NCBI GenBank assembly: GCA_002155105.1
Contig: MUZD01000009.1
Coordinates: 62,001-126,000, forward strand
DNA length: 64,000 bases
Direction: 5' to 3'
Origin: Sedimentibacter sp. SX930
GTDB lineage: Bacteria > Bacillota > Bacilli > Lactobacillales > Aerococcaceae
The translations under genes and the position numbers were made by a program. The notes under the pieces were generated by a model. The model worked only from the letters and a program-made list of their open reading frames with translations, made no database searches and had not been told where the DNA came from. Positions within the stretch are counted from its first letter, which is position 1. Every line of letters starts with the position of its first letter. Positions 1-64,000 of the stretch are shown here, piece after piece.

Positions 1-275
1 TGATGAAACAATTTGAGGAAATGTACGATATCATCATTTATGATATGCCTCCAGTGACATCAGTGACTGATGCGCAAATTATGGCTTCTAAAGCTGATGG
101 AGTTGTCTTTGTAGTCCGTTACGGTGTGTCGCAAAAAGACTCTGTTTTGAACGCAAAGGAATTGTTGGAAATGGTAAACGCCAATATTTTGGGTGTTGTT
201 TTCAATGGCGTCGAGAAAAGAAATGACCAATCTTATTACGGATATGGTTACACAAGCGAGGAGGCTACGAATTGA
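1..275 (+). CDS. cpsD: CpsD/CapB-type tyrosine kinase, C-terminal part (cut by window start)
   Basis: This is the C-terminal 90 or so residues of a bacterial tyrosine (BY) kinase that controls capsule or EPS assembly together with a membrane activator. A Walker B-like stretch, IIIYDMPPV, lies near the left edge. The strand-helix-strand typical of the family end follows, and the protein finishes in a tyrosine cluster (SYYGYGY), which is the usual autophosphorylation site. The Walker A part lies outside the window. The stop codon overlaps the start of the next gene by four bases, so the two are translationally coupled. Kinase and phosphatase side by side is the standard arrangement in Gram-positive EPS loci. 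Confidence 0.9.
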   Translation, partial: MKQFEEMYDIIIYDMPPVTSVTDAQIMASKADGVVFVVRYGVSQKDSVLNAKELLEMVNANILGVVFNGVEKRNDQSYYGYGYTSEEATN

Positions 276-1072
276 TAGACCTTCATTGTCATCTCCTGCC
301 TGGTGTCGATGACGGAGCCCGAACGCTGGAAGATTCCCTTGCAATGGCACAAAAAGCTGTTGCAGAAGGGATCACTCATATCCTAATGACACCGCATCAT
401 AACAATGGGAAATATTTGAATCCCAAAGCTGCTGTGGTGGCGGCTACGGAAGCTCTTCAAACCGAATTGGATAACCGAGGAATTAATCTCACACTATACC
501 CGAGTCAAGAAGTCCGTATCAATGGTGATCTACTGAAAGACATTGAGAATGAGGACATTTTATTCGTCGATGAAGAAAGTCGCTATTTATTGATTGAATT
601 TCCGACATTGTCGATTCCAGAGTATACTGAAGTACTATTCTTTCAACTAAGACAAAAAGGCATCACGCCAGTCATCGTTCATCCTGAGCGGAACCAGGCG
701 ATCATTGATGATCCAAATATATTGTTACCTTTCATTGAGAGGGGTGCGCTGGCACAAGTGACAGCCGCCAGCTATATGGGGGTATTCGGCAAGGATGTTG
801 CACGCGTAAGTTGCCGCTTGATCGAAGCCAACTTAGTGCATATCATTGCGTCAGATGCGCATAATACCCGAGGAAGAGGCTTTTATTATCAAAAAGCTTT
901 TGCCCAACTGGAAAAGCAGTTTGGACCGGAAAAGGTTCGGTATTTCAAGGAAAATGCCAAACATCTGCTGAATGGTGATGCGATGCATACGGAAGCCCCA
1001 GTAGAGGTAAGTGCAAAAGGGAAATGCAGCCGTTTAAATAAAGTGAAGTTCAGCTTGTTTAACTTCAGATAG
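272..1072 (+). CDS. cpsB: CpsB/CapC-type PHP-domain protein-tyrosine phosphatase
   Basis: A metal-dependent phosphatase of 266 residues that removes phosphate from the tyrosine tail of the CpsD kinase. The PHP-family metal ligands are visible: HCH at residues 5-7, the TPHHNN segment near 40, HPERN near 140 and SDAHN near 195. The start is a TTG embedded in the stop of cpsD; it places the first HxH motif at the usual distance from the N-terminus, and no better start is seen. Length is normal for the YwqE/CpsB family. It probably ends the upstream EPS regulatory operon, because hairpins follow it. Confidence 0.92.
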   Translation: MIDLHCHLLPGVDDGARTLEDSLAMAQKAVAEGITHILMTPHHNNGKYLNPKAAVVAATEALQTELDNRGINLTLYPSQEVRINGDLLKDIENEDILFVDEESRYLLIEFPTLSIPEYTEVLFFQLRQKGITPVIVHPERNQAIIDDPNILLPFIERGALAQVTAASYMGVFGKDVARVSCRLIEANLVHIIASDAHNTRGRGFYYQKAFAQLEKQFGPEKVRYFKENAKHLLNGDAMHTEAPVEVSAKGKCSRLNKVKFSLFNFR

Positions 1073-1099
1073 CATGCTGTTTTCAGAACAACAGCATGC
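1072..1099. other. 10-bp inverted repeat at the end of cpsB
   Basis: GCATGCTGTT at 1072-1081 pairs with AACAGCATGC at 1090-1099 around an 8-base loop. No T-run follows, so it is more likely an RNA-processing or stability hairpin than a full terminator. Confidence 0.45.
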
Positions 1100-1180
1100 G
1101 CAAGCTGGACAATCCGATTTAAATCTGCGATAAAAGTTTGTTTGATATCTAAACTATTGTTTTTCGCCCTCCATCCAGAA

Positions 1181-1230
1181 TCAGTCTGAAGAACAGCTTT
1201 CCGCGTTCTTCAGACTGATTTCTTTTGTTT
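1181..1230 (+). terminator. Rho-independent terminator after cpsB
   Basis: A perfect 14-bp stem (1181-1194 with 1205-1218) with a 10-base loop, followed by the T-rich run TTTCTTTTGTTT. It closes the upstream cps transcript. The rest of the 1073-1523 gap holds only the promoter of the next gene. Confidence 0.85.
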
Positions 1231-1296
1231 CAGAGGGAATTAGGTCATCCTGTTTGGCTTGTTTATTTCGGTTGTGTTACTTATGACGAAAGCGTC

Positions 1297-1325
1297 TTGA
1301 ATGTTCTGTAGTTTATTGATAATAT
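1297..1325 (+). promoter_or_regulatory. Candidate sigma-A promoter of first LCP gene
   Basis: TTGAAT at 1297-1302 and TATAAT-like TAATAT at 1320-1325 are separated by 17 bases. It lies downstream of the cps terminator and about 200 bases before the LCP start, leaving a long leader in which I see no further gene. Confidence 0.5.
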
Positions 1326-1523
1326 TATTAAGATTCTATGACAAGTGCCCGCGGAAGGACAAGTGGGTTGCTTTTGTGTAGAAAGAGACATTATTTAGAT
1401 GTATGTTCAATAAAATACTTAATGAAAGACTATTGCTGGCAAGTACGAATGGATCAGGGTTTATCCTGCTGGACGATTGTAGTGAGCACTAATTTTCTTT
1501 CAAGAGAAAGAGGAACGACACAA

Positions 1524-2759
1524 ATGAATGAAACCAGAAAAAGCAGACAGGGGAAAAAACGAATCTTGAAGACCGTCTTATCCATTCTGATGATTGCGAT
1601 GATCGGCGTTATCGCCTACATGTTCAAAGCATATTCCGATATCGGCAGCACCGCTGAATCGATTTACAATGAGGTGAGCGTTGTAGAGATGCGAGAAGAG
1701 TCGATTGAAGTCGAAACAGCCACTCAGCCGATCTCCTTCGTATTATTGGGGGTTGACACCGGTACCGCTGAAGAGGAGCGGACGGAGACTGGACGGAGCG
1801 ACACGATCATCGTCTGTACTGTGAATCCCAACACAAAGACAACTACTCTTTTGAGTATCCCGCGTGATACCTATTCGGAAATTATGGGATATGGCGATCT
1901 CTATGATTATTATGGCGACTATTATGACAAAATGAACCATGCCTATGCTTTCGGAGGCACGGAAATGTCGATCAATACGGTACAAGAGTTTCTGAATATC
2001 CCAATCGATTATTACGTTGAAGTGAATTTTGATGGTTTGGTGGATATCGTCGATGCAGTCGGGGGAATCGAAATCACGAGCCCGTTGACTTTTGATTTCT
2101 ACGGACCACAGTTTATTGAAGGTGAAACACGTATTCTCACAGGATTCGAAGCCCTTCAGTTTGCACGCATGCGCAAGCAAGACCCGGATGGTGATCTTGG
2201 GAGACAAAAGAGACAACAGATGGTCATCAAAGCCATACTGGACAAGGTTCTGACAATGGGGACAGTCGTGAATTACAAAAACATCCTGACAACTTTGGAA
2301 GATAATGTCCAATTGAACATGTCCTTGGATGAAATCATTTCGATCGCCAGTGGCTACCGCAAATCGATGGAGACTTTCCAGCAGTTTTATGTAGAAGGAC
2401 AGGAAGTCTACATCGACGAGATTTATTATTATTATGTAGATCCTGAAGAACGCTTGCGCCTTTCGAATATCCTGCGGACGGAACTGGAATTGCCTGAAGT
2501 TTCACTGGAAGATATCTCAACTTCTGCCAACGAACTTGATTTTGAAACGCAGCAATATGAAACGGACTCATCCAGCACAGATACAACGTATGATTCTTCA
2601 ACTTATGGTCAAAGTGATGTTTATACGCCGAACTATTCCGACCCGTATTCTGAAGAAACAGTTACGGAGGAGACCTACACCGAAGAGTACTATTATGATG
2701 AAACGGATACTTATTACGAAGAAGATCCTTACGCATCAACTTATGATTCAAGTTATTGA
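1524..2759 (+). CDS. LytR-CpsA-Psr family ligase 1, Tyr/Glu-rich tail
   Basis: A 411-residue membrane-anchored LCP protein. This family transfers lipid-linked polysaccharide or teichoic acid to peptidoglycan on the outer face of the membrane. One transmembrane segment follows a basic N-terminus. The LCP domain shows LLGVDTG, the SDTIIV segment, SIPRDTY, the NHAYAFGG segment and the FARMRKQDPDGDLGRQKRQQ block, whose arginines bind the pyrophosphate. I chose ATG 1524 because a purine-rich AGAGGA lies upstream and the membrane segment then sits close to the N-terminus; the in-frame extension to 1338 has no such signal. The last 70 or so residues are an extracellular low-complexity tail rich in Tyr, Glu, Thr and Ser, absent from the other two LCP proteins here. 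Confidence 0.92.
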   Translation: MNETRKSRQGKKRILKTVLSILMIAMIGVIAYMFKAYSDIGSTAESIYNEVSVVEMREESIEVETATQPISFVLLGVDTGTAEEERTETGRSDTIIVCTVNPNTKTTTLLSIPRDTYSEIMGYGDLYDYYGDYYDKMNHAYAFGGTEMSINTVQEFLNIPIDYYVEVNFDGLVDIVDAVGGIEITSPLTFDFYGPQFIEGETRILTGFEALQFARMRKQDPDGDLGRQKRQQMVIKAILDKVLTMGTVVNYKNILTTLEDNVQLNMSLDEIISIASGYRKSMETFQQFYVEGQEVYIDEIYYYYVDPEERLRLSNILRTELELPEVSLEDISTSANELDFETQQYETDSSSTDTTYDSSTYGQSDVYTPNYSDPYSEETVTEETYTEEYYYDETDTYYEEDPYASTYDSSY

Positions 2760-2774
2760 TCACTAAAATCAGCG

Positions 2775-2805
2775 AACACAGTTTCAATGGAGACTGTGTT
2801 TTCTT
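2775..2805 (+). terminator. Short hairpin between LCP1 and LCP2
   Basis: AACACAGT (2775-2782) pairs with ACTGTGTT (2793-2800) and is followed by TTCTTG. It is a weak stem, more likely an attenuator than a full stop, since LCP2 follows within 25 bases. Confidence 0.45.
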
Positions 2806-2830
2806 GTGAGGAAAGAGAAGGGGAATGCAA

Positions 2831-3772
2831 ATGTCTGAAAAAAGAAAACGTAAGCGCAAAAAAAGATGGGGTTTGAGAATATTTTTCAGTGTGCTGGCTG
2901 TATTATTATTGACCGCGGGTGGATATGTTTATTCCGTCTATAGGAATCTGAACAAAACAACCGACACGATTTATGCCCCAGTAGAAACCCAAGCGGTTAG
3001 GGAAGCGGGGGTTGATTTGACGCAACAGACGCCGATTTCGATTTTGCTGATGGGGATCGATAATGGTGCCGACGGGAGAACCGAGGCCGGAAGATCAGAT
3101 TCCATGATTGTGGTTACAATCAATCCTAAAACGCAATCAACAACGATGGTAAGTATACCAAGAGACACTTTTTCGGAAATAGTCGGCAATGACTCTTACG
3201 ACAAAATCAACCATGCCTACTGGTTCGGTGGCGCTGAAATGGCAATCAATACGGTCCAGAAATTATTGGGTATCCCGATTGATTATTACGCATCTATCAA
3301 TATGGAAGGTTTAAAACAGATGGTTGATGCAGTAGGTGGAATAACGGTCGATAGTCCGCTCGCCTTTACGTTAAGTGGCTATACTTTCGTGGAAGGTGCA
3401 AATCAACTGGACGGTGAAGCTGCCTTGGTATTTACTCGGATGCGGGAAGAAGACCCGACGCAAGACACTGGCCGCCAAGACCGTCAGCGCTTGGTCATCG
3501 AAGCAATCATCCAGAACCTCATTCAGACAGACATGCTGTTGAGTTATCAAGATATTTTGCATTCCTTGTCCGCTAATGTAGAAACCAACCTGCAGATGAG
3601 CGATTTTCTGGCGTTGCAACAAAATGGATATGTTTCTGCTGCAGCGAACATTAAACAAGACCATTTAGGCGGCGTGGGCGGTTTGCGGAATGACGTCTAT
3701 TACAGCTTCGTGGATGGTGCTGAACTGAACCGCGTCCAAGAGGTATTGAAAACGGAACTGGAATTGCAATAA
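2831..3772 (+). CDS. LytR-CpsA-Psr family ligase 2
   Basis: A 313-residue LCP paralogue without the acidic tail. A lysine/arginine-rich N-terminus and one membrane segment precede the LCP domain, with LLMGIDNG, SDSMIVV, SIPRDTF, NHAYWFGG and FTRMREEDPTQDTGRQDRQR visible. ATG 2831 is preferred to ATG 2825 because the ribosome site AAGGGGA ends at 2824 and needs about six bases of spacing. It follows LCP1 closely and probably shares its transcript. Attachment of EPS or wall teichoic acid to peptidoglycan is inferred from the family and context. Confidence 0.9.
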   Translation: MSEKRKRKRKKRWGLRIFFSVLAVLLLTAGGYVYSVYRNLNKTTDTIYAPVETQAVREAGVDLTQQTPISILLMGIDNGADGRTEAGRSDSMIVVTINPKTQSTTMVSIPRDTFSEIVGNDSYDKINHAYWFGGAEMAINTVQKLLGIPIDYYASINMEGLKQMVDAVGGITVDSPLAFTLSGYTFVEGANQLDGEAALVFTRMREEDPTQDTGRQDRQRLVIEAIIQNLIQTDMLLSYQDILHSLSANVETNLQMSDFLALQQNGYVSAAANIKQDHLGGVGGLRNDVYYSFVDGAELNRVQEVLKTELELQ

Positions 3773-3778
3773 GAGCTG

Positions 3779-3809
3779 AAAGACGAGATGAGCTGTCTCG
3801 TCTTTTTTG
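3779..3809 (+). terminator. Rho-independent terminator after LCP2
   Basis: AAGACGAGA and TCTCGTCTT form a 9-bp stem with a 7-base loop (centre 3789-3795), followed by a run of six T. It separates the LCP pair from the glycosyltransferase operon. Confidence 0.85.
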
Positions 3810-3907
3810 TTGCAATCAAACTGAATTTATCCTGCGAATCCGTTTGATGAGCGCAGTGATTTCCGAAAGCAATCCTCAAAAGGTACGCAACTTGCTTTTA
3901 CAATTTC

Positions 3908-3956
3908 GTTAAGATTGTTATTTTTCCTTTTTCATTCTTAGTAATTACCTTATACT
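3908..3956 (+). promoter_or_regulatory. Promoter of the EPS transferase operon, shared block
   Basis: GTTAAG (3908-3913), 12 bases, CCTTTTTCATTC (3926-3937), 13 bases, TATACT (3951-3956). Exactly the same blocks with exactly the same spacings occur before LCP3 (15166-15214). TATACT is a good -10. The -35 position is a poor TTTTTC, which suggests help from an activator bound at or near GTTAAG. The regulator is not identified. Confidence 0.6.
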
Positions 3957-4047
3957 AGAAGGTAATGGGCTTGTTGCGCGCACCACAGGTGAAAGTGCGG
4001 CGCTAGCCAATACATCCTGCACAGCAGGATCGGGAGGAGGACCTAGG

Positions 4048-5097
4048 TTGAAACCAAGGGTCAGCATCATCGTGCCGGTCTATAATGCGGCACCTTATTT
4101 AAATCAATGCGTCAGCAGTCTGACAAATCAGACGCTGAAGGAAATCGAAATCATACTGATAAACGACGGTTCTACCGATGACAGCCTAGCTGTCTGCGTG
4201 GCGCTCGCCGCCACAGACGATCGGATCCGCCTGATCGATAAGCCGAATGGCGGCGTTTCGGAAGCGCGAAACGACGGTCTGCGCGCAGCGACCGGGGAGT
4301 ATGTGGGCTTCGTCGATCCCGATGATTGGGTGGATACAGAAATGTATGAACGCATGCTTGCAACGCTGACGACGGCACAAGCGGACATCTGTATGTGCAA
4401 CTATGTCAAAGAGTCGAAAGAAGGCACTGTGCCCGTCCTAATGAAACAGACAGGCGCCATCGAAAAGGCAGCTATACTCGATGTTATCGTCGCAAACGTC
4501 ATCGCCAAGCCAAGCTTCCGAAGCGGTGAAACGGACATCATGGGCAGCGTCTGCAGGCTTTTGGTCAGCCGCGCGCTGCTCGAAAAGGAGAATATCTGGT
4601 TCGACAAGGAGGTCGCCTTCATGGAAGACTTGCTTGTCTGCGTCGAAACTTTCTTGAAATGCGAGCGCATCGCCATCGATGCTGGTGCCTATTACCATTA
4701 CCGTGTCCACGATAGTTCTACAGTGATGGCCTATAAGCCGCATTTCCATCAACGGCAGAAACAGGCTTTCGCGAAACTGCAGGAGCTGCTGGTGCGCGAG
4801 GGGAAAGCTGCCGAATTGGCAACGCGTCTTGCCAACCGCTACATCATCATTGCTTTGCTGTCGTTGGCGAACGAGGCGCACAAAGACAATCCGGTGTCGT
4901 TCCGCGAGAAAATCCGCAACATCGATAAGATTCTGGCAGATGACGAATTAGCCGCCACACTCGGAAAAATCGATTTGGATGCAGTGGAGTCCCGCAAAAA
5001 GCTGGAACTGAACCTGATGAAGCGAAAAGCGAGCGTGACACTTTATTTCTATTACAGTGTATTCAACAAAATAAAGGCCGCCTTGGGTAAAGGCTGA
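4048..5097 (+). CDS. Glycosyltransferase family 2
   Basis: A 349-residue GT-A fold transferase that probably adds one sugar to the lipid-linked EPS repeat unit on the cytoplasmic face. The N-terminal VSIIVPVYN, the nucleotide-binding INDGSTDDS and the metal-binding VDPDDW motifs are clear. The start is a TTG six bases after a strong ribosome site, GGGAGGAGGA; no ATG fits. It is the first gene of a run of four EPS genes on the same strand. The sugar specificity cannot be read from the sequence. Confidence 0.88.
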   Translation: MKPRVSIIVPVYNAAPYLNQCVSSLTNQTLKEIEIILINDGSTDDSLAVCVALAATDDRIRLIDKPNGGVSEARNDGLRAATGEYVGFVDPDDWVDTEMYERMLATLTTAQADICMCNYVKESKEGTVPVLMKQTGAIEKAAILDVIVANVIAKPSFRSGETDIMGSVCRLLVSRALLEKENIWFDKEVAFMEDLLVCVETFLKCERIAIDAGAYYHYRVHDSSTVMAYKPHFHQRQKQAFAKLQELLVREGKAAELATRLANRYIIIALLSLANEAHKDNPVSFREKIRNIDKILADDELAATLGKIDLDAVESRKKLELNLMKRKASVTLYFYYSVFNKIKAALGKG

Positions 5098-5131
5098 TTA
5101 GCCACCAAGGGCAACAAGAAAGGGTATTGAG

Positions 5132-6106
5132 ATGAGTGAATTGATCAGCATCATCGTGCCGGTCTACAAAGTCGAGGCTTATTTGCCCCGCTGCGTGGAT
5201 TCGATTTTGGCACAAACATACAAAAATCTGGACATCATCCTGGTGGACGACGGATCTCCGGACAACAGCGGCAAAATCTGCGATGCCTATGCCGAAAAGG
5301 ACAGCCGCATCACGGTCATCCATCAAGCGAACGGCGGGCTGTCGGAAGCCCGCAACGCCGGCATCGCTGTAGCGAAGGGGGCTTACCTGACCTTCCTGGA
5401 CAGTGATGATTGGGTTCCGACAGAGTACATTGCCTATCTGTACGATCTGTTGAAGGAAACCGGCAGCGCCATTTCGCTCTGCAATTTCCTTAAGACAACA
5501 ACTGAGGCGTTGCCAACGGCGACCGAACCGGAAATGGTCACGGTCATGAAGAATGATGCGATTCTGGCGAAATACATCGACTTGGGCGATGACTTCCATC
5601 CGCAACTGGTCATGGCCTGCGGGAAACTGTTCGAGGCAAGCCTATTCAAGACAATCCGTTTCCCAGTGGGCAGACTGCATGAAGACGAGTTCACGACCTA
5701 CAAGTTGTTCCATTTTGCGCCGCAGACAGTTATTTCGAAAAAGCCGCTCTACTATTATTGGCAACGCGAGGACAGCATCATGGGAGAAGCTGGCTTCCGG
5801 CTGCAGAACAAACTCGATTATATGGACGCGTTGGTTGAACGGGCAGCCTTTTTCCACGAGGTGGGCAGGCCGGAACTGAGTGACCACACCTACAAGTCGC
5901 TGTTTTCCGAAGCTTTATCCGTCAATCTGCAATTGGATGCACGCAAGGAGACCGAGGCGAAAAAAACGGTCAGGGGGATCCTCAAACAGGCACGCAATGC
6001 TTTGAAACGCACTGGCCGTTCGAAATTGGCCTTTTTGTACAATACCTACCTGTCCTATGAAAGGCCGATCGCTTGGGCTTACCGCACTTATAAAAAAATG
6101 AAGTAA
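5132..6106 (+). CDS. Glycosyltransferase family 2
   Basis: A 324-residue GT2 enzyme with ISIIVPVYKVE, VDDGSPDNS and LDSDDW, about 34 bases after the preceding GT2. The C-terminus is basic (ending YRTYKKMK), as in many membrane-associated EPS transferases. It probably adds a further sugar to the repeat unit. The general GT2 assignment is firm; donor and acceptor are unknown. Confidence 0.88.
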   Translation: MSELISIIVPVYKVEAYLPRCVDSILAQTYKNLDIILVDDGSPDNSGKICDAYAEKDSRITVIHQANGGLSEARNAGIAVAKGAYLTFLDSDDWVPTEYIAYLYDLLKETGSAISLCNFLKTTTEALPTATEPEMVTVMKNDAILAKYIDLGDDFHPQLVMACGKLFEASLFKTIRFPVGRLHEDEFTTYKLFHFAPQTVISKKPLYYYWQREDSIMGEAGFRLQNKLDYMDALVERAAFFHEVGRPELSDHTYKSLFSEALSVNLQLDARKETEAKKTVRGILKQARNALKRTGRSKLAFLYNTYLSYERPIAWAYRTYKKMK

Positions 6107-6182
6107 TCAGGGAATGCTTTCGGCGGCTCCCGATTATTCCGGTGCCGCTGCAGCTTTTTTCCTGAATGAAAAGAGGGTTACA

Positions 6183-7706
6183 GTGGATAAAAACAAACAA
6201 TTCGCCATCAATATGATTGCCCAAGTCGTCGGCTTCGTAGTGATGATGGGGATCAGCTTCCTGTTGACCCCGTTCGTTGTGGAGCATGTCGGCAGTGAGG
6301 CGTATGGGTTCGTCGGTTTGGCGAACAACTTCGTCAGCTACGCGCAGGTCATCACCGTCGCGTTGAACTCGATGGCCAGCCGCTTCATCACAATCAAAAT
6401 CACCGAAAATGATGTGGAAGGGTCGAACCGCTATTTCACTTCGGTTGTCGTCGCAAATATCTTTACGGCCTTGGTATTGAGCGTTCCGTCGGCCATCATC
6501 ATCCTGAATCTGAACAAGATCGTGAACGTTTCCGATGCAATTCTGATCGACGTGCAATGGTTGTGGGCATTCATTTTCCTTAATTTCCTGGTCAGCATCA
6601 TCTCGTCGACATACAGTGTGGCGACATTCGTCCGCAACAAACTGTACTTGACTTCGCTGCAGGGCATCATTTCCAACGTCCTGCGGGTAGCGGTGCTGAT
6701 CGCAGCATTCAGCTTTTTCGTTCCGTCAGTCTGGTATGTCGGTCTGGCCGCATTTGTGGCCACCGTCTACGTATACATCTGGAATGTCTATTACACGCGC
6801 AAATTGACTCCCGAAATCAAGGTGCGGAAGCGATACTTTGATATGAAAGTCATCAAAGTGTTGCTGTCCTCCGGTATCTGGAACAGCTTCACGCGGTTGA
6901 GTTCGATCCTGTCGACCGGTCTCGATCTGTTGGTGACGAACCTGTACGTCAGTTCGGCCGCAATGGGTGTGCTCTCGGTCGCCAAAACGGTCCCGAGTGC
7001 AATCCTGACTTTGTTCGGGACTTTGGCGAGCGTCTACGCGCCGCAGCTGACGATCAGCTATGCAGAGAATAATTACAAGGAAATGAAGAACCAATTGATG
7101 TCTTCAATCAAATTCCTCGGTCTGTTCGCCTGCATCCCGGTAGCAGCGCTGTTCGCTTACGGGGAAATCTTTTACAAATTATGGGTGCCGACCCAGGATG
7201 CGCATCTCTTGTACATGCTGACGATTTTGTCCTGCATCGAGTTTATGTTCGTCTTGCCGTTGGAAGGGCTGTGGAACCTCTTTACAGCCACAAACAAGGT
7301 CAAACAGACTTCCATCTACATGTTCGCCAACTCGATCGTTACGATCAGCATTGTCTTGGTGGCGTTGCAGTTCACAACCGATGACACATTGAAGCTGTAT
7401 ATCATTGCTGGGACGAGCACAGCCTTTGCAGTGATCCGCTCCCTGTTCTTCCTGCCGATTTACGGGGCGCATTGCCTCAACATCAAATGGACAGCCTTCT
7501 ATCCATCCATCTTGAAGAACACCTTGTCGGTCATCGTGGCTTCGGTCTTCTCGCTGTTGGTCCGGAACTTCCTGATCATCGACGGCTGGATGATGCTGAT
7601 CTTTGCCGGTATCCTGACGAGCATCTTTGCGATCGGCTTCAACTTCATCGTCCTTTTGAATAAAGAGGAACGGTCTGCGGTCGTCAAAAAAGTGTTGCGC
7701 AAATAA
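6183..7706 (+). CDS. wzx: Wzx-type oligosaccharide flippase (PST/MATE-like)
   Basis: A 507-residue integral membrane protein with about a dozen hydrophobic segments along its length, opening with FAINMIAQVVGFVVMMGISF. This pattern fits the polysaccharide transporter family that flips undecaprenyl-linked repeat units across the membrane. I chose the GTG at 6183 because AGAGGG lies five bases upstream and the first membrane segment then begins near residue 10; the upstream in-frame ATG at 6114 adds 23 unlikely residues. Its place between transferases supports the role. Confidence 0.85.
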   Translation: MDKNKQFAINMIAQVVGFVVMMGISFLLTPFVVEHVGSEAYGFVGLANNFVSYAQVITVALNSMASRFITIKITENDVEGSNRYFTSVVVANIFTALVLSVPSAIIILNLNKIVNVSDAILIDVQWLWAFIFLNFLVSIISSTYSVATFVRNKLYLTSLQGIISNVLRVAVLIAAFSFFVPSVWYVGLAAFVATVYVYIWNVYYTRKLTPEIKVRKRYFDMKVIKVLLSSGIWNSFTRLSSILSTGLDLLVTNLYVSSAAMGVLSVAKTVPSAILTLFGTLASVYAPQLTISYAENNYKEMKNQLMSSIKFLGLFACIPVAALFAYGEIFYKLWVPTQDAHLLYMLTILSCIEFMFVLPLEGLWNLFTATNKVKQTSIYMFANSIVTISIVLVALQFTTDDTLKLYIIAGTSTAFAVIRSLFFLPIYGAHCLNIKWTAFYPSILKNTLSVIVASVFSLLVRNFLIIDGWMMLIFAGILTSIFAIGFNFIVLLNKEERSAVVKKVLRK

Positions 7707-7728
7707 AAGAGAACGGAAGGGGAAACTC

Positions 7729-8535
7729 ATGACGAAGATACCAAAAATCATCCATTACTGCTGGTTCGGCGGCGCGCCGATTCCGGAAAAAGACAAAGCC
7801 TGCATCGAAAGCTGGAGGAAATTCTGTCCGGATTATGAAATCATCGAATGGAACGAAAGCAATTATGACATAGCCAAAAACCGCTACATGAAGGAAGCAT
7901 ACGACGTGAAGAAGTGGGGATTCGTGCCGGACTATGCCCGTTTGGATATCGTCTATACGCATGGCGGCATCTACTTGGACACGGATGTGGAAATCATCCG
8001 CAATATGGATCCGCTGCTGGAGGATGAAGCTTTCATGGGCTTCGAAGACGGCAAATTCGTGGCTTTGGGATTAGGGTTCGGTGCCGCAAAAGGCAATCCG
8101 CACATCAAAACCATGCGCGATGTCTATGAAGGTGTCTCCTTCATCAATCCGGACGGCAGTTTCAACACTTTGCCAAGTCCGCATTACACGACTGAATATC
8201 TGTTGGAGAAGGGTCTGAAACAGAATGATGCGTTCCAGCAGATAGAAGGCATCAGCATCTATCCGAAAGCCTATTTCTGCCCGCGTGATTATTATACTGG
8301 GGCGATGAACCTGACTGAAAATTCCTACACGATCCATCACTACAATGCTTCTTGGCTTTCAGACAAGGAAAAGCAGAATTACGAACGCAAACTGCGCCTG
8401 ATAGAACGCTACGGCAAGACGATCGGAACCGGCCTGCATTACGTCCTGTCGGTTCCGGATATCCTGAAAAGGAACGATATCGGCGGTTTGATCGGGAAAG
8501 TCCTGAAGAAAATCGGCGGCATTTTCCGGAAATAA
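7729..8535 (+). CDS. GT32-type glycosyltransferase (DXD protein)
   Basis: A 268-residue transferase of the Gly_transf_sug type. It begins KIPKIIHYCWFGG, then has ESWRKFCPDYEIIEWNE and the metal-binding GGIYLDTDVEI motif, which together are diagnostic. Such enzymes decorate capsular and teichoic polymers. It is the last gene of the first EPS operon and ends about 24 bases before a strong bidirectional hairpin. Confidence 0.9.
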   Translation: MTKIPKIIHYCWFGGAPIPEKDKACIESWRKFCPDYEIIEWNESNYDIAKNRYMKEAYDVKKWGFVPDYARLDIVYTHGGIYLDTDVEIIRNMDPLLEDEAFMGFEDGKFVALGLGFGAAKGNPHIKTMRDVYEGVSFINPDGSFNTLPSPHYTTEYLLEKGLKQNDAFQQIEGISIYPKAYFCPRDYYTGAMNLTENSYTIHHYNASWLSDKEKQNYERKLRLIERYGKTIGTGLHYVLSVPDILKRNDIGGLIGKVLKKIGGIFRK

Positions 8536-8558
8536 CCCGCCGAGCAGCTGATACAAAC

Positions 8559-8607
8559 AAAAACACCATCCTTGCAGCGACATGAATCGCGGTAAGGGTG
8601 GTGTTTT
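8559..8607. terminator. Bidirectional terminator between convergent genes
   Basis: An AAAACACCATCCTTGC arm (8560-8575) pairs, with two imperfect positions, with the arm ending GGTGGTGTTTT near 8605. A and T runs on both sides let it serve both the GT32 gene and the large - strand gene. Confidence 0.75.
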
Positions 8608-8643
8608 GCGTTTTCGGTCAGCTATTCAGGAATCAAGCTATCA

Positions 8644-11600
8644 TCAAGCAATTTCTGTGTAGAGGCCGATTGTGTATTCGGCTTGGCCGGTACTTGCTGC
8701 GTAATAGGCAAGCCCATCGACAACATAGACGTAGCCGTCACCGTAAAGGGCATGAGCGATATGGTGCATCGCGAGATCGTTCCATTGTCCATTATCCTGT
8801 GCGCCGACCGCCTCGCCGAGGTATTCGACGGTTACGGTTGTCGTTGACAGGTCAGAAAGTTTGTACCAACTCGTGTATTCGCCATAGACATTGGTTGCGA
8901 CAGGTGTGACCTGCACCGGCATCACGACATAATCCTCAAAAACGAATGGATTGCCGGCGCCGCGGTAACCTTTTTCCGTCCAGTCCTCTTCAATGATGAG
9001 ACCGGCTGGATGGAGTTGCCATTGGTCATTGCGCCAGTCACCTGAAGTGTTGTAGTACAAGGAGATGCTGTTGTACGGTTGTTCGGATGTCGTCAAATAC
9101 CAAGTGCCACCTACTTCGAAGACGTTCGTATCGACGAAATTACCTTCCAGCAAAGTGGAGTGATAATCCCAATCGAGAGGGAAAGAAGTTGCAAAGAAGG
9201 CTTCAACATTGCCGGCTTGATCGGGAACCATGTAGTAGTTTTCATTGTACTCGAAAACGTTAGGATAGGCTGCACGGATGCCATCGGTTTCCGGACCGAG
9301 GACAATTTGAGTATAGGTCCAGTTGACGAGGTCGCTGCTGTAGGCGTGGGCGACACTGTCCGTGAAGCTTTGGGTTGCAATGTTGTAGTCGCGCAAAACT
9401 TCGAAGAACATATGGTAGACACCATCGACCAGGATGATAAACGGATCGGCTGTGCCCAGTGGATTGTAGACATCGGTCACGTCATTCCGGGTGATGACCG
9501 GATTGGTGACATTCCCGAAGTCATCGAGCACAGGGACAACGAATTCCGGTTCAGGTTCCACGTAGCTGTAGTCGCCTTCATAGGCAAGCAACTCGCTGAT
9601 GGTCGTGAATTGATAACCAAGGGCGCGAGCGGCTGTGATCATTTCCAGCAATGCGGTAGGGGTCGTACTGGCCGAACTGTTGCCGTGCAGAAGATAGATG
9701 GCACCAGCTGAAAGGTTGTTCAGGACAGCCGCGCTGACTTGGCTGGCCGAAAGCGTTCCGGACCAGTCGCGGGTGTCGACTGTCCAACCGATTGTGTAAC
9801 TGTAGCCTAGACTGCCGGCTGTTGCCAATACGGTTGCGTTCGTTTCACCCATCGGAGCGCGGAAGTAAGGCGTTGTGCTTTCGCCGGTAGCTGTTTTGAC
9901 CAGTTGCTCCAATTGATTCAGATCGGCCGTCAATTCGGCTGCCGTCATCTGAGTGGCATCGTCTTGGGTAAAGGTGTGGTTACCGATTTCATGGCCTTGG
10001 GCGATAATGTCGTCAATCAAGGTCGGGTCGGTCAAGCCATTCAGGAAGAAGGTCGCTTTGACGTCCAGCAGCGCCAGATTCGCCAATATCTGGCGGAGGT
10101 TGGCAGCACTGGAAACATCACTGATGGTCAAGGAAATGACTTGTTGATTGGTGTTGACTTGATTGACCAATTGCGAAGGTATCGTGATGACCGGCGGATC
10201 AGGGTCTACCGGATCGACCGGGTCCACAGGGTCTGCCGGATCAGGATAGATGCCTTGGAGAGCCAACAAGCCTGTGACCGTAGTGAATTCATAACCAAGC
10301 GCACGTGCTGCTGCGACCATTTGCAACAAAGCTGCCGGTGTAGTGGCCGCTGCGCTGTTCCCGTGCAACAGGAAGATGGAACCAGGAGTCAAGCTGTTCA
10401 CAACGGCGGAGCTGACTTGTGCTGCGGTCAGTGTTCCGGACCAGTCGCGTGTGTCCACTGTCCAGCCGATCGTGTAGTCATATCCAAGCGTACCGGCTGT
10501 TGTGAGGACGGAAGTGCTCGTTGCCCCCATCGGAGCGCGGAAATAAGGTTTTGAACTTGTTCCGGAAGCATTTTGGACCAGTTGCTCAAGATTGTTGAGG
10601 TCGTTGGTCAATTGGGCTTCGGTCATTTGGGTGGCATCGTCATGGCTGAAGGTGTGGTTGCCGATTTCATGGCCTTGGGCGATGATGTCATCAATCAAGG
10701 TCGGATCGGTCAAACCGTTCAGGAAGAAGGTGGCTTTGACATTCAGAGTGGCCAAGTTCGCCAATATTTCGCGGAGGTTGTCTGCGTCCGAAGCATCGCT
10801 GATGGTAAGGGAAACTACTTTTTCGCCTGTCGTTACCTGATTGATCAGCTGTGAAAGGACGGTTTCGACCGGATCAACCGGATCGGTAGGGTCTTCCAAG
10901 TAAACGCCATCCAATTCGATCAGATCACTGATTGTCGCGAACGAGTAACCAGCTTCACGGGCCGAAGCGATGATTTCGTACAAGGAACCTGGTGTGTTGG
11001 CGGATTCTGGCACGGCATGCATCAAGTAGATGGAACCTGGTGATAATTGGTCCAACACGTTGAAGGCAATTTCTTCAGAAGATAATGTTCCAAGGTAATC
11101 CAAGGTGTCGACTGACCAACCTACAGTGTAGGTATAGCCAAGGCTGCCGAGCGTTTCCAGAACAGACTGATCGTAATCCCCGTATGGCGGGCGGAAGAGC
11201 GGTCTGGATGTTGCGCCTGTCGCATTTACGATTTTGTTTTCCAATGCGTTCAGCTCAGCCGTAAATTCTGCGATGGTCAAGTAGGTAGAGAATTCATGCG
11301 AGTAACTGTGGTTCCCCAGTTCATGGCCTTGGGAAACGACTTGATACAGCATGTCCGGATCGGCTGTGCCGTCCGCGAAGAAAGTCGCTTTGACATCCAA
11401 TTCAGCCAAAGCATCGAGGATGCCTTGCAGAACTTCACTGTCTCCTAAATCGTCAAAAGTCAAGGAGATCACTTTTTGGTTCGTATCGATCTGTTCGATG
11501 AATTGGGATACGCCGTCAGAAATGTCGCCTGACCCGTCATCACTGCCGTCATCATAGACGCCTTCCAGCGCCATCAATTCATCGATCGTGACGAATTCAT

Positions 11601-14600
11601 AGCCTTGATTGCGGGCTTCTGCGATTAGGTACCAAAGGGATTGTGGCGTGCCGACAGCAGTCGGATTCGCATGCAGCAAGTAGATTGAGCCTGCATCCAG
11701 ATAATCAGTTACGCTGGCTGCGATCTGCGTTTCGGATAAACCTTCCCAGTCGCGTGTGTCCTGCGTCCAACCGATCGTATAAGCGTAGCCGAGGCTGCCG
11801 AGTGTTTCGAGCACGGCATCGTTATAGACCCCTGCTGGAGCACGGAAATACGGTTTGGAGGATACGCCTGTAGTTTGCAGAATGTAATCTTCCATCAGTT
11901 CCAAGTCATAAGCCAATTCATCGGCTGAAAGGGATGTGGAATCGTCATTGTGGGAATAAGTATGGTTCGACAATTGGTGTCCGGTTGCTACCAGTTCGGC
12001 CATCAATCCGGGGTCGGTTGTGCCGTTCAGGAAGAAGGTAGCTTTGACGCCGAGATAGTTGAGGTTGTAGATGATGTCGGCCAGGTTGGTATAGTCGTCA
12101 CCGTCATCAAACGTAAGGGCGATGACATTGCGGCCGGTATCGACATGGCTGACGAAGCGGGATGGTCCCGTCCCGTAATCAGGTTCTTCGACAACTGGAT
12201 CGGTGACTACAGGTTCTTCACCGACATAGATGCCTTGATAAGCCAACAGGCCGGTGATGGTCTCGAAGCGGTAACCAAGTGCCTGTACTGCGGCCACCAT
12301 CTGCAGGATTGCTGCAGGTGTCGCAACTGCATCGGCGCTTCCGTGCAAAAGAAGGATGGCTCCTGGGGACAAACTGTTCACGACAGCGGTACTGATTTGC
12401 GCTGCTGTCTGTGTTCCGCTCCAGTCGCGGGTTTCGATTGTCCAACCGATGGCGTATTGATAACCGAGACTGCCGGCTGTAGTCAAAACGGCCGCGTTGG
12501 TTTCGCCCATCGGTGCCCGGAAATAAGGTGTCGTGCTGGTTCCGGCTGCATTTTGGACGAGTTGCTCAAGGTTATTGAGGTCCGCCGTCAATTGAGCTTG
12601 GGTCATTTGCGTAGCATCTTCGTGGCTGTAGGTATGATTGCCGATTTCGTGGCCTTGGGCGATGATGTCATCGATCAGGCTCGGATCGGTCATGCCGTTC
12701 AGGAAGAAGGTGGCTTTGATTCCCAATAGCGCAAGGTTGCTGAGAATCTGCCTTACATTTTCGGTCCCGGATGCGTCACTGATGGTCAAGGAGATGACCG
12801 GCACATCGGTGTTGACTTGGTTCACGATCTCTGCGGGTGAAGTAGTACTCGGAGGCGTTGGATCAGGATCAGGTATTGTTTCACCAGGTTCCTCCCCGGG
12901 TGTTGTCGGGTAAGAGCCCTCCAAAGCTAGCAAACCGCTGATCGTAGCGAAGTTGTAGCCGAGTTGGCGGATGGTTGTGATCATCTGCAATAAAGCCGCA
13001 GGTGTTGTGCTGGCGGAAGCATTTCCGTGCATAAGGAAGATGGCGCCTGGTGCCAAGTTGTTCACGACAGCAGAGCTGACTTGAGCTGCTGTCAATGTGC
13101 CGCTCCAGTCACGGGTATCGACTGTCCAGCCAATGGTGTACATGTAGCCCATACTGGCTGCGGTGGCAAGGACTGCATCATTTGTCGCGCCCATCGGTGC
13201 CCGGAAGTAAGGACGGGTAGTAGCTCCACCTGTGCTGTCCTGGACCAATGTTTCCATGGCATTCAGTTCCCAGACGACTTCATCCACGGTCATTGCGGTG
13301 GCATCATCGTGGGTGTAGGTGTGGTTGCCGATTTCATGACCTTGTTGAATGATTTCGTTGATCACTGTGGGATCGGTCAAACCGTTCAGGAAGAAAGTGG
13401 CTTTCACATCCATAGTCGCCAGGTTCGCCAGAATTTCGCGGACATTATCGGCGTCCGACGCATCGCTTATTGTCAAGGAGATGGTTTTTTCGCCGGTGGA
13501 AACTTGGTTAATGACTTCTGATAGGATATCATCCGAATAATCCTCTTCGATTTGGTCTTCTTCTTCGGCTGTGAAATAACCACCCAATGCCAACAAATCG
13601 CTGACAGTGGAAAAACTGTAGCCGGCTTGTTTCAGCGCCGCAATCGAATACCATAAGGATTCGGGTGTATTGGCTGCACCTACGCTGGCATGCATCAGGA
13701 CAATGGAACCGGGTCTGACATTATTGACGACTGCGTTGCTGACCGCAGTTGCAGAAATGCCGGTCCAATCGAGCGTATCGACGTCCCAACCAATCGTGTA
13801 TTGGTAACCGAGGCTACCGACCGTATCCAAAACGGAACTGTTGTAGGAACCGTAAGGGAGGCGGAAGAAAGGCAAGGATGAAGTGCCGGTTGTTTCTTGG
13901 ATGTAATCTTCCATCAGGTTGATATCGTTCGCCAAAGCGGATGACGAAAGTGTTGCAGAGTCTCCATGTGAGTAGGTGTGGTTGGCCAATTGATGGCCAT
14001 CCGCCACAATCTGCTGCAGCAAGGAAGCGTCGGCATCGCCATTCATGAAGAAAGTGGCCTTCACGCCTAAGTAGTTCAAATTATCCAGAATCTCGTAAAG
14101 GTTACCATAGGAATGGCCATCATCGAACGTCAGAGCGATCACATTATCTGCGATATTTACTGAATTGATGATTTGCGAAGTTCCCGAAAAATCGCTGACT
14201 GCCGTTGCAGCCATCAGTTGCATCGGTTCTTCGTAAGTGATTTCGGCTTCTTCAATCGACTCTAGTGGTGCAGTTTCTTCGGTCACTTCAATCGGTTCTG
14301 TCGGAGTTTCCGTTGGCTGTTCCGTTTCAATCGGAGTTTCTGTGCCGGAAGCAGGTTGTTCTACAGTTACATCCACTGGATTTTCTTCAGGAATGGGTGT
14401 TACGGGTGCAGTCGTATCTGGAGTAGTTGTTTCCGTTATGGGCGGTGTCGGGTCGGTTGCTTCCGGTGTGGTCGCGTCCTCAGTAGGCGTGGTCGCCGGT
14501 GTGGTTGTTTCTGTGGTGGTTGGTTGCGGATCGGCCGTTTCCGGCAGAGGCTGTTCTGTAGGTGGTGCAGGTGTTTCCGTCATCTGCTCATCTACCGCAG

Positions 14601-14835
14601 TCATTTCTGCGGGCGGAGATTCCGTGGTTGTTGTTGAGGGTGTGCTTGCGACATTGGTTTCCGTCACTGTTTCCGGCAGTTGAATACCTGGCGGCTGTTC
14701 ATAGAGAATGGGTTCTGAGAGTGTCATTTCAGTAATCTCTGCGGTCCCTTCCGTTGCTGCAGATACATCTGTCAGCGCGCCGTACATCGTAAATATGACT
14801 AAGAAAGGAGGCAGTATCATGAAACTTTTTTTCAT
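8644..14835 (-). CDS. Secreted giant protein: seven tandem NodB deacetylase-like modules plus beta-propeller
   Basis: A 2063-residue protein. A signal peptide (residues 1 to about 27) is followed by a Thr/Pro/Glu-rich linker to about 215, then seven NodB homology modules of about 220 residues. Their motif 1 lies at 236-240 (TFDDG), 455-460 (TISDAS), 684-689 (TISDAS), 908-912 (TFDDG), 1126-1130 (TFDDL), 1344-1349 (TISDAS) and 1570-1575 (TISDVS). Motif 2 (HTYSH type), FR.P.G and a C-terminal L.H are seen in every module, except that module 7 has HTFTQ. Residues about 1770-2063 are a five-bladed propeller resembling GH43-like or GINT1-like domains, starting with ADPFIILVDGVYHMFFE. No sortase signal is seen. 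Family knowledge suggests removal of acetyl groups from EPS or peptidoglycan N-acetylhexosamines. AGGAGGG lies seven bases before the ATG. It sits inside the EPS region on the opposite strand. Confidence 0.88.
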   Translation of the reverse strand: MKKSFMILPPFLVIFTMYGALTDVSAATEGTAEITEMTLSEPILYEQPPGIQLPETVTETNVASTPSTTTTESPPAEMTAVDEQMTETPAPPTEQPLPETADPQPTTTETTTPATTPTEDATTPEATDPTPPITETTTPDTTAPVTPIPEENPVDVTVEQPASGTETPIETEQPTETPTEPIEVTEETAPLESIEEAEITYEEPMQLMAATAVSDFSGTSQIINSVNIADNVIALTFDDGHSYGNLYEILDNLNYLGVKATFFMNGDADASLLQQIVADGHQLANHTYSHGDSATLSSSALANDINLMEDYIQETTGTSSLPFFRLPYGSYNSSVLDTVGSLGYQYTIGWDVDTLDWTGISATAVSNAVVNNVRPGSIVLMHASVGAANTPESLWYSIAALKQAGYSFSTVSDLLALGGYFTAEEEDQIEEDYSDDILSEVINQVSTGEKTISLTISDASDADNVREILANLATMDVKATFFLNGLTDPTVINEIIQQGHEIGNHTYTHDDATAMTVDEVVWELNAMETLVQDSTGGATTRPYFRAPMGATNDAVLATAASMGYMYTIGWTVDTRDWSGTLTAAQVSSAVVNNLAPGAIFLMHGNASASTTPAALLQMITTIRQLGYNFATISGLLALEGSYPTTPGEEPGETIPDPDPTPPSTTSPAEIVNQVNTDVPVISLTISDASGTENVRQILSNLALLGIKATFFLNGMTDPSLIDDIIAQGHEIGNHTYSHEDATQMTQAQLTADLNNLEQLVQNAAGTSTTPYFRAPMGETNAAVLTTAGSLGYQYAIGWTIETRDWSGTQTAAQISTAVVNSLSPGAILLLHGSADAVATPAAILQMVAAVQALGYRFETITGLLAYQGIYVGEEPVVTDPVVEEPDYGTGPSRFVSHVDTGRNVIALTFDDGDDYTNLADIIYNLNYLGVKATFFLNGTTDPGLMAELVATGHQLSNHTYSHNDDSTSLSADELAYDLELMEDYILQTTGVSSKPYFRAPAGVYNDAVLETLGSLGYAYTIGWTQDTRDWEGLSETQIAASVTDYLDAGSIYLLHANPTAVGTPQSLWYLIAEARNQGYEFVTIDELMALEGVYDDGSDDGSGDISDGVSQFIEQIDTNQKVISLTFDDLGDSEVLQGILDALAELDVKATFFADGTADPDMLYQVVSQGHELGNHSYSHEFSTYLTIAEFTAELNALENKIVNATGATSRPLFRPPYGDYDQSVLETLGSLGYTYTVGWSVDTLDYLGTLSSEEIAFNVLDQLSPGSIYLMHAVPESANTPGSLYEIIASAREAGYSFATISDLIELDGVYLEDPTDPVDPVETVLSQLINQVTTGEKVVSLTISDASDADNLREILANLATLNVKATFFLNGLTDPTLIDDIIAQGHEIGNHTFSHDDATQMTEAQLTNDLNNLEQLVQNASGTSSKPYFRAPMGATSTSVLTTAGTLGYDYTIGWTVDTRDWSGTLTAAQVSSAVVNSLTPGSIFLLHGNSAAATTPAALLQMVAAARALGYEFTTVTGLLALQGIYPDPADPVDPVDPVDPDPPVITIPSQLVNQVNTNQQVISLTISDVSSAANLRQILANLALLDVKATFFLNGLTDPTLIDDIIAQGHEIGNHTFTQDDATQMTAAELTADLNQLEQLVKTATGESTTPYFRAPMGETNATVLATAGSLGYSYTIGWTVDTRDWSGTLSASQVSAAVLNNLSAGAIYLLHGNSSASTTPTALLEMITAARALGYQFTTISELLAYEGDYSYVEPEPEFVVPVLDDFGNVTNPVITRNDVTDVYNPLGTADPFIILVDGVYHMFFEVLRDYNIATQSFTDSVAHAYSSDLVNWTYTQIVLGPETDGIRAAYPNVFEYNENYYMVPDQAGNVEAFFATSFPLDWDYHSTLLEGNFVDTNVFEVGGTWYLTTSEQPYNSISLYYNTSGDWRNDQWQLHPAGLIIEEDWTEKGYRGAGNPFVFEDYVVMPVQVTPVATNVYGEYTSWYKLSDLSTTTVTVEYLGEAVGAQDNGQWNDLAMHHIAHALYGDGYVYVVDGLAYYAASTGQAEYTIGLYTEIA

Positions 14836-15034
14836 AATTCAGCCCTCCTCAATCGCTAAATCTGAAAACAAGCATATTCAATTAAGTGTTTCTTTTTGCT
14901 CTGGTGGGGTTATGCTACGTAACCATCAGGACCATCTCCTTCTTATTTTAAGTTAAGTGGAATGAGCCGGAAACAGTGTAAGAGGTCAAGTGCTGATAGG
15001 TTTATTCACCTGATTAACTTAACCACTTTATGTT

Positions 15035-15063
15035 ATTATAACGCAAATGAAAGCGTTTTAAAA
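15035..15063 (-). promoter_or_regulatory. Candidate promoter of the giant gene overlapping a cre-like site
   Basis: On the - strand, TATAAT (15040-15035) lies 17 bases after a weak TTTTAA. Between them is ATGAAAGCGTTTTAA (+ strand 15047-15061), one base off the catabolite-responsive (cre) consensus. The leader to the ATG would be about 190 bases. The remainder of the 14836-15284 gap shows only this and the LCP3 promoter. Confidence 0.35.
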
Positions 15064-15165
15064 GAATTTGGGAGGGGGCGGTCAATTACAAAAAGCATCC
15101 GTAGAGGGATTTGTGAGGCTATGATAAAGTTGGTGCATGATATTTTGCGATAGGTTTGCGTTTTT

Positions 15166-15214
15166 GTTAAGTTTTTGAATATCCCTTTTTCATTCGCCGG
15201 AATTGTTCTATACT
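15166..15214 (+). promoter_or_regulatory. Promoter of LCP3, second copy of the shared block
   Basis: GTTAAG (15166-15171), 12 bases, CCTTTTTCATTC (15184-15195), 13 bases, TATACT (15209-15214): identical elements and spacing to the block before the GT2 operon at 3908-3956. Flanking bases differ, so the match is not a simple duplication. Confidence 0.6.
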
Positions 15215-15284
15215 TGATGAAGCGATATTAAGTAGGGTGATGGGCTGTTATGCAGCCGCATTGCGCAGAAAGAGGCTCAAATCG

Positions 15285-16382
15285 ATGAATGACACAAGAA
15301 GCAATTATTTTAAGAAGAAAAAAAGGAACCGAATCATTATTCTATCATTGGTGGGTTTTGCCCTCGTCGCTTTCGCGCTGTTCTGGACTGTCTACGACGA
15401 TGTGGAGAGCACGCTGAAAACTGTTTTTGAAGATGTCGAAACGGAGAACATGCGGAAAGAGGAAGTTTCGGTCGATGCGACTCATCCGATTTCGTTCGCG
15501 CTGTTGGGGATCGACATGTACGGGGATGGGATCGCGGAAGGTAGCGGTCGTTCGGACACCATCATCGTTGCGACGGTCAATCCTAAGACCAAAAAGACCA
15601 CGATCGTCAGTGTGCCGCGCGACAGTTATGCCGAGATGGTAGGCTATGAAACGAATAGCTATCCGGAGTACAACGACAAGATCACGCACGCCTACGCATT
15701 CGGCAGTACCCAGATGGCCATCAACTCCATCCAGGAATTCCTGAATGTGCCGATCGACTATTACGTCGAAATCAATATGCAGGGGCTGCATGACATTGTT
15801 GAAGCAATCGGCGGCATCGAATTGACGAGTCCGTTGACTTTTGAGTTTGAGGGTTCTTCCTTCGTTGAAGGCGAAACGGTCATAGCGGATGGATGGGATG
15901 CCTTGGCTTTCGCGCGGATGCGCAAAGAGGATCCAGAAGGCGATTTAGGTCGTCAGAACAGGCAACGGATGGTCATCAAAGCAATTTTGGATAAGCTGAT
16001 CAGCATCGACAGCGTCACGAATTACAAAAAAATCCTCAGTGCCGTGGAAGTGAACATCCAAACCAATCTTTCCTTTGAAGATCTGCTGGACATCAAGTCA
16101 GGCTATGTGGATGCACTCGACACTTTCACGCAACTTTCGATCGCCGGGGAAGAACTGTACTATGATGAAATCTACTATTATTATGTAGATCCTGAAGAGC
16201 GCTTGCGCATCGCCAACACGCTGCGTGATGAATTGGAAATCGATGAAGTCCAATTCAGCGACATGAACCTATCGGATGCGGACTCATCCTTTGGCTTTGG
16301 CCAGATGACCAGCGCCGGATCAGTTACAGGAACGTCCGATTTCGATAGCATCGAAGAAACGGATGAAGCAGCAAACAATTAA
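15285..16382 (+). CDS. LytR-CpsA-Psr family ligase 3
   Basis: A 365-residue LCP protein with a basic N-terminus, one membrane segment and the full LCP set: LLGIDMYG, SDTIIVATV, SVPRDSY, THAYAFGS and FARMRKEDPEGDLGRQNRQR. It is closest to LCP1: both share YYYYVDPEERLR near the C-terminus. ATG 15285 is chosen because AGAGG lies about nine bases upstream; the in-frame ATG at 15237 would add 16 unlikely residues. It lies directly before galE. Confidence 0.9.
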   Translation: MNDTRSNYFKKKKRNRIIILSLVGFALVAFALFWTVYDDVESTLKTVFEDVETENMRKEEVSVDATHPISFALLGIDMYGDGIAEGSGRSDTIIVATVNPKTKKTTIVSVPRDSYAEMVGYETNSYPEYNDKITHAYAFGSTQMAINSIQEFLNVPIDYYVEINMQGLHDIVEAIGGIELTSPLTFEFEGSSFVEGETVIADGWDALAFARMRKEDPEGDLGRQNRQRMVIKAILDKLISIDSVTNYKKILSAVEVNIQTNLSFEDLLDIKSGYVDALDTFTQLSIAGEELYYDEIYYYYVDPEERLRIANTLRDELEIDEVQFSDMNLSDADSSFGFGQMTSAGSVTGTSDFDSIEETDEAANN

Positions 16383-16441
16383 TCGCGGCACCAATGAAAA
16401 AGAAAATAAACGAATAACAGTCAATCGGAAAGAGGGATATT

Positions 16442-17452
16442 ATGTCAGTATTAGTAACAGGCGGAGCCGGCTACATCGGCAGCCATACCGTAGTGGAATT
16501 ATTGAACGCAGGCCAAGAAGTGGTCATCGTCGACAACTATTCGAACAGCAAACCGGAAGTGCTGAACCGGATCAAAACGATCACCGGAAAAGCACCGACT
16601 TTCTATGAAGTGGACGTTTTGGACCGCGAAGCATTGGACGCAGTATTCGCAAAAGAGAAAATCGACTCGGTCATTCATTTCGCCGGTTATAAAGCAGTGG
16701 GCGAATCAGTATCGAAACCGATCGAATATTACCACAACAACATCACGAGCTCGTTGGTATTGTGCGATGTGATGCGCAGCCACGGCGTGAAGAAGATCGT
16801 CTTCAGTTCTTCGGCTACGGTCTACGGCATGAACAACGTGTCACCGTTGACGGAGGATCTGCCTACGAGCGCAACCAACCCATACGGCTACACGAAGGTC
16901 ATGATCGAACAGATCCTCCAGGACGTGGCGGTTTCCGATTCCGAGTGGAGCATCGCCTTGCTGCGCTACTTCAATCCGATCGGCGCGCATGAGTCAGGCC
17001 TGATCGGCGAAGACCCGACCGGCATCCCGAACAACCTGATGCCTTACATCACGCAAGTGGCGGTCGGCAAATTGCCGCGTCTGAGCGTTTTCGGGGATGA
17101 TTACGACACACATGACGGCACAGGCGTACGTGACTATATCCACGTCATCGACTTGGCGCTGGGCCACATCAAAGCCTTGGAAAAAATCAAAGAGACAAAC
17201 GGCGTCGGCATCTACAACCTCGGGACGGGGATAGGATACAGCGTGCTCGACTTGACTTATAACTTCCAGAAAGCCACAGGCGTCGAGATTCCGTACACAA
17301 TCATCGACAGACGCCCAGGGGATGTCGCGACTTGCTATGCGGATGCGACGAAGGCGAAAGAAGAACTGGGATGGACAGCCCAGAAGACATTGGCGGACAT
17401 GTGCCGTGATTCCTGGAATTGGCAAAAGAATAATCCGAACGGTTACGAATAA
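16442..17452 (+). CDS. galE: UDP-glucose 4-epimerase
   Basis: A 336-residue extended SDR enzyme that interconverts UDP-glucose and UDP-galactose, supplying galactose for EPS and also serving galactose catabolism. The NAD-binding GGAGYIGSHT at residues 7-16, the catalytic Ser region SSSATVYG and the YGYTK Tyr-Lys pair are all present, and length is standard. The ribosome site AGAGGGAT precedes the ATG. It is followed by a block of three hairpins. Confidence 0.96.
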   Translation: MSVLVTGGAGYIGSHTVVELLNAGQEVVIVDNYSNSKPEVLNRIKTITGKAPTFYEVDVLDREALDAVFAKEKIDSVIHFAGYKAVGESVSKPIEYYHNNITSSLVLCDVMRSHGVKKIVFSSSATVYGMNNVSPLTEDLPTSATNPYGYTKVMIEQILQDVAVSDSEWSIALLRYFNPIGAHESGLIGEDPTGIPNNLMPYITQVAVGKLPRLSVFGDDYDTHDGTGVRDYIHVIDLALGHIKALEKIKETNGVGIYNLGTGIGYSVLDLTYNFQKATGVEIPYTIIDRRPGDVATCYADATKAKEELGWTAQKTLADMCRDSWNWQKNNPNGYE

Positions 17453-17507
17453 GAAAAGCTTATACAGCCTGGTTGATTCAATACCGGAATTGAATATATG
17501 CTCAGAG

Positions 17508-17642
17508 ATAGCCCGCCAATAGCATTTTGGCGGGCTATTTCCGTTCAAATAACTGTCAGAAAACCCGCCGGAACCCCCTTGGCGGGGAAAAACTTCCGCG
17601 GACAACGTGAGATTGCCCGTCAAACCCATTTTGGCGGGCAAT
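17508..17642. repeat. Triple hairpin array, GCCCGCCA type, 52-base period
   Basis: Three GC-rich hairpins start at 17511, 17563 and 17615, exactly 52 bases apart. Unit 1 pairs ATAGCCCGCCAA (17508-17519) with TTGGCGGGCTAT (17527-17538). Unit 2 has CCCGCC with GGCGGG. Unit 3 pairs ATTGCCCGTCAA (17612-17623) with TTGGCGGGCAAT (17631-17642). The first may act as the galE terminator. The sequence differs from the CTCCGGCGAAG family, but the three-unit, roughly 51-base layout is the same. Most of the 17453-17755 gap is this array. Confidence 0.8.
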
Positions 17643-17755
17643 ACTATAATATGAATGATAGGAAAGAATATTGAAGTATAATATATGATTTATTTGTATT
17701 TAATGTTATTGTTAATATTACAACATTTATAGCATTTGATTTTAGGAGGAATAGG

Positions 17756-20191
17756 ATGAAGAAAGTTATGCGCAAGGTAAAGTGTCAATGGATAACAGCG
17801 GCAATAATGGGTGCCACAATCGTTGCTTTGGGTGCGGTAGACGTACCTCAAATAGCAGCTGTGGAGGGAAATGACCCAGAAACGACAGTCCCAGTGGAGG
17901 ATGAGAATTTTTCTGCAATAAGCACTGAACCGGGTTCTGTTACCGATAGCATCAGTGATGCGCCAATCGAAACTACGATAACAGCAACGTCCGTTGTAGC
18001 CAAAAGTTACGTGCAAATCCTTTCGACAGCAGACGTTTTCTATGAAGCAATCATCTCCCGGGGAACAGATGCCATCAACACCGCACCATGGGGAACCGAA
18101 GGGTATGAAACAGTCAGCCACAGTTCGGCTTATCTGAATACAGAAGTGAGCGTCAGTCAGGAACAACTGGCGGATAATGGCGTACTCTGGGCGCTGATTT
18201 CAGTGAATGGCAAAGAATTAGGTTGGATCGCAAAAGATGCCTTGCAGGAACAGAAGTATGCCCAAAGTGTATCCGAAAAAGCAGTCGACTATTCTGCGAC
18301 CGTCAACCGCGGAACGGACGCCATCAACACGGCGCCATGGGGAGCGAAAGGATTCCGTACAATCGGAAACAGTTCGGCCTACTTGGGAACGGAAGTGAGC
18401 GTGAGCCAAGAAAAAGTGATGGATTATGGCGTGACTTGGGCGTTGATTTCCGTGAATGGTCAGGAGTTGGGCTGGATCGCGAAGGATGCCTTGAAGGAAC
18501 AAACGTATGCCCAAAGCGTATCCGAAAAAGCAGTCGACTATTCTGCAACCGTCAGCCGCGGAACGGATGCCATCAACACGGCGCCGTGGGGAGCGAAAGG
18601 ATTCCGTACAATCGGAAACAGTTCGGCCTACTTGGAAACCGAAGTGACGGTGAGCCAAGAGAAAGTGATGGATTACGGTGTGACTTGGGCGCTGATTTCA
18701 GTGAATGGCCAAGAGTTGGGTTGGATAGCGAAGGATGCATTGAAGGAAAAGGCATATGCCCAAATCACAAAGGAGACTGCGGTAAGCTATGATGCCATCG
18801 TCAACCGTGATTCGGACGCCATCAACACGGCGCCTTGGGGAACGAAAGGCTACCGGACAACAGCATCCAGTGCGGATTATCTGGGCCAAACGATTGAAGT
18901 CACGAAGGAACAAACGACCGATTACGGCGTGGTCTGGGCACTGCTTTCGGTGGATGGCCAGGAATTGGGCTGGATAGCAAAGGATGCTTTGAGAGAGGTA
19001 ACCTATGCCCAAATCGTTTCCGAAACCGAGGTGGCCTATCCTGCATTGATCAGTCGCGGCTCAGATGCCATCAACACGGCACCATGGGGAACGAAAGGCT
19101 ATCAGACAAAAGCATCCAGTGCGGATTATCTGAATCAAACGATAGAAGTCACAAAGGAACAAACGACCGATTACGGCGTGACCTGGGCGCAAATTTCGGT
19201 GGACGGCCAGGAGCTGGGTTGGATCGCGAAAGATGCCTTGACCGCATTGGAAAGAAAAACGGAAACAAAGACATCGGAAATCGGCTACCCAACAATCGAA
19301 AAGGAAGACGCCACGATTCCTGCAGGCGAAAGATGGACTGTCCAATCGGGGAGCAAAGGGTACGATACGGCAACGTATGAAGTGGATTATGCAGACGGCA
19401 TCGAAATCGGCCGTCGGGAAGTCGGCCGCACAACCAAAGCGGTGAGGGAAGAAATCGTCAAGGTCGGCACCCAGCAGGTAAATGGATCTGGTGAACCGGG
19501 TTCAGCCACCCGATATCACCGTGTGGCGAACGGCGACACGCTTTGGGGGCTATACTACAAGTACGGGCAAACACTGGATCGCCTGTTGGAATGGAATGAC
19601 ATTGTGGATCCGAATCACTTGTCCCTTGGGCAATTAATCAGCGTTGATGGATACAACCGTTACGATGCGATCCTCAAGGAACACCAAATTTTCGCATCGG
19701 AAGAAGAATTTTTGGCGTACATCATTCCGGTATCCCAAAGGCTGGCAGCTGAGAATGGCCTTTATGCCTCAGTGATGATCGCCCAAGCAATCCATGAATC
19801 CGATTGGGGGACGAGCGGCCTCACGACATTGAGTCACAATCTGTTCGGCATCAAAGGGACGTTCGATGGCAATTCAGTCGAAATGCCCACAAATGAAGTG
19901 ATCAATGGCGAACTGATCACGATCACAGCGGGTTTCCGGGCTTACTCAAGTTTGGATGAGTCAGCGCGCGATTATGTGGACCTACTAATGAACGGGCCGA
20001 ATTTTGATAAAAATTATTATGCCCCGGTCTGGATGGAAAACACGACTTCCTACAAGGATGCCACTGCAGCCCTTCAAGGCCGCTATGCGACAGATCCAAA
20101 TTATGCGGCGAGACTGGATGCGTATATAGCAACCTATGAATTGTGGAAGTATGACATTCCAAATGGTGGGGTTGCAGCTTCAAATCAATAA
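17756..20191 (+). CDS. Secreted autolysin: five GW modules, G5, LysM, glucosaminidase
   Basis: An 811-residue exported wall hydrolase. After a signal peptide ending near residue 37 come five GW (SH3-like) modules of 83 residues, which in the family bind teichoic acids; each carries an INTAPWG core and ends ELGWIAKDAL. Their DNA copies start at 18011, 18260, 18509, 18758 and 19007, an exact 249-base period. A G5 domain follows (about 503-575), then a LysM (RVANGDTLW, about 586-630) and a FlgJ-type N-acetylglucosaminidase domain (about 650-800) with AQAIHESDWG and NLFGIKG. Cleavage of peptidoglycan glycan strands is inferred from the family. GGAGG precedes the ATG. Confidence 0.92.
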   Translation: MKKVMRKVKCQWITAAIMGATIVALGAVDVPQIAAVEGNDPETTVPVEDENFSAISTEPGSVTDSISDAPIETTITATSVVAKSYVQILSTADVFYEAIISRGTDAINTAPWGTEGYETVSHSSAYLNTEVSVSQEQLADNGVLWALISVNGKELGWIAKDALQEQKYAQSVSEKAVDYSATVNRGTDAINTAPWGAKGFRTIGNSSAYLGTEVSVSQEKVMDYGVTWALISVNGQELGWIAKDALKEQTYAQSVSEKAVDYSATVSRGTDAINTAPWGAKGFRTIGNSSAYLETEVTVSQEKVMDYGVTWALISVNGQELGWIAKDALKEKAYAQITKETAVSYDAIVNRDSDAINTAPWGTKGYRTTASSADYLGQTIEVTKEQTTDYGVVWALLSVDGQELGWIAKDALREVTYAQIVSETEVAYPALISRGSDAINTAPWGTKGYQTKASSADYLNQTIEVTKEQTTDYGVTWAQISVDGQELGWIAKDALTALERKTETKTSEIGYPTIEKEDATIPAGERWTVQSGSKGYDTATYEVDYADGIEIGRREVGRTTKAVREEIVKVGTQQVNGSGEPGSATRYHRVANGDTLWGLYYKYGQTLDRLLEWNDIVDPNHLSLGQLISVDGYNRYDAILKEHQIFASEEEFLAYIIPVSQRLAAENGLYASVMIAQAIHESDWGTSGLTTLSHNLFGIKGTFDGNSVEMPTNEVINGELITITAGFRAYSSLDESARDYVDLLMNGPNFDKNYYAPVWMENTTSYKDATAALQGRYATDPNYAARLDAYIATYELWKYDIPNGGVAASNQ

Positions 20192-20340
20192 AACGAGAAA
20201 TCAACTGATTGAATGTGTCAAAAAACATATAAGTTATTCTTAAAGATAGCGGACCGAAGGGAACTTCCCCCGAGGTGCGTTTTTTTTTGGCGGCATCTTT
20301 GTTATAATGGAACAGACTATATGAAGAAAGAGGGAGTCCC

Positions 20341-21225
20341 ATGACAAAAGTACGCAAAGCTGTAATACCTGCAGCAGGTTTAGGAACGCGATTCTTGCCG
20401 GCAACGAAAGCGATGGCAAAGGAAATGATGCCGATCGTGGATACACCGAGCATCCAATATGTGGTGGAAGAAGCCATGGCTGCCGGCATCGAAGAAATCA
20501 TCATCATCTCCGGGAAGGGCAAGAGTCCGATCGAGGATCATTTTGACGTAAACATCGCTTTGGAAGAAAACTTGAAGGAAAAAGGCAAGACGGCAATGCT
20601 GGAATTAGTTCAACAGACGAACATTCCGCACATCCATTATGTGCGCCAAGCCTACCCGCATGGACTGGGCGATGCCATTCTGCAGGCCGAGGCTTTCATC
20701 GGAAACGAACCTTTTGTCGTACTTTTGGGCGATGACATCATGCCGAGCGAAATCTCGTTGGCGAAATCTTTGATGGATACCTACGATGAAACCAAGGGCG
20801 GCGTCGTTGCGACGATGCGCATCCCTGAGGACATGACGAACCGATACGGTATCGTCGAAATCAAGGAGAAGGTCGGCGAACATATCTACAGCGTCAACCA
20901 CTTCATCGAAAAACCGGCTCCTGAAGAAGCACCAAGCAACCTTGCCATCATCGGCAGATATCTGTTGACGCCGGAAATATTCGACATTCTGCGCAACCAA
21001 GCCCCGGATGCCGGGAACGAAATCCAGCTGACCGATGCGATCGAATCTTTGAACGCGATCCATCCGCTTGTCGCTTATGAGTATACGGGCAAGCGCTATG
21101 ACGTGGGCGATAAATACGGCCTGTTGATCGCGAACATCGAATTCGGTCTGGAAAATAAAGACACAGCCGACAAGATGCGCCCTTATCTGAAAGAATTAGC
21201 GAAGGAATTAAAGAACAAAGCATAA
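20341..21225 (+). CDS. galU: UTP-glucose-1-phosphate uridylyltransferase
   Basis: A 294-residue enzyme that makes UDP-glucose from UTP and glucose-1-phosphate. The N-terminal AVIPAAGLGTRFLPATKA with its catalytic Arg and Lys, EEAMAAGIEEIIII, and the FIEKP segment are all present; length is standard. A TATAAT at 20303-20308 lies 32 bases before the ATG; its -35 is not clear. A weak GGGAA/TTCCC hairpin with a run of T at 20281-20288 lies just upstream and may end the autolysin transcript. With galE it supplies UDP-sugars to the EPS pathway. Confidence 0.96.
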   Translation: MTKVRKAVIPAAGLGTRFLPATKAMAKEMMPIVDTPSIQYVVEEAMAAGIEEIIIISGKGKSPIEDHFDVNIALEENLKEKGKTAMLELVQQTNIPHIHYVRQAYPHGLGDAILQAEAFIGNEPFVVLLGDDIMPSEISLAKSLMDTYDETKGGVVATMRIPEDMTNRYGIVEIKEKVGEHIYSVNHFIEKPAPEEAPSNLAIIGRYLLTPEIFDILRNQAPDAGNEIQLTDAIESLNAIHPLVAYEYTGKRYDVGDKYGLLIANIEFGLENKDTADKMRPYLKELAKELKNKA

Positions 21226-21319
21226 CGCGTTGCAGCGACAGGAGTAGCTTCTATATACCCAGACTCGGATCAAGCCGGTCCGGGTGCTCCGTCATGCTCA
21301 ACGTCAGGAAGGACAACTA

Positions 21320-22363
21320 ATGGAAAACAAACCTTTTTTCAGCATCGTGATCCCGGCCTACAATTGTGCCGGCACCATCCGTGCCACTTTGGAAAGCATC
21401 GCCGCCCAGACAGTCAGCGATTTTGAGGTCATTATCGTGAATGACGGTTCGAAGGATGCGACAGCGGACGTTCTGCAGGCATTCGCAGACAAGGACAGCC
21501 GCTTCTCTTTCATCACCATTCCGAACAATGGACCGGGAAATGCCCGCAATCAAGGGATTGCAGGCGCGAAGGGGACGTATCTCTTTTTGATGGATGCGGA
21601 CGATGAAATCGAGCGCCATACATTGGAACGCTACCAAACAATCATCAAAAGCGAGGCACCGGACCTGATCGTGGCTTCCTACAATCTGCGGGTGCTGGAC
21701 AATCAGGAAATCGTTTCGGAAAAGCAGGTCATCGCCGAAAATCGGGTCTACACCTCGAATGCGGTGTTCCTGGAGAATCTGTATCCTTTGATGAACAAGC
21801 AACTGATGTATGTCATTTGGAACAAGATTTACCGTCTGGACATCATCCGCAAGCATCAGATCGCCTTTCCGAGCTACAGCAGCTGTGAGGACCGCCTGTT
21901 CAACATCGCCTACTACCGCCATGCAAAAAAAGTTGTGACGACCAGCGAAGTGCTTTACCAATACGCTTTCGAAGGCAAGAGCAGCTTGACGAACAAGTAT
22001 TTCGACAATAAATTCGAGACGTTCCTGGAATTCTACAATGAATTGCTGGACCTGACAGACAAGGATCTGGGCGGTTTCAGCGCACTATTCCTGAAAGGCA
22101 CGATGTCCTGCATCATCCCGTTGCACGGCGCAAGCTGCCCATTGGATTGGGCAGGCAAAAGGGCCTATATCCAAAAAATCCTGCAGCATCCGCGTGTGCA
22201 GTACGCAACGGCGCACAGCCTGACCGACACGCCGATCCGGAAAATCATGAAGCTGTTATTTCAATCGAAATCGGTTTATCTGAACTATATCGCTTCCGGC
22301 ATGATGCATCTCTTAAGCAATGCATCGCCGAAACTGATCGAAAAACTCAAAGGAAATTTCTAG
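21320..22363 (+). CDS. Glycosyltransferase family 2
   Basis: A 347-residue GT2 enzyme with FSIVIPAYNCA, VNDGSKDAT and LMDADDE. ATG 21320 follows GGAAGGA with good spacing; the longer in-frame start at 21284 lacks one. It is the first of four closely spaced EPS genes. Specificity unknown. Confidence 0.88.
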   Translation: MENKPFFSIVIPAYNCAGTIRATLESIAAQTVSDFEVIIVNDGSKDATADVLQAFADKDSRFSFITIPNNGPGNARNQGIAGAKGTYLFLMDADDEIERHTLERYQTIIKSEAPDLIVASYNLRVLDNQEIVSEKQVIAENRVYTSNAVFLENLYPLMNKQLMYVIWNKIYRLDIIRKHQIAFPSYSSCEDRLFNIAYYRHAKKVVTTSEVLYQYAFEGKSSLTNKYFDNKFETFLEFYNELLDLTDKDLGGFSALFLKGTMSCIIPLHGASCPLDWAGKRAYIQKILQHPRVQYATAHSLTDTPIRKIMKLLFQSKSVYLNYIASGMMHLLSNASPKLIEKLKGNF

Positions 22364-22384
22364 AAAGATGGGAGAACTTTAAAA

Positions 22385-23491
22385 ATGACTCAGCCTAAAC
22401 GTGTCCTGCATTTCCAGGGCAGAATGGGAAAGGGTGGGGCGGAAACCTTCATGATGAACGCCTACCGCAACATCGACCGCTCCAGGTTCCAATTCGATTT
22501 CGTAATCTATGAAGAATTTGCCGACGTGCGTCCCTATCATGACGAAATCGCCGCATTGGGGGGCAAGATTTTCGTCGTGCCGAACCCGAACAAGCATCCG
22601 CTGCGCTACATCAAAACCGTCAGCAAGTTGCTGCAGGAGAACCAAGTGGATATCGTCCACAACGAAATCTTCTTCGGCGGTGGCCTGAACCTGTGGCTGG
22701 CTGCCAAAGCCGGCGTCAAAAAGCGCATCGCCCACAGCCATGCGACATCCGACGGCAAAGGCAACCGGTTCCCGTACAGCGTCGTGCGTCCGATTTTCAA
22801 CAATCTGATGATGAAACATGCGACTGATTTCATTGGTTGCTCGGATGAAGCCGGCATCGGCCTCTTCGGCAAGGAACAACCTTTCGTTATGCTTCCGAAC
22901 GGCATCGACCTCGACCGTTACCGCAACGTGCCGGTGACGAAGGCAGAAATGCATGCGCAGTTGGGCATTCCGGCAGACGCCTTCGTGATCGGTCACATCG
23001 GCCGCTTCGAGGAACAAAAAAATCACCGGCTGTTGCTGAATATTTTCCAGAACATCCTGAAGAAACACCCGAACACTTATCTGTTGTCGGTAGGGGCAGG
23101 CAGCCTCGAAGCAGAGATCCACGGTTTGGCCAAGGAACTGGGCGTATCCGACCATGTGCTCTTCTTGGGCGAACGCGAAGATATCGCCGAATTGCTGAAA
23201 GCGATGGATGTCTTCCTGTTGCCTTCGTTGTATGAAGGCTTGCCGATCGTGGCGGTGGAAGCGCAAGCAGCCAACGTCAAATTGGTGCTGTCGACGGAAG
23301 TGTCTGAGGACACGGTGTTATCCGAAAATGTCCGTTTTGTGCCGCTGGATGCGGACCTGGACCGCTGGGAAGCCGAAGTCATGGGCGAGCCGAAAGGCAA
23401 CAGTCCAAAACCGGAAATGGAAGCTTTTGATATGCTGAAGACCGCAAAAGCGCTGGAAAAAATCTACGATGCGACGGAGGGTACAGCATGA
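22385..23491 (+). CDS. Glycosyltransferase family 4 (GT-B, EpsF-like)
   Basis: A 368-residue retaining transferase. The N-terminal glycine loop RMGKGGAETF and the C-terminal donor-site motif SLYEGLPIVAVEA (E-x7-E type) are characteristic of GT4. Its end overlaps the start of the next gene by four bases (ATGA), which shows translational coupling within the EPS operon. It probably adds one sugar of the repeat unit in the cytoplasm. Confidence 0.9.
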   Translation: MTQPKRVLHFQGRMGKGGAETFMMNAYRNIDRSRFQFDFVIYEEFADVRPYHDEIAALGGKIFVVPNPNKHPLRYIKTVSKLLQENQVDIVHNEIFFGGGLNLWLAAKAGVKKRIAHSHATSDGKGNRFPYSVVRPIFNNLMMKHATDFIGCSDEAGIGLFGKEQPFVMLPNGIDLDRYRNVPVTKAEMHAQLGIPADAFVIGHIGRFEEQKNHRLLLNIFQNILKKHPNTYLLSVGAGSLEAEIHGLAKELGVSDHVLFLGEREDIAELLKAMDVFLLPSLYEGLPIVAVEAQAANVKLVLSTEVSEDTVLSENVRFVPLDADLDRWEAEVMGEPKGNSPKPEMEAFDMLKTAKALEKIYDATEGTA

Positions 23492-24558
23492 AAAACTTAC
23501 CTACAATGAAGGAAACAAAAGAATTTCTACAGGACAACAAAAAAACAATCATCGGGACTGCTTTAGCTTTGGTCATTCTGTACGCACTGGCGATCGCCTA
23601 CACACTGTTCAGCGATGATAAAGTCGAAGAAATCAAGGAAATCGATCCGGCTACCGGATTGGAGCTGCAGCTGATCACCGACGTTGAATATACAGCTTTG
23701 CTAACGGATGCCGTCCGTTTCGATTTCTATGTCGAAAATACGGAAGGTTATGCCTTCACGAACTTTAATCTGATGGAAGCCGTGCTGTTGTCTCCAGAGG
23801 TTTATGCGGCGATTGATTCAGTGGAACCAATTGTTGCGACTGACGCCATCGAAGCGATGGAAGAAGGCGATATTCCGGCGAATTACATGATCGATGTGGA
23901 TACGGATTACGATACAAGTGAACTGCACATCACGGTAGGCACCGGGGACGAGTCCAAAAATGAAGCCATCGCAATAGCTATCTATGAAGCAATGCAGGAG
24001 GGGACAATCCCATTCTTCGCAAACAAGAGTGTTTATCTTTTGTCGGAGCCGCATGTTGTGCAATTGCAGAAAGGTCCGGAGCAGACGGATGAAACGGGCA
24101 ACACCAGTTTGTTGTTGTATCTCGTCATGGGAGTCGGCTTGTTCATCGGCGGCCTATTGTTGGGCATGCTGTTGGGATTCTTCCGTTTGTTCTTCAAGAA
24201 GGAAATCACGGATGTGTTCAACTACCGTATGAGCGATGATGATACGGTACTGGACTTGTCCCATACGACCGCTGCGGAACAGGAAAAAGCTTTGGCGCAT
24301 GGCATCCAACACCCGGCGGCGTCCCGCAAACTGATCCTGTCAGAGGAACCATTGGCACTGCCTATGCAAAAAAGCTTGGAGCAGATGGAAAGCGTGCCTT
24401 ACGTGTTCGCCCAATCCGTCCTCTCGGCAGATCCGCTTTTGCATTTCGATGAAGTCATCCTCGTTTCCCGCAAGAACGGCACGACGAAGGACTGGTACAA
24501 GAAGCAACGCACGCTATTGGAAAATTACGCGACTCCAATCAAAATCATCCTAATCTAG
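23488..24558 (+). CDS. Wzz/CpsC-like polysaccharide co-polymerase with kinase-like tail
   Basis: A 356-residue membrane protein. One hydrophobic segment lies at about 20-40; a roughly 160-residue extracellular region follows; a second, glycine-rich segment (VGLFIGGLLLGMLLGFF) lies at about 215-235; the remainder is cytoplasmic. This topology fits a polysaccharide chain-length regulator. The last 35 residues (from DEVILVSRKNG to IKIILI) resemble the final strand-helix-strand of BY kinases, including the cpsD end at the start of this window, but no Walker A is present. Overall sequence recognition is weak; the role rests on topology and on its position between GT4 and the polymerase. Confidence 0.6.
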   Translation: MKNLPTMKETKEFLQDNKKTIIGTALALVILYALAIAYTLFSDDKVEEIKEIDPATGLELQLITDVEYTALLTDAVRFDFYVENTEGYAFTNFNLMEAVLLSPEVYAAIDSVEPIVATDAIEAMEEGDIPANYMIDVDTDYDTSELHITVGTGDESKNEAIAIAIYEAMQEGTIPFFANKSVYLLSEPHVVQLQKGPEQTDETGNTSLLLYLVMGVGLFIGGLLLGMLLGFFRLFFKKEITDVFNYRMSDDDTVLDLSHTTAAEQEKALAHGIQHPAASRKLILSEEPLALPMQKSLEQMESVPYVFAQSVLSADPLLHFDEVILVSRKNGTTKDWYKKQRTLLENYATPIKIILI

Positions 24559-24575
24559 CATTGGAGGAATAACGG

Positions 24576-25628
24576 ATGGCACTCTATGTCTTTGCCTTCA
24601 TCACCTTGCTGCTGCTCAGCATTGCTGAAGTGTTCTACGACAACAAAAAAATCGTCCTGATCGGTGGCGGTCTCTTGGCTGTCCTGGCTGGGTTGCGCTA
24701 TTACTCGGGATACGATTTCGTTTCTTATTATTACTTTTTCTATGATTTGACAGGCTTGTCGGATGTTTTCAACGGAAGCATCGATGCCGAACCTGGTTAC
24801 CTGTTATTGAACTATCTTTTCCTTAAGCTCGGCTTGAATTACTACGCGTTCATTCTCTTCTTCGCGTTCCTGAGCATGGGGCTGTTGGTCAATTATCTTT
24901 ACAAGAATGTCCCTTATCCTTCGTTGATCCTGTTCTACTATTTTTCGCGCTTCTTTTTGGCAAGGGATATGGGGCAGATCCGCGGTTCGATTGCGAGCAT
25001 CATCCTGCTCTATTCGGTGAAGTACCTGAAACAGAAACAGCTGTTCCGTTTTCTTTTGGTGGTTGGGATCGCATCACTTTTCCACATCACTGCGCTGATA
25101 TTCATCGTCGGCTATATCTACGAGAATTATCTGTATGACGGTAGCTGGCTGCAGGTGATGGTCCTGTTCGGTTTGGCCGTCGCTGCGGGAATTGTTGTGC
25201 AGATGCCGCAGCTTTATATGTGGGCGGTCCCGGATCGCTACGCGCCTTATTTCACGAATCCGGCCTACACCGGCGGACAATGGCTGTTGAATCCGGTTCT
25301 GTTGATGCAATTGTTGATTTTCTTCGGGACATTGCTGTTCACGAATGTCCGCAAGGATGAAAAGTACCGGACTTACCATAATCTCTACTTCCTGGCTTCG
25401 TTGATCCTGATCGCTTTCGGGAATCTGGCGACGGTAGGGGGGCGCCTGAGTTCGCCTTTCGCGACCTATGAGATGTTCGTGGCGCCGTATTTCATCCTGA
25501 ACTTTACGAAGAATAAAATGGTCAATCTGATTTTCTGCCTGGGATTCACGGTCGTCATCTTCCTGCTGATCTTCATCCTGTCAGGAGATTACGCCTACTT
25601 TATCCCGTACGATACGCTTTTGAAATAG
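24576..25628 (+). CDS. wzy: EpsG-family EPS polymerase (Wzy)
   Basis: A 350-residue protein with about ten hydrophobic segments and the EpsG-type N-terminal pattern, GLRYYSGYDF after two membrane segments. Family members polymerise lipid-linked repeat units on the outer face. It is the only Wzy candidate seen and complements the Wzx at 6183-7706. A terminator follows within 15 bases, so it ends the operon. Confidence 0.82.
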   Translation: MALYVFAFITLLLLSIAEVFYDNKKIVLIGGGLLAVLAGLRYYSGYDFVSYYYFFYDLTGLSDVFNGSIDAEPGYLLLNYLFLKLGLNYYAFILFFAFLSMGLLVNYLYKNVPYPSLILFYYFSRFFLARDMGQIRGSIASIILLYSVKYLKQKQLFRFLLVVGIASLFHITALIFIVGYIYENYLYDGSWLQVMVLFGLAVAAGIVVQMPQLYMWAVPDRYAPYFTNPAYTGGQWLLNPVLLMQLLIFFGTLLFTNVRKDEKYRTYHNLYFLASLILIAFGNLATVGGRLSSPFATYEMFVAPYFILNFTKNKMVNLIFCLGFTVVIFLLIFILSGDYAYFIPYDTLLK

Positions 25629-25640
25629 GATATATACCAG

Positions 25641-25687
25641 CCTCTGGCCAATCTGTAGATTTTACGGATAGGCCAGAGTTTTTTTGT
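25641..25687 (+). terminator. Rho-independent terminator of the second EPS operon
   Basis: CTCTGGCC (25642-25649) pairs with GGCCAGAG (25671-25678), with inner pairing of ATCTGTA with TACGGAT, followed by seven or more T. Confidence 0.9.
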
Positions 25688-25743
25688 TGATTGAAAATTT
25701 GGGCAGTCCAAAAAATGCGGGTGCGATTCAGGTTGAAAAATGG

Positions 25744-25749
25744 TAAGAT
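25744..25749 (+). promoter_or_regulatory. Extended -10 promoter of the GW amidase
   Basis: TGGTAAGAT contains a TGn extended -10 (TAAGAT at 25744-25749). The -35 at the right spacing is poor (GTGCGA). GGAGGAGGA near 25796 then serves the ATG at 25815. Confidence 0.4.
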
Positions 25750-25814
25750 GAAAATGCATTCAAAAATCAATAGTATTTTGATGCAAGGATTGTCTGGAGG
25801 AGGAATTTAAGAGG

Positions 25815-28280
25815 ATGTTTCATGGAAATAGAGGACATTGGCGCAGAATCACGCTGGCAAGTGCAGTACTGTTGACTTTAGGGATGGCAAGTGCGCCTGC
25901 GGCTTTTGCCGAAGAACAGAGCGGGACAAGCGCTGTTTCGACACAAACCAACGTACAGATCCTGTCGACCACAGAAGTAAATTATCAGGCCCGCGTACTT
26001 TCAGCAACGGATGCAATCAATACGCAGCCTTGGGGTACACCGGGATTCGAAACGATTGCCTGGAGTGCTGACTACACAGGCAAGACAGTCGCGGTGACGC
26101 AAGAAAAACTGGCAGACAATGGCGTGACTTGGGCGTATGTCTCAATCAATGACACAGCGATTGGTTGGATCGCAAAGACAGCCCTGTCTGAACCGGTTGA
26201 ACCTGATTATCTTGAGGTGCTGGCAACAATCGACATCGAATATACTGCTACGATTACACGTACCACGGATGCCATCAATGCAGCCCCATGGGGAACGCGC
26301 GGGTTTGAAACACTAGCGTACAGTTCTGAATACTTAAACAAGAACGTCACGGTAACTCAGGAAAAAATGATCGAGAATGGTGTCACTTGGGCATTGATTT
26401 CCCTGAACGGAACGCAGATCGGTTGGATCGCCAAGGACGCTTTGACCGAACCGGATTATTTGGAAGTGCTGGAGACTACTGATATCCAGTATACCGCTAC
26501 AATCACGCGCGGCACGGATGCGATCAACACAGTCCCATGGGGAATGCGCGGCTTTAAGACAGTGGCTCTCAGCTCTGCCTACCTAGGCAAGACTGTTTCG
26601 GTAACGCAAGAGAAAGTACTTGAAAACGGCGTAACCTGGGCGTTGATCACAGTGGATGGCAAACAATTGGGTTGGATCGCCACAGGTGCGTTGACCGAAC
26701 CGACTTATGTCCAAATCGTGTCGAAGACAACCGTCGATTATGACGCTACAATTGTCCGCAACGGTGATGCCATCAATTCGCAGCCTTGGGGTACAAGAGG
26801 TTACAGAACTCTGGACAACAGTTCTTTCTATATGAATAAGCAAGTCTATGTTATCCAAGAAGACGTTGCTGACAACGGCGTGACTTGGGCATTCATCACT
26901 TTGGACGGCATCCAATTGGGTTGGATAGCCAAGGATGCTCTGAAGAAGGTTGTCTATGTGGAAATCTTGTCGACGACCGACGTGAATTATCCGGCTACAG
27001 TCACGCGCGGTGGGGATGGCATCAACACGCAACCCTGGGGAACGAGAGGGTATCAAACCATCGGCACCAGCTCCGATTATCTCGGTAAGCAAGTGACAGT
27101 CGTTCAAGAAAAAGTGGCGGACAACGGTGTGACCTGGGCTCTGATCTCGATTGACGGCAGCCAGATCGGTTGGATTGCGAGAGCGGCTTTGACGGAACCG
27201 ACTTATGTCCAAGTTGTCTCTTCGAAGACCGTATCGTATCAGGCGACTGTTTTGCGGGGAACGGATGGCATCAACACCTTGCCATGGGGAATGAAAGGCT
27301 ACAAAACAATCGGCTACAGCTATACTTATCTTGGGCAAAAAGTCACTGTTTCCAAAGAGCAAGTAACGGATAATGGCGTGACTTGGGCTTTGATTTCCCT
27401 CAACGGAAAGGAACTCGGTTGGATTGCGAAGGATGCGCTCTTCAATAAGGTTGTCGCAACGACCGACACTTTCTATAAAGCGACAATCACACGCGGTACG
27501 GACGGCATCAACTCTTTGCCGTGGGGGGTGGAAGGCTACCAGACAGTCGGCTACACTTCAAGTTATCTTGGTTCTGGTGTAACGGTCAACCAAGAGAAAT
27601 TGACCGCGGATGGTGTCCGTTGGGCATTGGTTTCCCTGAACGGAAAAGTATTGGGATGGATTGCGAAGGATGCCTTGACGGTTGCAGATTTGACACACAC
27701 TGTGTTCCTTGACCCGGGGCATGGCGGCTGGGAAGCCGGCGCGTCATACAGCAGCGTGATGGAAAAGACGATCAACCTGGCTGTCTCAAATAAGGTGAAA
27801 GCGAATCTGGAAGCTTTGGGATTCACGGTCATCATGTCGCGCACAACGGATACCTATGTCGGTTTGTTGGAGCGCTCAGAAGAAGCGAATGCATCGGGAG
27901 CGGATATTTTCGTCAGCATCCACCACAATGCGATGCCCGGAAATGCAACCGTCACAGGAATCGAGACGTATTATTATCAATACGACTCCGACTATCCACC
28001 GATCATCAACGAAGAAATGCACAATGATCCGACACGCATTCTGGAAAGCGCCCAATTGGCTTCGGCGATCCAGGATTCCTTGGTTGAAAATACGGGTGCG
28101 CTTGATCGCGGTGTGCGTCGGAACACATTCGCTGTTCTGCGCGAAACGGCTATTCCTGCCGTCTTGCTCGAATTGGGTTACATGAGCTCGCCGACCGAAT
28201 TGGCAAAACTGACTTCGACCAGCTATCAGACGACTTTGGCGAAAGCCATCACTGTTGGGATCGTGGCGTATTTCGAATAA
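25815..28280 (+). CDS. Secreted N-acetylmuramoyl-L-alanine amidase with seven GW modules
   Basis: An 821-residue exported protein. A signal peptide ends near AFA-EEQ (residue 32). Seven GW modules of about 83 residues follow (cores such as INTQPWGTRG, ends IGWIAK or LGWIAK), and then an Amidase_3 domain from about residue 627 to the end. The zinc-enzyme motifs are clear: LDPGHGG, the Glu in SVMEKTINL, SIHHNA and the C-terminal ELGYMSSPTE. It cleaves the bond between muramic acid and the peptide stem. Compared with the two glucosaminidases in this window, here the binding modules come first and the catalytic domain last. It is a monocistronic unit bounded by terminators. Confidence 0.94.
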   Translation: MFHGNRGHWRRITLASAVLLTLGMASAPAAFAEEQSGTSAVSTQTNVQILSTTEVNYQARVLSATDAINTQPWGTPGFETIAWSADYTGKTVAVTQEKLADNGVTWAYVSINDTAIGWIAKTALSEPVEPDYLEVLATIDIEYTATITRTTDAINAAPWGTRGFETLAYSSEYLNKNVTVTQEKMIENGVTWALISLNGTQIGWIAKDALTEPDYLEVLETTDIQYTATITRGTDAINTVPWGMRGFKTVALSSAYLGKTVSVTQEKVLENGVTWALITVDGKQLGWIATGALTEPTYVQIVSKTTVDYDATIVRNGDAINSQPWGTRGYRTLDNSSFYMNKQVYVIQEDVADNGVTWAFITLDGIQLGWIAKDALKKVVYVEILSTTDVNYPATVTRGGDGINTQPWGTRGYQTIGTSSDYLGKQVTVVQEKVADNGVTWALISIDGSQIGWIARAALTEPTYVQVVSSKTVSYQATVLRGTDGINTLPWGMKGYKTIGYSYTYLGQKVTVSKEQVTDNGVTWALISLNGKELGWIAKDALFNKVVATTDTFYKATITRGTDGINSLPWGVEGYQTVGYTSSYLGSGVTVNQEKLTADGVRWALVSLNGKVLGWIAKDALTVADLTHTVFLDPGHGGWEAGASYSSVMEKTINLAVSNKVKANLEALGFTVIMSRTTDTYVGLLERSEEANASGADIFVSIHHNAMPGNATVTGIETYYYQYDSDYPPIINEEMHNDPTRILESAQLASAIQDSLVENTGALDRGVRRNTFAVLRETAIPAVLLELGYMSSPTELAKLTSTSYQTTLAKAITVGIVAYFE

Positions 28281-28283
28281 CAG

Positions 28284-28328
28284 AAAAAACGGGAGAAACT
28301 TCGCTTAGAAGGTTCTCCCGTTTTTTTT
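28284..28328 (+). terminator. Rho-independent terminator after the GW amidase
   Basis: AAAAAACGGGAGAA (28284-28297) pairs with TTCTCCCGTTTTTT (28313-28326) and runs into further T. Confidence 0.9.
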
Positions 28329-28359
28329 ACATATTAAAAAACAAAAAAAAACATTTATT

Positions 28360-28400
28360 GAACAAAAACAAAAAAATAAAACAAAAAAACGAACAAAAAG
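28360..28400. promoter_or_regulatory. Paired GAACAAAAA boxes before the lac operon
   Basis: GAACAAAAAC starts at 28360 and GAACAAAAAG at 28391, 31 bases apart (about three helix turns), in an otherwise A-rich leader. The same box is found twice before the DeoR-type gene. They are the best candidates for lac repressor operators. Confidence 0.45.
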
Positions 28401-28401
28401 A

Positions 28402-28430
28402 TTGATTTTGTGTTTGCTTCTGTTTATAAT
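28402..28430 (+). promoter_or_regulatory. Sigma-A promoter of the lac operon
   Basis: TTGATT (28402-28407) and TATAAT (28425-28430) with a 17-base spacer. The second GAACAAAAA box abuts the -35. A cre-like sequence on the - strand (CGGAAGCGTTTTTA, about 28447-28460) lies just downstream, where CcpA repression would be expected. Confidence 0.7.
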
Positions 28431-28556
28431 GAGGGTATAAGGTAATAAAAACGCTTCCGGAAAAATGAATTGTGATTTTCCGAACTGTCTTCGTAAGATC
28501 ATTGAAATATTTTTAGCTTGGAAAGAAAAAATCTGAACAAATTGGAGGAAATGAAA

Positions 28557-28874
28557 ATGAACAGGGAAGAAGCTACTTTATTAGGGTTTGAAATTGTTGC
28601 CTATGCAGGTGAAGCGCGATCGTACCTTTTGGATGCTTTAAAAGCAGCGGAAAAAGGTGATTATGACAAAGCCGAAGCATTATGTGAAGAAGCAAATACC
28701 AGCATCAAAGAGGCTCATAAAGCTCAGACAAGTTTGCTTACTATGGAAGCTTCAGGTGATGATATTGCGTACAGCGTTACGATGATGCATGGACAGGATC
28801 ACTTGATGACAACATTGCTGCTTAGGGATTTGATGAAACATATGATTGAATTGTATAAAAGAGGGAGCAACTAA
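28557..28874 (+). CDS. lacF: Lactose-specific PTS enzyme IIA
   Basis: A 105-residue all-helical PTS IIA of the lactose/cellobiose family, carrying phosphate from HPr to the IIB domain. The family signature [16 protein letters not shown] contains the phosphorylated His region, preceded by [17 protein letters not shown] 28557 is chosen because GGAGGAA ends six bases before it; upstream in-frame starts are too close to or inside the ribosome site. First gene of the lac operon, three bases before lacE. Confidence 0.93.
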
Positions 28875-28876
28875 TT

Positions 28877-30595
28877 ATGATGAATGCCTTGATTGCACAA
28901 ATTGAAAAAGCTAAACCTTTTTTTGAGAAAGTATCCCGTAATATCTATCTACGCGCAATACGTGATGGCTTTATCTCAGCGATGCCTGTTGTTCTGTTCT
29001 CAAGTATTTTCTTATTGATTGCGTATGTTCCAAATATCTTCGGTTTCTCATGGAGTGCATCGACTGAAGCTTTGATTATGAAACCATACGGATATACAAT
29101 GGGGATTTTAGGAGTTTTGGTTGCCGGTACTACCGCGAAGTCTTTAACAGATTCCTTTAACAGAAAGCTGGAAAGTACAAATCAAATTAACTTTCTTTCC
29201 ACTATGTTGGCTTCCATATCCGGTTTCTTGCTTCTTGCTGCGGATGCGGTTGAGGGCGGTGGATTTGCAAACGGATTCTTAGGGACAAAAGGACTATTGA
29301 CTGCGTTTCTTGCAGCATTCATTACTGTGAATATCTATAATATCACTGTGAAAAATAATGTGACAATCCGGATGCCGGAAGAAGTACCACCAAACATTTC
29401 ACAAGTATTTAAAGATATCATTCCTTTTACCTTAGTGATAGTCGTTCTTTATGGTTTGGATATATTGACCAGGAACATTATGGGCACGAATGTGGCGGAG
29501 TCTGTTATTAAGTTATTCGAGCCACTGTTCACAGCGGCTGATGGTTACTTGGGTATTACAATAATATTTGGTGCCTATGCACTATTCTGGTTTGTTGGGA
29601 TACATGGGCCATCTATCGTTGAACCTGCTATTGCAGCGATTACTTACGCGAATATTGAAACAAATTTCCAACTTTTACAGGCTGGACAGCATGCAGATAA
29701 GATTCTGACATCCGGAACACAGATGTTTATCGTTACAATGGGTGGTACAGGTGCAACGTTAGTCGTTCCATTCATGTTCATGTGGTTATCAAAATCAAAA
29801 CGGAATAAGGCAATCGGCAGAGCGTCAGTTGTACCAACTTTCTTTGGGGTTAATGAGCCAATCTTATTTGGAGCACCAATCGTTTTAAATCCAGTATTCT
29901 TTGTTCCATTTATTTTTGCACCAATTGCTAACGTATGGATTTTCAAATTCTTCGTTGATGTTATTGGAATGAACAGCTTTAGTGTGAATTTGCCTTGGAC
30001 AACGCCAGGTCCTTTGGGAATTGTTATAGGAACAGGATTCGGGTTGATGTCATTTGTTCTCGCTCTTACATTGATTGTAGTAGACGTAGTGATTTACTAC
30101 CCATTCTTTAAAGTCTATGATGCACAAATTCTTGAAGAAGAAAAAGCAGGTGTATCATCTATTGATAGTTTGAAAGAAAAAGTTGAAGGTAGCTTTGATA
30201 CTAAAAAAGCCAAAGCGGTCCTTGCAAGTGCTGATACGAACGAGAATGATCCGAAAGTTTTTGAAAATAAAATAATAGAAGCTAAAAATATTCTTGTCCT
30301 TTGTGCTGGCGGTGGAACAAGTGGCCTTCTTGCTAATGCTTTAAATAAAGCTGCGGCTGAATATGGGGCTCCTGTAAAAGCAGCAGCGGGCAGCTATGGC
30401 GCTCACATGGATATCATGAAAGATTATGATTTAGTCATCCTGGCACCTCAAGTGGCTTCGAATTACGAAGATATTAAACAAGATACTGACAGATTGGGCG
30501 TTAAACTTGTTAAAACGCAAGGAGGTCAATACATTAAATTGACCCGTGATGGCCAAGGGGCTCTTGCATTTGTTCAGGAACAATTTGAAGACTAG
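28877..30595 (+). CDS. lacE: Lactose-specific PTS enzyme IICB
   Basis: A 572-residue permease that imports lactose as lactose-6-phosphate. The IIC membrane domain (about 1-440) has multiple hydrophobic segments and the family segment [17 protein letters not shown] linker leads to a IIB domain (about 470-572) with its phosphorylated Cys in [12 protein letters not shown]. Fusion of IIC and IIB is typical of LacE. Base composition is low: one 60-base line (29401-29460) has 18 G+C, against 33 in a galE line (16861-16920). Confidence 0.95.
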
Positions 30596-32014
<1,419 letters not shown>

Positions 32015-32063
32015 CACGGTTTATTCTTATAGAGCAGGAAAGTAAAAAATAATGCACCTACAC

Positions 32064-32102
32064 AAAACAGCATCGGGAAATTTTTTCCCGATGCTGTTTT
32101 TT
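32064..32102 (+). terminator. Rho-independent terminator of the lac operon
   Basis: AAAACAGCATCGGGAAA (32064-32080) pairs with TTTCCCGATGCTGTTTT (32084-32100), with T continuing. Confidence 0.92.
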
Positions 32103-32118
32103 CGGGGAATTGAGAGCC

Positions 32119-32250
32119 AGCTCCGGCGAAGGGACTGCTCGCCGGTGGAACCGATCCACGAACAGGGGCAACGCCGGCGAAGCCCCCCTCGCCGGAGCAG
32201 GACAGCGAAACCCAGCAGCCAACTACGGCGAAGCCGTCGCTCGCCGGAGC
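32119..32250. repeat. Triple hairpin array, CTCCGGCGAAG family (block 1)
   Basis: Units start at 32121, 32172 and 32223, a 51-base period. Each unit is a CTCCGGCGAAG-like arm, a loop of 6-9 bases and a CTCGCCGGAGC-like arm, followed by about 23 variable bases. It occupies the 32015-32345 gap between convergent lacG and the HAD gene, between two terminators. The last unit, with its CACAGCTCCCG trailer, is closely similar to the last unit of the block at 37297. Confidence 0.85.
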
Positions 32251-32297
32251 ACAGCTCCCGTTGATACGGTAACCTTGGCAACACCGTAACTCCACAA

Positions 32298-32340
32298 AAA
32301 GAGAACGCACCCTCGGCCCGGCCGATGGTGCGTTCTCTTT
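32298..32340 (-). terminator. Terminator of the HAD-DeoR operon
   Basis: AAAGAGAACGCACC (32298-32311) pairs with GGTGCGTTCTCTTT (32327-32340); read on the - strand it ends in a T-run. Confidence 0.88.
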
Positions 32341-32345
32341 AATTT

Positions 32346-33038
32346 TTATGCTTGTTCTGCGAAAAGGCGCTGGGTGAAGCCGTGGAAGTCCGTAATGACG
32401 CCGTCCTTACAGAGGTTTTCCTTTTGAAAGGTTTCCCGGTTCTTGAAGAACGGGTCGATTGCGATGATCATACCGATGTTCGCGCTGTTGGCCGCGCGGA
32501 GCCCGGAATAGGCGTCCTCAATGACCAGACATTCTTCGGGGGGAACCCCGAGTTTATTGGCGGCATGCAGGAAGATATCCGGCTCCGGCTTGCCGGGGAA
32601 GGAACCGTCATCGAAGACGACTTTTTCCGGATCGAACCAACGATCGAGCGCAAAGGTGTCGAAATAGAAGTCGACATTCTCTTTGATGGTCGCGGTGGCG
32701 ATCGTCAGCGGCAACTTGCGCTCCTTCAGATCGTCCAGCACTTCGATCAAGCCGTCCGTCAATACGAGTTGCTCCGGTTTGCTCAGGCAGAGTCTGCGGT
32801 AATGTTCTTCCTTCTCCAAAGAAAGTTTCTGCACTTCCTCGTCCGTCAGGTCAGGGGATACAAAATGACGCAGGATTTTGTCGTTCGTGCGGCCGTGTAC
32901 GTTTGTCAGAATCTCTGTTTCTGTGAGCCCGTTGCCTGGACTGTACTTTTGGATCATATCGATCCAAGCCTGTTCGTGCAGATGTGAATCCTGGAACATT
33001 GTGCCGTTGAAGTCAAAAATTATGCCGTTCAGTTTCAT
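32346..33038 (-). CDS. HAD-superfamily phosphatase, beta-phosphoglucomutase-like
   Basis: A 230-residue HAD subfamily IA protein. Motif I is FDFNGTMF, motif II TIATAT, and KPEPDIF and VIEDAYSGL complete the fold, with a helical cap after motif I. The Asp normally found two residues after the nucleophile is Asn here (DFNGT), which points to an atypical substrate or reaction rather than a classic phosphoglucomutase. The start overlaps the end of the DeoR gene by four bases, so they form one operon. Sugar phosphate is the likely substrate. Confidence 0.82.
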   Translation of the reverse strand: MKLNGIIFDFNGTMFQDSHLHEQAWIDMIQKYSPGNGLTETEILTNVHGRTNDKILRHFVSPDLTDEEVQKLSLEKEEHYRRLCLSKPEQLVLTDGLIEVLDDLKERKLPLTIATATIKENVDFYFDTFALDRWFDPEKVVFDDGSFPGKPEPDIFLHAANKLGVPPEECLVIEDAYSGLRAANSANIGMIIAIDPFFKNRETFQKENLCKDGVITDFHGFTQRLFAEQA

Positions 33039-33820
33039 AAGTTAGCTCCTTCTTCTGTTTGGGCTTGGGTCAGGGTGACGTACTGCGAGTAATGCGTGAC
33101 CAGATCTGCGCTGATATGGTCATCCGTGACCAGGTGATCGATGTCGTGCAGATTGTAGAAATTGTAGAAGTCGTCCCGGTTGAATTTCTTGTTGTCCGCC
33201 AGCAAGTATTTTGTGCGGGAGTTGTTCAGGGCGATGTTCTGGGTTTCGCCTTCCGCCATGCTATAGGTAGAGATCGCTTCATTGTGGATGCCGTTGGCGC
33301 TGATGAAGCATTTGGTGAACTTCAACTTTTTCAGGTTGTCGTTCGCAATCGGGCCGAAGAAAGCACCGGTATTTTTCCGGTAATCGCCGCCAATCATAAT
33401 GATATCCGCGGTGTCGTATTGGCGCAGATTTTCGAAAACCGGATAGCTGTTTGTGATGATGCGGATTTTTTTGCCACCGAGATAGCTCGCCAGTATTTCG
33501 ATCGTCGTGCCCGGCCCGAGGAAAATGGTGTCGCCATCCTCAACGTAGCTTGCCGCCAACTTTGCGATCGCTTTCTTTTCTTCTTTTTGTACTTCTTGTT
33601 TTTCCGTATGCGAGAGCTCCTGGTCCAATGCGTAGCTGATGCTTTGTGCTCCGCCGTGGATGCGCAGGATTTTTCCGGCCTTATCGAGTTCGTCCAGATC
33701 CCTGCGCACGGTCATGTCGGAAACATTCAGTTGCTTGACGATGTCGGCTACGGTGATGATGCCTTCTTGGTTGACAATTTCAGTGAGTATTAACAGGCGT
33801 TCTTTTTTTAACATTTTCAT
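33035..33820 (-). CDS. DeoR-family transcriptional regulator
   Basis: A 261-residue DeoR-type repressor: N-terminal winged HTH (ERLLILTEIVNQEG through VSDMTVRRDLDEL, about 5-60) and a C-terminal sugar-phosphate sensor domain with GGAQ, FLGPGTT and ITNS. Such proteins release DNA when a phosphosugar binds. Its promoter region carries the same GAACAAAAA boxes as the lac operon, so it is the likely lac repressor (inference). Confidence 0.88.
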   Translation of the reverse strand: MKMLKKERLLILTEIVNQEGIITVADIVKQLNVSDMTVRRDLDELDKAGKILRIHGGAQSISYALDQELSHTEKQEVQKEEKKAIAKLAASYVEDGDTIFLGPGTTIEILASYLGGKKIRIITNSYPVFENLRQYDTADIIMIGGDYRKNTGAFFGPIANDNLKKLKFTKCFISANGIHNEAISTYSMAEGETQNIALNNSRTKYLLADNKKFNRDDFYNFYNLHDIDHLVTDDHISADLVTHYSQYVTLTQAQTEEGANL

Positions 33821-33878
33821 TCACCTCTTTATATTATCCATAATTTAGCACAATTTCACGGTCTGGTCAACGAGAAAC

Positions 33879-33930
33879 GAACAAAAATAAACAAAAATAT
33901 AAAAAGTTAGGGGGTTTTCGAACAAAAATA
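33879..33930. promoter_or_regulatory. Paired GAACAAAAA boxes before the DeoR gene
   Basis: GAACAAAAATA begins at 33879 and again at 33920, 41 bases apart (about four helix turns); a partial AAACAAAAATA overlaps the first. The spacing before lacF is 31 bases. The rest of the 33821-34263 gap holds one hairpin unit (34065-34092) and the autolysin promoter. Confidence 0.45.
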
Positions 33931-34064
33931 TGTTTTTTAATGCAATTCAGGTGAAGTTAATTGCTGGAAAATCATTTGGATGCGGTTTCTGTAAAGACAT
34001 AAAGAAACACAAACAATCATTAATGAACATGAATTGGGGAGAGGCAGCTGTTTCGATCACCTTC

Positions 34065-34092
34065 AATCGGCGAAACCGCCGCTCGCCGGAGC
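34065..34092. repeat. Single unit of the CTCCGGCGAAG hairpin family (block 2)
   Basis: A degenerate left arm, ATCGGCGAAAC, then a CTCGCCGGAGC right arm identical to that of other units. This is the only solitary copy, and the only one upstream of both neighbouring genes. Confidence 0.65.
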
Positions 34093-34149
34093 ACCGAATC
34101 TCGTCCATCGTCAAGTCAATGAATTAGTTAAAAGGTGTGTCCTATTTTT

Positions 34150-34206
34150 TTGTAAGCGCTCGTAATCCAAATGAAACAATTAGTTCTCTGTGTAAAATGT
34201 TATAAT
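34150..34206 (+). promoter_or_regulatory. Extended -10 and cre-like site before the autolysin
   Basis: TATAAT at 34201-34206 is preceded by TGT, giving an extended -10. TTGTAAGCGCTCGTA at 34150-34164 is one base off the cre consensus and lies about 40 bases upstream. Confidence 0.35.
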
Positions 34207-34263
34207 GAATATAATATTTTAAAGTACTCTTAAGAAATCCGTCGGTAAACTAGGAGGACGACT

Positions 34264-37212
34264 ATGAAGATTGTTCAAAGAAAATACACACGAGCGTATG
34301 TCGCTTTGTCAGGCTTGGCTGCGAGCTTGCTTGCAGGAAACAATATCGCTTTTGCGGACGAAACGGATGCAGCGACTGCAGGGGTAGCGCCAATCGAAAC
34401 AACGATTCCGGCGTTTCCTGTGCAACCATCAGCAGATCTGATGCCAACAGCAGATTCTGCTCAAGAGGAGACGGCAGCTTATACGGATGCAAGCAAGGAG
34501 TCAATTGTGGTAACCGCTACGGTTTTGGATGCGGGCATATACGGAACCGATCAGATTTCAGGAACAACCCAACCGAATGCGTACGTATTGGTTTGTGCAG
34601 GAGAGAGCAAAGTTGGCGAGCAAACCGCCGATGAAGCCGGACAGTTTACGGTTACTTTGGAGACAGTTCCGGAAGGGACAACGGTTTTGCAGGTGAAAGT
34701 CTATAAGGATGCTACCCAAACATTCCTTCTGACTGAATCGGAATGGCAGGTGCCTGTGGCTGAAGCAGTTGAAGCAGTGCCAACTGTGGACGCGGATGGG
34801 CCGCAAACAAGTCCGACAGATCCAACTCTGCCGATCCTTGAAAATGATGTCGCTTTACCAACTGTTGAAGAAAAACAGCCGGAATTGGTAACCGAAGACA
34901 ACCAAGCTGAACAAATCCCAGATACTGAAAAGGAATCCTCTGATACCGAACAATCGGTTCAAGCACCTTTGATGACGTCAGCAACTCCCTCTGTGACCTT
35001 GGCGGCCGTCACCGAAGCGAAAGGCACTTGGTATTACTACGTCCAGTCCGGCGATACGCTGCAGAAAATCGCCACGCATTACAATACGGATGTCGCTAGT
35101 TTGACGCGCTGGAACAATTTGACGAGTACGCTCATCAATATCGGTCAACTCTTGAGCGTCAACGGCACGAATGCCTATGCGGAAATCGACAAAGAGACGC
35201 GGGCGTTCGCCACTAAAGCAGAATTCGTCAACTACCTCGGACAGTACGCTACGGAAATCGGCAACGACTACAATCTCTACGCTTCCGTCATGGTCGCCCA
35301 AGCCTCACTGGAGACCGCCTATGGAACCAGCAAACTCGGCACAGTCGGCAACAATCTCTTCGGCATCAAAGGTTCCTACGCCGGCAATTCGATCGTGATG
35401 CGTACGTGGGAGGAAGAAAGCGACGGGTCGATCATCTGGATCGATGCCTTTTTCAGGCTGTACCCTTCCTATTATGAATCGATGATCGATTACGCGGAGA
35501 AGCTGCGCAACGGGGTCAGCTGGGATGCGAATTACTACAAAGGGACCTGGAAGGAAAACACGACCAGTTATCAGGATGCCACGCTGTATTTGACGGGGCG
35601 TTACGCGACTGATTCTTCCTATTACGTCAAGCTGAATGCCATCATCAGCGCCTATGATCTGACCAAATTCGATGGACCGAAAACAGTGGCAGTGAATTAC
35701 AACGCAATCGTATCGAGCACGAACTTTTCGATCGACAGTCTGCCTTGGGGCACGATCGGCTACAAATATTTGGAGCCTTGTTCGAACTATTACGGCAAGG
35801 AAATTGTGGTCACGAAGCAGACCGTTGATGGGCAGTTCGCGTTTATTTCCTGCGCCGGCAAGGAATTGGGTTGGGTCGACATGGATGCGCTGAAGACCTT
35901 TTCCACCGTTAAGGCCAGTTACACCTTACCGATCATGAACAGCGGTTACTCGATCGATTCGTTGCCATGGGGTGAACCGGGCTATGTCCATGTCGGTGAT
36001 ACAGCAAGCTATTATGGTAAACTGGCCAAGGTCGTCCGGGAAACGGCAAATGGTATCTATGCCGAAATTTCGGTCGACGGTGTCAAGCTTGGGTGGATCG
36101 ACAAACGGGCTTTCAATGCGGCTTTTCCGAGCTACAACGCAGTCGTCCGCAAAGGGAATTACTCGATCGACAACTTGCCGTGGGGGACTTCCGGCTATCG
36201 GATGCTCGACACCAGCAGTTCTTATGTCGGCAAGACCGTCACTGTGATCGGCAAATCGGCGGACGGTGCATACTTGTGTTTAGCCTATAACGGCTTGCCT
36301 TTGGGATGGGTCGACTATCGCGCTTTCGAGAGTTTCGATGCAACTGTCGTTTCTTATACAGCGATCGTTTCCGACACTAATTTTTCGATCGACAGCCAGC
36401 CTTGGGGCGAAGCAGGTTATGTTTATCTGGATGCTTCATCGAATTATTACGGCAAAGAAGTGTTGGTGACCCGCAAAACGGCAAATGGTGCGTACGCATA
36501 TATTTCTTTCGCTGGGAAACCGTTGGGCTGGATCGACATCAGGGGCCTGCAGAACTTTTCGACAGTGGCCGTGAATTACAGCTTGCCAATCATGAACGGC
36601 GTTTATTCAATCGACAGTTTGCCGTGGGGTGAGCCAGGTTATACCAAAATTGCCGATGCAGCGGCTTATTTCGGGAAATTAGCTACTGTGCTGCGGGAAA
36701 GTGTGAACGGTGCCTATGCGGAGGTCGCCATCGACGGTCAACGGATTGGCTGGATCGACAAACGGGCCTTCAGCAATGCGCGTCAGGTTTCCTATTACGC
36801 CGGCGTCTCCGGTCAGAATTATTCGATCGACAGTCTGCCGTGGGGTACTGCTGGATACCAGTACCTGGAAAGCACGAACAATTATTTGGGCAGCCTCGTG
36901 AAAGTCGTCGCGGAATCGATTGACGGGAATTACAAGCTGATCCAACTGAACGGCCGGAACTTGGGCTGGGTCGACTACCGCGCGTTGGCGGCTTTGAATA
37001 CAAAAGCAGTGAATTACACCGCCACGATCCGCTCTGTCGGTTTTTCGATCGACAGTCTGCCGTGGGGCACGCCAGGATTCACGATGCTGGGACTGACCAG
37101 TTCCTATCTGAATACGACTGTGCAGGTCATCCAGGAATCTGTGGACGGCTACTATGCGCTTGTGACGCTGAACGGCAAAACGCTGGGCTGGGTCGACAAG
37201 CGGTGTCTCTGA
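34264..37212 (+). CDS. Secreted autolysin: Ig-like, LysM, glucosaminidase, seven GW modules
   Basis: A 982-residue exported hydrolase. The signal peptide ends near NNIAFA (residue 31). A bacterial Ig-like domain lies at about 78-160 (SGTTQPNAYV, TVTLETVPEG) and an acidic Pro-rich linker follows. A LysM (VQSGDTLQKIA, about 256-301) precedes a FlgJ-type glucosaminidase domain (about 320-470) with AQASLETAYG and NLFGIKG. Seven GW modules with a SIDSLPWG core run from about 477 to the C-terminus. Here the catalytic domain precedes the anchoring repeats, the reverse of the autolysin at 17756. AGGAGGA lies just before the ATG. Confidence 0.92.
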   Translation: MKIVQRKYTRAYVALSGLAASLLAGNNIAFADETDAATAGVAPIETTIPAFPVQPSADLMPTADSAQEETAAYTDASKESIVVTATVLDAGIYGTDQISGTTQPNAYVLVCAGESKVGEQTADEAGQFTVTLETVPEGTTVLQVKVYKDATQTFLLTESEWQVPVAEAVEAVPTVDADGPQTSPTDPTLPILENDVALPTVEEKQPELVTEDNQAEQIPDTEKESSDTEQSVQAPLMTSATPSVTLAAVTEAKGTWYYYVQSGDTLQKIATHYNTDVASLTRWNNLTSTLINIGQLLSVNGTNAYAEIDKETRAFATKAEFVNYLGQYATEIGNDYNLYASVMVAQASLETAYGTSKLGTVGNNLFGIKGSYAGNSIVMRTWEEESDGSIIWIDAFFRLYPSYYESMIDYAEKLRNGVSWDANYYKGTWKENTTSYQDATLYLTGRYATDSSYYVKLNAIISAYDLTKFDGPKTVAVNYNAIVSSTNFSIDSLPWGTIGYKYLEPCSNYYGKEIVVTKQTVDGQFAFISCAGKELGWVDMDALKTFSTVKASYTLPIMNSGYSIDSLPWGEPGYVHVGDTASYYGKLAKVVRETANGIYAEISVDGVKLGWIDKRAFNAAFPSYNAVVRKGNYSIDNLPWGTSGYRMLDTSSSYVGKTVTVIGKSADGAYLCLAYNGLPLGWVDYRAFESFDATVVSYTAIVSDTNFSIDSQPWGEAGYVYLDASSNYYGKEVLVTRKTANGAYAYISFAGKPLGWIDIRGLQNFSTVAVNYSLPIMNGVYSIDSLPWGEPGYTKIADAAAYFGKLATVLRESVNGAYAEVAIDGQRIGWIDKRAFSNARQVSYYAGVSGQNYSIDSLPWGTAGYQYLESTNNYLGSLVKVVAESIDGNYKLIQLNGRNLGWVDYRALAALNTKAVNYTATIRSVGFSIDSLPWGTPGFTMLGLTSSYLNTTVQVIQESVDGYYALVTLNGKTLGWVDKRCL

Positions 37213-37224
37213 TGCTGCAATGAA

Positions 37225-37264
37225 AAAAATCTCCGGCAGGCGGGTGCTTGCCGGAGATTTTTTT
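37225..37264 (+). terminator. Rho-independent terminator after the autolysin
   Basis: An AAAAATCTCCGGCA-type arm pairs with TGCCGGAGATTTTT, and a T-run follows. Its CTCCGGCA...TGCCGGAG core resembles the nearby hairpin units, but its period does not fit the array. Confidence 0.85.
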
Positions 37265-37296
37265 GCTTGTATGCATGACAGAGGACAGAGCGCCAG

Positions 37297-37425
37297 CTCC
37301 GGTGAAGGGATCGCTAACCGGAGCAGACAACAGAAAATAGCCGCCACCAGCGGCGAAGACCCCCTAACCGGAGGAGGGCAAAAAAGTCAGTAGTCAACTC
37401 CGGCGAAGCCGTCGTTCACGGGAGC
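37297..37425. repeat. Triple hairpin array, CTCCGGCGAAG family (block 3)
   Basis: Units start at 37297, 37348 and 37398 (periods 51 and 50). The right arms are AACCGGAG twice and CACGGGAGC once. It lies between the convergent autolysin and ZinT-like genes. Confidence 0.82.
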
Positions 37426-37451
37426 ACAGCTCCCGGTGACCCACTATCAGA

Positions 37452-38153
37452 TCAGTGATGCAGCATCTCCTCGACGATTTCGTTCCCGTCCATCCCGGCA
37501 GGGTAGAAAGTCGGCCAGTTGTCCATCTCCTCAAGCAACGCTGCGTGGCTATCATCTCCCAGATAAATGTGGAAGTGCGCGGATGCGGTCGGTTCGATGA
37601 TATGGTCGCTGAACTGGACGTACTTCGGTGTATCCTGGGTATCATCCGCCCGTTCGAACAGATAGCGGACGCCTTTTTTGCCGGATTCGTAGGTCAAAAT
37701 CTGATAGCCGCTGTACGCGTAAGTGCCGGTGCGTGCGGTATCGCCTTCGTAGAACGTGATCGAATCGGCGGAGATCGTCAGGCCGGTAAAGGTCGACTCA
37801 TAGCCGACCGTGTAGTACGCCTTGTATTCCTCAGCGGTCTTTTCGCCAAGGTCTTCGGCTTTTTCCGCGAAGACGCTGTCGAGTGTGCCGTCAAGCAGGT
37901 AAGGGTAGACGGATTGCCATTCGCCTTCCCAGTCGCTCAAAGCGCGGTCGGCGACTTGGCTGTCCTCAAAGATGCCGTTGGCGGCATCGATGGTCGCTTG
38001 GTCCTGCAGGTTGACGGGCTCTATCGTGATCTCTGCGGCAGTGGTACTGGATTCTGTGGTCTCTTCGGTTTCCGGATCGGGTTGGCAAGCCGCCAAACTC
38101 AGCACGAGCAGACTGCCGAGCATCCATCGGAACGTTCTATGTTTTTTCTTCAT
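37452..38153 (-). CDS. ZinT-domain metal-binding lipoprotein
   Basis: A 233-residue lipoprotein. The N-terminal signal ends in the lipobox LSLAAC, so it should be anchored to the outer membrane face. After a Thr/Glu-rich linker, the domain beginning LSDWEGEWQSVYPYLLDG is typical of ZinT/YodA and of the C-terminal half of AdcA zinc receptors; HFHIYLGDDSH and the final EEMLHH supply histidine ligands. It probably captures zinc under limitation. ATG 38153 is chosen because CAGGAGGACAAC precedes it. A Zur-type box lies about 30 bases upstream. No ABC transporter partner is adjacent. Confidence 0.85.
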   Translation of the reverse strand: MKKKHRTFRWMLGSLLVLSLAACQPDPETEETTESSTTAAEITIEPVNLQDQATIDAANGIFEDSQVADRALSDWEGEWQSVYPYLLDGTLDSVFAEKAEDLGEKTAEEYKAYYTVGYESTFTGLTISADSITFYEGDTARTGTYAYSGYQILTYESGKKGVRYLFERADDTQDTPKYVQFSDHIIEPTASAHFHIYLGDDSHAALLEEMDNWPTFYPAGMDGNEIVEEMLHH

Positions 38154-38181
38154 GTTGTCCTCCTGAAAAATAAATGATTGT

Positions 38182-38202
38182 AAATCGAAATGATTACGAT
38201 TT
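38182..38202. promoter_or_regulatory. Zur-type operator
   Basis: A 10-1-10 inverted repeat: left arm AAATCGAAAT, central G, right arm ATTACGATTT. It differs at one position from the Bacillus Zur box consensus. Its place just upstream of a zinc-binding lipoprotein makes zinc-dependent repression the natural reading. Confidence 0.7.
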
Positions 38203-38290
38203 GTATTATTGCATAGTTGTGTGAGGGCTGTCAACAATAAATAAAATGATTTTGTCTGCCAAAAGTCAGGATTGTGATTGAAAAAGCAAA

Positions 38291-38333
38291 AAAAAAGACG
38301 CGCACCAGCTGGCTGCTGATGCACGTCCGAAAG
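38291..38333 (-). terminator. Terminator of the azoreductase gene
   Basis: On the - strand GACGTGCATCAGC pairs with GCTGGTGCGCGTC, with minor mismatches, and runs into nine T. Confidence 0.8.
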
Positions 38334-38339
38334 ATTAGA

Positions 38340-38966
38340 TTAAAGTGATTTTGCCAGTTCTGTAACTTTAGCAAGGCCTTCTTCGATGATTGCTGCTGCT
38401 TGATCAGGAACAGCTGCGTGTCCTTCGATGATGACTTCGCCGATGATTTCCATTCCGAATACGCCAGCAAATACGTTGCGCATGTAGTTCACGCCCATGT
38501 CCATTGGAGACATTTCAGGAGTTGAGTAGACGCCGCCGCGTGCGTTCAGAAGGATGACTTTCTTCTCAGGCATCAAAGCGACCATTTGGCCAGTTTCGTC
38601 GTATTTGAAAGTGAAGCCGGCTGCAAAGATGTAGTCGATGAATGTTTGCAATTTAGCAGGGATCGTCAAGTTCCACAATGGGAAGGCGAAAACGATCACG
38701 TCAGCTGCAGTCACGGCATCCATAACTTTTTGTTTTGCTGCCAAAAGGCGTGTTTCGATGTCAGTCAATTCTTCGCCGACTGCCATTTTGCCGTAAGCGC
38801 CGAAAAGGTCTTGGCCCAAATAAGGCATGTCTTCTGAAAAGACGTTGTAAGTTGTGATGTTCAATTTTTCATTTTCTTTGGCTGCGGCCAAAAAAGTTTC
38901 GTACATTTTTGAAGAAATTGCTTCCTCTGCTGGTCTGTTGTTTCCTTTTACTACTAAAACGTTCAT
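38340..38966 (-). CDS. azoR: FMN-dependent NADH-azoreductase / quinone reductase
   Basis: A 208-residue flavodoxin-fold oxidoreductase of the AzoR/AcpD family that reduces quinones and azo compounds with NADH. The N-terminal VLVVKGNNRP phosphate loop, FPLWNLTIPA (the family FMN-binding FPMWN-type segment) and LNARGGVYS are characteristic. It is monocistronic, and divergent from the acyltransferase gene with a 194-base gap in which I see no confident promoter. Confidence 0.9.
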   Translation of the reverse strand: MNVLVVKGNNRPAEEAISSKMYETFLAAAKENEKLNITTYNVFSEDMPYLGQDLFGAYGKMAVGEELTDIETRLLAAKQKVMDAVTAADVIVFAFPLWNLTIPAKLQTFIDYIFAAGFTFKYDETGQMVALMPEKKVILLNARGGVYSTPEMSPMDMGVNYMRNVFAGVFGMEIIGEVIIEGHAAVPDQAAAIIEEGLAKVTELAKSL

Positions 38967-39160
38967 GTGTGTTCCTCCACTTATTGTATATTTGATGCGG
39001 GTTTTGCTTCACTTACCGCATGTAAGTACAGTATAACATCTCGGCTTCGAAATAAATAGTCGTAATGCTCAAAAAAATAAACAATTTGAAATTTTGTAAC
39101 ATTTGAACTACCATAGGAAGGAATATTTCGATAGTTTCGAAACAACGGGAGTGAATGTTT

Positions 39161-40318
39161 ATGCAAAAATCCGGCCAAAGCCAACGGATCGAAATCTTTG
39201 ACGGCATGCGGGGATTGGCCTCCCTCATTGTCATGATTTTCCACATGGCGGTTTGGACAGTTTATGGCTACAGCGCCAATGAATACAAAATCTTTGCCAA
39301 TTCTTTTTGGAGGGTAGCGACGCAGACACCATTGAAAATGATCTGGGGCGGCAACGAGGCGGTGCTGGTCTTCTACATCATCGGCGGTTTCGTCCTGGCG
39401 CGGCCTTATCTGAGCGGGCGAAAACTGGATTTCAAACCGTTCATCATCAAACGCTGGATCCGCCTGATGCTGCCTTATGTGCTGGTAATCGCGATGACAA
39501 GCATCCTGATAGCTCTGTTCGGAGCCTGGAAGCATGATACGATCGACTTGAGCGGTTCGTTCAATGTAAAATGGAAAAGGGTGCCTAACGCGGGCGAGAT
39601 TTTGTTGTATATTCTTGGTTATGACTACAATCTGAACATCCTCAGCGGCGCTTTCTGGAGCATGGTCCAGGAATGGCGCTTGTCTTTCATCCTGCCTTTT
39701 GTGGCAATAGCCCTTCACCGCAACCGGACAGGAAAGGTCCTTGGGTATTATGCCATCCTGCAAGTAGGGATTGATGCTTTGACGAACTGGGGTATGCGGA
39801 GCGATACGGTTTGGTTGGCGCACCTTTCGGAGTCGCTCAACCGGACCAATTATTATGCGATCTTTTTCGTGATGGGGGCGGTGCTGGCGAAGCATCTGCC
39901 GGCTATCCGGGCCTTTGTGCGGGAGCATCGCCGTTTCCGGATCCTTTCTGCCTGGTCGATTCCGTTCATGATCCCGAGCCAGTGGATCCTCTCTGCGCTC
40001 GGGTTGTCGTTTCGGGTGCGGAACGCGCTGTTGTTGACGGGGCTGGGCATCATTTTGTTCCTTGTATTGTGTCTGGAGTCGCCTCGTTTGACCGCATTCT
40101 TCAAATCGAAACCGTTGCTGCTTTTGGGAAAGATGTCCTTCAGCCTTTACCTGACGCACACGACTTCAATCATCCTGTTCGTGACATTTTGGGGTCAGGT
40201 CATCCCGCCGGAAACGGCGCTGTTGTTTTCTCCGCTGTTCGCTTTGCCGGTGGCGTATCTTTGGCAGCAACATGTCGAAACCAGGTGCCTCGGTTTGCTC
40301 AATCATTTCAAGAAATAG
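39161..40318 (+). CDS. OafA-type membrane O-acyltransferase (acyltransferase 3)
   Basis: A 385-residue integral membrane protein with about ten hydrophobic segments. It opens with the family signature RIEIFDGMRGLASLIVMIFH, containing the conserved arginine and catalytic histidine. Members acetylate sugars of surface polysaccharides, O-antigen or peptidoglycan. ATG 39161 gives nine bases of spacing to GGGAG, whereas ATG 39155 is too close. The target polymer is unknown; the GtrB/GtrA pair follows directly. Confidence 0.88.
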   Translation: MQKSGQSQRIEIFDGMRGLASLIVMIFHMAVWTVYGYSANEYKIFANSFWRVATQTPLKMIWGGNEAVLVFYIIGGFVLARPYLSGRKLDFKPFIIKRWIRLMLPYVLVIAMTSILIALFGAWKHDTIDLSGSFNVKWKRVPNAGEILLYILGYDYNLNILSGAFWSMVQEWRLSFILPFVAIALHRNRTGKVLGYYAILQVGIDALTNWGMRSDTVWLAHLSESLNRTNYYAIFFVMGAVLAKHLPAIRAFVREHRRFRILSAWSIPFMIPSQWILSALGLSFRVRNALLLTGLGIILFLVLCLESPRLTAFFKSKPLLLLGKMSFSLYLTHTTSIILFVTFWGQVIPPETALLFSPLFALPVAYLWQQHVETRCLGLLNHFKK

Positions 40319-40392
40319 ACGGCCAACCCGCATCAAGTGTGATACGATAAAGGAAAGCTCAGAATTCTGAAAGAACTTGCAGGGGTGGACAC

Positions 40393-41367
40393 ATGTCAAA
40401 AGATATCATTTCCATCATCGTTCCTTGCCACAACGAGGAAGAGATGGTGCCGATTTTCCATAAAGAGATTGCGGCGGTCAGCGAACAGATTCCGGATGCC
40501 GCTTTCGAGCTGATTTTCGTGGATGACGGCTCGAAGGATGCCACATTGGCGGAATTGAAACGACTGGCGGCGCTTGATGAGCGCGTGCACTACCTTTCCT
40601 TTTCGCGCAACTTCGGCAAAGAAGCGGCGATGGTGGCGGGGCTGCGCCACGCGAACGGGAATTACGTCGCCGTGATGGATGCGGATCTCCAGGACCCGCC
40701 GGCTATGCTGGTGGAGATGGTTGCCTTGATCCGCACAGGCGAATATGATTGCATCGGGACGAAACGCCTTGACCGCAAAGGCGAACCGCCGATCCGATCC
40801 TTTTTCGCGAGGCAGTTCTACCATTTGATCAACCGCATCTCCGATACCGAAATCGTCGACGGCGCCCGGGATTTCCGGCTGATGACGCGCCAGATGGTCG
40901 ACGCCGTCCTGGAGATGACCGAATACAACCGGTTTTCGAAAGGGATTTTCAGCTGGGTCGGCTTCGAGACGAAGTACCTGTCCTATGAAAATCAGGAGCG
41001 GGTCGCCGGCAAGACGACCTGGTCATTCTGGAGCCTGTTCAAATATTCGCTGGACGGGATTGTGGCCTTTTCCGAGGCACCGTTGGCGATCGCGGCCTTC
41101 ACCGGCTTCCTGTCGTTCGCCGTTGCGATTTTGGCAGCCTTGATCCTGACCGTGCGGACACTGGTTTTCGGCAACGCAACATCCGGCTGGACTTCGCTCA
41201 TCGTCATCATTTTGGGGATGGGCGGCTTGCAGCTGCTTTGCCTGGGGATCCTCGGTAAATACCTGGGGAAAACCTTCATGGAGACGAAACGGCGTCCGCT
41301 CTATATCCTGAAGGAGAAGGATGTGAATGTGCCGACTGATTGCAGGGAGGGGCAGGACAATGACTAA
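40393..41367 (+). CDS. GtrB-type undecaprenyl-phosphate glycosyltransferase
   Basis: A 324-residue membrane GT2 of the GtrB/DPM1 type. The catalytic half has IIVPCHNEEE, VDDGSKDAT, the MDADLQDPP motif and SRNFGKEAA; two C-terminal hydrophobic segments lie at about 230-255 and 265-290. It charges undecaprenyl phosphate with a sugar for side-chain modification outside the cell. It overlaps the GtrA gene by eight bases. Confidence 0.9.
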   Translation: MSKDIISIIVPCHNEEEMVPIFHKEIAAVSEQIPDAAFELIFVDDGSKDATLAELKRLAALDERVHYLSFSRNFGKEAAMVAGLRHANGNYVAVMDADLQDPPAMLVEMVALIRTGEYDCIGTKRLDRKGEPPIRSFFARQFYHLINRISDTEIVDGARDFRLMTRQMVDAVLEMTEYNRFSKGIFSWVGFETKYLSYENQERVAGKTTWSFWSLFKYSLDGIVAFSEAPLAIAAFTGFLSFAVAILAALILTVRTLVFGNATSGWTSLIVIILGMGGLQLLCLGILGKYLGKTFMETKRRPLYILKEKDVNVPTDCREGQDND

Positions 41368-41758
41368 ATTGTTGGGCCAAGTGGCAAAATTCGGAATCGT
41401 CGGTGTGGTGGCGACGGTGCTGGATTTTCTGATTCTTTATATTTTGGCCGATTTCATCGGCCTGCATTATTTGACTGCAGCCGCGCTGGCATTTGTCGCG
41501 GCGACTTTATTCAATTACGCGGCGAGCATGCGCTACGTGTTCACGAGCCGCTTCGGTGAAGCCGAGAAGCGCCAGGAAATGCTGCTGTTCGTCACTTTAA
41601 GCGTCATCGGTTTGGGATTGAACCAAGTGCTGATGTGGCTGTTCGTTGATCAAGTGGCGTTGCATTACTTGGTGGCCAAGATCGCCGCGACTGTGTTCGT
41701 GATGGCCTGGAATTTCATTTCGCGGAAGATTTGGCTGGAGGATAAGAACGCAGGATAA
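41360..41758 (+). CDS. GtrA-family membrane protein
   Basis: A 132-residue protein with four hydrophobic segments and the GtrA pattern: FGIVGVVATVLDFLILYIL at the start, AATLFNYAASMRYVF in the middle, WNFISRKIWLF-like (WNFISRKIW) at the end. It is thought to flip the undecaprenyl-linked sugar made by GtrB. ATG 41360 lies inside the end of the GtrB gene, after an AGGGGCAGG ribosome site. Confidence 0.88.
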   Translation: MTKLLGQVAKFGIVGVVATVLDFLILYILADFIGLHYLTAAALAFVAATLFNYAASMRYVFTSRFGEAEKRQEMLLFVTLSVIGLGLNQVLMWLFVDQVALHYLVAKIAATVFVMAWNFISRKIWLEDKNAG

Positions 41759-41782
41759 AGAAAACCGTGGTTTTGGCCCGGA

Positions 41783-41915
41783 ACTCCGGTGACAGCATGC
41801 TTGCCCGGAGCTGGGGCTAAAATCAGATACTCTTCTCCGGTGAGCCGCTTTTCGTCGGAGCTGGGGGCTGAATCGCTTCCGCTCCTCCGGCGAAAGGCTT
41901 CTTCGCCGGAGGAGC
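41783..41915. repeat. Triple hairpin array, CTCCGGCGAAG family (block 4)
   Basis: Units start near 41783, 41834 and 41885, about 51 bases apart. The third has the longest perfect stem of the family: GCTCCTCCGGCGAA (41881-41894) with TTCGCCGGAGGAGC (41902-41915). It lies between the convergent GtrA and SDR genes, before a separate terminator. Confidence 0.85.
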
Positions 41916-41952
41916 CACTTAGTTTTTCCAGCAGGCATCAAATATATATGAA

Positions 41953-42000
41953 AAAACGAATGCGGCTGCCTCCTTTTTCGGAACAGCCGCATTCGTTTTT
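41953..42000. terminator. Bidirectional terminator
   Basis: AAACGAATGCGGCTG pairs with CAGCCGCATTCGTTT, with A and T runs on the two sides, serving GtrA (+) and the SDR (-). Confidence 0.9.
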
Positions 42001-42019
42001 CTGCAACAGTAAGCAAAAA

Positions 42020-42781
42020 TCAGTAACTGGTCCAGCCGCCGTCCGCGGTCACGACGGATCCGTTGACGAAACTGGAGTCGTCGGAAGCCAGAAAGAGCGC
42101 GACGGAAGCGATCTGGTCGGGCATTCCGAAAGCTGGATTGATCGCCATGCCGACGCCGGTCGTTTCCTGGCCGAAGGTGCTGACGGTTCCCATCGATTGG
42201 GCGATATTGGTAGCGACAGCTCCAGGGGCGATCGCGTTGCAGCGGATGCCTTTTTTCGCGTACATGAAAGCCGTGTTTTTCGTCAGGCCGATGACAGCAT
42301 GTTTGGAAGCGACATAAGCGACACCGGCCCGTCCGCCTTGCAGGCCGCCGATCGAAGCGATGTTGATGATATTGCCGCTGCCCTGTTCCAGAAAATATTG
42401 GATGGCTTTGCGGCTCGCATACATCGGACCGTTGACGTTCACGGCGAAGACCTTTTCCCAACGTTCATTCGAGACTTCCCCGACCGGTTCGAAGCCGTCC
42501 ATGATGCCGGCGTTGTTGACGAGGATGTCCACTTTTCCGAAGAGGGCGATGGCGGTATCGATCATGGCGTCGGCATCGGCTTCGATGGAGATGTCGGTTT
42601 TTATGGCAGCGGCAGCGTCCAGGGTTTCGGCGTTAATTTCATTTGCGACTTTCAGTGCACCCTCGTAGTTGTAATCAGCAATAACTACTTTTGCGCCTTC
42701 TTTTGCGAATTTGCGGCAGATGGCTTCGCCCATACCCGAAGCGCCTCCGGTCACAACAGCAACTTTGTTCATCAATCTCAT
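42020..42781 (-). CDS. Short-chain dehydrogenase/reductase
   Basis: A 253-residue classical SDR. Cofactor loop TGGASGMG at about 12-19, NNAG, catalytic Ser in NIASIGG and YVASKHA Tyr-Lys are all present. The substrate is not determined; acetoin/diacetyl or 3-oxoacyl reductases look alike. ATG 42781 follows AAGGAGGAAATCACC. Its promoter carries a near-perfect cre site, so expression is probably lowered by preferred sugars, which suits a carbon-metabolism role. Confidence 0.88.
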   Translation of the reverse strand: MRLMNKVAVVTGGASGMGEAICRKFAKEGAKVVIADYNYEGALKVANEINAETLDAAAAIKTDISIEADADAMIDTAIALFGKVDILVNNAGIMDGFEPVGEVSNERWEKVFAVNVNGPMYASRKAIQYFLEQGSGNIINIASIGGLQGGRAGVAYVASKHAVIGLTKNTAFMYAKKGIRCNAIAPGAVATNIAQSMGTVSTFGQETTGVGMAINPAFGMPDQIASVALFLASDDSSFVNGSVVTADGGWTSY

Positions 42782-42812
42782 GGTGATTTCCTCCTTATGC
42801 CTTGTTGGCTTA

Positions 42813-42836
42813 ATCATAGCACGATAGCGCTTACAA
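42813..42836 (-). promoter_or_regulatory. SDR promoter with cre site
   Basis: On the - strand TTGTAAGCGCTATCG (42836-42822) fits the cre consensus at all but the last position, and it lies directly before the TATGAT -10 (42818-42813). CcpA bound here would cover the core promoter. Confidence 0.6.
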
Positions 42837-42948
42837 GTGTCGGATGATGATCTGTGCAGAAGAAAAAATACAAAAAGCGATGGCTTATTTCCACATTTCG
42901 GATAAAATAGAGTGATAATAACGTGGGAAAGGATGTGGAAAGCGGAAG

Positions 42949-43599
42949 ATGGCAAATTATCCATTCGACAAGGAGCGCAGCCTCCTGAAGACGGACGAAT
43001 CGACCAGAATAACGATGCTGCTGCTGAATATATTTTTGATCGTGACTGGCGTATCTTTGGCGATCAGCTTCTACATCCTGGCCAATCTGGAAATCAACGA
43101 GGAACCTGTCGTATCCGACATCATCATCGTACCGGAAGGCGCGCCGGAGCGGGGCATCAAGGCATCCGAATTGCTGGATGAAGGCTATTCCGATTCCGGC
43201 AAGATCATCGTCTCGCCGCTGCTTGTGGATGCCGAACTGATGCATCTGCAGCCATACGGCGAACTGGGGATGATGGATGATGACATACTCGCGGATTACC
43301 AGGCGACCAGCACTTGGACCAATGCCCTTTACAGCATCGCGTTGATGGAGGAGAACGGCTACGACACAGCGATCGTTGTTTCGAGCGATTATCACATGAA
43401 CCGGGTCAAATACAGCTTCGAGAAAGCGGCGGAGGGGAAGGACTTGACGTTCATCTACGTGTCCGCCGGCGGTCCGTATGGCTTGCCTTGGATCGAGACC
43501 CAGCTCGGCAGGAGATTGGCTCAGTATGAGATCTTTAAGACAGTCGGTTATTGGTTGGGGTTGTATAGTTTCATCGATATAGGGGAAGGCGGCTCTTGA
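42949..43599 (+). CDS. YdcF/DUF218-family membrane protein
   Basis: A 216-residue protein with one N-terminal membrane segment (about 22-47) and a DUF218 domain outside: DIIIVPEG, KIIVSP, STWTNALYSIALMEENGY and SSDYHMNRVKYSF match the SanA/YdcF fold. Relatives act in envelope integrity and undecaprenyl metabolism, though the biochemical reaction is not settled. A GATAAAAT-like -10 near 42900 is possible. It ends at a terminator. Confidence 0.82.
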   Translation: MANYPFDKERSLLKTDESTRITMLLLNIFLIVTGVSLAISFYILANLEINEEPVVSDIIIVPEGAPERGIKASELLDEGYSDSGKIIVSPLLVDAELMHLQPYGELGMMDDDILADYQATSTWTNALYSIALMEENGYDTAIVVSSDYHMNRVKYSFEKAAEGKDLTFIYVSAGGPYGLPWIETQLGRRLAQYEIFKTVGYWLGLYSFIDIGEGGS

Positions 43600-43618
43600 A
43601 TGGGGAGCGCGCCTTTTT
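43586..43618 (+). terminator. Terminator after the YdcF-like gene
   Basis: AAGGCGGCTC pairs with GAGCGCGCCTT with one bulge, followed by eight T. It overlaps the stop region of the gene. Confidence 0.75.
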
Positions 43619-43650
43619 TTTATTGTTCGAGTGTAGGTTCAACCGCTCAG

Positions 43651-43780
43651 CTCCGGCGAGGCAGGTCTCATCGGAGGACAGCGCTTGATCGCCTCCGCTT
43701 CTCCGGCGAGGCAGGTCTCATCGGAGGACAGCGCTTGATCGCCTCCCGCTCCTCCGGCGAGGCAATCGTTCCCCGGAGCT
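43651..43780. repeat. Triple hairpin array, CTCCGGCGAAG family (block 5)
   Basis: Units start at 43651, 43701 and 43752. The first two 50-base units are nearly identical over hairpin and spacer, the clearest recent tandem duplication in the family. Their right arm is degenerate (CATCGGAG); the third unit has CCCCGGAGC. It is the main content of the 43600-43965 gap, upstream of the AAA-ATPase gene. Confidence 0.88.
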
Positions 43781-43965
43781 GGTGAGCCCCGGACTTTTTC
43801 GTTGGTTCACTGAGGATTTCGCAGATGCAAACACTATCGAAATGCCTACAAATCCGCACTCGTGTATACGTTTGCAAGAACATCCTTCGTTTTTGCAATC
43901 TTGACGGTTATTCTTAGAAGAAACGCCGCTATGGTGCTATACTTTTTGGTATAGGAGGTGCGGAA

Positions 43966-45195
43966 ATGCTCGTGGAAATTGTGATGGAGAACTTTTTTTC
44001 CTTTAAAGATGAGGCTACTTTTTCGATGGTCGCCAGCCCAATCGCTGAACACCCTGAGTCCGTCTATGGCAAGGACAATATCGCCGTGACGAAATTGGCG
44101 ACGATCTATGGGGCGAACGCCAGCGGGAAAAGCAATTTGCTGAAGGCCATGAAGATGATCCAGGAAGGCGTACTGCTGCAGAATTATACATCCACAGAAT
44201 GGTTGGGCCACATCGAACCGTTCCATCTGGATGCGCGGACCGAGAAAAAGGACACAATGTTGGAAGCCAGTTTCCTTTTGGCCGGGAGGCTTTATCGCTA
44301 TGGTTTTTTCGTCAATCGCAAACGGGTGACCGAGGAATTCCTTTATCTGGAGGGCGAAGCGCAGAAGGATCTGTTTTTCCGGAATGAGACAGGCAAAATC
44401 GTCGGTGGGGAATGGGCTGGACTGTTCCAGCATATCATTTTGGATGATACGCGGTTGGCCTTGTCCTCCCTGCTTTCCGCGCCCGAGTCGGCAGAACATC
44501 CAGAGTTGAAACTGTTTCTCGAGTGGTTCACGGAAATGCGCATCATCCTCGACACCTCGAAAATTGGGATGTCCATTTCGATGGCGAAGATGCACCTTTC
44601 CAAATACAAACATAACCTTATGGCTTTGATCAGGGTGGCCGATCCGTCCATCCAGGACATCGTTGTCCACGAATTGGGAAATACGCGCAACGGCCGGCCG
44701 GAACTGGCATTTTTCGTCGTCAAGACCCGGCGCAATGAAGCAGGTGAAGCAGAGCCCCATTGTGAAAATTTCCGTTTCCAGGATACCGAATCTGCAGGCA
44801 CCGTCAAACTACTGGCTTTGGCCGGTCCGATCATCGAGGCGCTCGAAAAGGGCGGACTGTTGATGGTCGATGAGATGGACACGCAATTCCATACCTTGAT
44901 GACGCGCTATGTGTTGGAACTTTTTTCCGGCGACGTCAACGATAAAGGCGCTCAGATGATCTATTCGACGCACGACATCACGAACCTGTCCAGCAGCCTT
45001 TTCCGGAGGGACCAGGTCTGGTTCGTGGAGAAGGACAGCTACAGCGCCAGCCATCTGACTTCCTTGGTGGAATATCGTTTTGATGACGAGGAAAGGAAGA
45101 ACAGTTTTGAATTTTACCGCAACTACCTGAACGGCAAATACGGGGCAATCCCGTTCCCGTTGCCGGTGGATTGGTGGGTCGACAATGGAAAATAG
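43966..45195 (+). CDS. AbiL-like AAA ATPase (RloA/AbiLi type)
   Basis: A 409-residue ATPase. It begins VEIVMENFFSFKDEATFSM, typical of OLD/RecF-like AAA_15 proteins. Walker A is GANASGKS at residues 45-52, and Walker B is LLMVDEMDTQFH near 300, followed by IYSTHDI. The gene overlaps a RloB-type gene by 11 bases, the arrangement of the abortive-infection AbiL pair and related to RloAB. A defence role is inferred from this pairing. AGGAGG lies just before the ATG, and TATACTT about 25 bases upstream may be part of the promoter. Confidence 0.85.
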   Translation: MLVEIVMENFFSFKDEATFSMVASPIAEHPESVYGKDNIAVTKLATIYGANASGKSNLLKAMKMIQEGVLLQNYTSTEWLGHIEPFHLDARTEKKDTMLEASFLLAGRLYRYGFFVNRKRVTEEFLYLEGEAQKDLFFRNETGKIVGGEWAGLFQHIILDDTRLALSSLLSAPESAEHPELKLFLEWFTEMRIILDTSKIGMSISMAKMHLSKYKHNLMALIRVADPSIQDIVVHELGNTRNGRPELAFFVVKTRRNEAGEAEPHCENFRFQDTESAGTVKLLALAGPIIEALEKGGLLMVDEMDTQFHTLMTRYVLELFSGDVNDKGAQMIYSTHDITNLSSSLFRRDQVWFVEKDSYSASHLTSLVEYRFDDEERKNSFEFYRNYLNGKYGAIPFPLPVDWWVDNGK

Positions 45196-45799
45196 AAGAA
45201 GAGGCCACAAGACAAAATTTGAACGGCCGGTCGGAACCAAACGGCCGGAAAAAACTTTCCTGATCCTTTGTGAAGGCACCAAGACCGAGCCGAACTATTT
45301 CCGCAGTTTTCACGTCATCTCGGCGCAGGTCGAAATCGTCGGGACTGCGATGAACACGATGTCCTTGGTCAACCACGCGCGTGACGTTGTCGATGCCCGG
45401 CCTGACGAATACGATGAAATTTGGCTGGTTTTCGACAAGGATTCCTTCGACCGGGACATCTTCAATGAAGCTGTCTTTTTCTGCGAGACGCATTACCGGC
45501 AAGGGTTCCGCGCCGCCTACAGCAACGAAGCTTTCGAAATCTGGTATCTGCTGCATTTCGAACTGGTCAGAAAATCGATTTCGCGCTTCCATTACCCCGA
45601 CATGCTCTCGAAACGGCTGGGATTTTTCTATAAAAAAAATCATCCGCATATGTACAACGTATTATTATCAAGGCAGCCCGCCGCCATCCAGAACGCCAAG
45701 AAACTCTACAGTCAGCGCTCGCCGTCGCCAGCCCGGGACAACCCATCCACTACCGTTTTCATGCTGGTCGAGGAACTGAACAAACACCTGCGAAAATAA
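45185..45799 (+). CDS. RloB/AbiLii-like protein
   Basis: A 204-residue RloB-family protein with a TOPRIM-like layout: ILCEGTKTEPNYF with the conserved Glu near the N-terminus, EIWLVFDKDSFDRD with the acidic pair, and SNEAFEIWYLLHFE. In AbiL-type systems this is the probable effector, kept in check or triggered by the ATPase. Its start lies within the end of the ATPase gene, so the two are made together. The nuclease activity suggested by TOPRIM folds is not shown for this protein. Confidence 0.85.
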   Translation: MENRRRGHKTKFERPVGTKRPEKTFLILCEGTKTEPNYFRSFHVISAQVEIVGTAMNTMSLVNHARDVVDARPDEYDEIWLVFDKDSFDRDIFNEAVFFCETHYRQGFRAAYSNEAFEIWYLLHFELVRKSISRFHYPDMLSKRLGFFYKKNHPHMYNVLLSRQPAAIQNAKKLYSQRSPSPARDNPSTTVFMLVEELNKHLRK

Positions 45800-45913
45800 A
45801 TTAAAAAATTTTAAAAATAAAAAAAGCTGGTGCGAATTTTTGCGGATAATACCAGTGTAGGTCTTATCAAGCAGCAAAGGCCACTTAACAAGACGAGAAG
45901 GGATCGATTGCAT

Positions 45914-46168
45914 ATGTTCATGACACCGGTATTAGGGATGGATTTCACGGAGGACAAGAAAGGGGTCGTTATTCATTTTGTCGAAGACGACGCAGTGGCG
46001 GAGGAGTATCTGTTCGAAACAACGAATGAAGCGGCTGCATTTTTCAGAAGCTGCCAAAACTTGTGCGATGAGGTCAAAGAGGAGCCGCTAGAGATCCAAT
46101 ATGCCATCATCAGAGAGTTTTTGGATCTGGATATCGGTAAATTCAACTACGAACGCGCTTATTATTGA
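45914..46168 (+). CDS. Small protein of unknown function
   Basis: An 84-residue acidic protein that I do not recognise. It has no membrane segment or signal; the start MFMTPVLGMDF and a central DEVKEEPLEIQ are notable. ATG 45914 is preferred because AAGGGA lies about 11 bases upstream; an upstream in-frame start at 45830 would add 28 basic residues from an AT-rich leader. It lies 114 bases after the AbiL-like pair and may be a third member of that island, or simply a neighbour. Confidence 0.6.
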   Translation: MFMTPVLGMDFTEDKKGVVIHFVEDDAVAEEYLFETTNEAAAFFRSCQNLCDEVKEEPLEIQYAIIREFLDLDIGKFNYERAYY

Positions 46169-46179
46169 TGGAAAACGCA

Positions 46180-46222
46180 AAAGAAGGCCAGCCCCGGTAT
46201 GATTCGGGGTTGGCCTTCTTTT
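46180..46222 (+). terminator. Terminator after the small unknown gene
   Basis: AAGAAGGCCAGCCCCG pairs with CGGGGTTGGCCTTCTT, with a T-run. Confidence 0.88.
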
Positions 46223-46245
46223 GTAGCTTCGGAATCGACGCGCAG

Positions 46246-46376
46246 CTCCGGCGAGAGTCCTGTTCGCCGGAGGATACCGGTAATAATCGGCCTCACCTAC
46301 GGCGAAGCCGGCCTCGTCGGAGCAGGGAATCAAAAATGTGGTCTGAACTCCGGTGAAGCCTGCGTTCACCGGAGCA
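46246..46376. repeat. Triple hairpin array, CTCCGGCGAAG family (block 6)
   Basis: Units start at 46246, 46297 and 46348, exactly 51 bases apart. The last pairs CTCCGGTGAA with TTCACCGGAG without mismatch: T/C changes in one arm are matched by A/G changes in the other, which suggests that the paired structure is preserved. Confidence 0.88.
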
Positions 46377-46459
46377 GAGAGTGAAATGCAGCTTCAAAGG
46401 AATCAGCACCAGCTACAGGGGGCCGGGTCCTCTGCTTTTATTGGGGTTTCCGGTGTCGT

Positions 46460-47170
46460 TCAGTATTGGCGTACCTTCAATTGTTGGCCAATCAAGATCA
46501 GATCGCCCGACAGCTGATTCAACTGTTTCAGTGTTGCCGGGGTCGTTCCGTACTTGCGCGACAAGCCCCAGAGCGTGTCGCCTTTTACGACGCTGTGCAG
46601 CAGGAACGTGCCGGGTACGCTCGCAAGGGGCGGCAGCGCGGTCAGGCCAGCTTCGATGTCCTGACGGAACCGGGCTTGCGATACGCCCCAACTCGCGAGG
46701 TAGCCATCCGGATCGGTGTGGTTGGTTCCGCCGACATTTTTCGAAACCCAGGAATGGGTTTTGATGCCTTTGTCATGAACGCTCGCTCCGCTGTTCAATG
46801 TGCAGGGGATGCCTGCTTCCAGCGCCAACTTTTGCAGCAACCAGACATAAGCTTTGTAGTCCTGATCAAAAATGGCGCGGCTGTTCGTCCGCGCCAGCTC
46901 GACTTGGGCATAGGCATAGCCGTTCGCTTTCGGGCCGACACCCCATTGGACTTTGCCGGTGTTGGCGATCTGGATTATTTTCCCGCCTCCGCCGACCCAA
47001 TGGGAAACGAAGGCGTTTTGCCAGTTTCGCTGCATATAGCTGACTTCGTTCTCGAGGCTGTTTTTGCCGACGTTGTTCGGGTTTCCGGATTCGTGGGCGA
47101 TGATCAGGTTGGCCGCGGTAAGTGGATTCTGGTAGATGGAAAAAATCCGTTTTTCGACTGTGTAGTTCAT
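46460..47170 (-). CDS. N-acetylmuramoyl-L-alanine amidase with LysM, no signal peptide
   Basis: A 236-residue endolysin-like enzyme. The N-terminal Amidase_2 (PGRP-like) domain spans about 1-150 with IAHESGNPNN, FVSHWVGGGG, YAYAQVELART and the TNHTDPDGYLA zinc-ligand region; a LysM (VVKGDTLWGLSRKYG) closes the protein. No secretion signal is seen, so release would need lysis, a holin or another route. ATG 47170 follows GAGGAGGAACATT. A terminator separates it from the DUF2922 gene, so it has its own promoter or read-through. No prophage genes surround it. Confidence 0.88.
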   Translation of the reverse strand: MNYTVEKRIFSIYQNPLTAANLIIAHESGNPNNVGKNSLENEVSYMQRNWQNAFVSHWVGGGGKIIQIANTGKVQWGVGPKANGYAYAQVELARTNSRAIFDQDYKAYVWLLQKLALEAGIPCTLNSGASVHDKGIKTHSWVSKNVGGTNHTDPDGYLASWGVSQARFRQDIEAGLTALPPLASVPGTFLLHSVVKGDTLWGLSRKYGTTPATLKQLNQLSGDLILIGQQLKVRQY

Positions 47171-47230
47171 AATGTTCCTCCTCGTGTTTGTTCTCGTTAC
47201 AGTTACTTTGTGCTCGATCGGATAAGCGCC

Positions 47231-47259
47231 AAAAAAGGGTGCCTCCGAATGAGACACCC
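47231..47259 (-). terminator. Terminator after the DUF2922 gene
   Basis: On the - strand GGGTGTCTC pairs with GGAGGCACCC and is followed by six T (A-run at 47231-47236 on +). Confidence 0.88.
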
Positions 47260-47326
47260 CTGGGCGTTGTTGATGAATACTTAAGCTGTCCAGCAGTCCA
47301 AGCGGCTTGTACTGCTTTTCTTATTT

Positions 47327-47566
47327 TTATTCGGCTTCGGCGATCAGGTCGGTGATGGTGCGTTCCACGTAGCGGGCGCTGTTCACTGCCGTGAATGGGT
47401 TGATGCCTTTCACTTCGAACGCGTTCAGACCGATGATGGCGTCCATTGCCGGTTGCAGTTCAGCCGATGTCAAGCCGCTTTTCGGGTTTTTGACACTCAA
47501 GTTGCGGGTTTTCCCGTCGGCCGTCAAAAATTTCAATTCCAAGGTTACTGTTGTCGTCATGTTCAT
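47327..47566 (-). CDS. DUF2922 family small protein
   Basis: A 79-residue protein with the DUF2922 pattern: TLELKFLTADGKTRNLSVKNPKSG, shown here only in part (TLELKFLTADGK), then LTSAELQPAMDAIIGLNAF. The family has no known function but is found beside DUF1659 and small sigma factors in Firmicutes. It lies 51 bases after the DUF1659 gene in one operon and ends at a terminator. Confidence 0.85.
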   Translation of the reverse strand: MNMTTTVTLELKFLTADGKTRNLSVKNPKSGLTSAELQPAMDAIIGLNAFEVKGINPFTAVNSARYVERTITDLIAEAE

Positions 47567-47617
47567 TTCCTCCTAGATGTTTGATGGGTAGTGGTTACTT
47601 CGCTGCTTTCGGTTGAC

Positions 47618-47824
47618 TTAGGCGATGGAGTAGCGGTTCTTTTCGACAACGACTGCGTAGGCAGCAGGCAGATCGACGAGACCGGATACGGCTGTTTGGA
47701 AGGATTGGACCTGTTCAGCGGTGACGCCTGGTTTCAGGTTCGCGAATGACTGCTTGACTTCCTTCTCGTTTGCAAAATCATTGAAATATAGCTCGATGTT
47801 TCCTTCTTCGTATTGTTTCACCAT
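47618..47824 (-). CDS. DUF1659 family small protein
   Basis: A 68-residue protein with VKQSFANLKPGVTAEQVQSF, typical of DUF1659. It has no membrane segment. It is predicted to sit between the sigma factor gene (91 bases upstream) and the DUF2922 gene. Function unknown. Confidence 0.82.
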   Translation of the reverse strand: MVKQYEEGNIELYFNDFANEKEVKQSFANLKPGVTAEQVQSFQTAVSGLVDLPAAYAVVVEKNRYSIA

Positions 47825-47915
47825 TTGGCATTCCTCCGTTTTCTTTTCTGGTAAGTGTCATGACTGCTTACACCTATAACGACGAAGGGGGACAGGCAAT
47901 GTGTAACCACGTCTT

Positions 47916-48455
47916 TCAGCCCTTCAGAAAAGAGCTGGCTTTGGTTTGGATCTGCCTTCTTCTTTTGTAGAGCGTTTTGCGCGAAATCTTTTGTTTCCTG
48001 GCGATTTCGGTGATGTTCAGTCCATCCAATGCATCCCGCAGATAGGCGTTTTCCTCAGCGGTCAGACAGGCGCAAAGGCGTTGCAGCAGATCATCCTGCT
48101 CCAGTTGGTACTCAAACGAGACTGCATTGGGGATTTCCTCCAGCTCCTCTTCGGAAAGGTAGGCTTCGCGGTTTTCTTTTTTCCGGTCCTTGCGAATCTG
48201 GTCAAGGAAAATCCAGTGGATTTTTTGCTTGGCATAGCTGACGAACAGAAAGCTGTTCTCGGTTGCGAGCGCGTCCTTCAGGCATGTTTCGTAAGTGTCA
48301 AAAAGGGAGATCAGCCCTAATTGGTAGAAGTCGTCGTAGTCGTTGTGGTCCGGATACCGATTGATTTTGTTCAGACAATGATGGATGACGCCGGCGTACA
48401 GCTCGTTCAATTGTGTGGCGGCTTCATCGGTGCAGATTCTTTTTTTCGTATTCAT
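47916..48455 (-). CDS. Small sigma-70-like factor (ComX/SigO-like)
   Basis: A 179-residue protein with a region 2-like segment (DYDDFYQLGLISLFDTYETC, about 39-58) and a C-terminal region 4 helix-turn-helix (LNITEIARKQKISRKTLYKR, about 147-166), with a short acidic linker. Regions 1 and 3 are missing, as in ComX, SigH or ECF-like factors. With the two DUF genes it forms the cassette often seen in Firmicutes. I infer that it turns on the downstream small genes and perhaps the amidase. It is divergent from a ComK-like gene. Confidence 0.8.
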   Translation of the reverse strand: MNTKKRICTDEAATQLNELYAGVIHHCLNKINRYPDHNDYDDFYQLGLISLFDTYETCLKDALATENSFLFVSYAKQKIHWIFLDQIRKDRKKENREAYLSEEELEEIPNAVSFEYQLEQDDLLQRLCACLTAEENAYLRDALDGLNITEIARKQKISRKTLYKRRRQIQTKASSFLKG

Positions 48456-48539
48456 GGCTTTGCCTCCGTAATGTAGTGGATGGCGTGATGCAGGGGGGAT
48501 CCCTGTGCATGCTCATCACGGCCCGGCAAGCTTGCTGAT

Positions 48540-48640
48540 GCCCATATTAGCGGTTTGGGGCCGTCGGGGTCAAAACGGCAAATATGGGCAAAAATGCGAC
48601 AAAAGTGATGGGACTCGAAGTTTCGGCCATATTTGTGCCG
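48540..48640. promoter_or_regulatory. Three copies of a GCCCATATTTGCCG-like motif between sigma and ComK-like genes
   Basis: GCCCATATTAGCGG at 48540-48553, its inverted form CGGCAAATATGGGC at 48576-48589, and CGGCCATATTTGTGCCG at 48624-48640. The first two form an inverted repeat of 50 bases overall. Their place between divergent regulatory genes suggests operator sites. The remaining part of this 272-base gap has a TATACT -10 candidate at 48691-48696 for the ComK-like gene and a cre-like ATGTAAGCGTTCTTA near 48654. Confidence 0.45.
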
Positions 48641-48727
48641 ATTATCGAGAAAATGTAAGCGTTCTTATATCATTCTGGAGAGATTTAGTATATACTTTTG
48701 TCAAACATTCCTAATTGGGGGGATTTT

Positions 48728-49744
48728 ATGGAAAATAAAAATGCAAAAAAACATCGCAGGGAGCTGACTCGGCAATCGAAGCAGCAAACTGACAAAAGGA
48801 GCAAACAGACAGTCGAACAATGCGTGGATGATTTGGCGACATTAGATGATTTGGGGGAAATACTCGATCCGGCAACATTGGATGCAATCATGTCGCATTT
48901 CCGCACATCGCTGGAGTCATCGTTTGCGCATAAAAGCCAGAAGAAGGAGGAGGTTGAACCGTTCTTCGTGCTGCTTGATCCGGAAAGTATTCAGACCTAT
49001 TTGGAAAAAGCCTGGGATCTGGATCGGTTTGTGTTGGACAACAGCTTCCTGTACCTGCTCAGTTTGGACCCGCAGCTGCATCGGACCGATTTCAAGACAC
49101 TCATCTTCTTCAAGGACGGCCGCCTTATCAAGACGCGCGAAAACAGCAACAATGTGATGCGTTCATTTTTTGAATTGATCGGGGTCAGTTATGATTTCAT
49201 TCGTGGGATCTCGACGCGAGTCAACGGAAAAGAGGGCCATTGTGTACCCTATATTTTTGGGAGGTACAGCTTTTTGCCGTTGAGCGGACCGACCCGCAGG
49301 CAGAGTTCGTGGATCAACCTTTCGAAGGTGCAGCATTATCGGGCTTTGAAAGGGGAAAAAGGTGTGGAAATCCATTGTGAAAATCAGCATGTTTTCCAGC
49401 TGCCGGTGCGCCCGCAATTTTTTGCCGATAAGGTCAAACAAGCCGGCCAGACAGTCCACCGTCAAGAGCACCTTTTGCGCAACGTTTTGAAGAATTTCGA
49501 TTATGTCGACGGAAGGAAAGAGGAGCGCGAGAACAATCTGTTGGGGAATGCTTTTCATGCACCCACCGATCGCATTTCGCTGATTTCGATGGAGGATTAC
49601 ATCCGGATTTTCCAGTTTTCCTTTGCAGAGACGGCTTTGAAGCATCCTTCGTTGCGTGACAATCCAGTGACTGACGAGGCGTTGCACCTGCTGCGGGAGA
49701 ATCTTTACGACGATCTGCCTCATCTCAGGAATGCGCCCCGCTAG
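48728..49744 (+). CDS. ComK-domain protein with N-terminal extension
   Basis: A 338-residue protein whose middle (about 125-255) resembles competence transcription factor ComK of Bacillus: MRSFFELIGVSYDFIRGIST, then GRYSFLPLSGPTRRQSSWI (about 178-196) followed by the helix VQHYRALKG and LPVRPQFFADKVKQA. ComK binds A-T boxes and switches on DNA-uptake genes. The first 120 or so residues are charged and not recognised, and the C-terminal 80 add further unknown sequence; ComK itself is about 190 residues. ATG 48728 follows GGGGGGA. It is divergent from the sigma factor gene. The similarity is by eye, so it should be treated as probable. Confidence 0.72.
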   Translation: MENKNAKKHRRELTRQSKQQTDKRSKQTVEQCVDDLATLDDLGEILDPATLDAIMSHFRTSLESSFAHKSQKKEEVEPFFVLLDPESIQTYLEKAWDLDRFVLDNSFLYLLSLDPQLHRTDFKTLIFFKDGRLIKTRENSNNVMRSFFELIGVSYDFIRGISTRVNGKEGHCVPYIFGRYSFLPLSGPTRRQSSWINLSKVQHYRALKGEKGVEIHCENQHVFQLPVRPQFFADKVKQAGQTVHRQEHLLRNVLKNFDYVDGRKEERENNLLGNAFHAPTDRISLISMEDYIRIFQFSFAETALKHPSLRDNPVTDEALHLLRENLYDDLPHLRNAPR

Positions 49745-49861
49745 CCACCCTCACGGATTGAGGAAACGCACCATTATGAAAAAGGCTATTATTTGTGATT
49801 CAGGTGGAAGTATTTTACAATGAATGCAAAGAACAAATCTTCAGTAATGGGAGGAATCGTT

Positions 49862-50683
49862 ATGGACAAGAGAATCGAAGGCACCTTTGCTAATCAGGAA
49901 ATGGTGATCGATGAAATCACGCATCTGATCAAGCATGAAGGCTATGCGCCGGAGCAACTGCTGGTCATCACCCGCAACGGCAAGAGCAATTACATCACGG
50001 AAGAGACTGCGGTGCAGGTCATCATAACCGGTGAGGACCGTGAGGAAGACTCCTTGTGGGACAAAATCGTGAAATTCTTTACGGTTGATTTGGACGAGGA
50101 AGAGGAAGAAGCGATTTTCGAACGCTATGGCATAGATGAAGATACGTATGAGCGCTTTGAGGATGCATTGGATGATGGGGAATTGTTGCTGCTGATCGAT
50201 GATGCGGCTCCGATCAACGACGAGCATGCCGAGTTTCTCGTGCGCGACGGCATTCTGCCTGACGAAAAAGTCGTCCCTATTGCAGCTGCCACTGCTGCAG
50301 CTGCAATGAAACCGGATTGGACATCCGCCGACAGTGAAGAAGTCGGCGATGTGCCGGCCCATTCCATCGAGGCCGCGAAAAAACTGGAAGGCACCGAAGT
50401 TGCAGCTGAGTCGCCGACTCAGCCTGCTGATATGACCGACGATATCACCGGTCAACCGATCGAAGCGGAATCGGTAGCGGATCCTGCGATGGCGGAAGAC
50501 AGTCACCATTTGCCTGAAATGCAGTTCGACAAAGATGATTCCATGCCAGAGTTGGAGGAAGAAAAGGAACAGTTTTCCAAGGACCCGTTCGGAGGCGACA
50601 CTGTTGCTGCCGAAGCCGGCGAGGACGCGGAAGACATCGAACCTGATTATGAAGAGACGGACAAACCAAAACCGGCTCTGTGA
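49862..50683 (+). CDS. YflT-like (general stress protein 17M) protein, acidic tail
   Basis: A 273-residue soluble acidic protein. The N-terminal 100 residues (IEGTFANQEMVIDEITHL, then LLVITRNGKSNYI) match the YflT/heat-induced stress domain. The following 170 residues are rich in Glu, Asp, Ala and Pro and look disordered. ATG 49862 follows GGGAGGAATCGTT; the in-frame ATG at 49820 is less well supported. A stress role is inferred from the family. Confidence 0.75.
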   Translation: MDKRIEGTFANQEMVIDEITHLIKHEGYAPEQLLVITRNGKSNYITEETAVQVIITGEDREEDSLWDKIVKFFTVDLDEEEEEAIFERYGIDEDTYERFEDALDDGELLLLIDDAAPINDEHAEFLVRDGILPDEKVVPIAAATAAAAMKPDWTSADSEEVGDVPAHSIEAAKKLEGTEVAAESPTQPADMTDDITGQPIEAESVADPAMAEDSHHLPEMQFDKDDSMPELEEEKEQFSKDPFGGDTVAAEAGEDAEDIEPDYEETDKPKPAL

Positions 50684-50692
50684 TTGATACAT

Positions 50693-50735
50693 ACACCAAG
50701 GGCTGCCTCGTTGCGGGGCAGCCCTTGGTGTTTTT
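50693..50735 (+). terminator. Rho-independent terminator after the YflT-like gene
   Basis: ACACCAAGGGCTGCC pairs with GGCAGCCCTTGGTGT, with an 8-base loop and a T-run. Confidence 0.92.
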
Positions 50736-50765
50736 AGCGCGCAGCGGGGATTTCGAACATACGTT

Positions 50766-50794
50766 TTGTTCCTTTTGTGTTTTGCATGTATAAT
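50766..50794 (+). promoter_or_regulatory. Sigma-A promoter of recX-mutY
   Basis: TTGTTC (50766-50771) and TATAAT (50789-50794) with a 17-base spacer, 32 bases before the recX start. Confidence 0.7.
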
Positions 50795-50826
50795 AGCAAG
50801 TGAGATTCGCCGAAAGGATGAAGAAA

Positions 50827-51663
50827 ATGGATCATACCGAAGAACAGGCTGAAAATTTGCCTGTCGTAACAAAAATAACCGTCCAGAAAAAACGCAAGGA
50901 CCGCTTCAATGTCTTCATCGACGGAGAGTACTCCTTTCCGATATCGGAAGCGGTGCTCATCAAGGTCGGCTTGCATAAAGGCATGACGCTCACGAAAGAG
51001 CGCAGCGCCGAAATCGAGAAGGAAAACTACGACTACATGGCTTACACGACTGCAGTCAATTATCTGTCCTACAGCTTGCGCAGCGAAAAAGAAGTCCGCA
51101 AGAAACTGCATGAGGAGGAGATCAGCCCGGACGCAATCGAACGTGCGCTGACGCGGCTGGTGGATCAGAATTACGTCAATGACCGCATCTATGGCGAAAG
51201 TTACACGCGCACGGCGGCGAACCTGAATCTGAAGGGACCGCAGTTGATCGCCAATGAACTGAAAGGGAAAGGATTGTCGGAGGAAGATATCGCCTTCTCC
51301 CTCAAACAATATCCGCATGAGTTGCAGCTGGAAAATGCCCAAACGATCGCCGAGAAGCAACTCCGCAAACAAAGCCGGGTCTCTTCGCATGAAGCGGCTT
51401 CGAAAATCCGCCTCCACTTGCATCAGAAAGGCTATCCTTCCGACATCGTCCTGGAAGTCATGGGAGAGATTGAAACGGAAAAAGAGGAAGAGGATGAAAT
51501 GGCCGCACTGCGCATGCAGGGGGACAAGCTTTGGCGCCGTTATGAACGCAAGGCGAAAGGCCGTGAACTTCACCAAAAAGTCAGATCGGGACTTTACCAA
51601 AAAGGCTACCCGGGTGAGCTGATCTCCGCCTATATCGAAGAAAAGGAACAGGAAACAGAATAA
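50827..51663 (+). CDS. recX: Regulatory protein RecX
   Basis: A 278-residue RecX, which binds inside the RecA filament groove and limits recombination. Tandem three-helix repeats are visible: YLSYSLRSEKEVRKKL, LVDQNYVNDRIYGESYTR, and later GKGLSEEDIAFSL. The length near 270-280 is usual for Gram-positive RecX. ATG 50827 has AAAGG about nine bases upstream; ATG 50818 abuts it. Its stop overlaps the mutY start by one base. Confidence 0.92.
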   Translation: MDHTEEQAENLPVVTKITVQKKRKDRFNVFIDGEYSFPISEAVLIKVGLHKGMTLTKERSAEIEKENYDYMAYTTAVNYLSYSLRSEKEVRKKLHEEEISPDAIERALTRLVDQNYVNDRIYGESYTRTAANLNLKGPQLIANELKGKGLSEEDIAFSLKQYPHELQLENAQTIAEKQLRKQSRVSSHEAASKIRLHLHQKGYPSDIVLEVMGEIETEKEEEDEMAALRMQGDKLWRRYERKAKGRELHQKVRSGLYQKGYPGELISAYIEEKEQETE

Positions 51664-52937
51664 TGACAAACTTAGAACACAAAAAAATATTCAAAGCAGC
51701 CGGCATCGAAATGTGGCCGGCGGAAAAGATACAAGCTTTCCGCAAGGCCTTGTTGGACTGGTACGACAAAGAGAAACGCGACCTGCCTTGGCGCCGGACG
51801 AGCGATCCCTACAGCATCTGGGTTTCGGAAATCATGCTGCAGCAGACGCGGGTGGACACAGTGATCCCGTATTACCACAATTTCCTGGATAAGTTTCCCG
51901 ACATCGCGGCTTTGGCAGCGGCGCCGGAAGATGCGATCCTGAAAGCTTGGGAAGGGCTCGGTTATTATTCCCGCGTCAAGAACATGCAGAAGGCGGCGCA
52001 ACAAATTGTCGCCGAATATGATGGTGTCTTCCCAGAGGATCCGCAGGAAATCGCGAAGCTGAAGGGCATCGGTCCGTATACGGCAGGCGCAGTTTCCAGC
52101 ATTGCTTTCCAGATTCCTGAACCGGCAGTCGACGGCAACGTCATGCGCGTCATGAGCCGATTGTTCGAAATCGATGCCGATATCGCCAAACCGGCCAGCC
52201 GGAAAATCTTTGAAGCGGTAGTGCGTGAACTGATCGACCCGGATCGGCCTGGAGATTTCAATCAAGCCTTGATGGATCTGGGCTCAAGTATCTGTTCACC
52301 GCTCAATCCGCAGCCTGAAATCAGTCCAATCAAGGATTTCAATGCAGCCTACAAAAACGGAACGATGCACCTTTATCCGGTCAAAAGCAAAGCGAAAAGG
52401 CCGGTGCCGATGAATCTGCAGGGCATCATCCTGCAGAACAAGGAAAAGCAGTTCCTTTTGGAGAAGCGCCCGAACAGCGGCCTGCTGGCGGATTTTTGGA
52501 CGTTTCCGTTGATCCAGTTGGAACTCGATGCGATACCCGGATCGGAGGATGCAACCCTAGAACCGGCCACCATCCAAACGGAATTATTGGTTGCTGAGGA
52601 TTTCCCGAAACTGACGGAAGCAGCGAAGAAGGCCAACAAAAAGTTGCCGTCCTTTAACCAGATCGAAGCCCAGCTTTCAGCGGCTGTGGCTGAAAAATAC
52701 GGCTTGAAGCCCGTGTGGCTGAAGGCGGAAACCGGATCGGTCAATCATGTCTTCAGTCACATCAAATGGCACATCACCGGTTATTACGGACGCGTGTTGA
52801 CAAACGCTGACAGCGAATTGCCGGCACAATGCCGTTGGGTCAATGAAGAAGATTTTGCCGACTACGCCTTCCCGGTACCGCAACAAAAAATGTGGCAACA
52901 ATTCCAGCAACAGACCCGAAAAGAATTTGGCCTATAA
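51663..52937 (+). CDS. mutY: Adenine DNA glycosylase MutY lacking the FeS cysteines
   Basis: A 424-residue enzyme that removes adenine mispaired with 8-oxoguanine. The catalytic Glu lies in SEIMLQQTRVDTVIPYY. The helix-hairpin-helix LKGIGPYTAGA and the catalytic Asp in VDGNVMRV follow, and the C-terminal NUDIX-like 8-oxoG recognition domain spans about 250-420 (FSHIKWHITGYYG). The usual four-Cys cluster loop reads ICSPLNPQPEISPIKDFNAA: only the first Cys remains. Clusterless MutY enzymes are known from lactic acid bacteria. Confidence 0.94.
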   Translation: MTNLEHKKIFKAAGIEMWPAEKIQAFRKALLDWYDKEKRDLPWRRTSDPYSIWVSEIMLQQTRVDTVIPYYHNFLDKFPDIAALAAAPEDAILKAWEGLGYYSRVKNMQKAAQQIVAEYDGVFPEDPQEIAKLKGIGPYTAGAVSSIAFQIPEPAVDGNVMRVMSRLFEIDADIAKPASRKIFEAVVRELIDPDRPGDFNQALMDLGSSICSPLNPQPEISPIKDFNAAYKNGTMHLYPVKSKAKRPVPMNLQGIILQNKEKQFLLEKRPNSGLLADFWTFPLIQLELDAIPGSEDATLEPATIQTELLVAEDFPKLTEAAKKANKKLPSFNQIEAQLSAAVAEKYGLKPVWLKAETGSVNHVFSHIKWHITGYYGRVLTNADSELPAQCRWVNEEDFADYAFPVPQQKMWQQFQQQTRKEFGL

Positions 52938-53060
52938 TGGCTAAAGTTTCGCAATCCATTTCCATTCTATGATATACTGTTCAATGAACTGAAAGTTGAG
53001 AGTTCCGCCGAAATGATTTCCGGCGAGGACTCAAATAGTTGAAGAAAGTTGGGCACCGTG

Positions 53061-53606
53061 ATGCATAATCCTCGGGAGGGAGAATTCATCACCATAAAGA
53101 GTTATAAGCATGACGGCAGCCTGCATCGAACGTGGCGTGACACCATGGTATTAAAAACTAGTGACCAATCCATAATCGGCTGTAATGATCACACCTTAGT
53201 AACGGAAGCAGATGGGCGTCGCTGGGTCACCAGAGAGCCTGCATTGTTGTATTACCATAAACATTATTGGTTCAACATCGTCACCATGATCCGCCAAAAG
53301 GGTGTCTCCTACTATTGCAATCTGGCTTCGCCATATGTGATCGACCAGGAAGCATTGAAGTACATCGATTATGACTTGGACATTAAAGTTTTTCCTGATG
53401 GTGAAAAACGTTTGCTTGATGTAGATGAGTATGAATTGCATCGCAATCGCATGAATTACCCAAAAGAGATCGATCATATCCTGAAGGAGAACGTGAAGAT
53501 TTTGGTGAGCTGGATCAACGAAGAAAAAGGTCCATTTTCCAAAGAATACGTCGACTTATGGTATGAGCGGTACTGTCAGCTGTCGCATAATCAGCAAAAC
53601 TCGTGA
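53061..53606 (+). CDS. ntdP: Nucleoside tri/diphosphate phosphatase (DUF402)
   Basis: A 181-residue protein close to Bacillus YgaC and staphylococcal Ntd[31 protein letters not shown], and the Asp-rich [14 protein letters not shown] are diagnostic. It hydrolyses NTPs and NDPs with metal. ATG 53061 gives the family N-terminus; the TTG at 53049 is an alternative. An imperfect hairpin (GAGTTCCGCCG with CGGCGAGGACTC, 52999-53032) lies in the leader. A terminator follows. Confidence 0.9.
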
Positions 53607-53620
53607 TGAATCCAAATTAT

Positions 53621-53657
53621 AAAAAACCAGTCGAGCTCATTGATCGGCTGGTTTTTT
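53621..53657 (+). terminator. Rho-independent terminator after ntdP
   Basis: AAAAAACCAGTCGA (53621-53634) pairs with TCGGCTGGTTTTTT (53644-53657), with one G-T pair. Confidence 0.88.
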
Positions 53658-53779
53658 ATCGGAAATATCCGCCTGCTTGAAAAAATACCGTGCATTAACA
53701 CAACTGTTATATTATGATAAATATATCTGTAATATAGAGTCAATATTTGGAATACGATTAAAATATTGGAGGAGTCAGA

Positions 53780-54922
53780 ATGAAAAAAAGGGAAATAGTG
53801 CTTGTTTCCATCATGGGTATTCTTACGATTGCCATTGTTCTTTTTGGATATAAATACGCGGCCGGTAAAAAAGAGGCCTTATTGCACGAAGGAGAAAAAC
53901 AGACGGAAACAGTTTCCGAAGTGGTTTCCTCGCAAGAGTCGGAAATCGCCGAGAGCGATACATCCGAAGCTTATGCGCAGTTCTTGGCAGCTTTTGCTGA
54001 GAACCGAAGCAATGCATCGGTTGTCGATTATCTGCAGTATGTTCATTATCATACGAAGGAAGTAAATGTCGCCTTCTTCGGGGATGTCGCAGTTGATGCG
54101 GCTTGGGCCAAGTCTGCCATCGCCGGCATCCAGGCCGATTTTCCGCTCGAAAATCTGACGACATCGTTCTTCAGCCATCCTTCCGACAGCAGTTCGGTTT
54201 ATCTGAGCAGCCAGTATGTTCAGGAAATGGCCGCAAGCAGTCCGGATGTGATTTTTTACACCATCCCAACGAAGACCGATCAGGTGGTTGACATCAGTTT
54301 GGTTGACTCGACGCAAAATATCTACGCGATTTATGATGAAATCAGAGCTACCTTGCCTGATGCGCTGATCGTGTTGGTGACGCCGCCACCTGCCGAAGCC
54401 AAAGTGGCTGATTGGAATTCCCGTGCGTTGGATTATCGGAACTATACCAATAATTTGGTGGAAGAAAATTCAGCTTTCGCTGTTCCACTGTATGACCTGC
54501 ATGCGGATTTCCTTGCTGAGGTGACGAACCGCAGTGAAACATTGACCAACTTTATGGATGCAGCCGGTCTGGAATTGAATGAAGCCGGACAAAAACTGTA
54601 CGGTGAAATGTTTGCGAACAACCTGCGGACAAAACTGATCGATACGACGGCCGGTTTGTACGTGGAAGGCGAAAAGCCTGCCTACACACCGATCGCACCA
54701 ACATTAGTCGTGCCGGAAGTGCCTGCCACTGTAATCGAGGAGACTGTCAGCGAAGCGACAGTGTACGAAGAGCCGGTTTATGAAGAGTCGACATACGTTG
54801 CACCGACATATGTGGCTCCGACATATGTGGCTCCGACATATGTTGCTCCAACCTATGTAGCACCGGTTGATGAAACATCGGACATCGAAAGCTATACACC
54901 CGAAGAAGCCGGTTCCTATTAA
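53780..54922 (+). CDS. Membrane-anchored SGNH-hydrolase-like protein with VAPTY tail
   Basis: A 380-residue surface protein. A membrane segment lies at about 5-24 and an acidic Ser/Glu linker follows. A domain at about 65-300 starts VNVAFFGDVAVDAAW where SGNH hydrolases have GDS, and it includes DALIVLVTPPP and a late LELNEAGQKLYGEMFA in the usual place of the final Asp/His; the catalytic Ser is not obvious. Such domains deacetylate sugars or accompany polysaccharide assembly. The tail holds five TYVAP repeats. Assignment to SGNH is tentative. GGAGGAG precedes the ATG. Confidence 0.6.
   Translation: MKKREIVLVSIMGILTIAIVLFGYKYAAGKKEALLHEGEKQTETVSEVVSSQESEIAESDTSEAYAQFLAAFAENRSNASVVDYLQYVHYHTKEVNVAFFGDVAVDAAWAKSAIAGIQADFPLENLTTSFFSHPSDSSSVYLSSQYVQEMAASSPDVIFYTIPTKTDQVVDISLVDSTQNIYAIYDEIRATLPDALIVLVTPPPAEAKVADWNSRALDYRNYTNNLVEENSAFAVPLYDLHADFLAEVTNRSETLTNFMDAAGLELNEAGQKLYGEMFANNLRTKLIDTTAGLYVEGEKPAYTPIAPTLVVPEVPATVIEETVSEATVYEEPVYEESTYVAPTYVAPTYVAPTYVAPTYVAPVDETSDIESYTPEEAGSY
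54791..54865 (+). repeat. Five tandem 15-base repeats (TYVAP codons)
   Basis: Units at 54791, 54806, 54821, 54836 and 54851. The second and third are identical (ACATATGTGGCTCCG) and the others vary at two or three positions. The in-frame repeat lengthens the C-terminal tail and could change copy number by slippage. Confidence 0.9.
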
Positions 54923-54986
54923 AGGGACAGCAACTGACACAATCATGATGGTTTTGAGTGGGATTCTCACATGCAAATCACATAAT

Positions 54987-55031
54987 AAAAAGCCTACATT
55001 TGCCGGATTGTCCGGTAAATGTAGGCTTTTT
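54987..55031 (+). terminator. Rho-independent terminator after the SGNH-like gene
   Basis: A stem of about 20 bp: AAAAAGCCTACATTT pairs with AAATGTAGGCTTTTT, and the inner CCGGA pairs with TCCGG. Confidence 0.92.
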
Positions 55032-55166
55032 CTGTGGAATTTCCGTATTTCTATTCACATAGCGGCAGATAAGTCAAATGTTTCAAATCCGAATTTCACA
55101 AACTTGCGTAGTGAGCATAACACAAAAGCAGTATTGTCCTTATTTCTTAAGATAGCCTTTGAAAGA

Positions 55167-55227
55167 TTGATATTATTGCGTTTCTATTGTATAATTATGG
55201 CGTAATAAAAAGATGTAAGCGTTTTAA
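55167..55227 (+). promoter_or_regulatory. pulA promoter with downstream cre-like site
   Basis: TTGATA (55167-55172), a 17-base spacer and TATAAT (55190-55195): a strong sigma-A promoter. ATGTAAGCGTTTTAA at 55213-55227 is one base off the cre consensus, in the position used for CcpA roadblock repression. The leader to the ATG is about 150 bases with no clear structure. Confidence 0.7.
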
Positions 55228-55357
55228 TAAAAGAGGTTCTGTGTAGGTCCAAAGCCATATATTTCACAAATATGCAGACAAATTTGGAAAACGCCGCACG
55301 ATAGCCATCCGCATAAACGCAATTTCATCAGAAGAGAGATTTTTCGGAGGTAATGTC

Positions 55358-57337
55358 ATGTACATACAAGTTGATGAACGGAAACGGACTGACGTTCTAT
55401 CGACTACTTATTATCAATATAACTTAGATAATTTAGATGATCGACTAGAGCAATTTGTACAGTCGCCTGTTTTTGATAAAAAGTATTCATTTGATGGGGA
55501 ATTGGGAGCACTCTATACACCGCAGCGGACTATTCTGCGGCTATGGGCTCCGACTGCGCTCAGCGTAGAAGTAATCGTTTATGAAAGTCTGTATCGCAAA
55601 GAGAAGAAAAGACACACGATGGGGAACGGTGGAAGAGGGACTCACGAACTCATTATGATTGGGGACTATGCGGGCACTGCCTACAAATACGCCATTACTT
55701 TTCCGGATGGCAAAGTTGTTGAGACAGTTGATCCCTATAGCTATGCGACCACCGCAAACGGAGAACGCTCTGTCATTTTGGATGTCTTGAAAACGAATCC
55801 TAAAAGATGGGGAGCCCGATTGGAGCCGATCGCTTCACCAGTCGACGCCATTATTTATGAATTACATATTCGTGACTTCACGATTTCCCCAACAAGCGGG
55901 ATTGCAAACAAAGGCAAATTTTTAGGTGTAGTCGAGCAAGGTACCTTATCGGCGGATGGCGACAAGACAGGGCTGGATTACCTGAAAGAGCTTGGCGTAA
56001 CGCATGTCCAGTTTTTACCGATGGCCGATTTTTCTACAGTCAATGAGTTGAAACCGTTGGAACAATATAACTGGGGCTATGATCCTCAGAACTTCAATGT
56101 TCCGGAAGGATCCTATGCGACCAATCCCTATCAACCGGAAGTTCGGATACTCGAAATGAAGGAAATGATTCAGAGGTTGCACGATGCGGGAATCCGCGTC
56201 ATCATGGACGTCGTTTACAATCACGTCTATTTACCGAAATTGCATGCTTTGGAAAAAACTGTTCCGGGTTATTACTTCCGCAAAAATACTGATGGAACGC
56301 TTTCCAATGGGACGGGTGTCGGCAATGATACCGCTTCGGAGCGTTACATGATGCGCAAATACATCATCGACAGCATCACTTATTGGGCGAAGAACTTCCA
56401 CATGGACGGATTCCGCTTTGATCTGATGGGAATCCATGATGTCGAAACGATGAATGAAATCCGTATCGCTTTGGATGCAATCGATCCTTCCATCATCATG
56501 CTTGGTGAAGGGTGGAATCTGAACACCAATCTGCCTCCTTCCGAAAAGGCTGTCCAACAGAATGCGGACCGCATGCCCGGTGTGGCTCATTTCAATGATG
56601 CGTTGCGTGAAGCAATCAAAGGTTCCGACTTCAACAGCGGGAACGATACCGGCTTTGTCACCGGCAAACCGTTCATGGAAGGCTGGGTCGCCACAAATCT
56701 GCAAGGCGGAGCGTACTACCCCGCTAGCCGAGGCAACTACAAGACTCCAGCCCAGATGGTGCAATATGTGGAGGCTCACGACAATTTGACGCTTTATGAC
56801 AAATTGAAGATTTCGCTGCCATGGGATGATGAAGGTTCCCGTATGCGGCGCCATCTTTTGGCAAGCAGCTTCGTTCTGCTGAGCCAAGGCATCCCGTTCA
56901 TTCATGCAGGGCAAGAGTTCATGCGCACAAAGAACGGGCTGGAGAACAGCTACAATGCGCCGGATTCAATTAACCGCATGGATTGGCACCGCCGTTTCGA
57001 GATGAAACAGGCTGTGGATTACATGAAAGGTTTGATTGCATTGCGCAAACGGGAGCCGTTATTCCGCTTGCGGACCATCGATGATGTCAAGGGGCATATG
57101 AATATCCTGAAAGCTGATTACCAGATTGTTGTCTACCAACTCGAAGATACGGAAAAATTATACTACGTCATCTTCAATGGCCAGACGAATGCGATCGATT
57201 TTGATGTCGAAACAGGGGATTATCGGGTGTTGATCGAGGACGGAAAAACGAACGTGGATGAACCGAGAATAATCGAAGGATTATCCCGCATCCGGGTGGA
57301 ATACCTTTCCGTTACAGTGCTTGTGAAGAATAAATGA
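55358..57337 (+). CDS. pulA: Type I pullulanase (GH13)
   Basis: A 659-residue debranching enzyme that cleaves alpha-1,6 bonds in glycogen or pullulan. A CBM48-like N-terminal domain (about 45-140) is followed by the catalytic barrel. The type I signature YNWGYDP is present; the nucleophile Asp is in DGFRFDLMG (about 355), the acid Glu in LGEGWNL (about 382), and the third Asp in VEAHDN (about 471). No signal peptide, so it is cytoplasmic and acts on glycogen or imported oligomers. GGAGG precedes the ATG. Confidence 0.95.
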   Translation: MYIQVDERKRTDVLSTTYYQYNLDNLDDRLEQFVQSPVFDKKYSFDGELGALYTPQRTILRLWAPTALSVEVIVYESLYRKEKKRHTMGNGGRGTHELIMIGDYAGTAYKYAITFPDGKVVETVDPYSYATTANGERSVILDVLKTNPKRWGARLEPIASPVDAIIYELHIRDFTISPTSGIANKGKFLGVVEQGTLSADGDKTGLDYLKELGVTHVQFLPMADFSTVNELKPLEQYNWGYDPQNFNVPEGSYATNPYQPEVRILEMKEMIQRLHDAGIRVIMDVVYNHVYLPKLHALEKTVPGYYFRKNTDGTLSNGTGVGNDTASERYMMRKYIIDSITYWAKNFHMDGFRFDLMGIHDVETMNEIRIALDAIDPSIIMLGEGWNLNTNLPPSEKAVQQNADRMPGVAHFNDALREAIKGSDFNSGNDTGFVTGKPFMEGWVATNLQGGAYYPASRGNYKTPAQMVQYVEAHDNLTLYDKLKISLPWDDEGSRMRRHLLASSFVLLSQGIPFIHAGQEFMRTKNGLENSYNAPDSINRMDWHRRFEMKQAVDYMKGLIALRKREPLFRLRTIDDVKGHMNILKADYQIVVYQLEDTEKLYYVIFNGQTNAIDFDVETGDYRVLIEDGKTNVDEPRIIEGLSRIRVEYLSVTVLVKNK

Positions 57338-57348
57338 TGGTAGTCCGG

Positions 57349-57380
57349 GCGGTCGTCTCATTTGAGGCGACCGTTTTTTT
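57349..57380 (+). terminator. Rho-independent terminator after pulA
   Basis: CGGTCGTCTCA (57350-57360) pairs with TGAGGCGACCG (57363-57373), with one G-T pair, then seven T. Confidence 0.88.
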
Positions 57381-57408
57381 GAGTGCGAATGCACAATCAG
57401 GAGCTAAA

Positions 57409-57541
57409 CTCCGGTGAAGGAAGGATTGGCAGGAGGAGAGCAATCGAAACCGTGCTCTACTCCTGCCAACGGGTGTTGCCCGGAGTAGAGCTATCGAATC
57501 CGCGTTGAACTCCGGCCAAGGCCTGCGCCGTCGGAGTTAGA
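57409..57541. repeat. Triple hairpin array, CTCCGGCGAAG family (block 7)
   Basis: Units start at 57409, 57460 and 57510. This is the most diverged block: arms read CTCCGGTGAAGG, CTCCTGCCAAC and CTCCGGCCAAGG, yet the 50-51 base period is kept. It occupies the middle of the 57338-57679 gap. Confidence 0.75.
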
Positions 57542-57679
57542 CAACATGCGACACCCTGATTGCTATCCTTTGCAACATTTTCCATTCCGTATCGAACAAG
57601 ATCATCACATCATAGAGCAATCTTTGGTACAATGAACTGAGTAGAGTATTGCAAGATAATGATGAGGTGGGATATAAAG

Positions 57680-58492
57680 ATGATAAAAATGATAGCGATC
57701 GATATCGACGGCACATTGGTCAATGAACAGAAAGTAATGACGCAAAAGGTGAAAGAGACGATCCAAGAGGCAATGCGCCGTGGCATCAAAATCGTGCTTT
57801 GCACCGGCCGTCCGCCTGCAGGCATCAAGCCGTATGCCGATGAATTGGGATTCGGGGAACACGAGGACTACATCATCGCCCAGAACGGCGCCTACATTCT
57901 GCGTGCAGACACGGACGAAACGGTATACAAAAAAACGTTGACGCTCGCCGAAGTGCAGGGAATTTACGAGTTCGGAAAAGGCTTTTCTGTTGGGACTCTG
58001 TTGGTGGGTGAGCACCACTACTACAGCTTGGAAGATGAAGTGACGGAATCGATGCAAAAGGATGCCACTCTCGTCAACATGGAAATCAGCGTATTGGATC
58101 CCACAGCAGTAAGCGAAGAGATGGGTTTGATGAAGATCCTTTACATCGGCGAGCCGAACGAGGTGGATGTCATCGATTCGGCCATCCCCGACAAGATGCG
58201 TGATGACTTCTATATCGTCCGCAGCCAGGATTTCCTTATGGAAGTGATGGAAAAGAACTCGAATAAGGGCACTGCTTTGATAAAATTGGCGGACCATCTC
58301 GGGATCGCGATGGAGGAAGTGATGGCGCTGGGTGACGGCGAGAACGATTATGAAATGATCCAAGTTGCCGGTCTGGGCGTCGTGATGTCGAACGGAACCG
58401 ACAATCTTAAGAGCATCGCGAACGAGATCACCTTATCCAACGAAGAAGACGGCGTGGCCCATGCCATCGAGAAATGGGCTTTCCAAAGCTAA
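57680..58492 (+). CDS. Cof-type HAD phosphatase (YidA-like)
   Basis: A 270-residue HAD IIB protein: motif I AIDIDGTLV, motif II LCTGRPP, the Lys in SNKGTAL and motif IV GDGENDYEMI. The C2 cap lies between motifs II and III. Members hydrolyse sugar phosphates or flavin-type cofactors; the substrate here is unknown. ATG 57680 follows GAGGTGGGA with nine bases of spacing; the in-frame ATG at 57659 lies upstream of that site. Confidence 0.9.
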   Translation: MIKMIAIDIDGTLVNEQKVMTQKVKETIQEAMRRGIKIVLCTGRPPAGIKPYADELGFGEHEDYIIAQNGAYILRADTDETVYKKTLTLAEVQGIYEFGKGFSVGTLLVGEHHYYSLEDEVTESMQKDATLVNMEISVLDPTAVSEEMGLMKILYIGEPNEVDVIDSAIPDKMRDDFYIVRSQDFLMEVMEKNSNKGTALIKLADHLGIAMEEVMALGDGENDYEMIQVAGLGVVMSNGTDNLKSIANEITLSNEEDGVAHAIEKWAFQS

Positions 58493-58517
58493 GGAAAATG
58501 TTTCCGGAATAGAAAAG

Positions 58518-58563
58518 AGGCGCGCAATCGACCAGAAATACTCTGGGTCGATTGCGCGCCTTT
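58518..58563. terminator. Bidirectional terminator between HAD and ArAE genes
   Basis: AGGCGCGCAATCGACC (58518-58533) pairs with GGTCGATTGCGCGCCT (58546-58561): a perfect 16-bp stem with flanking A and T runs. Confidence 0.92.
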
Positions 58564-58596
58564 ATTCGCATCCACTGAACAAACCGATTCGGCTGT

Positions 58597-59694
58597 TCAG
58601 TGGATGATGTCTTCGATATTGTTTATGTTCTTGGATTTATTGCCCGGGGTCGCTTTGTAGCTGCGGACCAATTTATTGAAGTGGACCAGATCGTCTTCGT
58701 AAGCCAGAATGGCACTCATCAGATGAATGATGCCGTAGCTTTCGGAACTGCTGTACTTGCCGTAATCACTTTCTTCCTGGGCACGCTGGAAAAAGACATC
58801 CATCATTTCATGGCGTTGGGCCTTATCGGCTTCAAAGAAATTGACTTGATTGGCCCGAACGCGTCCGCTGAATTTCAACATGATCTGTTCGTGGCCGCTC
58901 ATTAAGGTTTCCAAACGTTCACGGATCATGATGCGCATTTCAACAGGGAATTGATAGAAAACATTTTCGTAATCGTGCAGGACTTCCAGGACGTGGAAGG
59001 CGGAGCGGGTCGTTTGGATCATTTTGCGGTAAACGACGAGCATCTTTTTGTTCTGATATTTGTTTTGTTTGTTGAACAGACCGCTTTCGGTCAAGTATTG
59101 ATAAAGGTTGTCCATTTTTTTGAGCTGCGTGCGTGCCCATTTCAGATCGTTGTTCATGATGGAATATTCGGTGTTCTTGCGCAAACCGGCGCGGATCCAA
59201 ATCAGAAACTCGGTAGTGGCATAGTCCACCGTGTGGTACAAGCGTTCATCGTACCGCGGAGGGGCGACGAATGTATTGACCAAAAAGGCGATGATGACGC
59301 CGACGAACGTTTCCAATACGCGGTAGGTTGCACTCAACATCAAATTGTCATCCGTGCCGACCATGATGACGATCAATGTCACGATCGACAGCCCGATCAC
59401 GTCTTCGAGCTTGAGGGCATTCAGGATGGCGATCAGCAGCATGACCGAAATGCCGAGAAGATAGATGTTGTATCCCAAAGTCATGACGACAAACACAGCG
59501 ACCAAGCCGCCAATCGTATTTGCCATTATCCGGCTCTTCAGATTTGCGTATGATCGGCCGAGTGAAGGCTGGGTGGAATAGATGGCAGCAATGCCTGCGA
59601 TGACACCCCCGCCTTCAAATCCGAAGTATTGGGCGACGATCATTGATAATGCGACGGCAAGACCCGTTTTAAAGGTGCGGGCGCCAAGTTTCAT
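58597..59694 (-). CDS. Aromatic acid exporter (ArAE/FUSC-like) family protein
   Basis: A 365-residue protein. The N-terminal half has five to six membrane segments beginning KLGARTFKTGLAVALSM, with YSTQPSLGRSY, the ArAE_1 signature. The C-terminal half is helical and charged, cytoplasmic in the family. It may export organic acids or a metabolite; the substrate is unknown. It is divergent from perR with a 282-base gap. Confidence 0.85.
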   Translation of the reverse strand: MKLGARTFKTGLAVALSMIVAQYFGFEGGGVIAGIAAIYSTQPSLGRSYANLKSRIMANTIGGLVAVFVVMTLGYNIYLLGISVMLLIAILNALKLEDVIGLSIVTLIVIMVGTDDNLMLSATYRVLETFVGVIIAFLVNTFVAPPRYDERLYHTVDYATTEFLIWIRAGLRKNTEYSIMNNDLKWARTQLKKMDNLYQYLTESGLFNKQNKYQNKKMLVVYRKMIQTTRSAFHVLEVLHDYENVFYQFPVEMRIMIRERLETLMSGHEQIMLKFSGRVRANQVNFFEADKAQRHEMMDVFFQRAQEESDYGKYSSSESYGIIHLMSAILAYEDDLVHFNKLVRSYKATPGNKSKNINNIEDIIH

Positions 59695-59927
59695 ATAAGT
59701 TCAGCTCCATGTCAATAAATGATATTAAAAGAGTAATCCTTGTTAAGAATATACTAATCCCGTGTCCATGTAAAGATTGATAGGATTGTTGTCGGACAAC
59801 TTTTGCGGTGGGTGCGCCTCCATCTGCGTCCGAGTAATGAAAAGTAAGTATTTATTTGTGAATGTCAGGGGCTTATGTATTGCTATTTTCGGCAAATCGA
59901 TATATGATGAACTCAGCTAAATGTAAA

Positions 59928-59942
59928 TTATAATGACTATCA
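59928..59942 (+). promoter_or_regulatory. PerR-box-like site before perR
   Basis: TTATAATGACTATCA: the left half matches the PerR box TTATAAT exactly, and the right half has two mismatches. It lies 34 bases before the perR ATG, so autoregulation is likely. Confidence 0.55.
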
Positions 59943-59976
59943 TATACAAGTGATTCCAGAGGAGGGGGGATACACC

Positions 59977-60468
59977 ATGCACCATACAATCGTAAATGAT
60001 TCAATTGAAAAAATGAAAAACGCAAATATCCGAATTACACCGCAACGTTACGCGATTTTGGAATATTTGGTCGAGTCCAGAATGCATCCGACAGCGGATG
60101 ATATCTACAAAGCGTTGGCCGATCGTTTTCCTAACATGAGCGCAGCCACTGTTTACAACAACTTGAGACTTTTTGTAAAAATTGGCTTTGTGAAGGAATT
60201 GGCTTATGGGGATGCTTCAAGCCGTTTCGACTTCAGCAACACGCAACATTATCACGCCATCTGTGAAAGCTGCGGAAAAATCGTCGATCTTTATTATCCG
60301 GTATTGGATGATGTGGAGATGGTTGCCGAGAATTTGACCGGTTTCCAGGTCAGCCATCACCGCATGGAAGTCTACGGCATCTGTCCTGAGTGCCTGGAAA
60401 AAGGGGTCCAAAAAGAAGACGTCGATGATGGAGCCGAAGCTGCGGGACATCATCACCACCATCATTAA
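59977..60468 (+). CDS. perR: PerR-like Fur-family peroxide-sensing repressor, natural His6 end
   Basis: A 163-residue Fur-family regulator. The winged helix holds [15 protein letters not shown] and the recognition helix [12 protein letters not shown]; the regulatory site has [14 protein letters not shown], and the structural zinc CxxC pairs are CESCG and CPEC. This layout fits PerR better than Fur or Zur, with the Asp and His ligands used for iron-based peroxide sensing. The protein ends in six His after an acidic linker, a possible extra metal-binding tail. ATG 59977 follows GGAGGGGGGA. Confidence 0.86.
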
Positions 60469-60478
60469 TAAGTATGAG

Positions 60479-60512
60479 CTCTTCCTCCAATTTTGCGAGG
60501 AAGAGTTTTTTT
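60479..60512 (+). terminator. Rho-independent terminator after perR
   Basis: CTCTTCCTC (60479-60487) pairs with GAGGAAGAG (60497-60505), then seven T. Confidence 0.88.
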
Positions 60513-60523
60513 GTATCACAAAT

Positions 60524-60560
60524 GAACCCCCTAAGCCAACGTAGCGGCTCAGGGGGTTCG
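60524..60560. terminator. Hairpin after proC
   Basis: GAACCCCCTAAGCC (60524-60537) pairs with GGCTCAGGGGGTTC (60545-60558), with one mismatch. It is most useful to the - strand proC, although the T-run there is short. Confidence 0.7.
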
Positions 60561-60572
60561 TTTTGGATAGGT

Positions 60573-61391
60573 TCAGTTCTCTTTCGGTTTGCTCATGGCG
60601 ATGGATTTGTCGATGGTTGTCTGGACTGCCGAGATGACCGCTGAGCGGAATCCATTTTTTTCCAATTCGGCAACGGCTTCGATTGTCGTTCCGCCTGGGG
60701 AACAGACCATGTCCTTCAGTTCGCCTGGGTGTTTACCGGTTTCCAGAACCATTTTTGCGGAACCAAGGACTGCCTGTGCTGCAAATTTATAGGCTTGTTG
60801 GCGGGGCATGCCGCCGCGGACGGCCCCGTCTGCCAAAGATTCGATGAACATGAAGACCAAGGCCGGGGAAGAACCGCTGACGCCTGTAACTGCGTCCATC
60901 ATGTATTCCGAAACCATTTCACTGCGACCGAAGCTGTCGAAGATGTTTTTGACATCAGTCAACTCAGCGACGTTTACCACTTCATTTGCGCAGATGCCGG
61001 TCATGCCTTCGCCGACCAATGCAGGGGTGTTCGGCATGGCGCGGACCACTTTCAACTTGCGGCCGAAGCGTTCTTCGATGTCGCTTAAGCTTTTTCCGGC
61101 TGCAATCGTAACGATGACGACATTCTCTTTGATGGCCGTTTTGATTTCGTCGATGACGACATTGTAGATATTCGGTTTGACTGCCAAAAAGAGGATATCC
61201 GATTCGGCTGCCACTTGTCTGTTGTCTGCCGCGATGCGGATGCCGTGTTGTTCTTTCAAGGCTTGCAGGCTTTCGTTATCTTGGCTGGATACGATGACTT
61301 GGTTAGGTGCGACAAGTGCAGAACCGACAAGCCCGCCGATGATGGCTCCGCCCATATTCCCGCTGCCGATGAATCCGATTGTTTTTTTCAT
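60573..61391 (-). CDS. proC: Pyrroline-5-carboxylate reductase
   Basis: A 272-residue enzyme for the last step of proline synthesis (NAD(P)H reduction of pyrroline-5-carboxylate). The N-terminal dinucleotide loop GFIGSGNMGGA, FLAVKPN, RAMPNTPALVG and the C-terminal signature segment with KDMVCSPGGTTIEA are all present. The length is standard. It is monocistronic. Confidence 0.95.
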   Translation of the reverse strand: MKKTIGFIGSGNMGGAIIGGLVGSALVAPNQVIVSSQDNESLQALKEQHGIRIAADNRQVAAESDILFLAVKPNIYNVVIDEIKTAIKENVVIVTIAAGKSLSDIEERFGRKLKVVRAMPNTPALVGEGMTGICANEVVNVAELTDVKNIFDSFGRSEMVSEYMMDAVTGVSGSSPALVFMFIESLADGAVRGGMPRQQAYKFAAQAVLGSAKMVLETGKHPGELKDMVCSPGGTTIEAVAELEKNGFRSAVISAVQTTIDKSIAMSKPKEN

Positions 61392-61590
61392 GAATGAGGA
61401 CTCCTTTTGGATGTTGAGTAAGTTAGTTTAATTGCTTTAACTTCATCATTATACCAAGGAAATGGGGAAATCGTACACAAAATGATGGAATGCTGCAAAG
61501 TATGGGCATCATCGCATCCTGTGATTTGTTTTTATTAGGCCTTTTGGGTAAGCTTAAGGTAAGTATTTTTCCAACGAATAATGATGGCTA

Positions 61591-61702
61591 GCTTCACGGG
61601 TTAGCCCTTCGGAAATTAGATAAATCGTACCTATTGCGCTCTTCGATGCTCATTCGGCACGATTTCCTAAATTTCTTTCAGGGCTGAGCGAACCCGTTCC
61701 GC
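61591..61702. other. Long imperfect inverted repeat before the GH13 gene
   Basis: About 112 bases fold back on themselves: GCTTCACGGGTT pairs with AACCCGTTCCGC, AGCCCT (61603-61608) with AGGGCT (61679-61684), GGAAATTAG with CTAAATTTC, and AATCGT with ACGATT, around a loop near 61630-61655. It ends about 31 bases before the ATG at 61733. It could be a leader RNA structure or a dispersed element. The rest of the 61392-61732 gap shows nothing further. Confidence 0.6.
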
Positions 61703-61732
61703 TTTTCACATCATAAAAGTGAGGTTTTTGAT

Positions 61733-63436
61733 ATGGGTAATGTGCGTGAGTGGTGGCATGAATTGATTGTGTATCAAGTGTATCCGATGAGTTTTCAGGA
61801 TTCCAACGGGGACGGTGTCGGGGACATCCGCGGTGTCATTAACCGGTTGGACTATATTCAAAATTTGGGTGTCAACATGATTTGGTTGAATCCAATCTTC
61901 CAATCGCCGAAAGTCGATAATGGCTATGACATTTCCGATTTTCTGGAGATCGATCCGATTTTTGGGACGATGTCTGAAATTGAAGAGCTTATCCTGGAGG
62001 CGCACAAACGCGGCATCAAAGTCATCTTCGATTTTGTGATGAACCATACTTCGGACCAACATCCTTGGTTCCAGGAAGCATTGAAGGGGAAAGGCAATCC
62101 CTACCGCGATTATTACATCTGGGCGGACGGAAAAAACGGCGGGAAAGATTTGCCGAACAACTGGGAATCGTTTTTCACCGGCACCGTCTGGGAAAAGGAA
62201 CAAGCAGGTGATCAATATTATTTCCATCTGTTTGCGAAGGAAATGCCTGACCTGAATTGGGCCAATCCGGAAGTGCGGCGCGCGATGGTCGACATCGCCT
62301 TTTTCTGGCTCGACAAGGGAGTCGACGGATTCCGTTTGGATGCTTTCATCCATCTGCAAAAGGAAGAGGGTTTCCCGGATGTGGAAGGGCTGGATGAAGG
62401 GGAAATCGGTCTGGCCGAGAACTATTACGCCAATCTGCCAAAAATCAACGAGTACATGAAATTCTTCACATCGACTTTGCGGGAACGTTATCCGGACACC
62501 TTCATCGTCGGGGAGGCAGCCTCGGCCACCGTCGAGCTGGCGCGTTCCTATACGGATCCGGTTGTCGGAGGCTGCGATACGGTCATCACTTTCCGTTACT
62601 TCACGATGGATGACAAAGCGAAAGACCCGCGCCTTTCCCCAAATATGCAGAAGACGAAACTCCTCTACGGCGCCTTCAAGAAAAATCTGCAGGAGTGGCA
62701 GAAAGTCATGGCGGATGTCGGCGGTCCAACGCTTTATTGGAACAATCATGATATGGCCCGGGTCGTTTCCCGGATAGGGGACGACACTGCCTACCGCGAT
62801 AACAGCGCGAAAATGTTGGCAGCATTGATGTACCTCCAGAAGGGCATCCCCTTTATCCTGAACGGGGAAGAAATTGGGATGAAGAATCTTTTCCTCGATG
62901 ACATCAACGATTTCCATTCCCCGGAAGCGCAAACGTTTTATAAGAATGCGCTTGCTTTGGGATACAGCGAAGAAGCGGTTCTCTACAATCTGCGGGAAAG
63001 TTCCAAGGATGCCAGCCGGGGTGCGATGCAATGGGACCAGTCAGCTTTTGCTGGTTTTTCGACGGTTGCCCCATGGAGTGGTGTCAACGTCGAAGCGGCC
63101 TATAACGTAGCGGCGGAAGAAGCCGACTCCGAGAGTATCCTGCATTTTTACCGGAAAGTATTGGATCTGAAGAAGACGGATTTGTTCATTGACGGGGACT
63201 ATCGTCTCTGGGATACGCACGATGACTTCTTTGTCTACGAGCGCGTGATGGACAAGAAAGTCGGTTTGGTCATTTGTAATGTCACGGACCAACCGAGGGA
63301 ATTTGTGCTTCACCCATTAGAACAGCATGGTTACCGCCAGATTCTGTTGCAGAATGAAGGGAACAGAATGGAAGGGGAAACCTTGTACCTGGCGCCTTAC
63401 GGTGTGGCTGTTTTCCAGACCGATTACAATAGTTAA
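61733..63436 (+). CDS. malL: GH13 alpha-glucosidase / oligo-1,6-glucosidase
   Basis: A 567-residue cytoplasmic GH13 enzyme. WWHELIVYQVYPMSFQDSNG and GDGVGDIRGVI at the N-terminus mark the oligo-1,6-glucosidase/alpha-glucosidase subfamily. The nucleophile Asp is in DGFRLDAFI (about 199-207), the acid Glu in VGEAAS (about 261) and the third Asp in WNNHDMARV (about 337). It probably hydrolyses isomalto- or malto-oligosaccharides; exact specificity (MalL or DexB-like) is uncertain. An AGTGAGG site lies upstream of the ATG. It pairs with the next GH13 gene, 20 bases downstream. Confidence 0.9.
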   Translation: MGNVREWWHELIVYQVYPMSFQDSNGDGVGDIRGVINRLDYIQNLGVNMIWLNPIFQSPKVDNGYDISDFLEIDPIFGTMSEIEELILEAHKRGIKVIFDFVMNHTSDQHPWFQEALKGKGNPYRDYYIWADGKNGGKDLPNNWESFFTGTVWEKEQAGDQYYFHLFAKEMPDLNWANPEVRRAMVDIAFFWLDKGVDGFRLDAFIHLQKEEGFPDVEGLDEGEIGLAENYYANLPKINEYMKFFTSTLRERYPDTFIVGEAASATVELARSYTDPVVGGCDTVITFRYFTMDDKAKDPRLSPNMQKTKLLYGAFKKNLQEWQKVMADVGGPTLYWNNHDMARVVSRIGDDTAYRDNSAKMLAALMYLQKGIPFILNGEEIGMKNLFLDDINDFHSPEAQTFYKNALALGYSEEAVLYNLRESSKDASRGAMQWDQSAFAGFSTVAPWSGVNVEAAYNVAAEEADSESILHFYRKVLDLKKTDLFIDGDYRLWDTHDDFFVYERVMDKKVGLVICNVTDQPREFVLHPLEQHGYRQILLQNEGNRMEGETLYLAPYGVAVFQTDYNS

Positions 63437-63456
63437 ACTAGTCAAGGAGGATCTTT

Positions 63457-64000
63457 ATGGCAAAAGACACACGCTTGAACTTACGGAATGAAATCACCTA
63501 TTGCATATATGTGCGTAACCATACACCTGAAGGGACTTTTGCTGCCGTTATCCCTGATCTGCAACGGATCCGGGGGCTGGGCGCGGACATCATCTGGTTC
63601 ATGCCGATCCATCCCGTCGGCGAAACGAAGCGCAAAGGGGTGGAAGGCAGTCCCTACGCCATCAAAGACTACCGCGCTGTCAATCCTGCCTACGGAACGA
63701 TGGACGACTTCAAAGAACTGGCCGCCGCTATCCACGATTTGGGCATGAAGGTGATGATCGATGTTGTCTACAACCACACTTCACCGGATTCACGACTTGT
63801 CGAACAACATTCGGAGTGGTTTTACCGTAGACCGAACGGCGAAATGGGCAATAAAGTCGGCGAGTGGTACGACATCGTCGACTTGGATTACAGCCATTCG
63901 GATTTGTGGGATTATCAGATTGAGACGTTGAAACAGTGGGCTTCGATTGTGGACGGCTTCCGCTGCGATGTCGCGAGTCTCGTGCCCTTGGACTTTTGGG
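63457..64000 (+). CDS. GH13 alpha-amylase family enzyme, cut by window end
   Basis: The first 181 residues of a second GH13 enzyme. After ATG 63457, with AAGGAGG upstream, come RGLGADIIWFMPIHPVGE, GSPYAIKDYRAVNPAYG, VMIDVVYNHTSPDS and the nucleophile Asp in DGFRCDVASLVP. The PIHP and GSPY pattern fits alpha-amylase or amylopullulanase-like cytoplasmic enzymes. No signal peptide, so it should act inside the cell with the preceding glucosidase and pullulanase. The reading frame is open to the last base. Confidence 0.9.
   Translation, partial: MAKDTRLNLRNEITYCIYVRNHTPEGTFAAVIPDLQRIRGLGADIIWFMPIHPVGETKRKGVEGSPYAIKDYRAVNPAYGTMDDFKELAAAIHDLGMKVMIDVVYNHTSPDSRLVEQHSEWFYRRPNGEMGNKVGEWYDIVDLDYSHSDLWDYQIETLKQWASIVDGFRCDVASLVPLDFW

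Follow-up and report, generated by a model that had tools for sequence, protein, structure and literature searches.

The window, a 64,000-nucleotide stretch of contig MUZD01000009.1, carries on its minus strand, at 8644-14835, a single unbroken open reading frame of 2063 amino acids with a GAGGAGG ribosome site immediately 5' of its ATG. The first-pass annotation placed this gene inside an exopolysaccharide (EPS) locus lying on the opposite strand, and the plus-strand neighbours show that reading to be right: they encode glycosyltransferases, a flippase-like protein, EpsG, a CpsB-like protein, three LytR-CpsA-Psr (LCP) proteins and GW-domain wall hydrolases. Two such hydrolases, a glucosaminidase and an amidase (17756-20191 and 25815-28280), vary between species. 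The parts of the protein and the neighbours discussed here are as follows, N denoting a NodB module and P a propeller domain in architecture labels.

6114..7706, plus strand: flippase-like Polysacc_synt protein, co-inherited allele
7729..8535, plus strand: glycosyltransferase (Gly_transf_sug), inherited together with the 7N/6N+1P gene
8647..9555, minus strand: C-terminal GINT1_N (PF24793) domain, residues 1761-2063, GH32/43/130-like propeller by profile
9577..10188, minus strand: M7, predicted pseudo-NodB (1550-1753), TISD, second metal His replaced (HTFTQ)
10258..10866, minus strand: M6, predicted pseudo-NodB (1324-1526), TISD, HTFSH, RAPMG; absent from the T. alkaliphilus orthologue; model pLDDT 95
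10912..11520, minus strand: M5, canonical NodB (1106-1308), TFDD, HSYSH, RPPYG, LMH
11566..12174, minus strand: M4, NodB (888-1090) with canonical metal/base set, motif 3 RAPAG
12238..12846, minus strand: M3, predicted pseudo-NodB (664-866), TISD, HTYSH, RAPMG
12925..13533, minus strand: M2, predicted pseudo-NodB (435-637), TISD (base D to S), HTYTH, RAPMG
13585..14193, minus strand: M1, canonical NodB (215-417), TFDD, HTYSH, RLPYG, LMH
14194..14754, minus strand: Thr/Pro/Glu-rich linker, about residues 28-214, from the translation; fastest-evolving part
14755..14835, minus strand: signal peptide-like N-terminus, residues 1-27, MKKSFMILPPFLVIFTMYGALTDVSAA, read off the translation
15237..16382, plus strand: divergent LytR-CpsA-Psr protein (polymer-to-wall ligase family), 89-99% identical beside each 7N/6N+1P gene

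The seven NodB repeats proposed earlier, behind a signal peptide and a Thr/Pro/Glu linker, are upheld by the domain search, which finds seven modules and not fewer than five. PF01522 (NodB) matches seven stretches of the 2063-residue protein in Pfam (E 2.4e-179), and in a separate genome search M1-M7 each exceed the family cut-off individually (E 2e-23 to 1e-28). The array has a period of 218-229 residues, with pairwise identities among the modules of 40-74%, and the Pro/Thr/Asp-rich linkers between them are of unequal length, an arrangement more like beads on a string; the suggestion that the enzyme is processive finds no support here. Automatic naming of the protein is misleading, because the NCBIfam sporulation models PdaB and PdaA exceed their cut-offs only through summation over the seven repeats. 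The name PdaB (TIGR02764, sporulation deacetylase) is to be avoided, its 932 bits (against 237) being the sum of seven stretches of about 133 bits each.

Every module was originally described as having recognisable NodB motifs. All seven do match PF01522, but this description concealed a division into two classes. M1, M4 and M5 retain the CE4 catalytic set, including TFDD and the metal histidines. M2, M3, M6 and M7 instead read TISD, in which the base Asp is replaced by Ser and the preceding Phe by Ile, accompanied by a Tyr-to-Met change in motif 3. The motif-1 Asp is regarded as the catalytic base of CE4 enzymes (PMC4505593). Across six species, the base position is Ser in 23 of 23 degenerate copies and Asp in all 18 canonical ones, and both classes share an invariant motif-1 metal Asp, first metal His, motif-3 Arg/Pro, motif-4 Asp and motif-5 His. 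Gln replaces the second metal His in 6 of the 23 degenerate copies; within the window the Asp-His-His triad is complete in M1-M6, and M7 has Gln at its second His position. Seven differences are fixed between the classes, four of them (positions 22, 23, 116 and 169) in or beside catalytic motifs. On this pattern, M2, M3, M6 and M7 are not to be filed as catalytic CE4 domains and fit predicted CE4 pseudoenzymes, with a NodB fold and conserved loss of a catalytic residue. The TISD modules, with most of their catalytic groups in place, might nonetheless have weak or altered activity.

A structure model of M6 shows a confident NodB fold (pLDDT 95) that matches the solved structures of PgdA-type deacetylases and of the CE4 pseudoenzyme BA3943. 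The best structural match is Bc1960 (Z 28.2, rmsd 2.0, 198 residues aligned), and the top matches also include BA3943 and BA0150. By its title, another PDB entry holds PdaC D285S, an engineered variant with a comparable D-to-S exchange.

Pairwise dN/dS values are 0.01-0.16 for the degenerate modules, 0.01-0.11 for the canonical ones and 0.40-0.81 for the linker, in ranges that exclude a very close pair with L003 that has few changes. Purifying selection on the degenerate modules is as strong as on the canonical ones, and they are therefore maintained; decay is ruled out by these values. In a tree of 41 modules, all TISD modules and their sisters, TISG modules that lack further metal ligands, form one clade, common to the Trichococcus proteins and a three-module protein from another family (G073). 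Shared motif substitutions were considered as an artefactual source of this clade, which survives removal of the motif columns with moderate support (87 bootstrap/81 SH-aLRT), making a single origin of the TISD/TISG modules likely, if not proven. The trees also place M1 and M5 as sisters of both modules in 2N+4P proteins.

The C-terminal domain had been called a five-bladed propeller. Its family stands, PF24793 (GINT1_N) matching residues 1776-2041 at E 6.4e-23 and 81.7 bits, far above the Pfam cut-off of 27, and profile matches to GH130/GH32/GH159/GH43-type enzymes, all weak, are consistent with a propeller; the five blades, however, are not demonstrated, as a structure model built with six close orthologues reached a pLDDT of 30, too poor to give a fold or blade count. 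The GINT1_N family is named after the N-terminus of a plant glycosyltransferase, whereas here the domain is fused to NodB arrays. Elsewhere, a 721-residue protein of G098 (L049:11854-14019) combines it with three CWB2 wall-binding repeats. In several propeller copies (L048, L047, alignment A1), AEP or ANP stands in place of the conserved ADP motif, and propellers, too, may occur in live and dead versions. A scan of viral contigs returned no relative of the propeller.

Judged by its orthologues in named Trichococcus species, the window comes from a Trichococcus genome. Because orthologues 83-98% identical occur in five named species, and the gene is present in G309 as well, the pattern is not due to chance. 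The 7N+1P architecture occurs in six genomes, the window's own among them; T. alkaliphilus encodes 6N+1P and a separate 3N+1P protein, G060 and probably also G373 (where the gene spans an assembly gap) encode 2N+4P, and G073, from another family of the same order, has 3N with no propeller. Both the T. alkaliphilus 3N+1P and the G073 3N proteins comprise two degenerate modules and one canonical module, and every NodB-bearing member examined has at least one canonical module. More than a dozen nearly identical repeats of the VSETDVDVP type make up the stalk of the T. alkaliphilus 3N+1P protein (L046:2946-6458). In G060, a genome labelled as the same species as the window's, the equivalent part of the EPS locus (L048:3292-17160) has 2N+4P and separate propeller-only proteins (3P, 1P) in place of 7N+1P.

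Of 395 genomes of the order, 11 carry a PF24793 match, 10 of them over cut-off; in a phylum sample, 3 of 398 genomes have one over cut-off, the window's genome being counted in both. In a class-wide sample of 399 genomes, a search at E 1e-50 gave one module per genome, except in the window's own. A PF01522 survey of 149 genomes speaks for the matches listed, and multi-NodB proteins may occur elsewhere. Plasmid tblastn matches all fell below 60% identity and short of 80% query coverage. In place of many described proteins with the same module order, the searches, among sampled genomes and the matches listed, found that order only in Trichococcus, and a limited literature search found no paper on the 2063-residue protein, tandem NodB arrays or PdaC D285S.

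The 7729-8535 glycosyltransferase has counterparts of 92% identity or higher in exactly the seven Trichococcus genomes that carry the 7N/6N+1P gene, and is 59% identical or absent in G060, G373, G274 and G361. The flippase at 6114..7706 shows the same split (91-100% versus at most 42% or absent), and its G073 counterpart, which adjoins the three-module protein, is 79% identical. This co-inheritance with particular glycosyltransferase and flippase alleles suggests that the NodB-array protein belongs to one polymer type, although adjacency alone could be its cause. The earlier proposal that the protein acts on the locus's own polymer gains from this pattern, but the substrate itself remains putative.

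The best-supported reading of these observations, which we consider about evenly poised, is a multivalent secreted surface deacetylase for the polymer of its own EPS locus, with pseudo-NodB modules as binding domains. M1, M4 and M5 would remove acetyl groups, as N- or O-deacetylases, from putatively acetylated sugars of the locus's own glycan, and M2, M3, M6 and M7 would be pseudoenzymes retained as glycan-binding modules of related specificity. Avidity may let the array grip the polymer during cutting by the live modules; alternatively, the array may crosslink chains. Together, the flexible stalk at the N-terminus and the propeller-like C-terminal domain would position the protein in the wall or capsule layer, and the latter, proposed earlier as a second enzyme or lectin-like part, might bind or trim a second glycan. 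The idea that some modules bind and others cut was anticipated from the outset; the two sequence classes, the conserved D-to-S exchange and purifying selection favour it, but binding itself is still putative. The recurrence of the mixture in the T. alkaliphilus 3N+1P and G073 3N proteins is counted in favour of a deacetylase with binding modules, as is the precedent of BA0330/BA0331 for inactive CE4 proteins that interact with peptidoglycan.

Peptidoglycan is a plausible substrate too, as its deacetylases provide the nearest structures. Taken further, this points to a wall-directed protein whose live modules deacetylate peptidoglycan and whose dead ones bind it, tethering or stabilising the surface, with EPS not the target. 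The closest folds, such as Bc1960, act on peptidoglycan GlcNAc, BA0330/BA0331 offer a precedent, and LCP proteins and GW-domain wall enzymes adjoin the gene. A general peptidoglycan enzyme, however, would have no need to be swapped along with EPS-type genes, and two single-domain NodB proteins are encoded elsewhere in the genome; we regard this alternative as unlikely, though deserving of serious attention. Invariance of the metal Asp, first His, Arg, motif-4 Asp and motif-5 His in the TISD modules would also fit an array in which all seven modules are catalytic with differing preferences, the TISD modules using another base residue or acting on another acetyl ester. Loss of the base in every TISD copy and of the second metal His in 6 of 23 makes this improbable, and the loss of more metal ligands in the sister TISG modules fits a drift away from catalysis. 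The variation in copy number and domain mix (7N+1P, 6N+1P, 3N+1P, 2N+4P), with the long low-complexity stalk, is what a surface adhesin or repeat protein might show, its modules mainly an aggregation scaffold whose copy number recombination sets, and any activity incidental; that M1, M4 and M5 conserve their canonical catalytic residues, at the low dN/dS given above, leaves this a long shot.

The TISD/TISG modules might represent a new class of carbohydrate-binding module that arose when a deacetylase lost its catalytic base, was amplified beside live copies and became adapted to the EPS of each strain, a proposal that we make tentatively and rate somewhat below even. The CE4 fold, its chemistry and CE4 pseudoenzymes are already known; what appears to be new is the conserved array of live and dead modules. 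In the limited literature and in the genomes sampled and matches listed, we found no description of NodB arrays in which conserved dead repeats are joined to live ones and inherited together with EPS genes. The natural series, with 2, 3, 6 or 7 modules and live and dead copies in one chain, allows a direct test of how an enzyme becomes a binding domain, and the protein is a candidate multivalent surface enzyme by which a Gram-positive bacterium could modify and retain its coat polymer.

Deacetylases of the PgaB type are EPS-locus enzymes fused to a second glycan-acting domain. The domain fusions of PgaB are documented (PMC7112194), and the protein described here resembles it in joining an EPS-locus deacetylase to a second, putatively glycan-acting domain. 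At the level of general domain architecture, PgaB differs in its NodB class, its one deacetylase domain and its lack of a propeller. With the CE4 peptidoglycan deacetylases Bc1960, SpPgdA and PdaC, the protein shares the NodB fold and, in M1, M4 and M5, motifs 1-5; unlike these enzymes, with their single catalytic NodB domain, it has seven, four of them without the base Asp. BA3943 and BA0150 are CE4 pseudoenzymes or inert members of the family, with a NodB fold but without ordinary activity (PMC10967932), and BA0330/BA0331 are inactive as deacetylases yet interact with peptidoglycan and have a wall-stabilising role (PMC4505593). M2, M3, M6 and M7 are like these proteins in fold and in their predicted inactivity, but BA3943, BA0150 and BA0330/BA0331 stand alone, whereas the degenerate modules here are repeated and fused to canonical ones.
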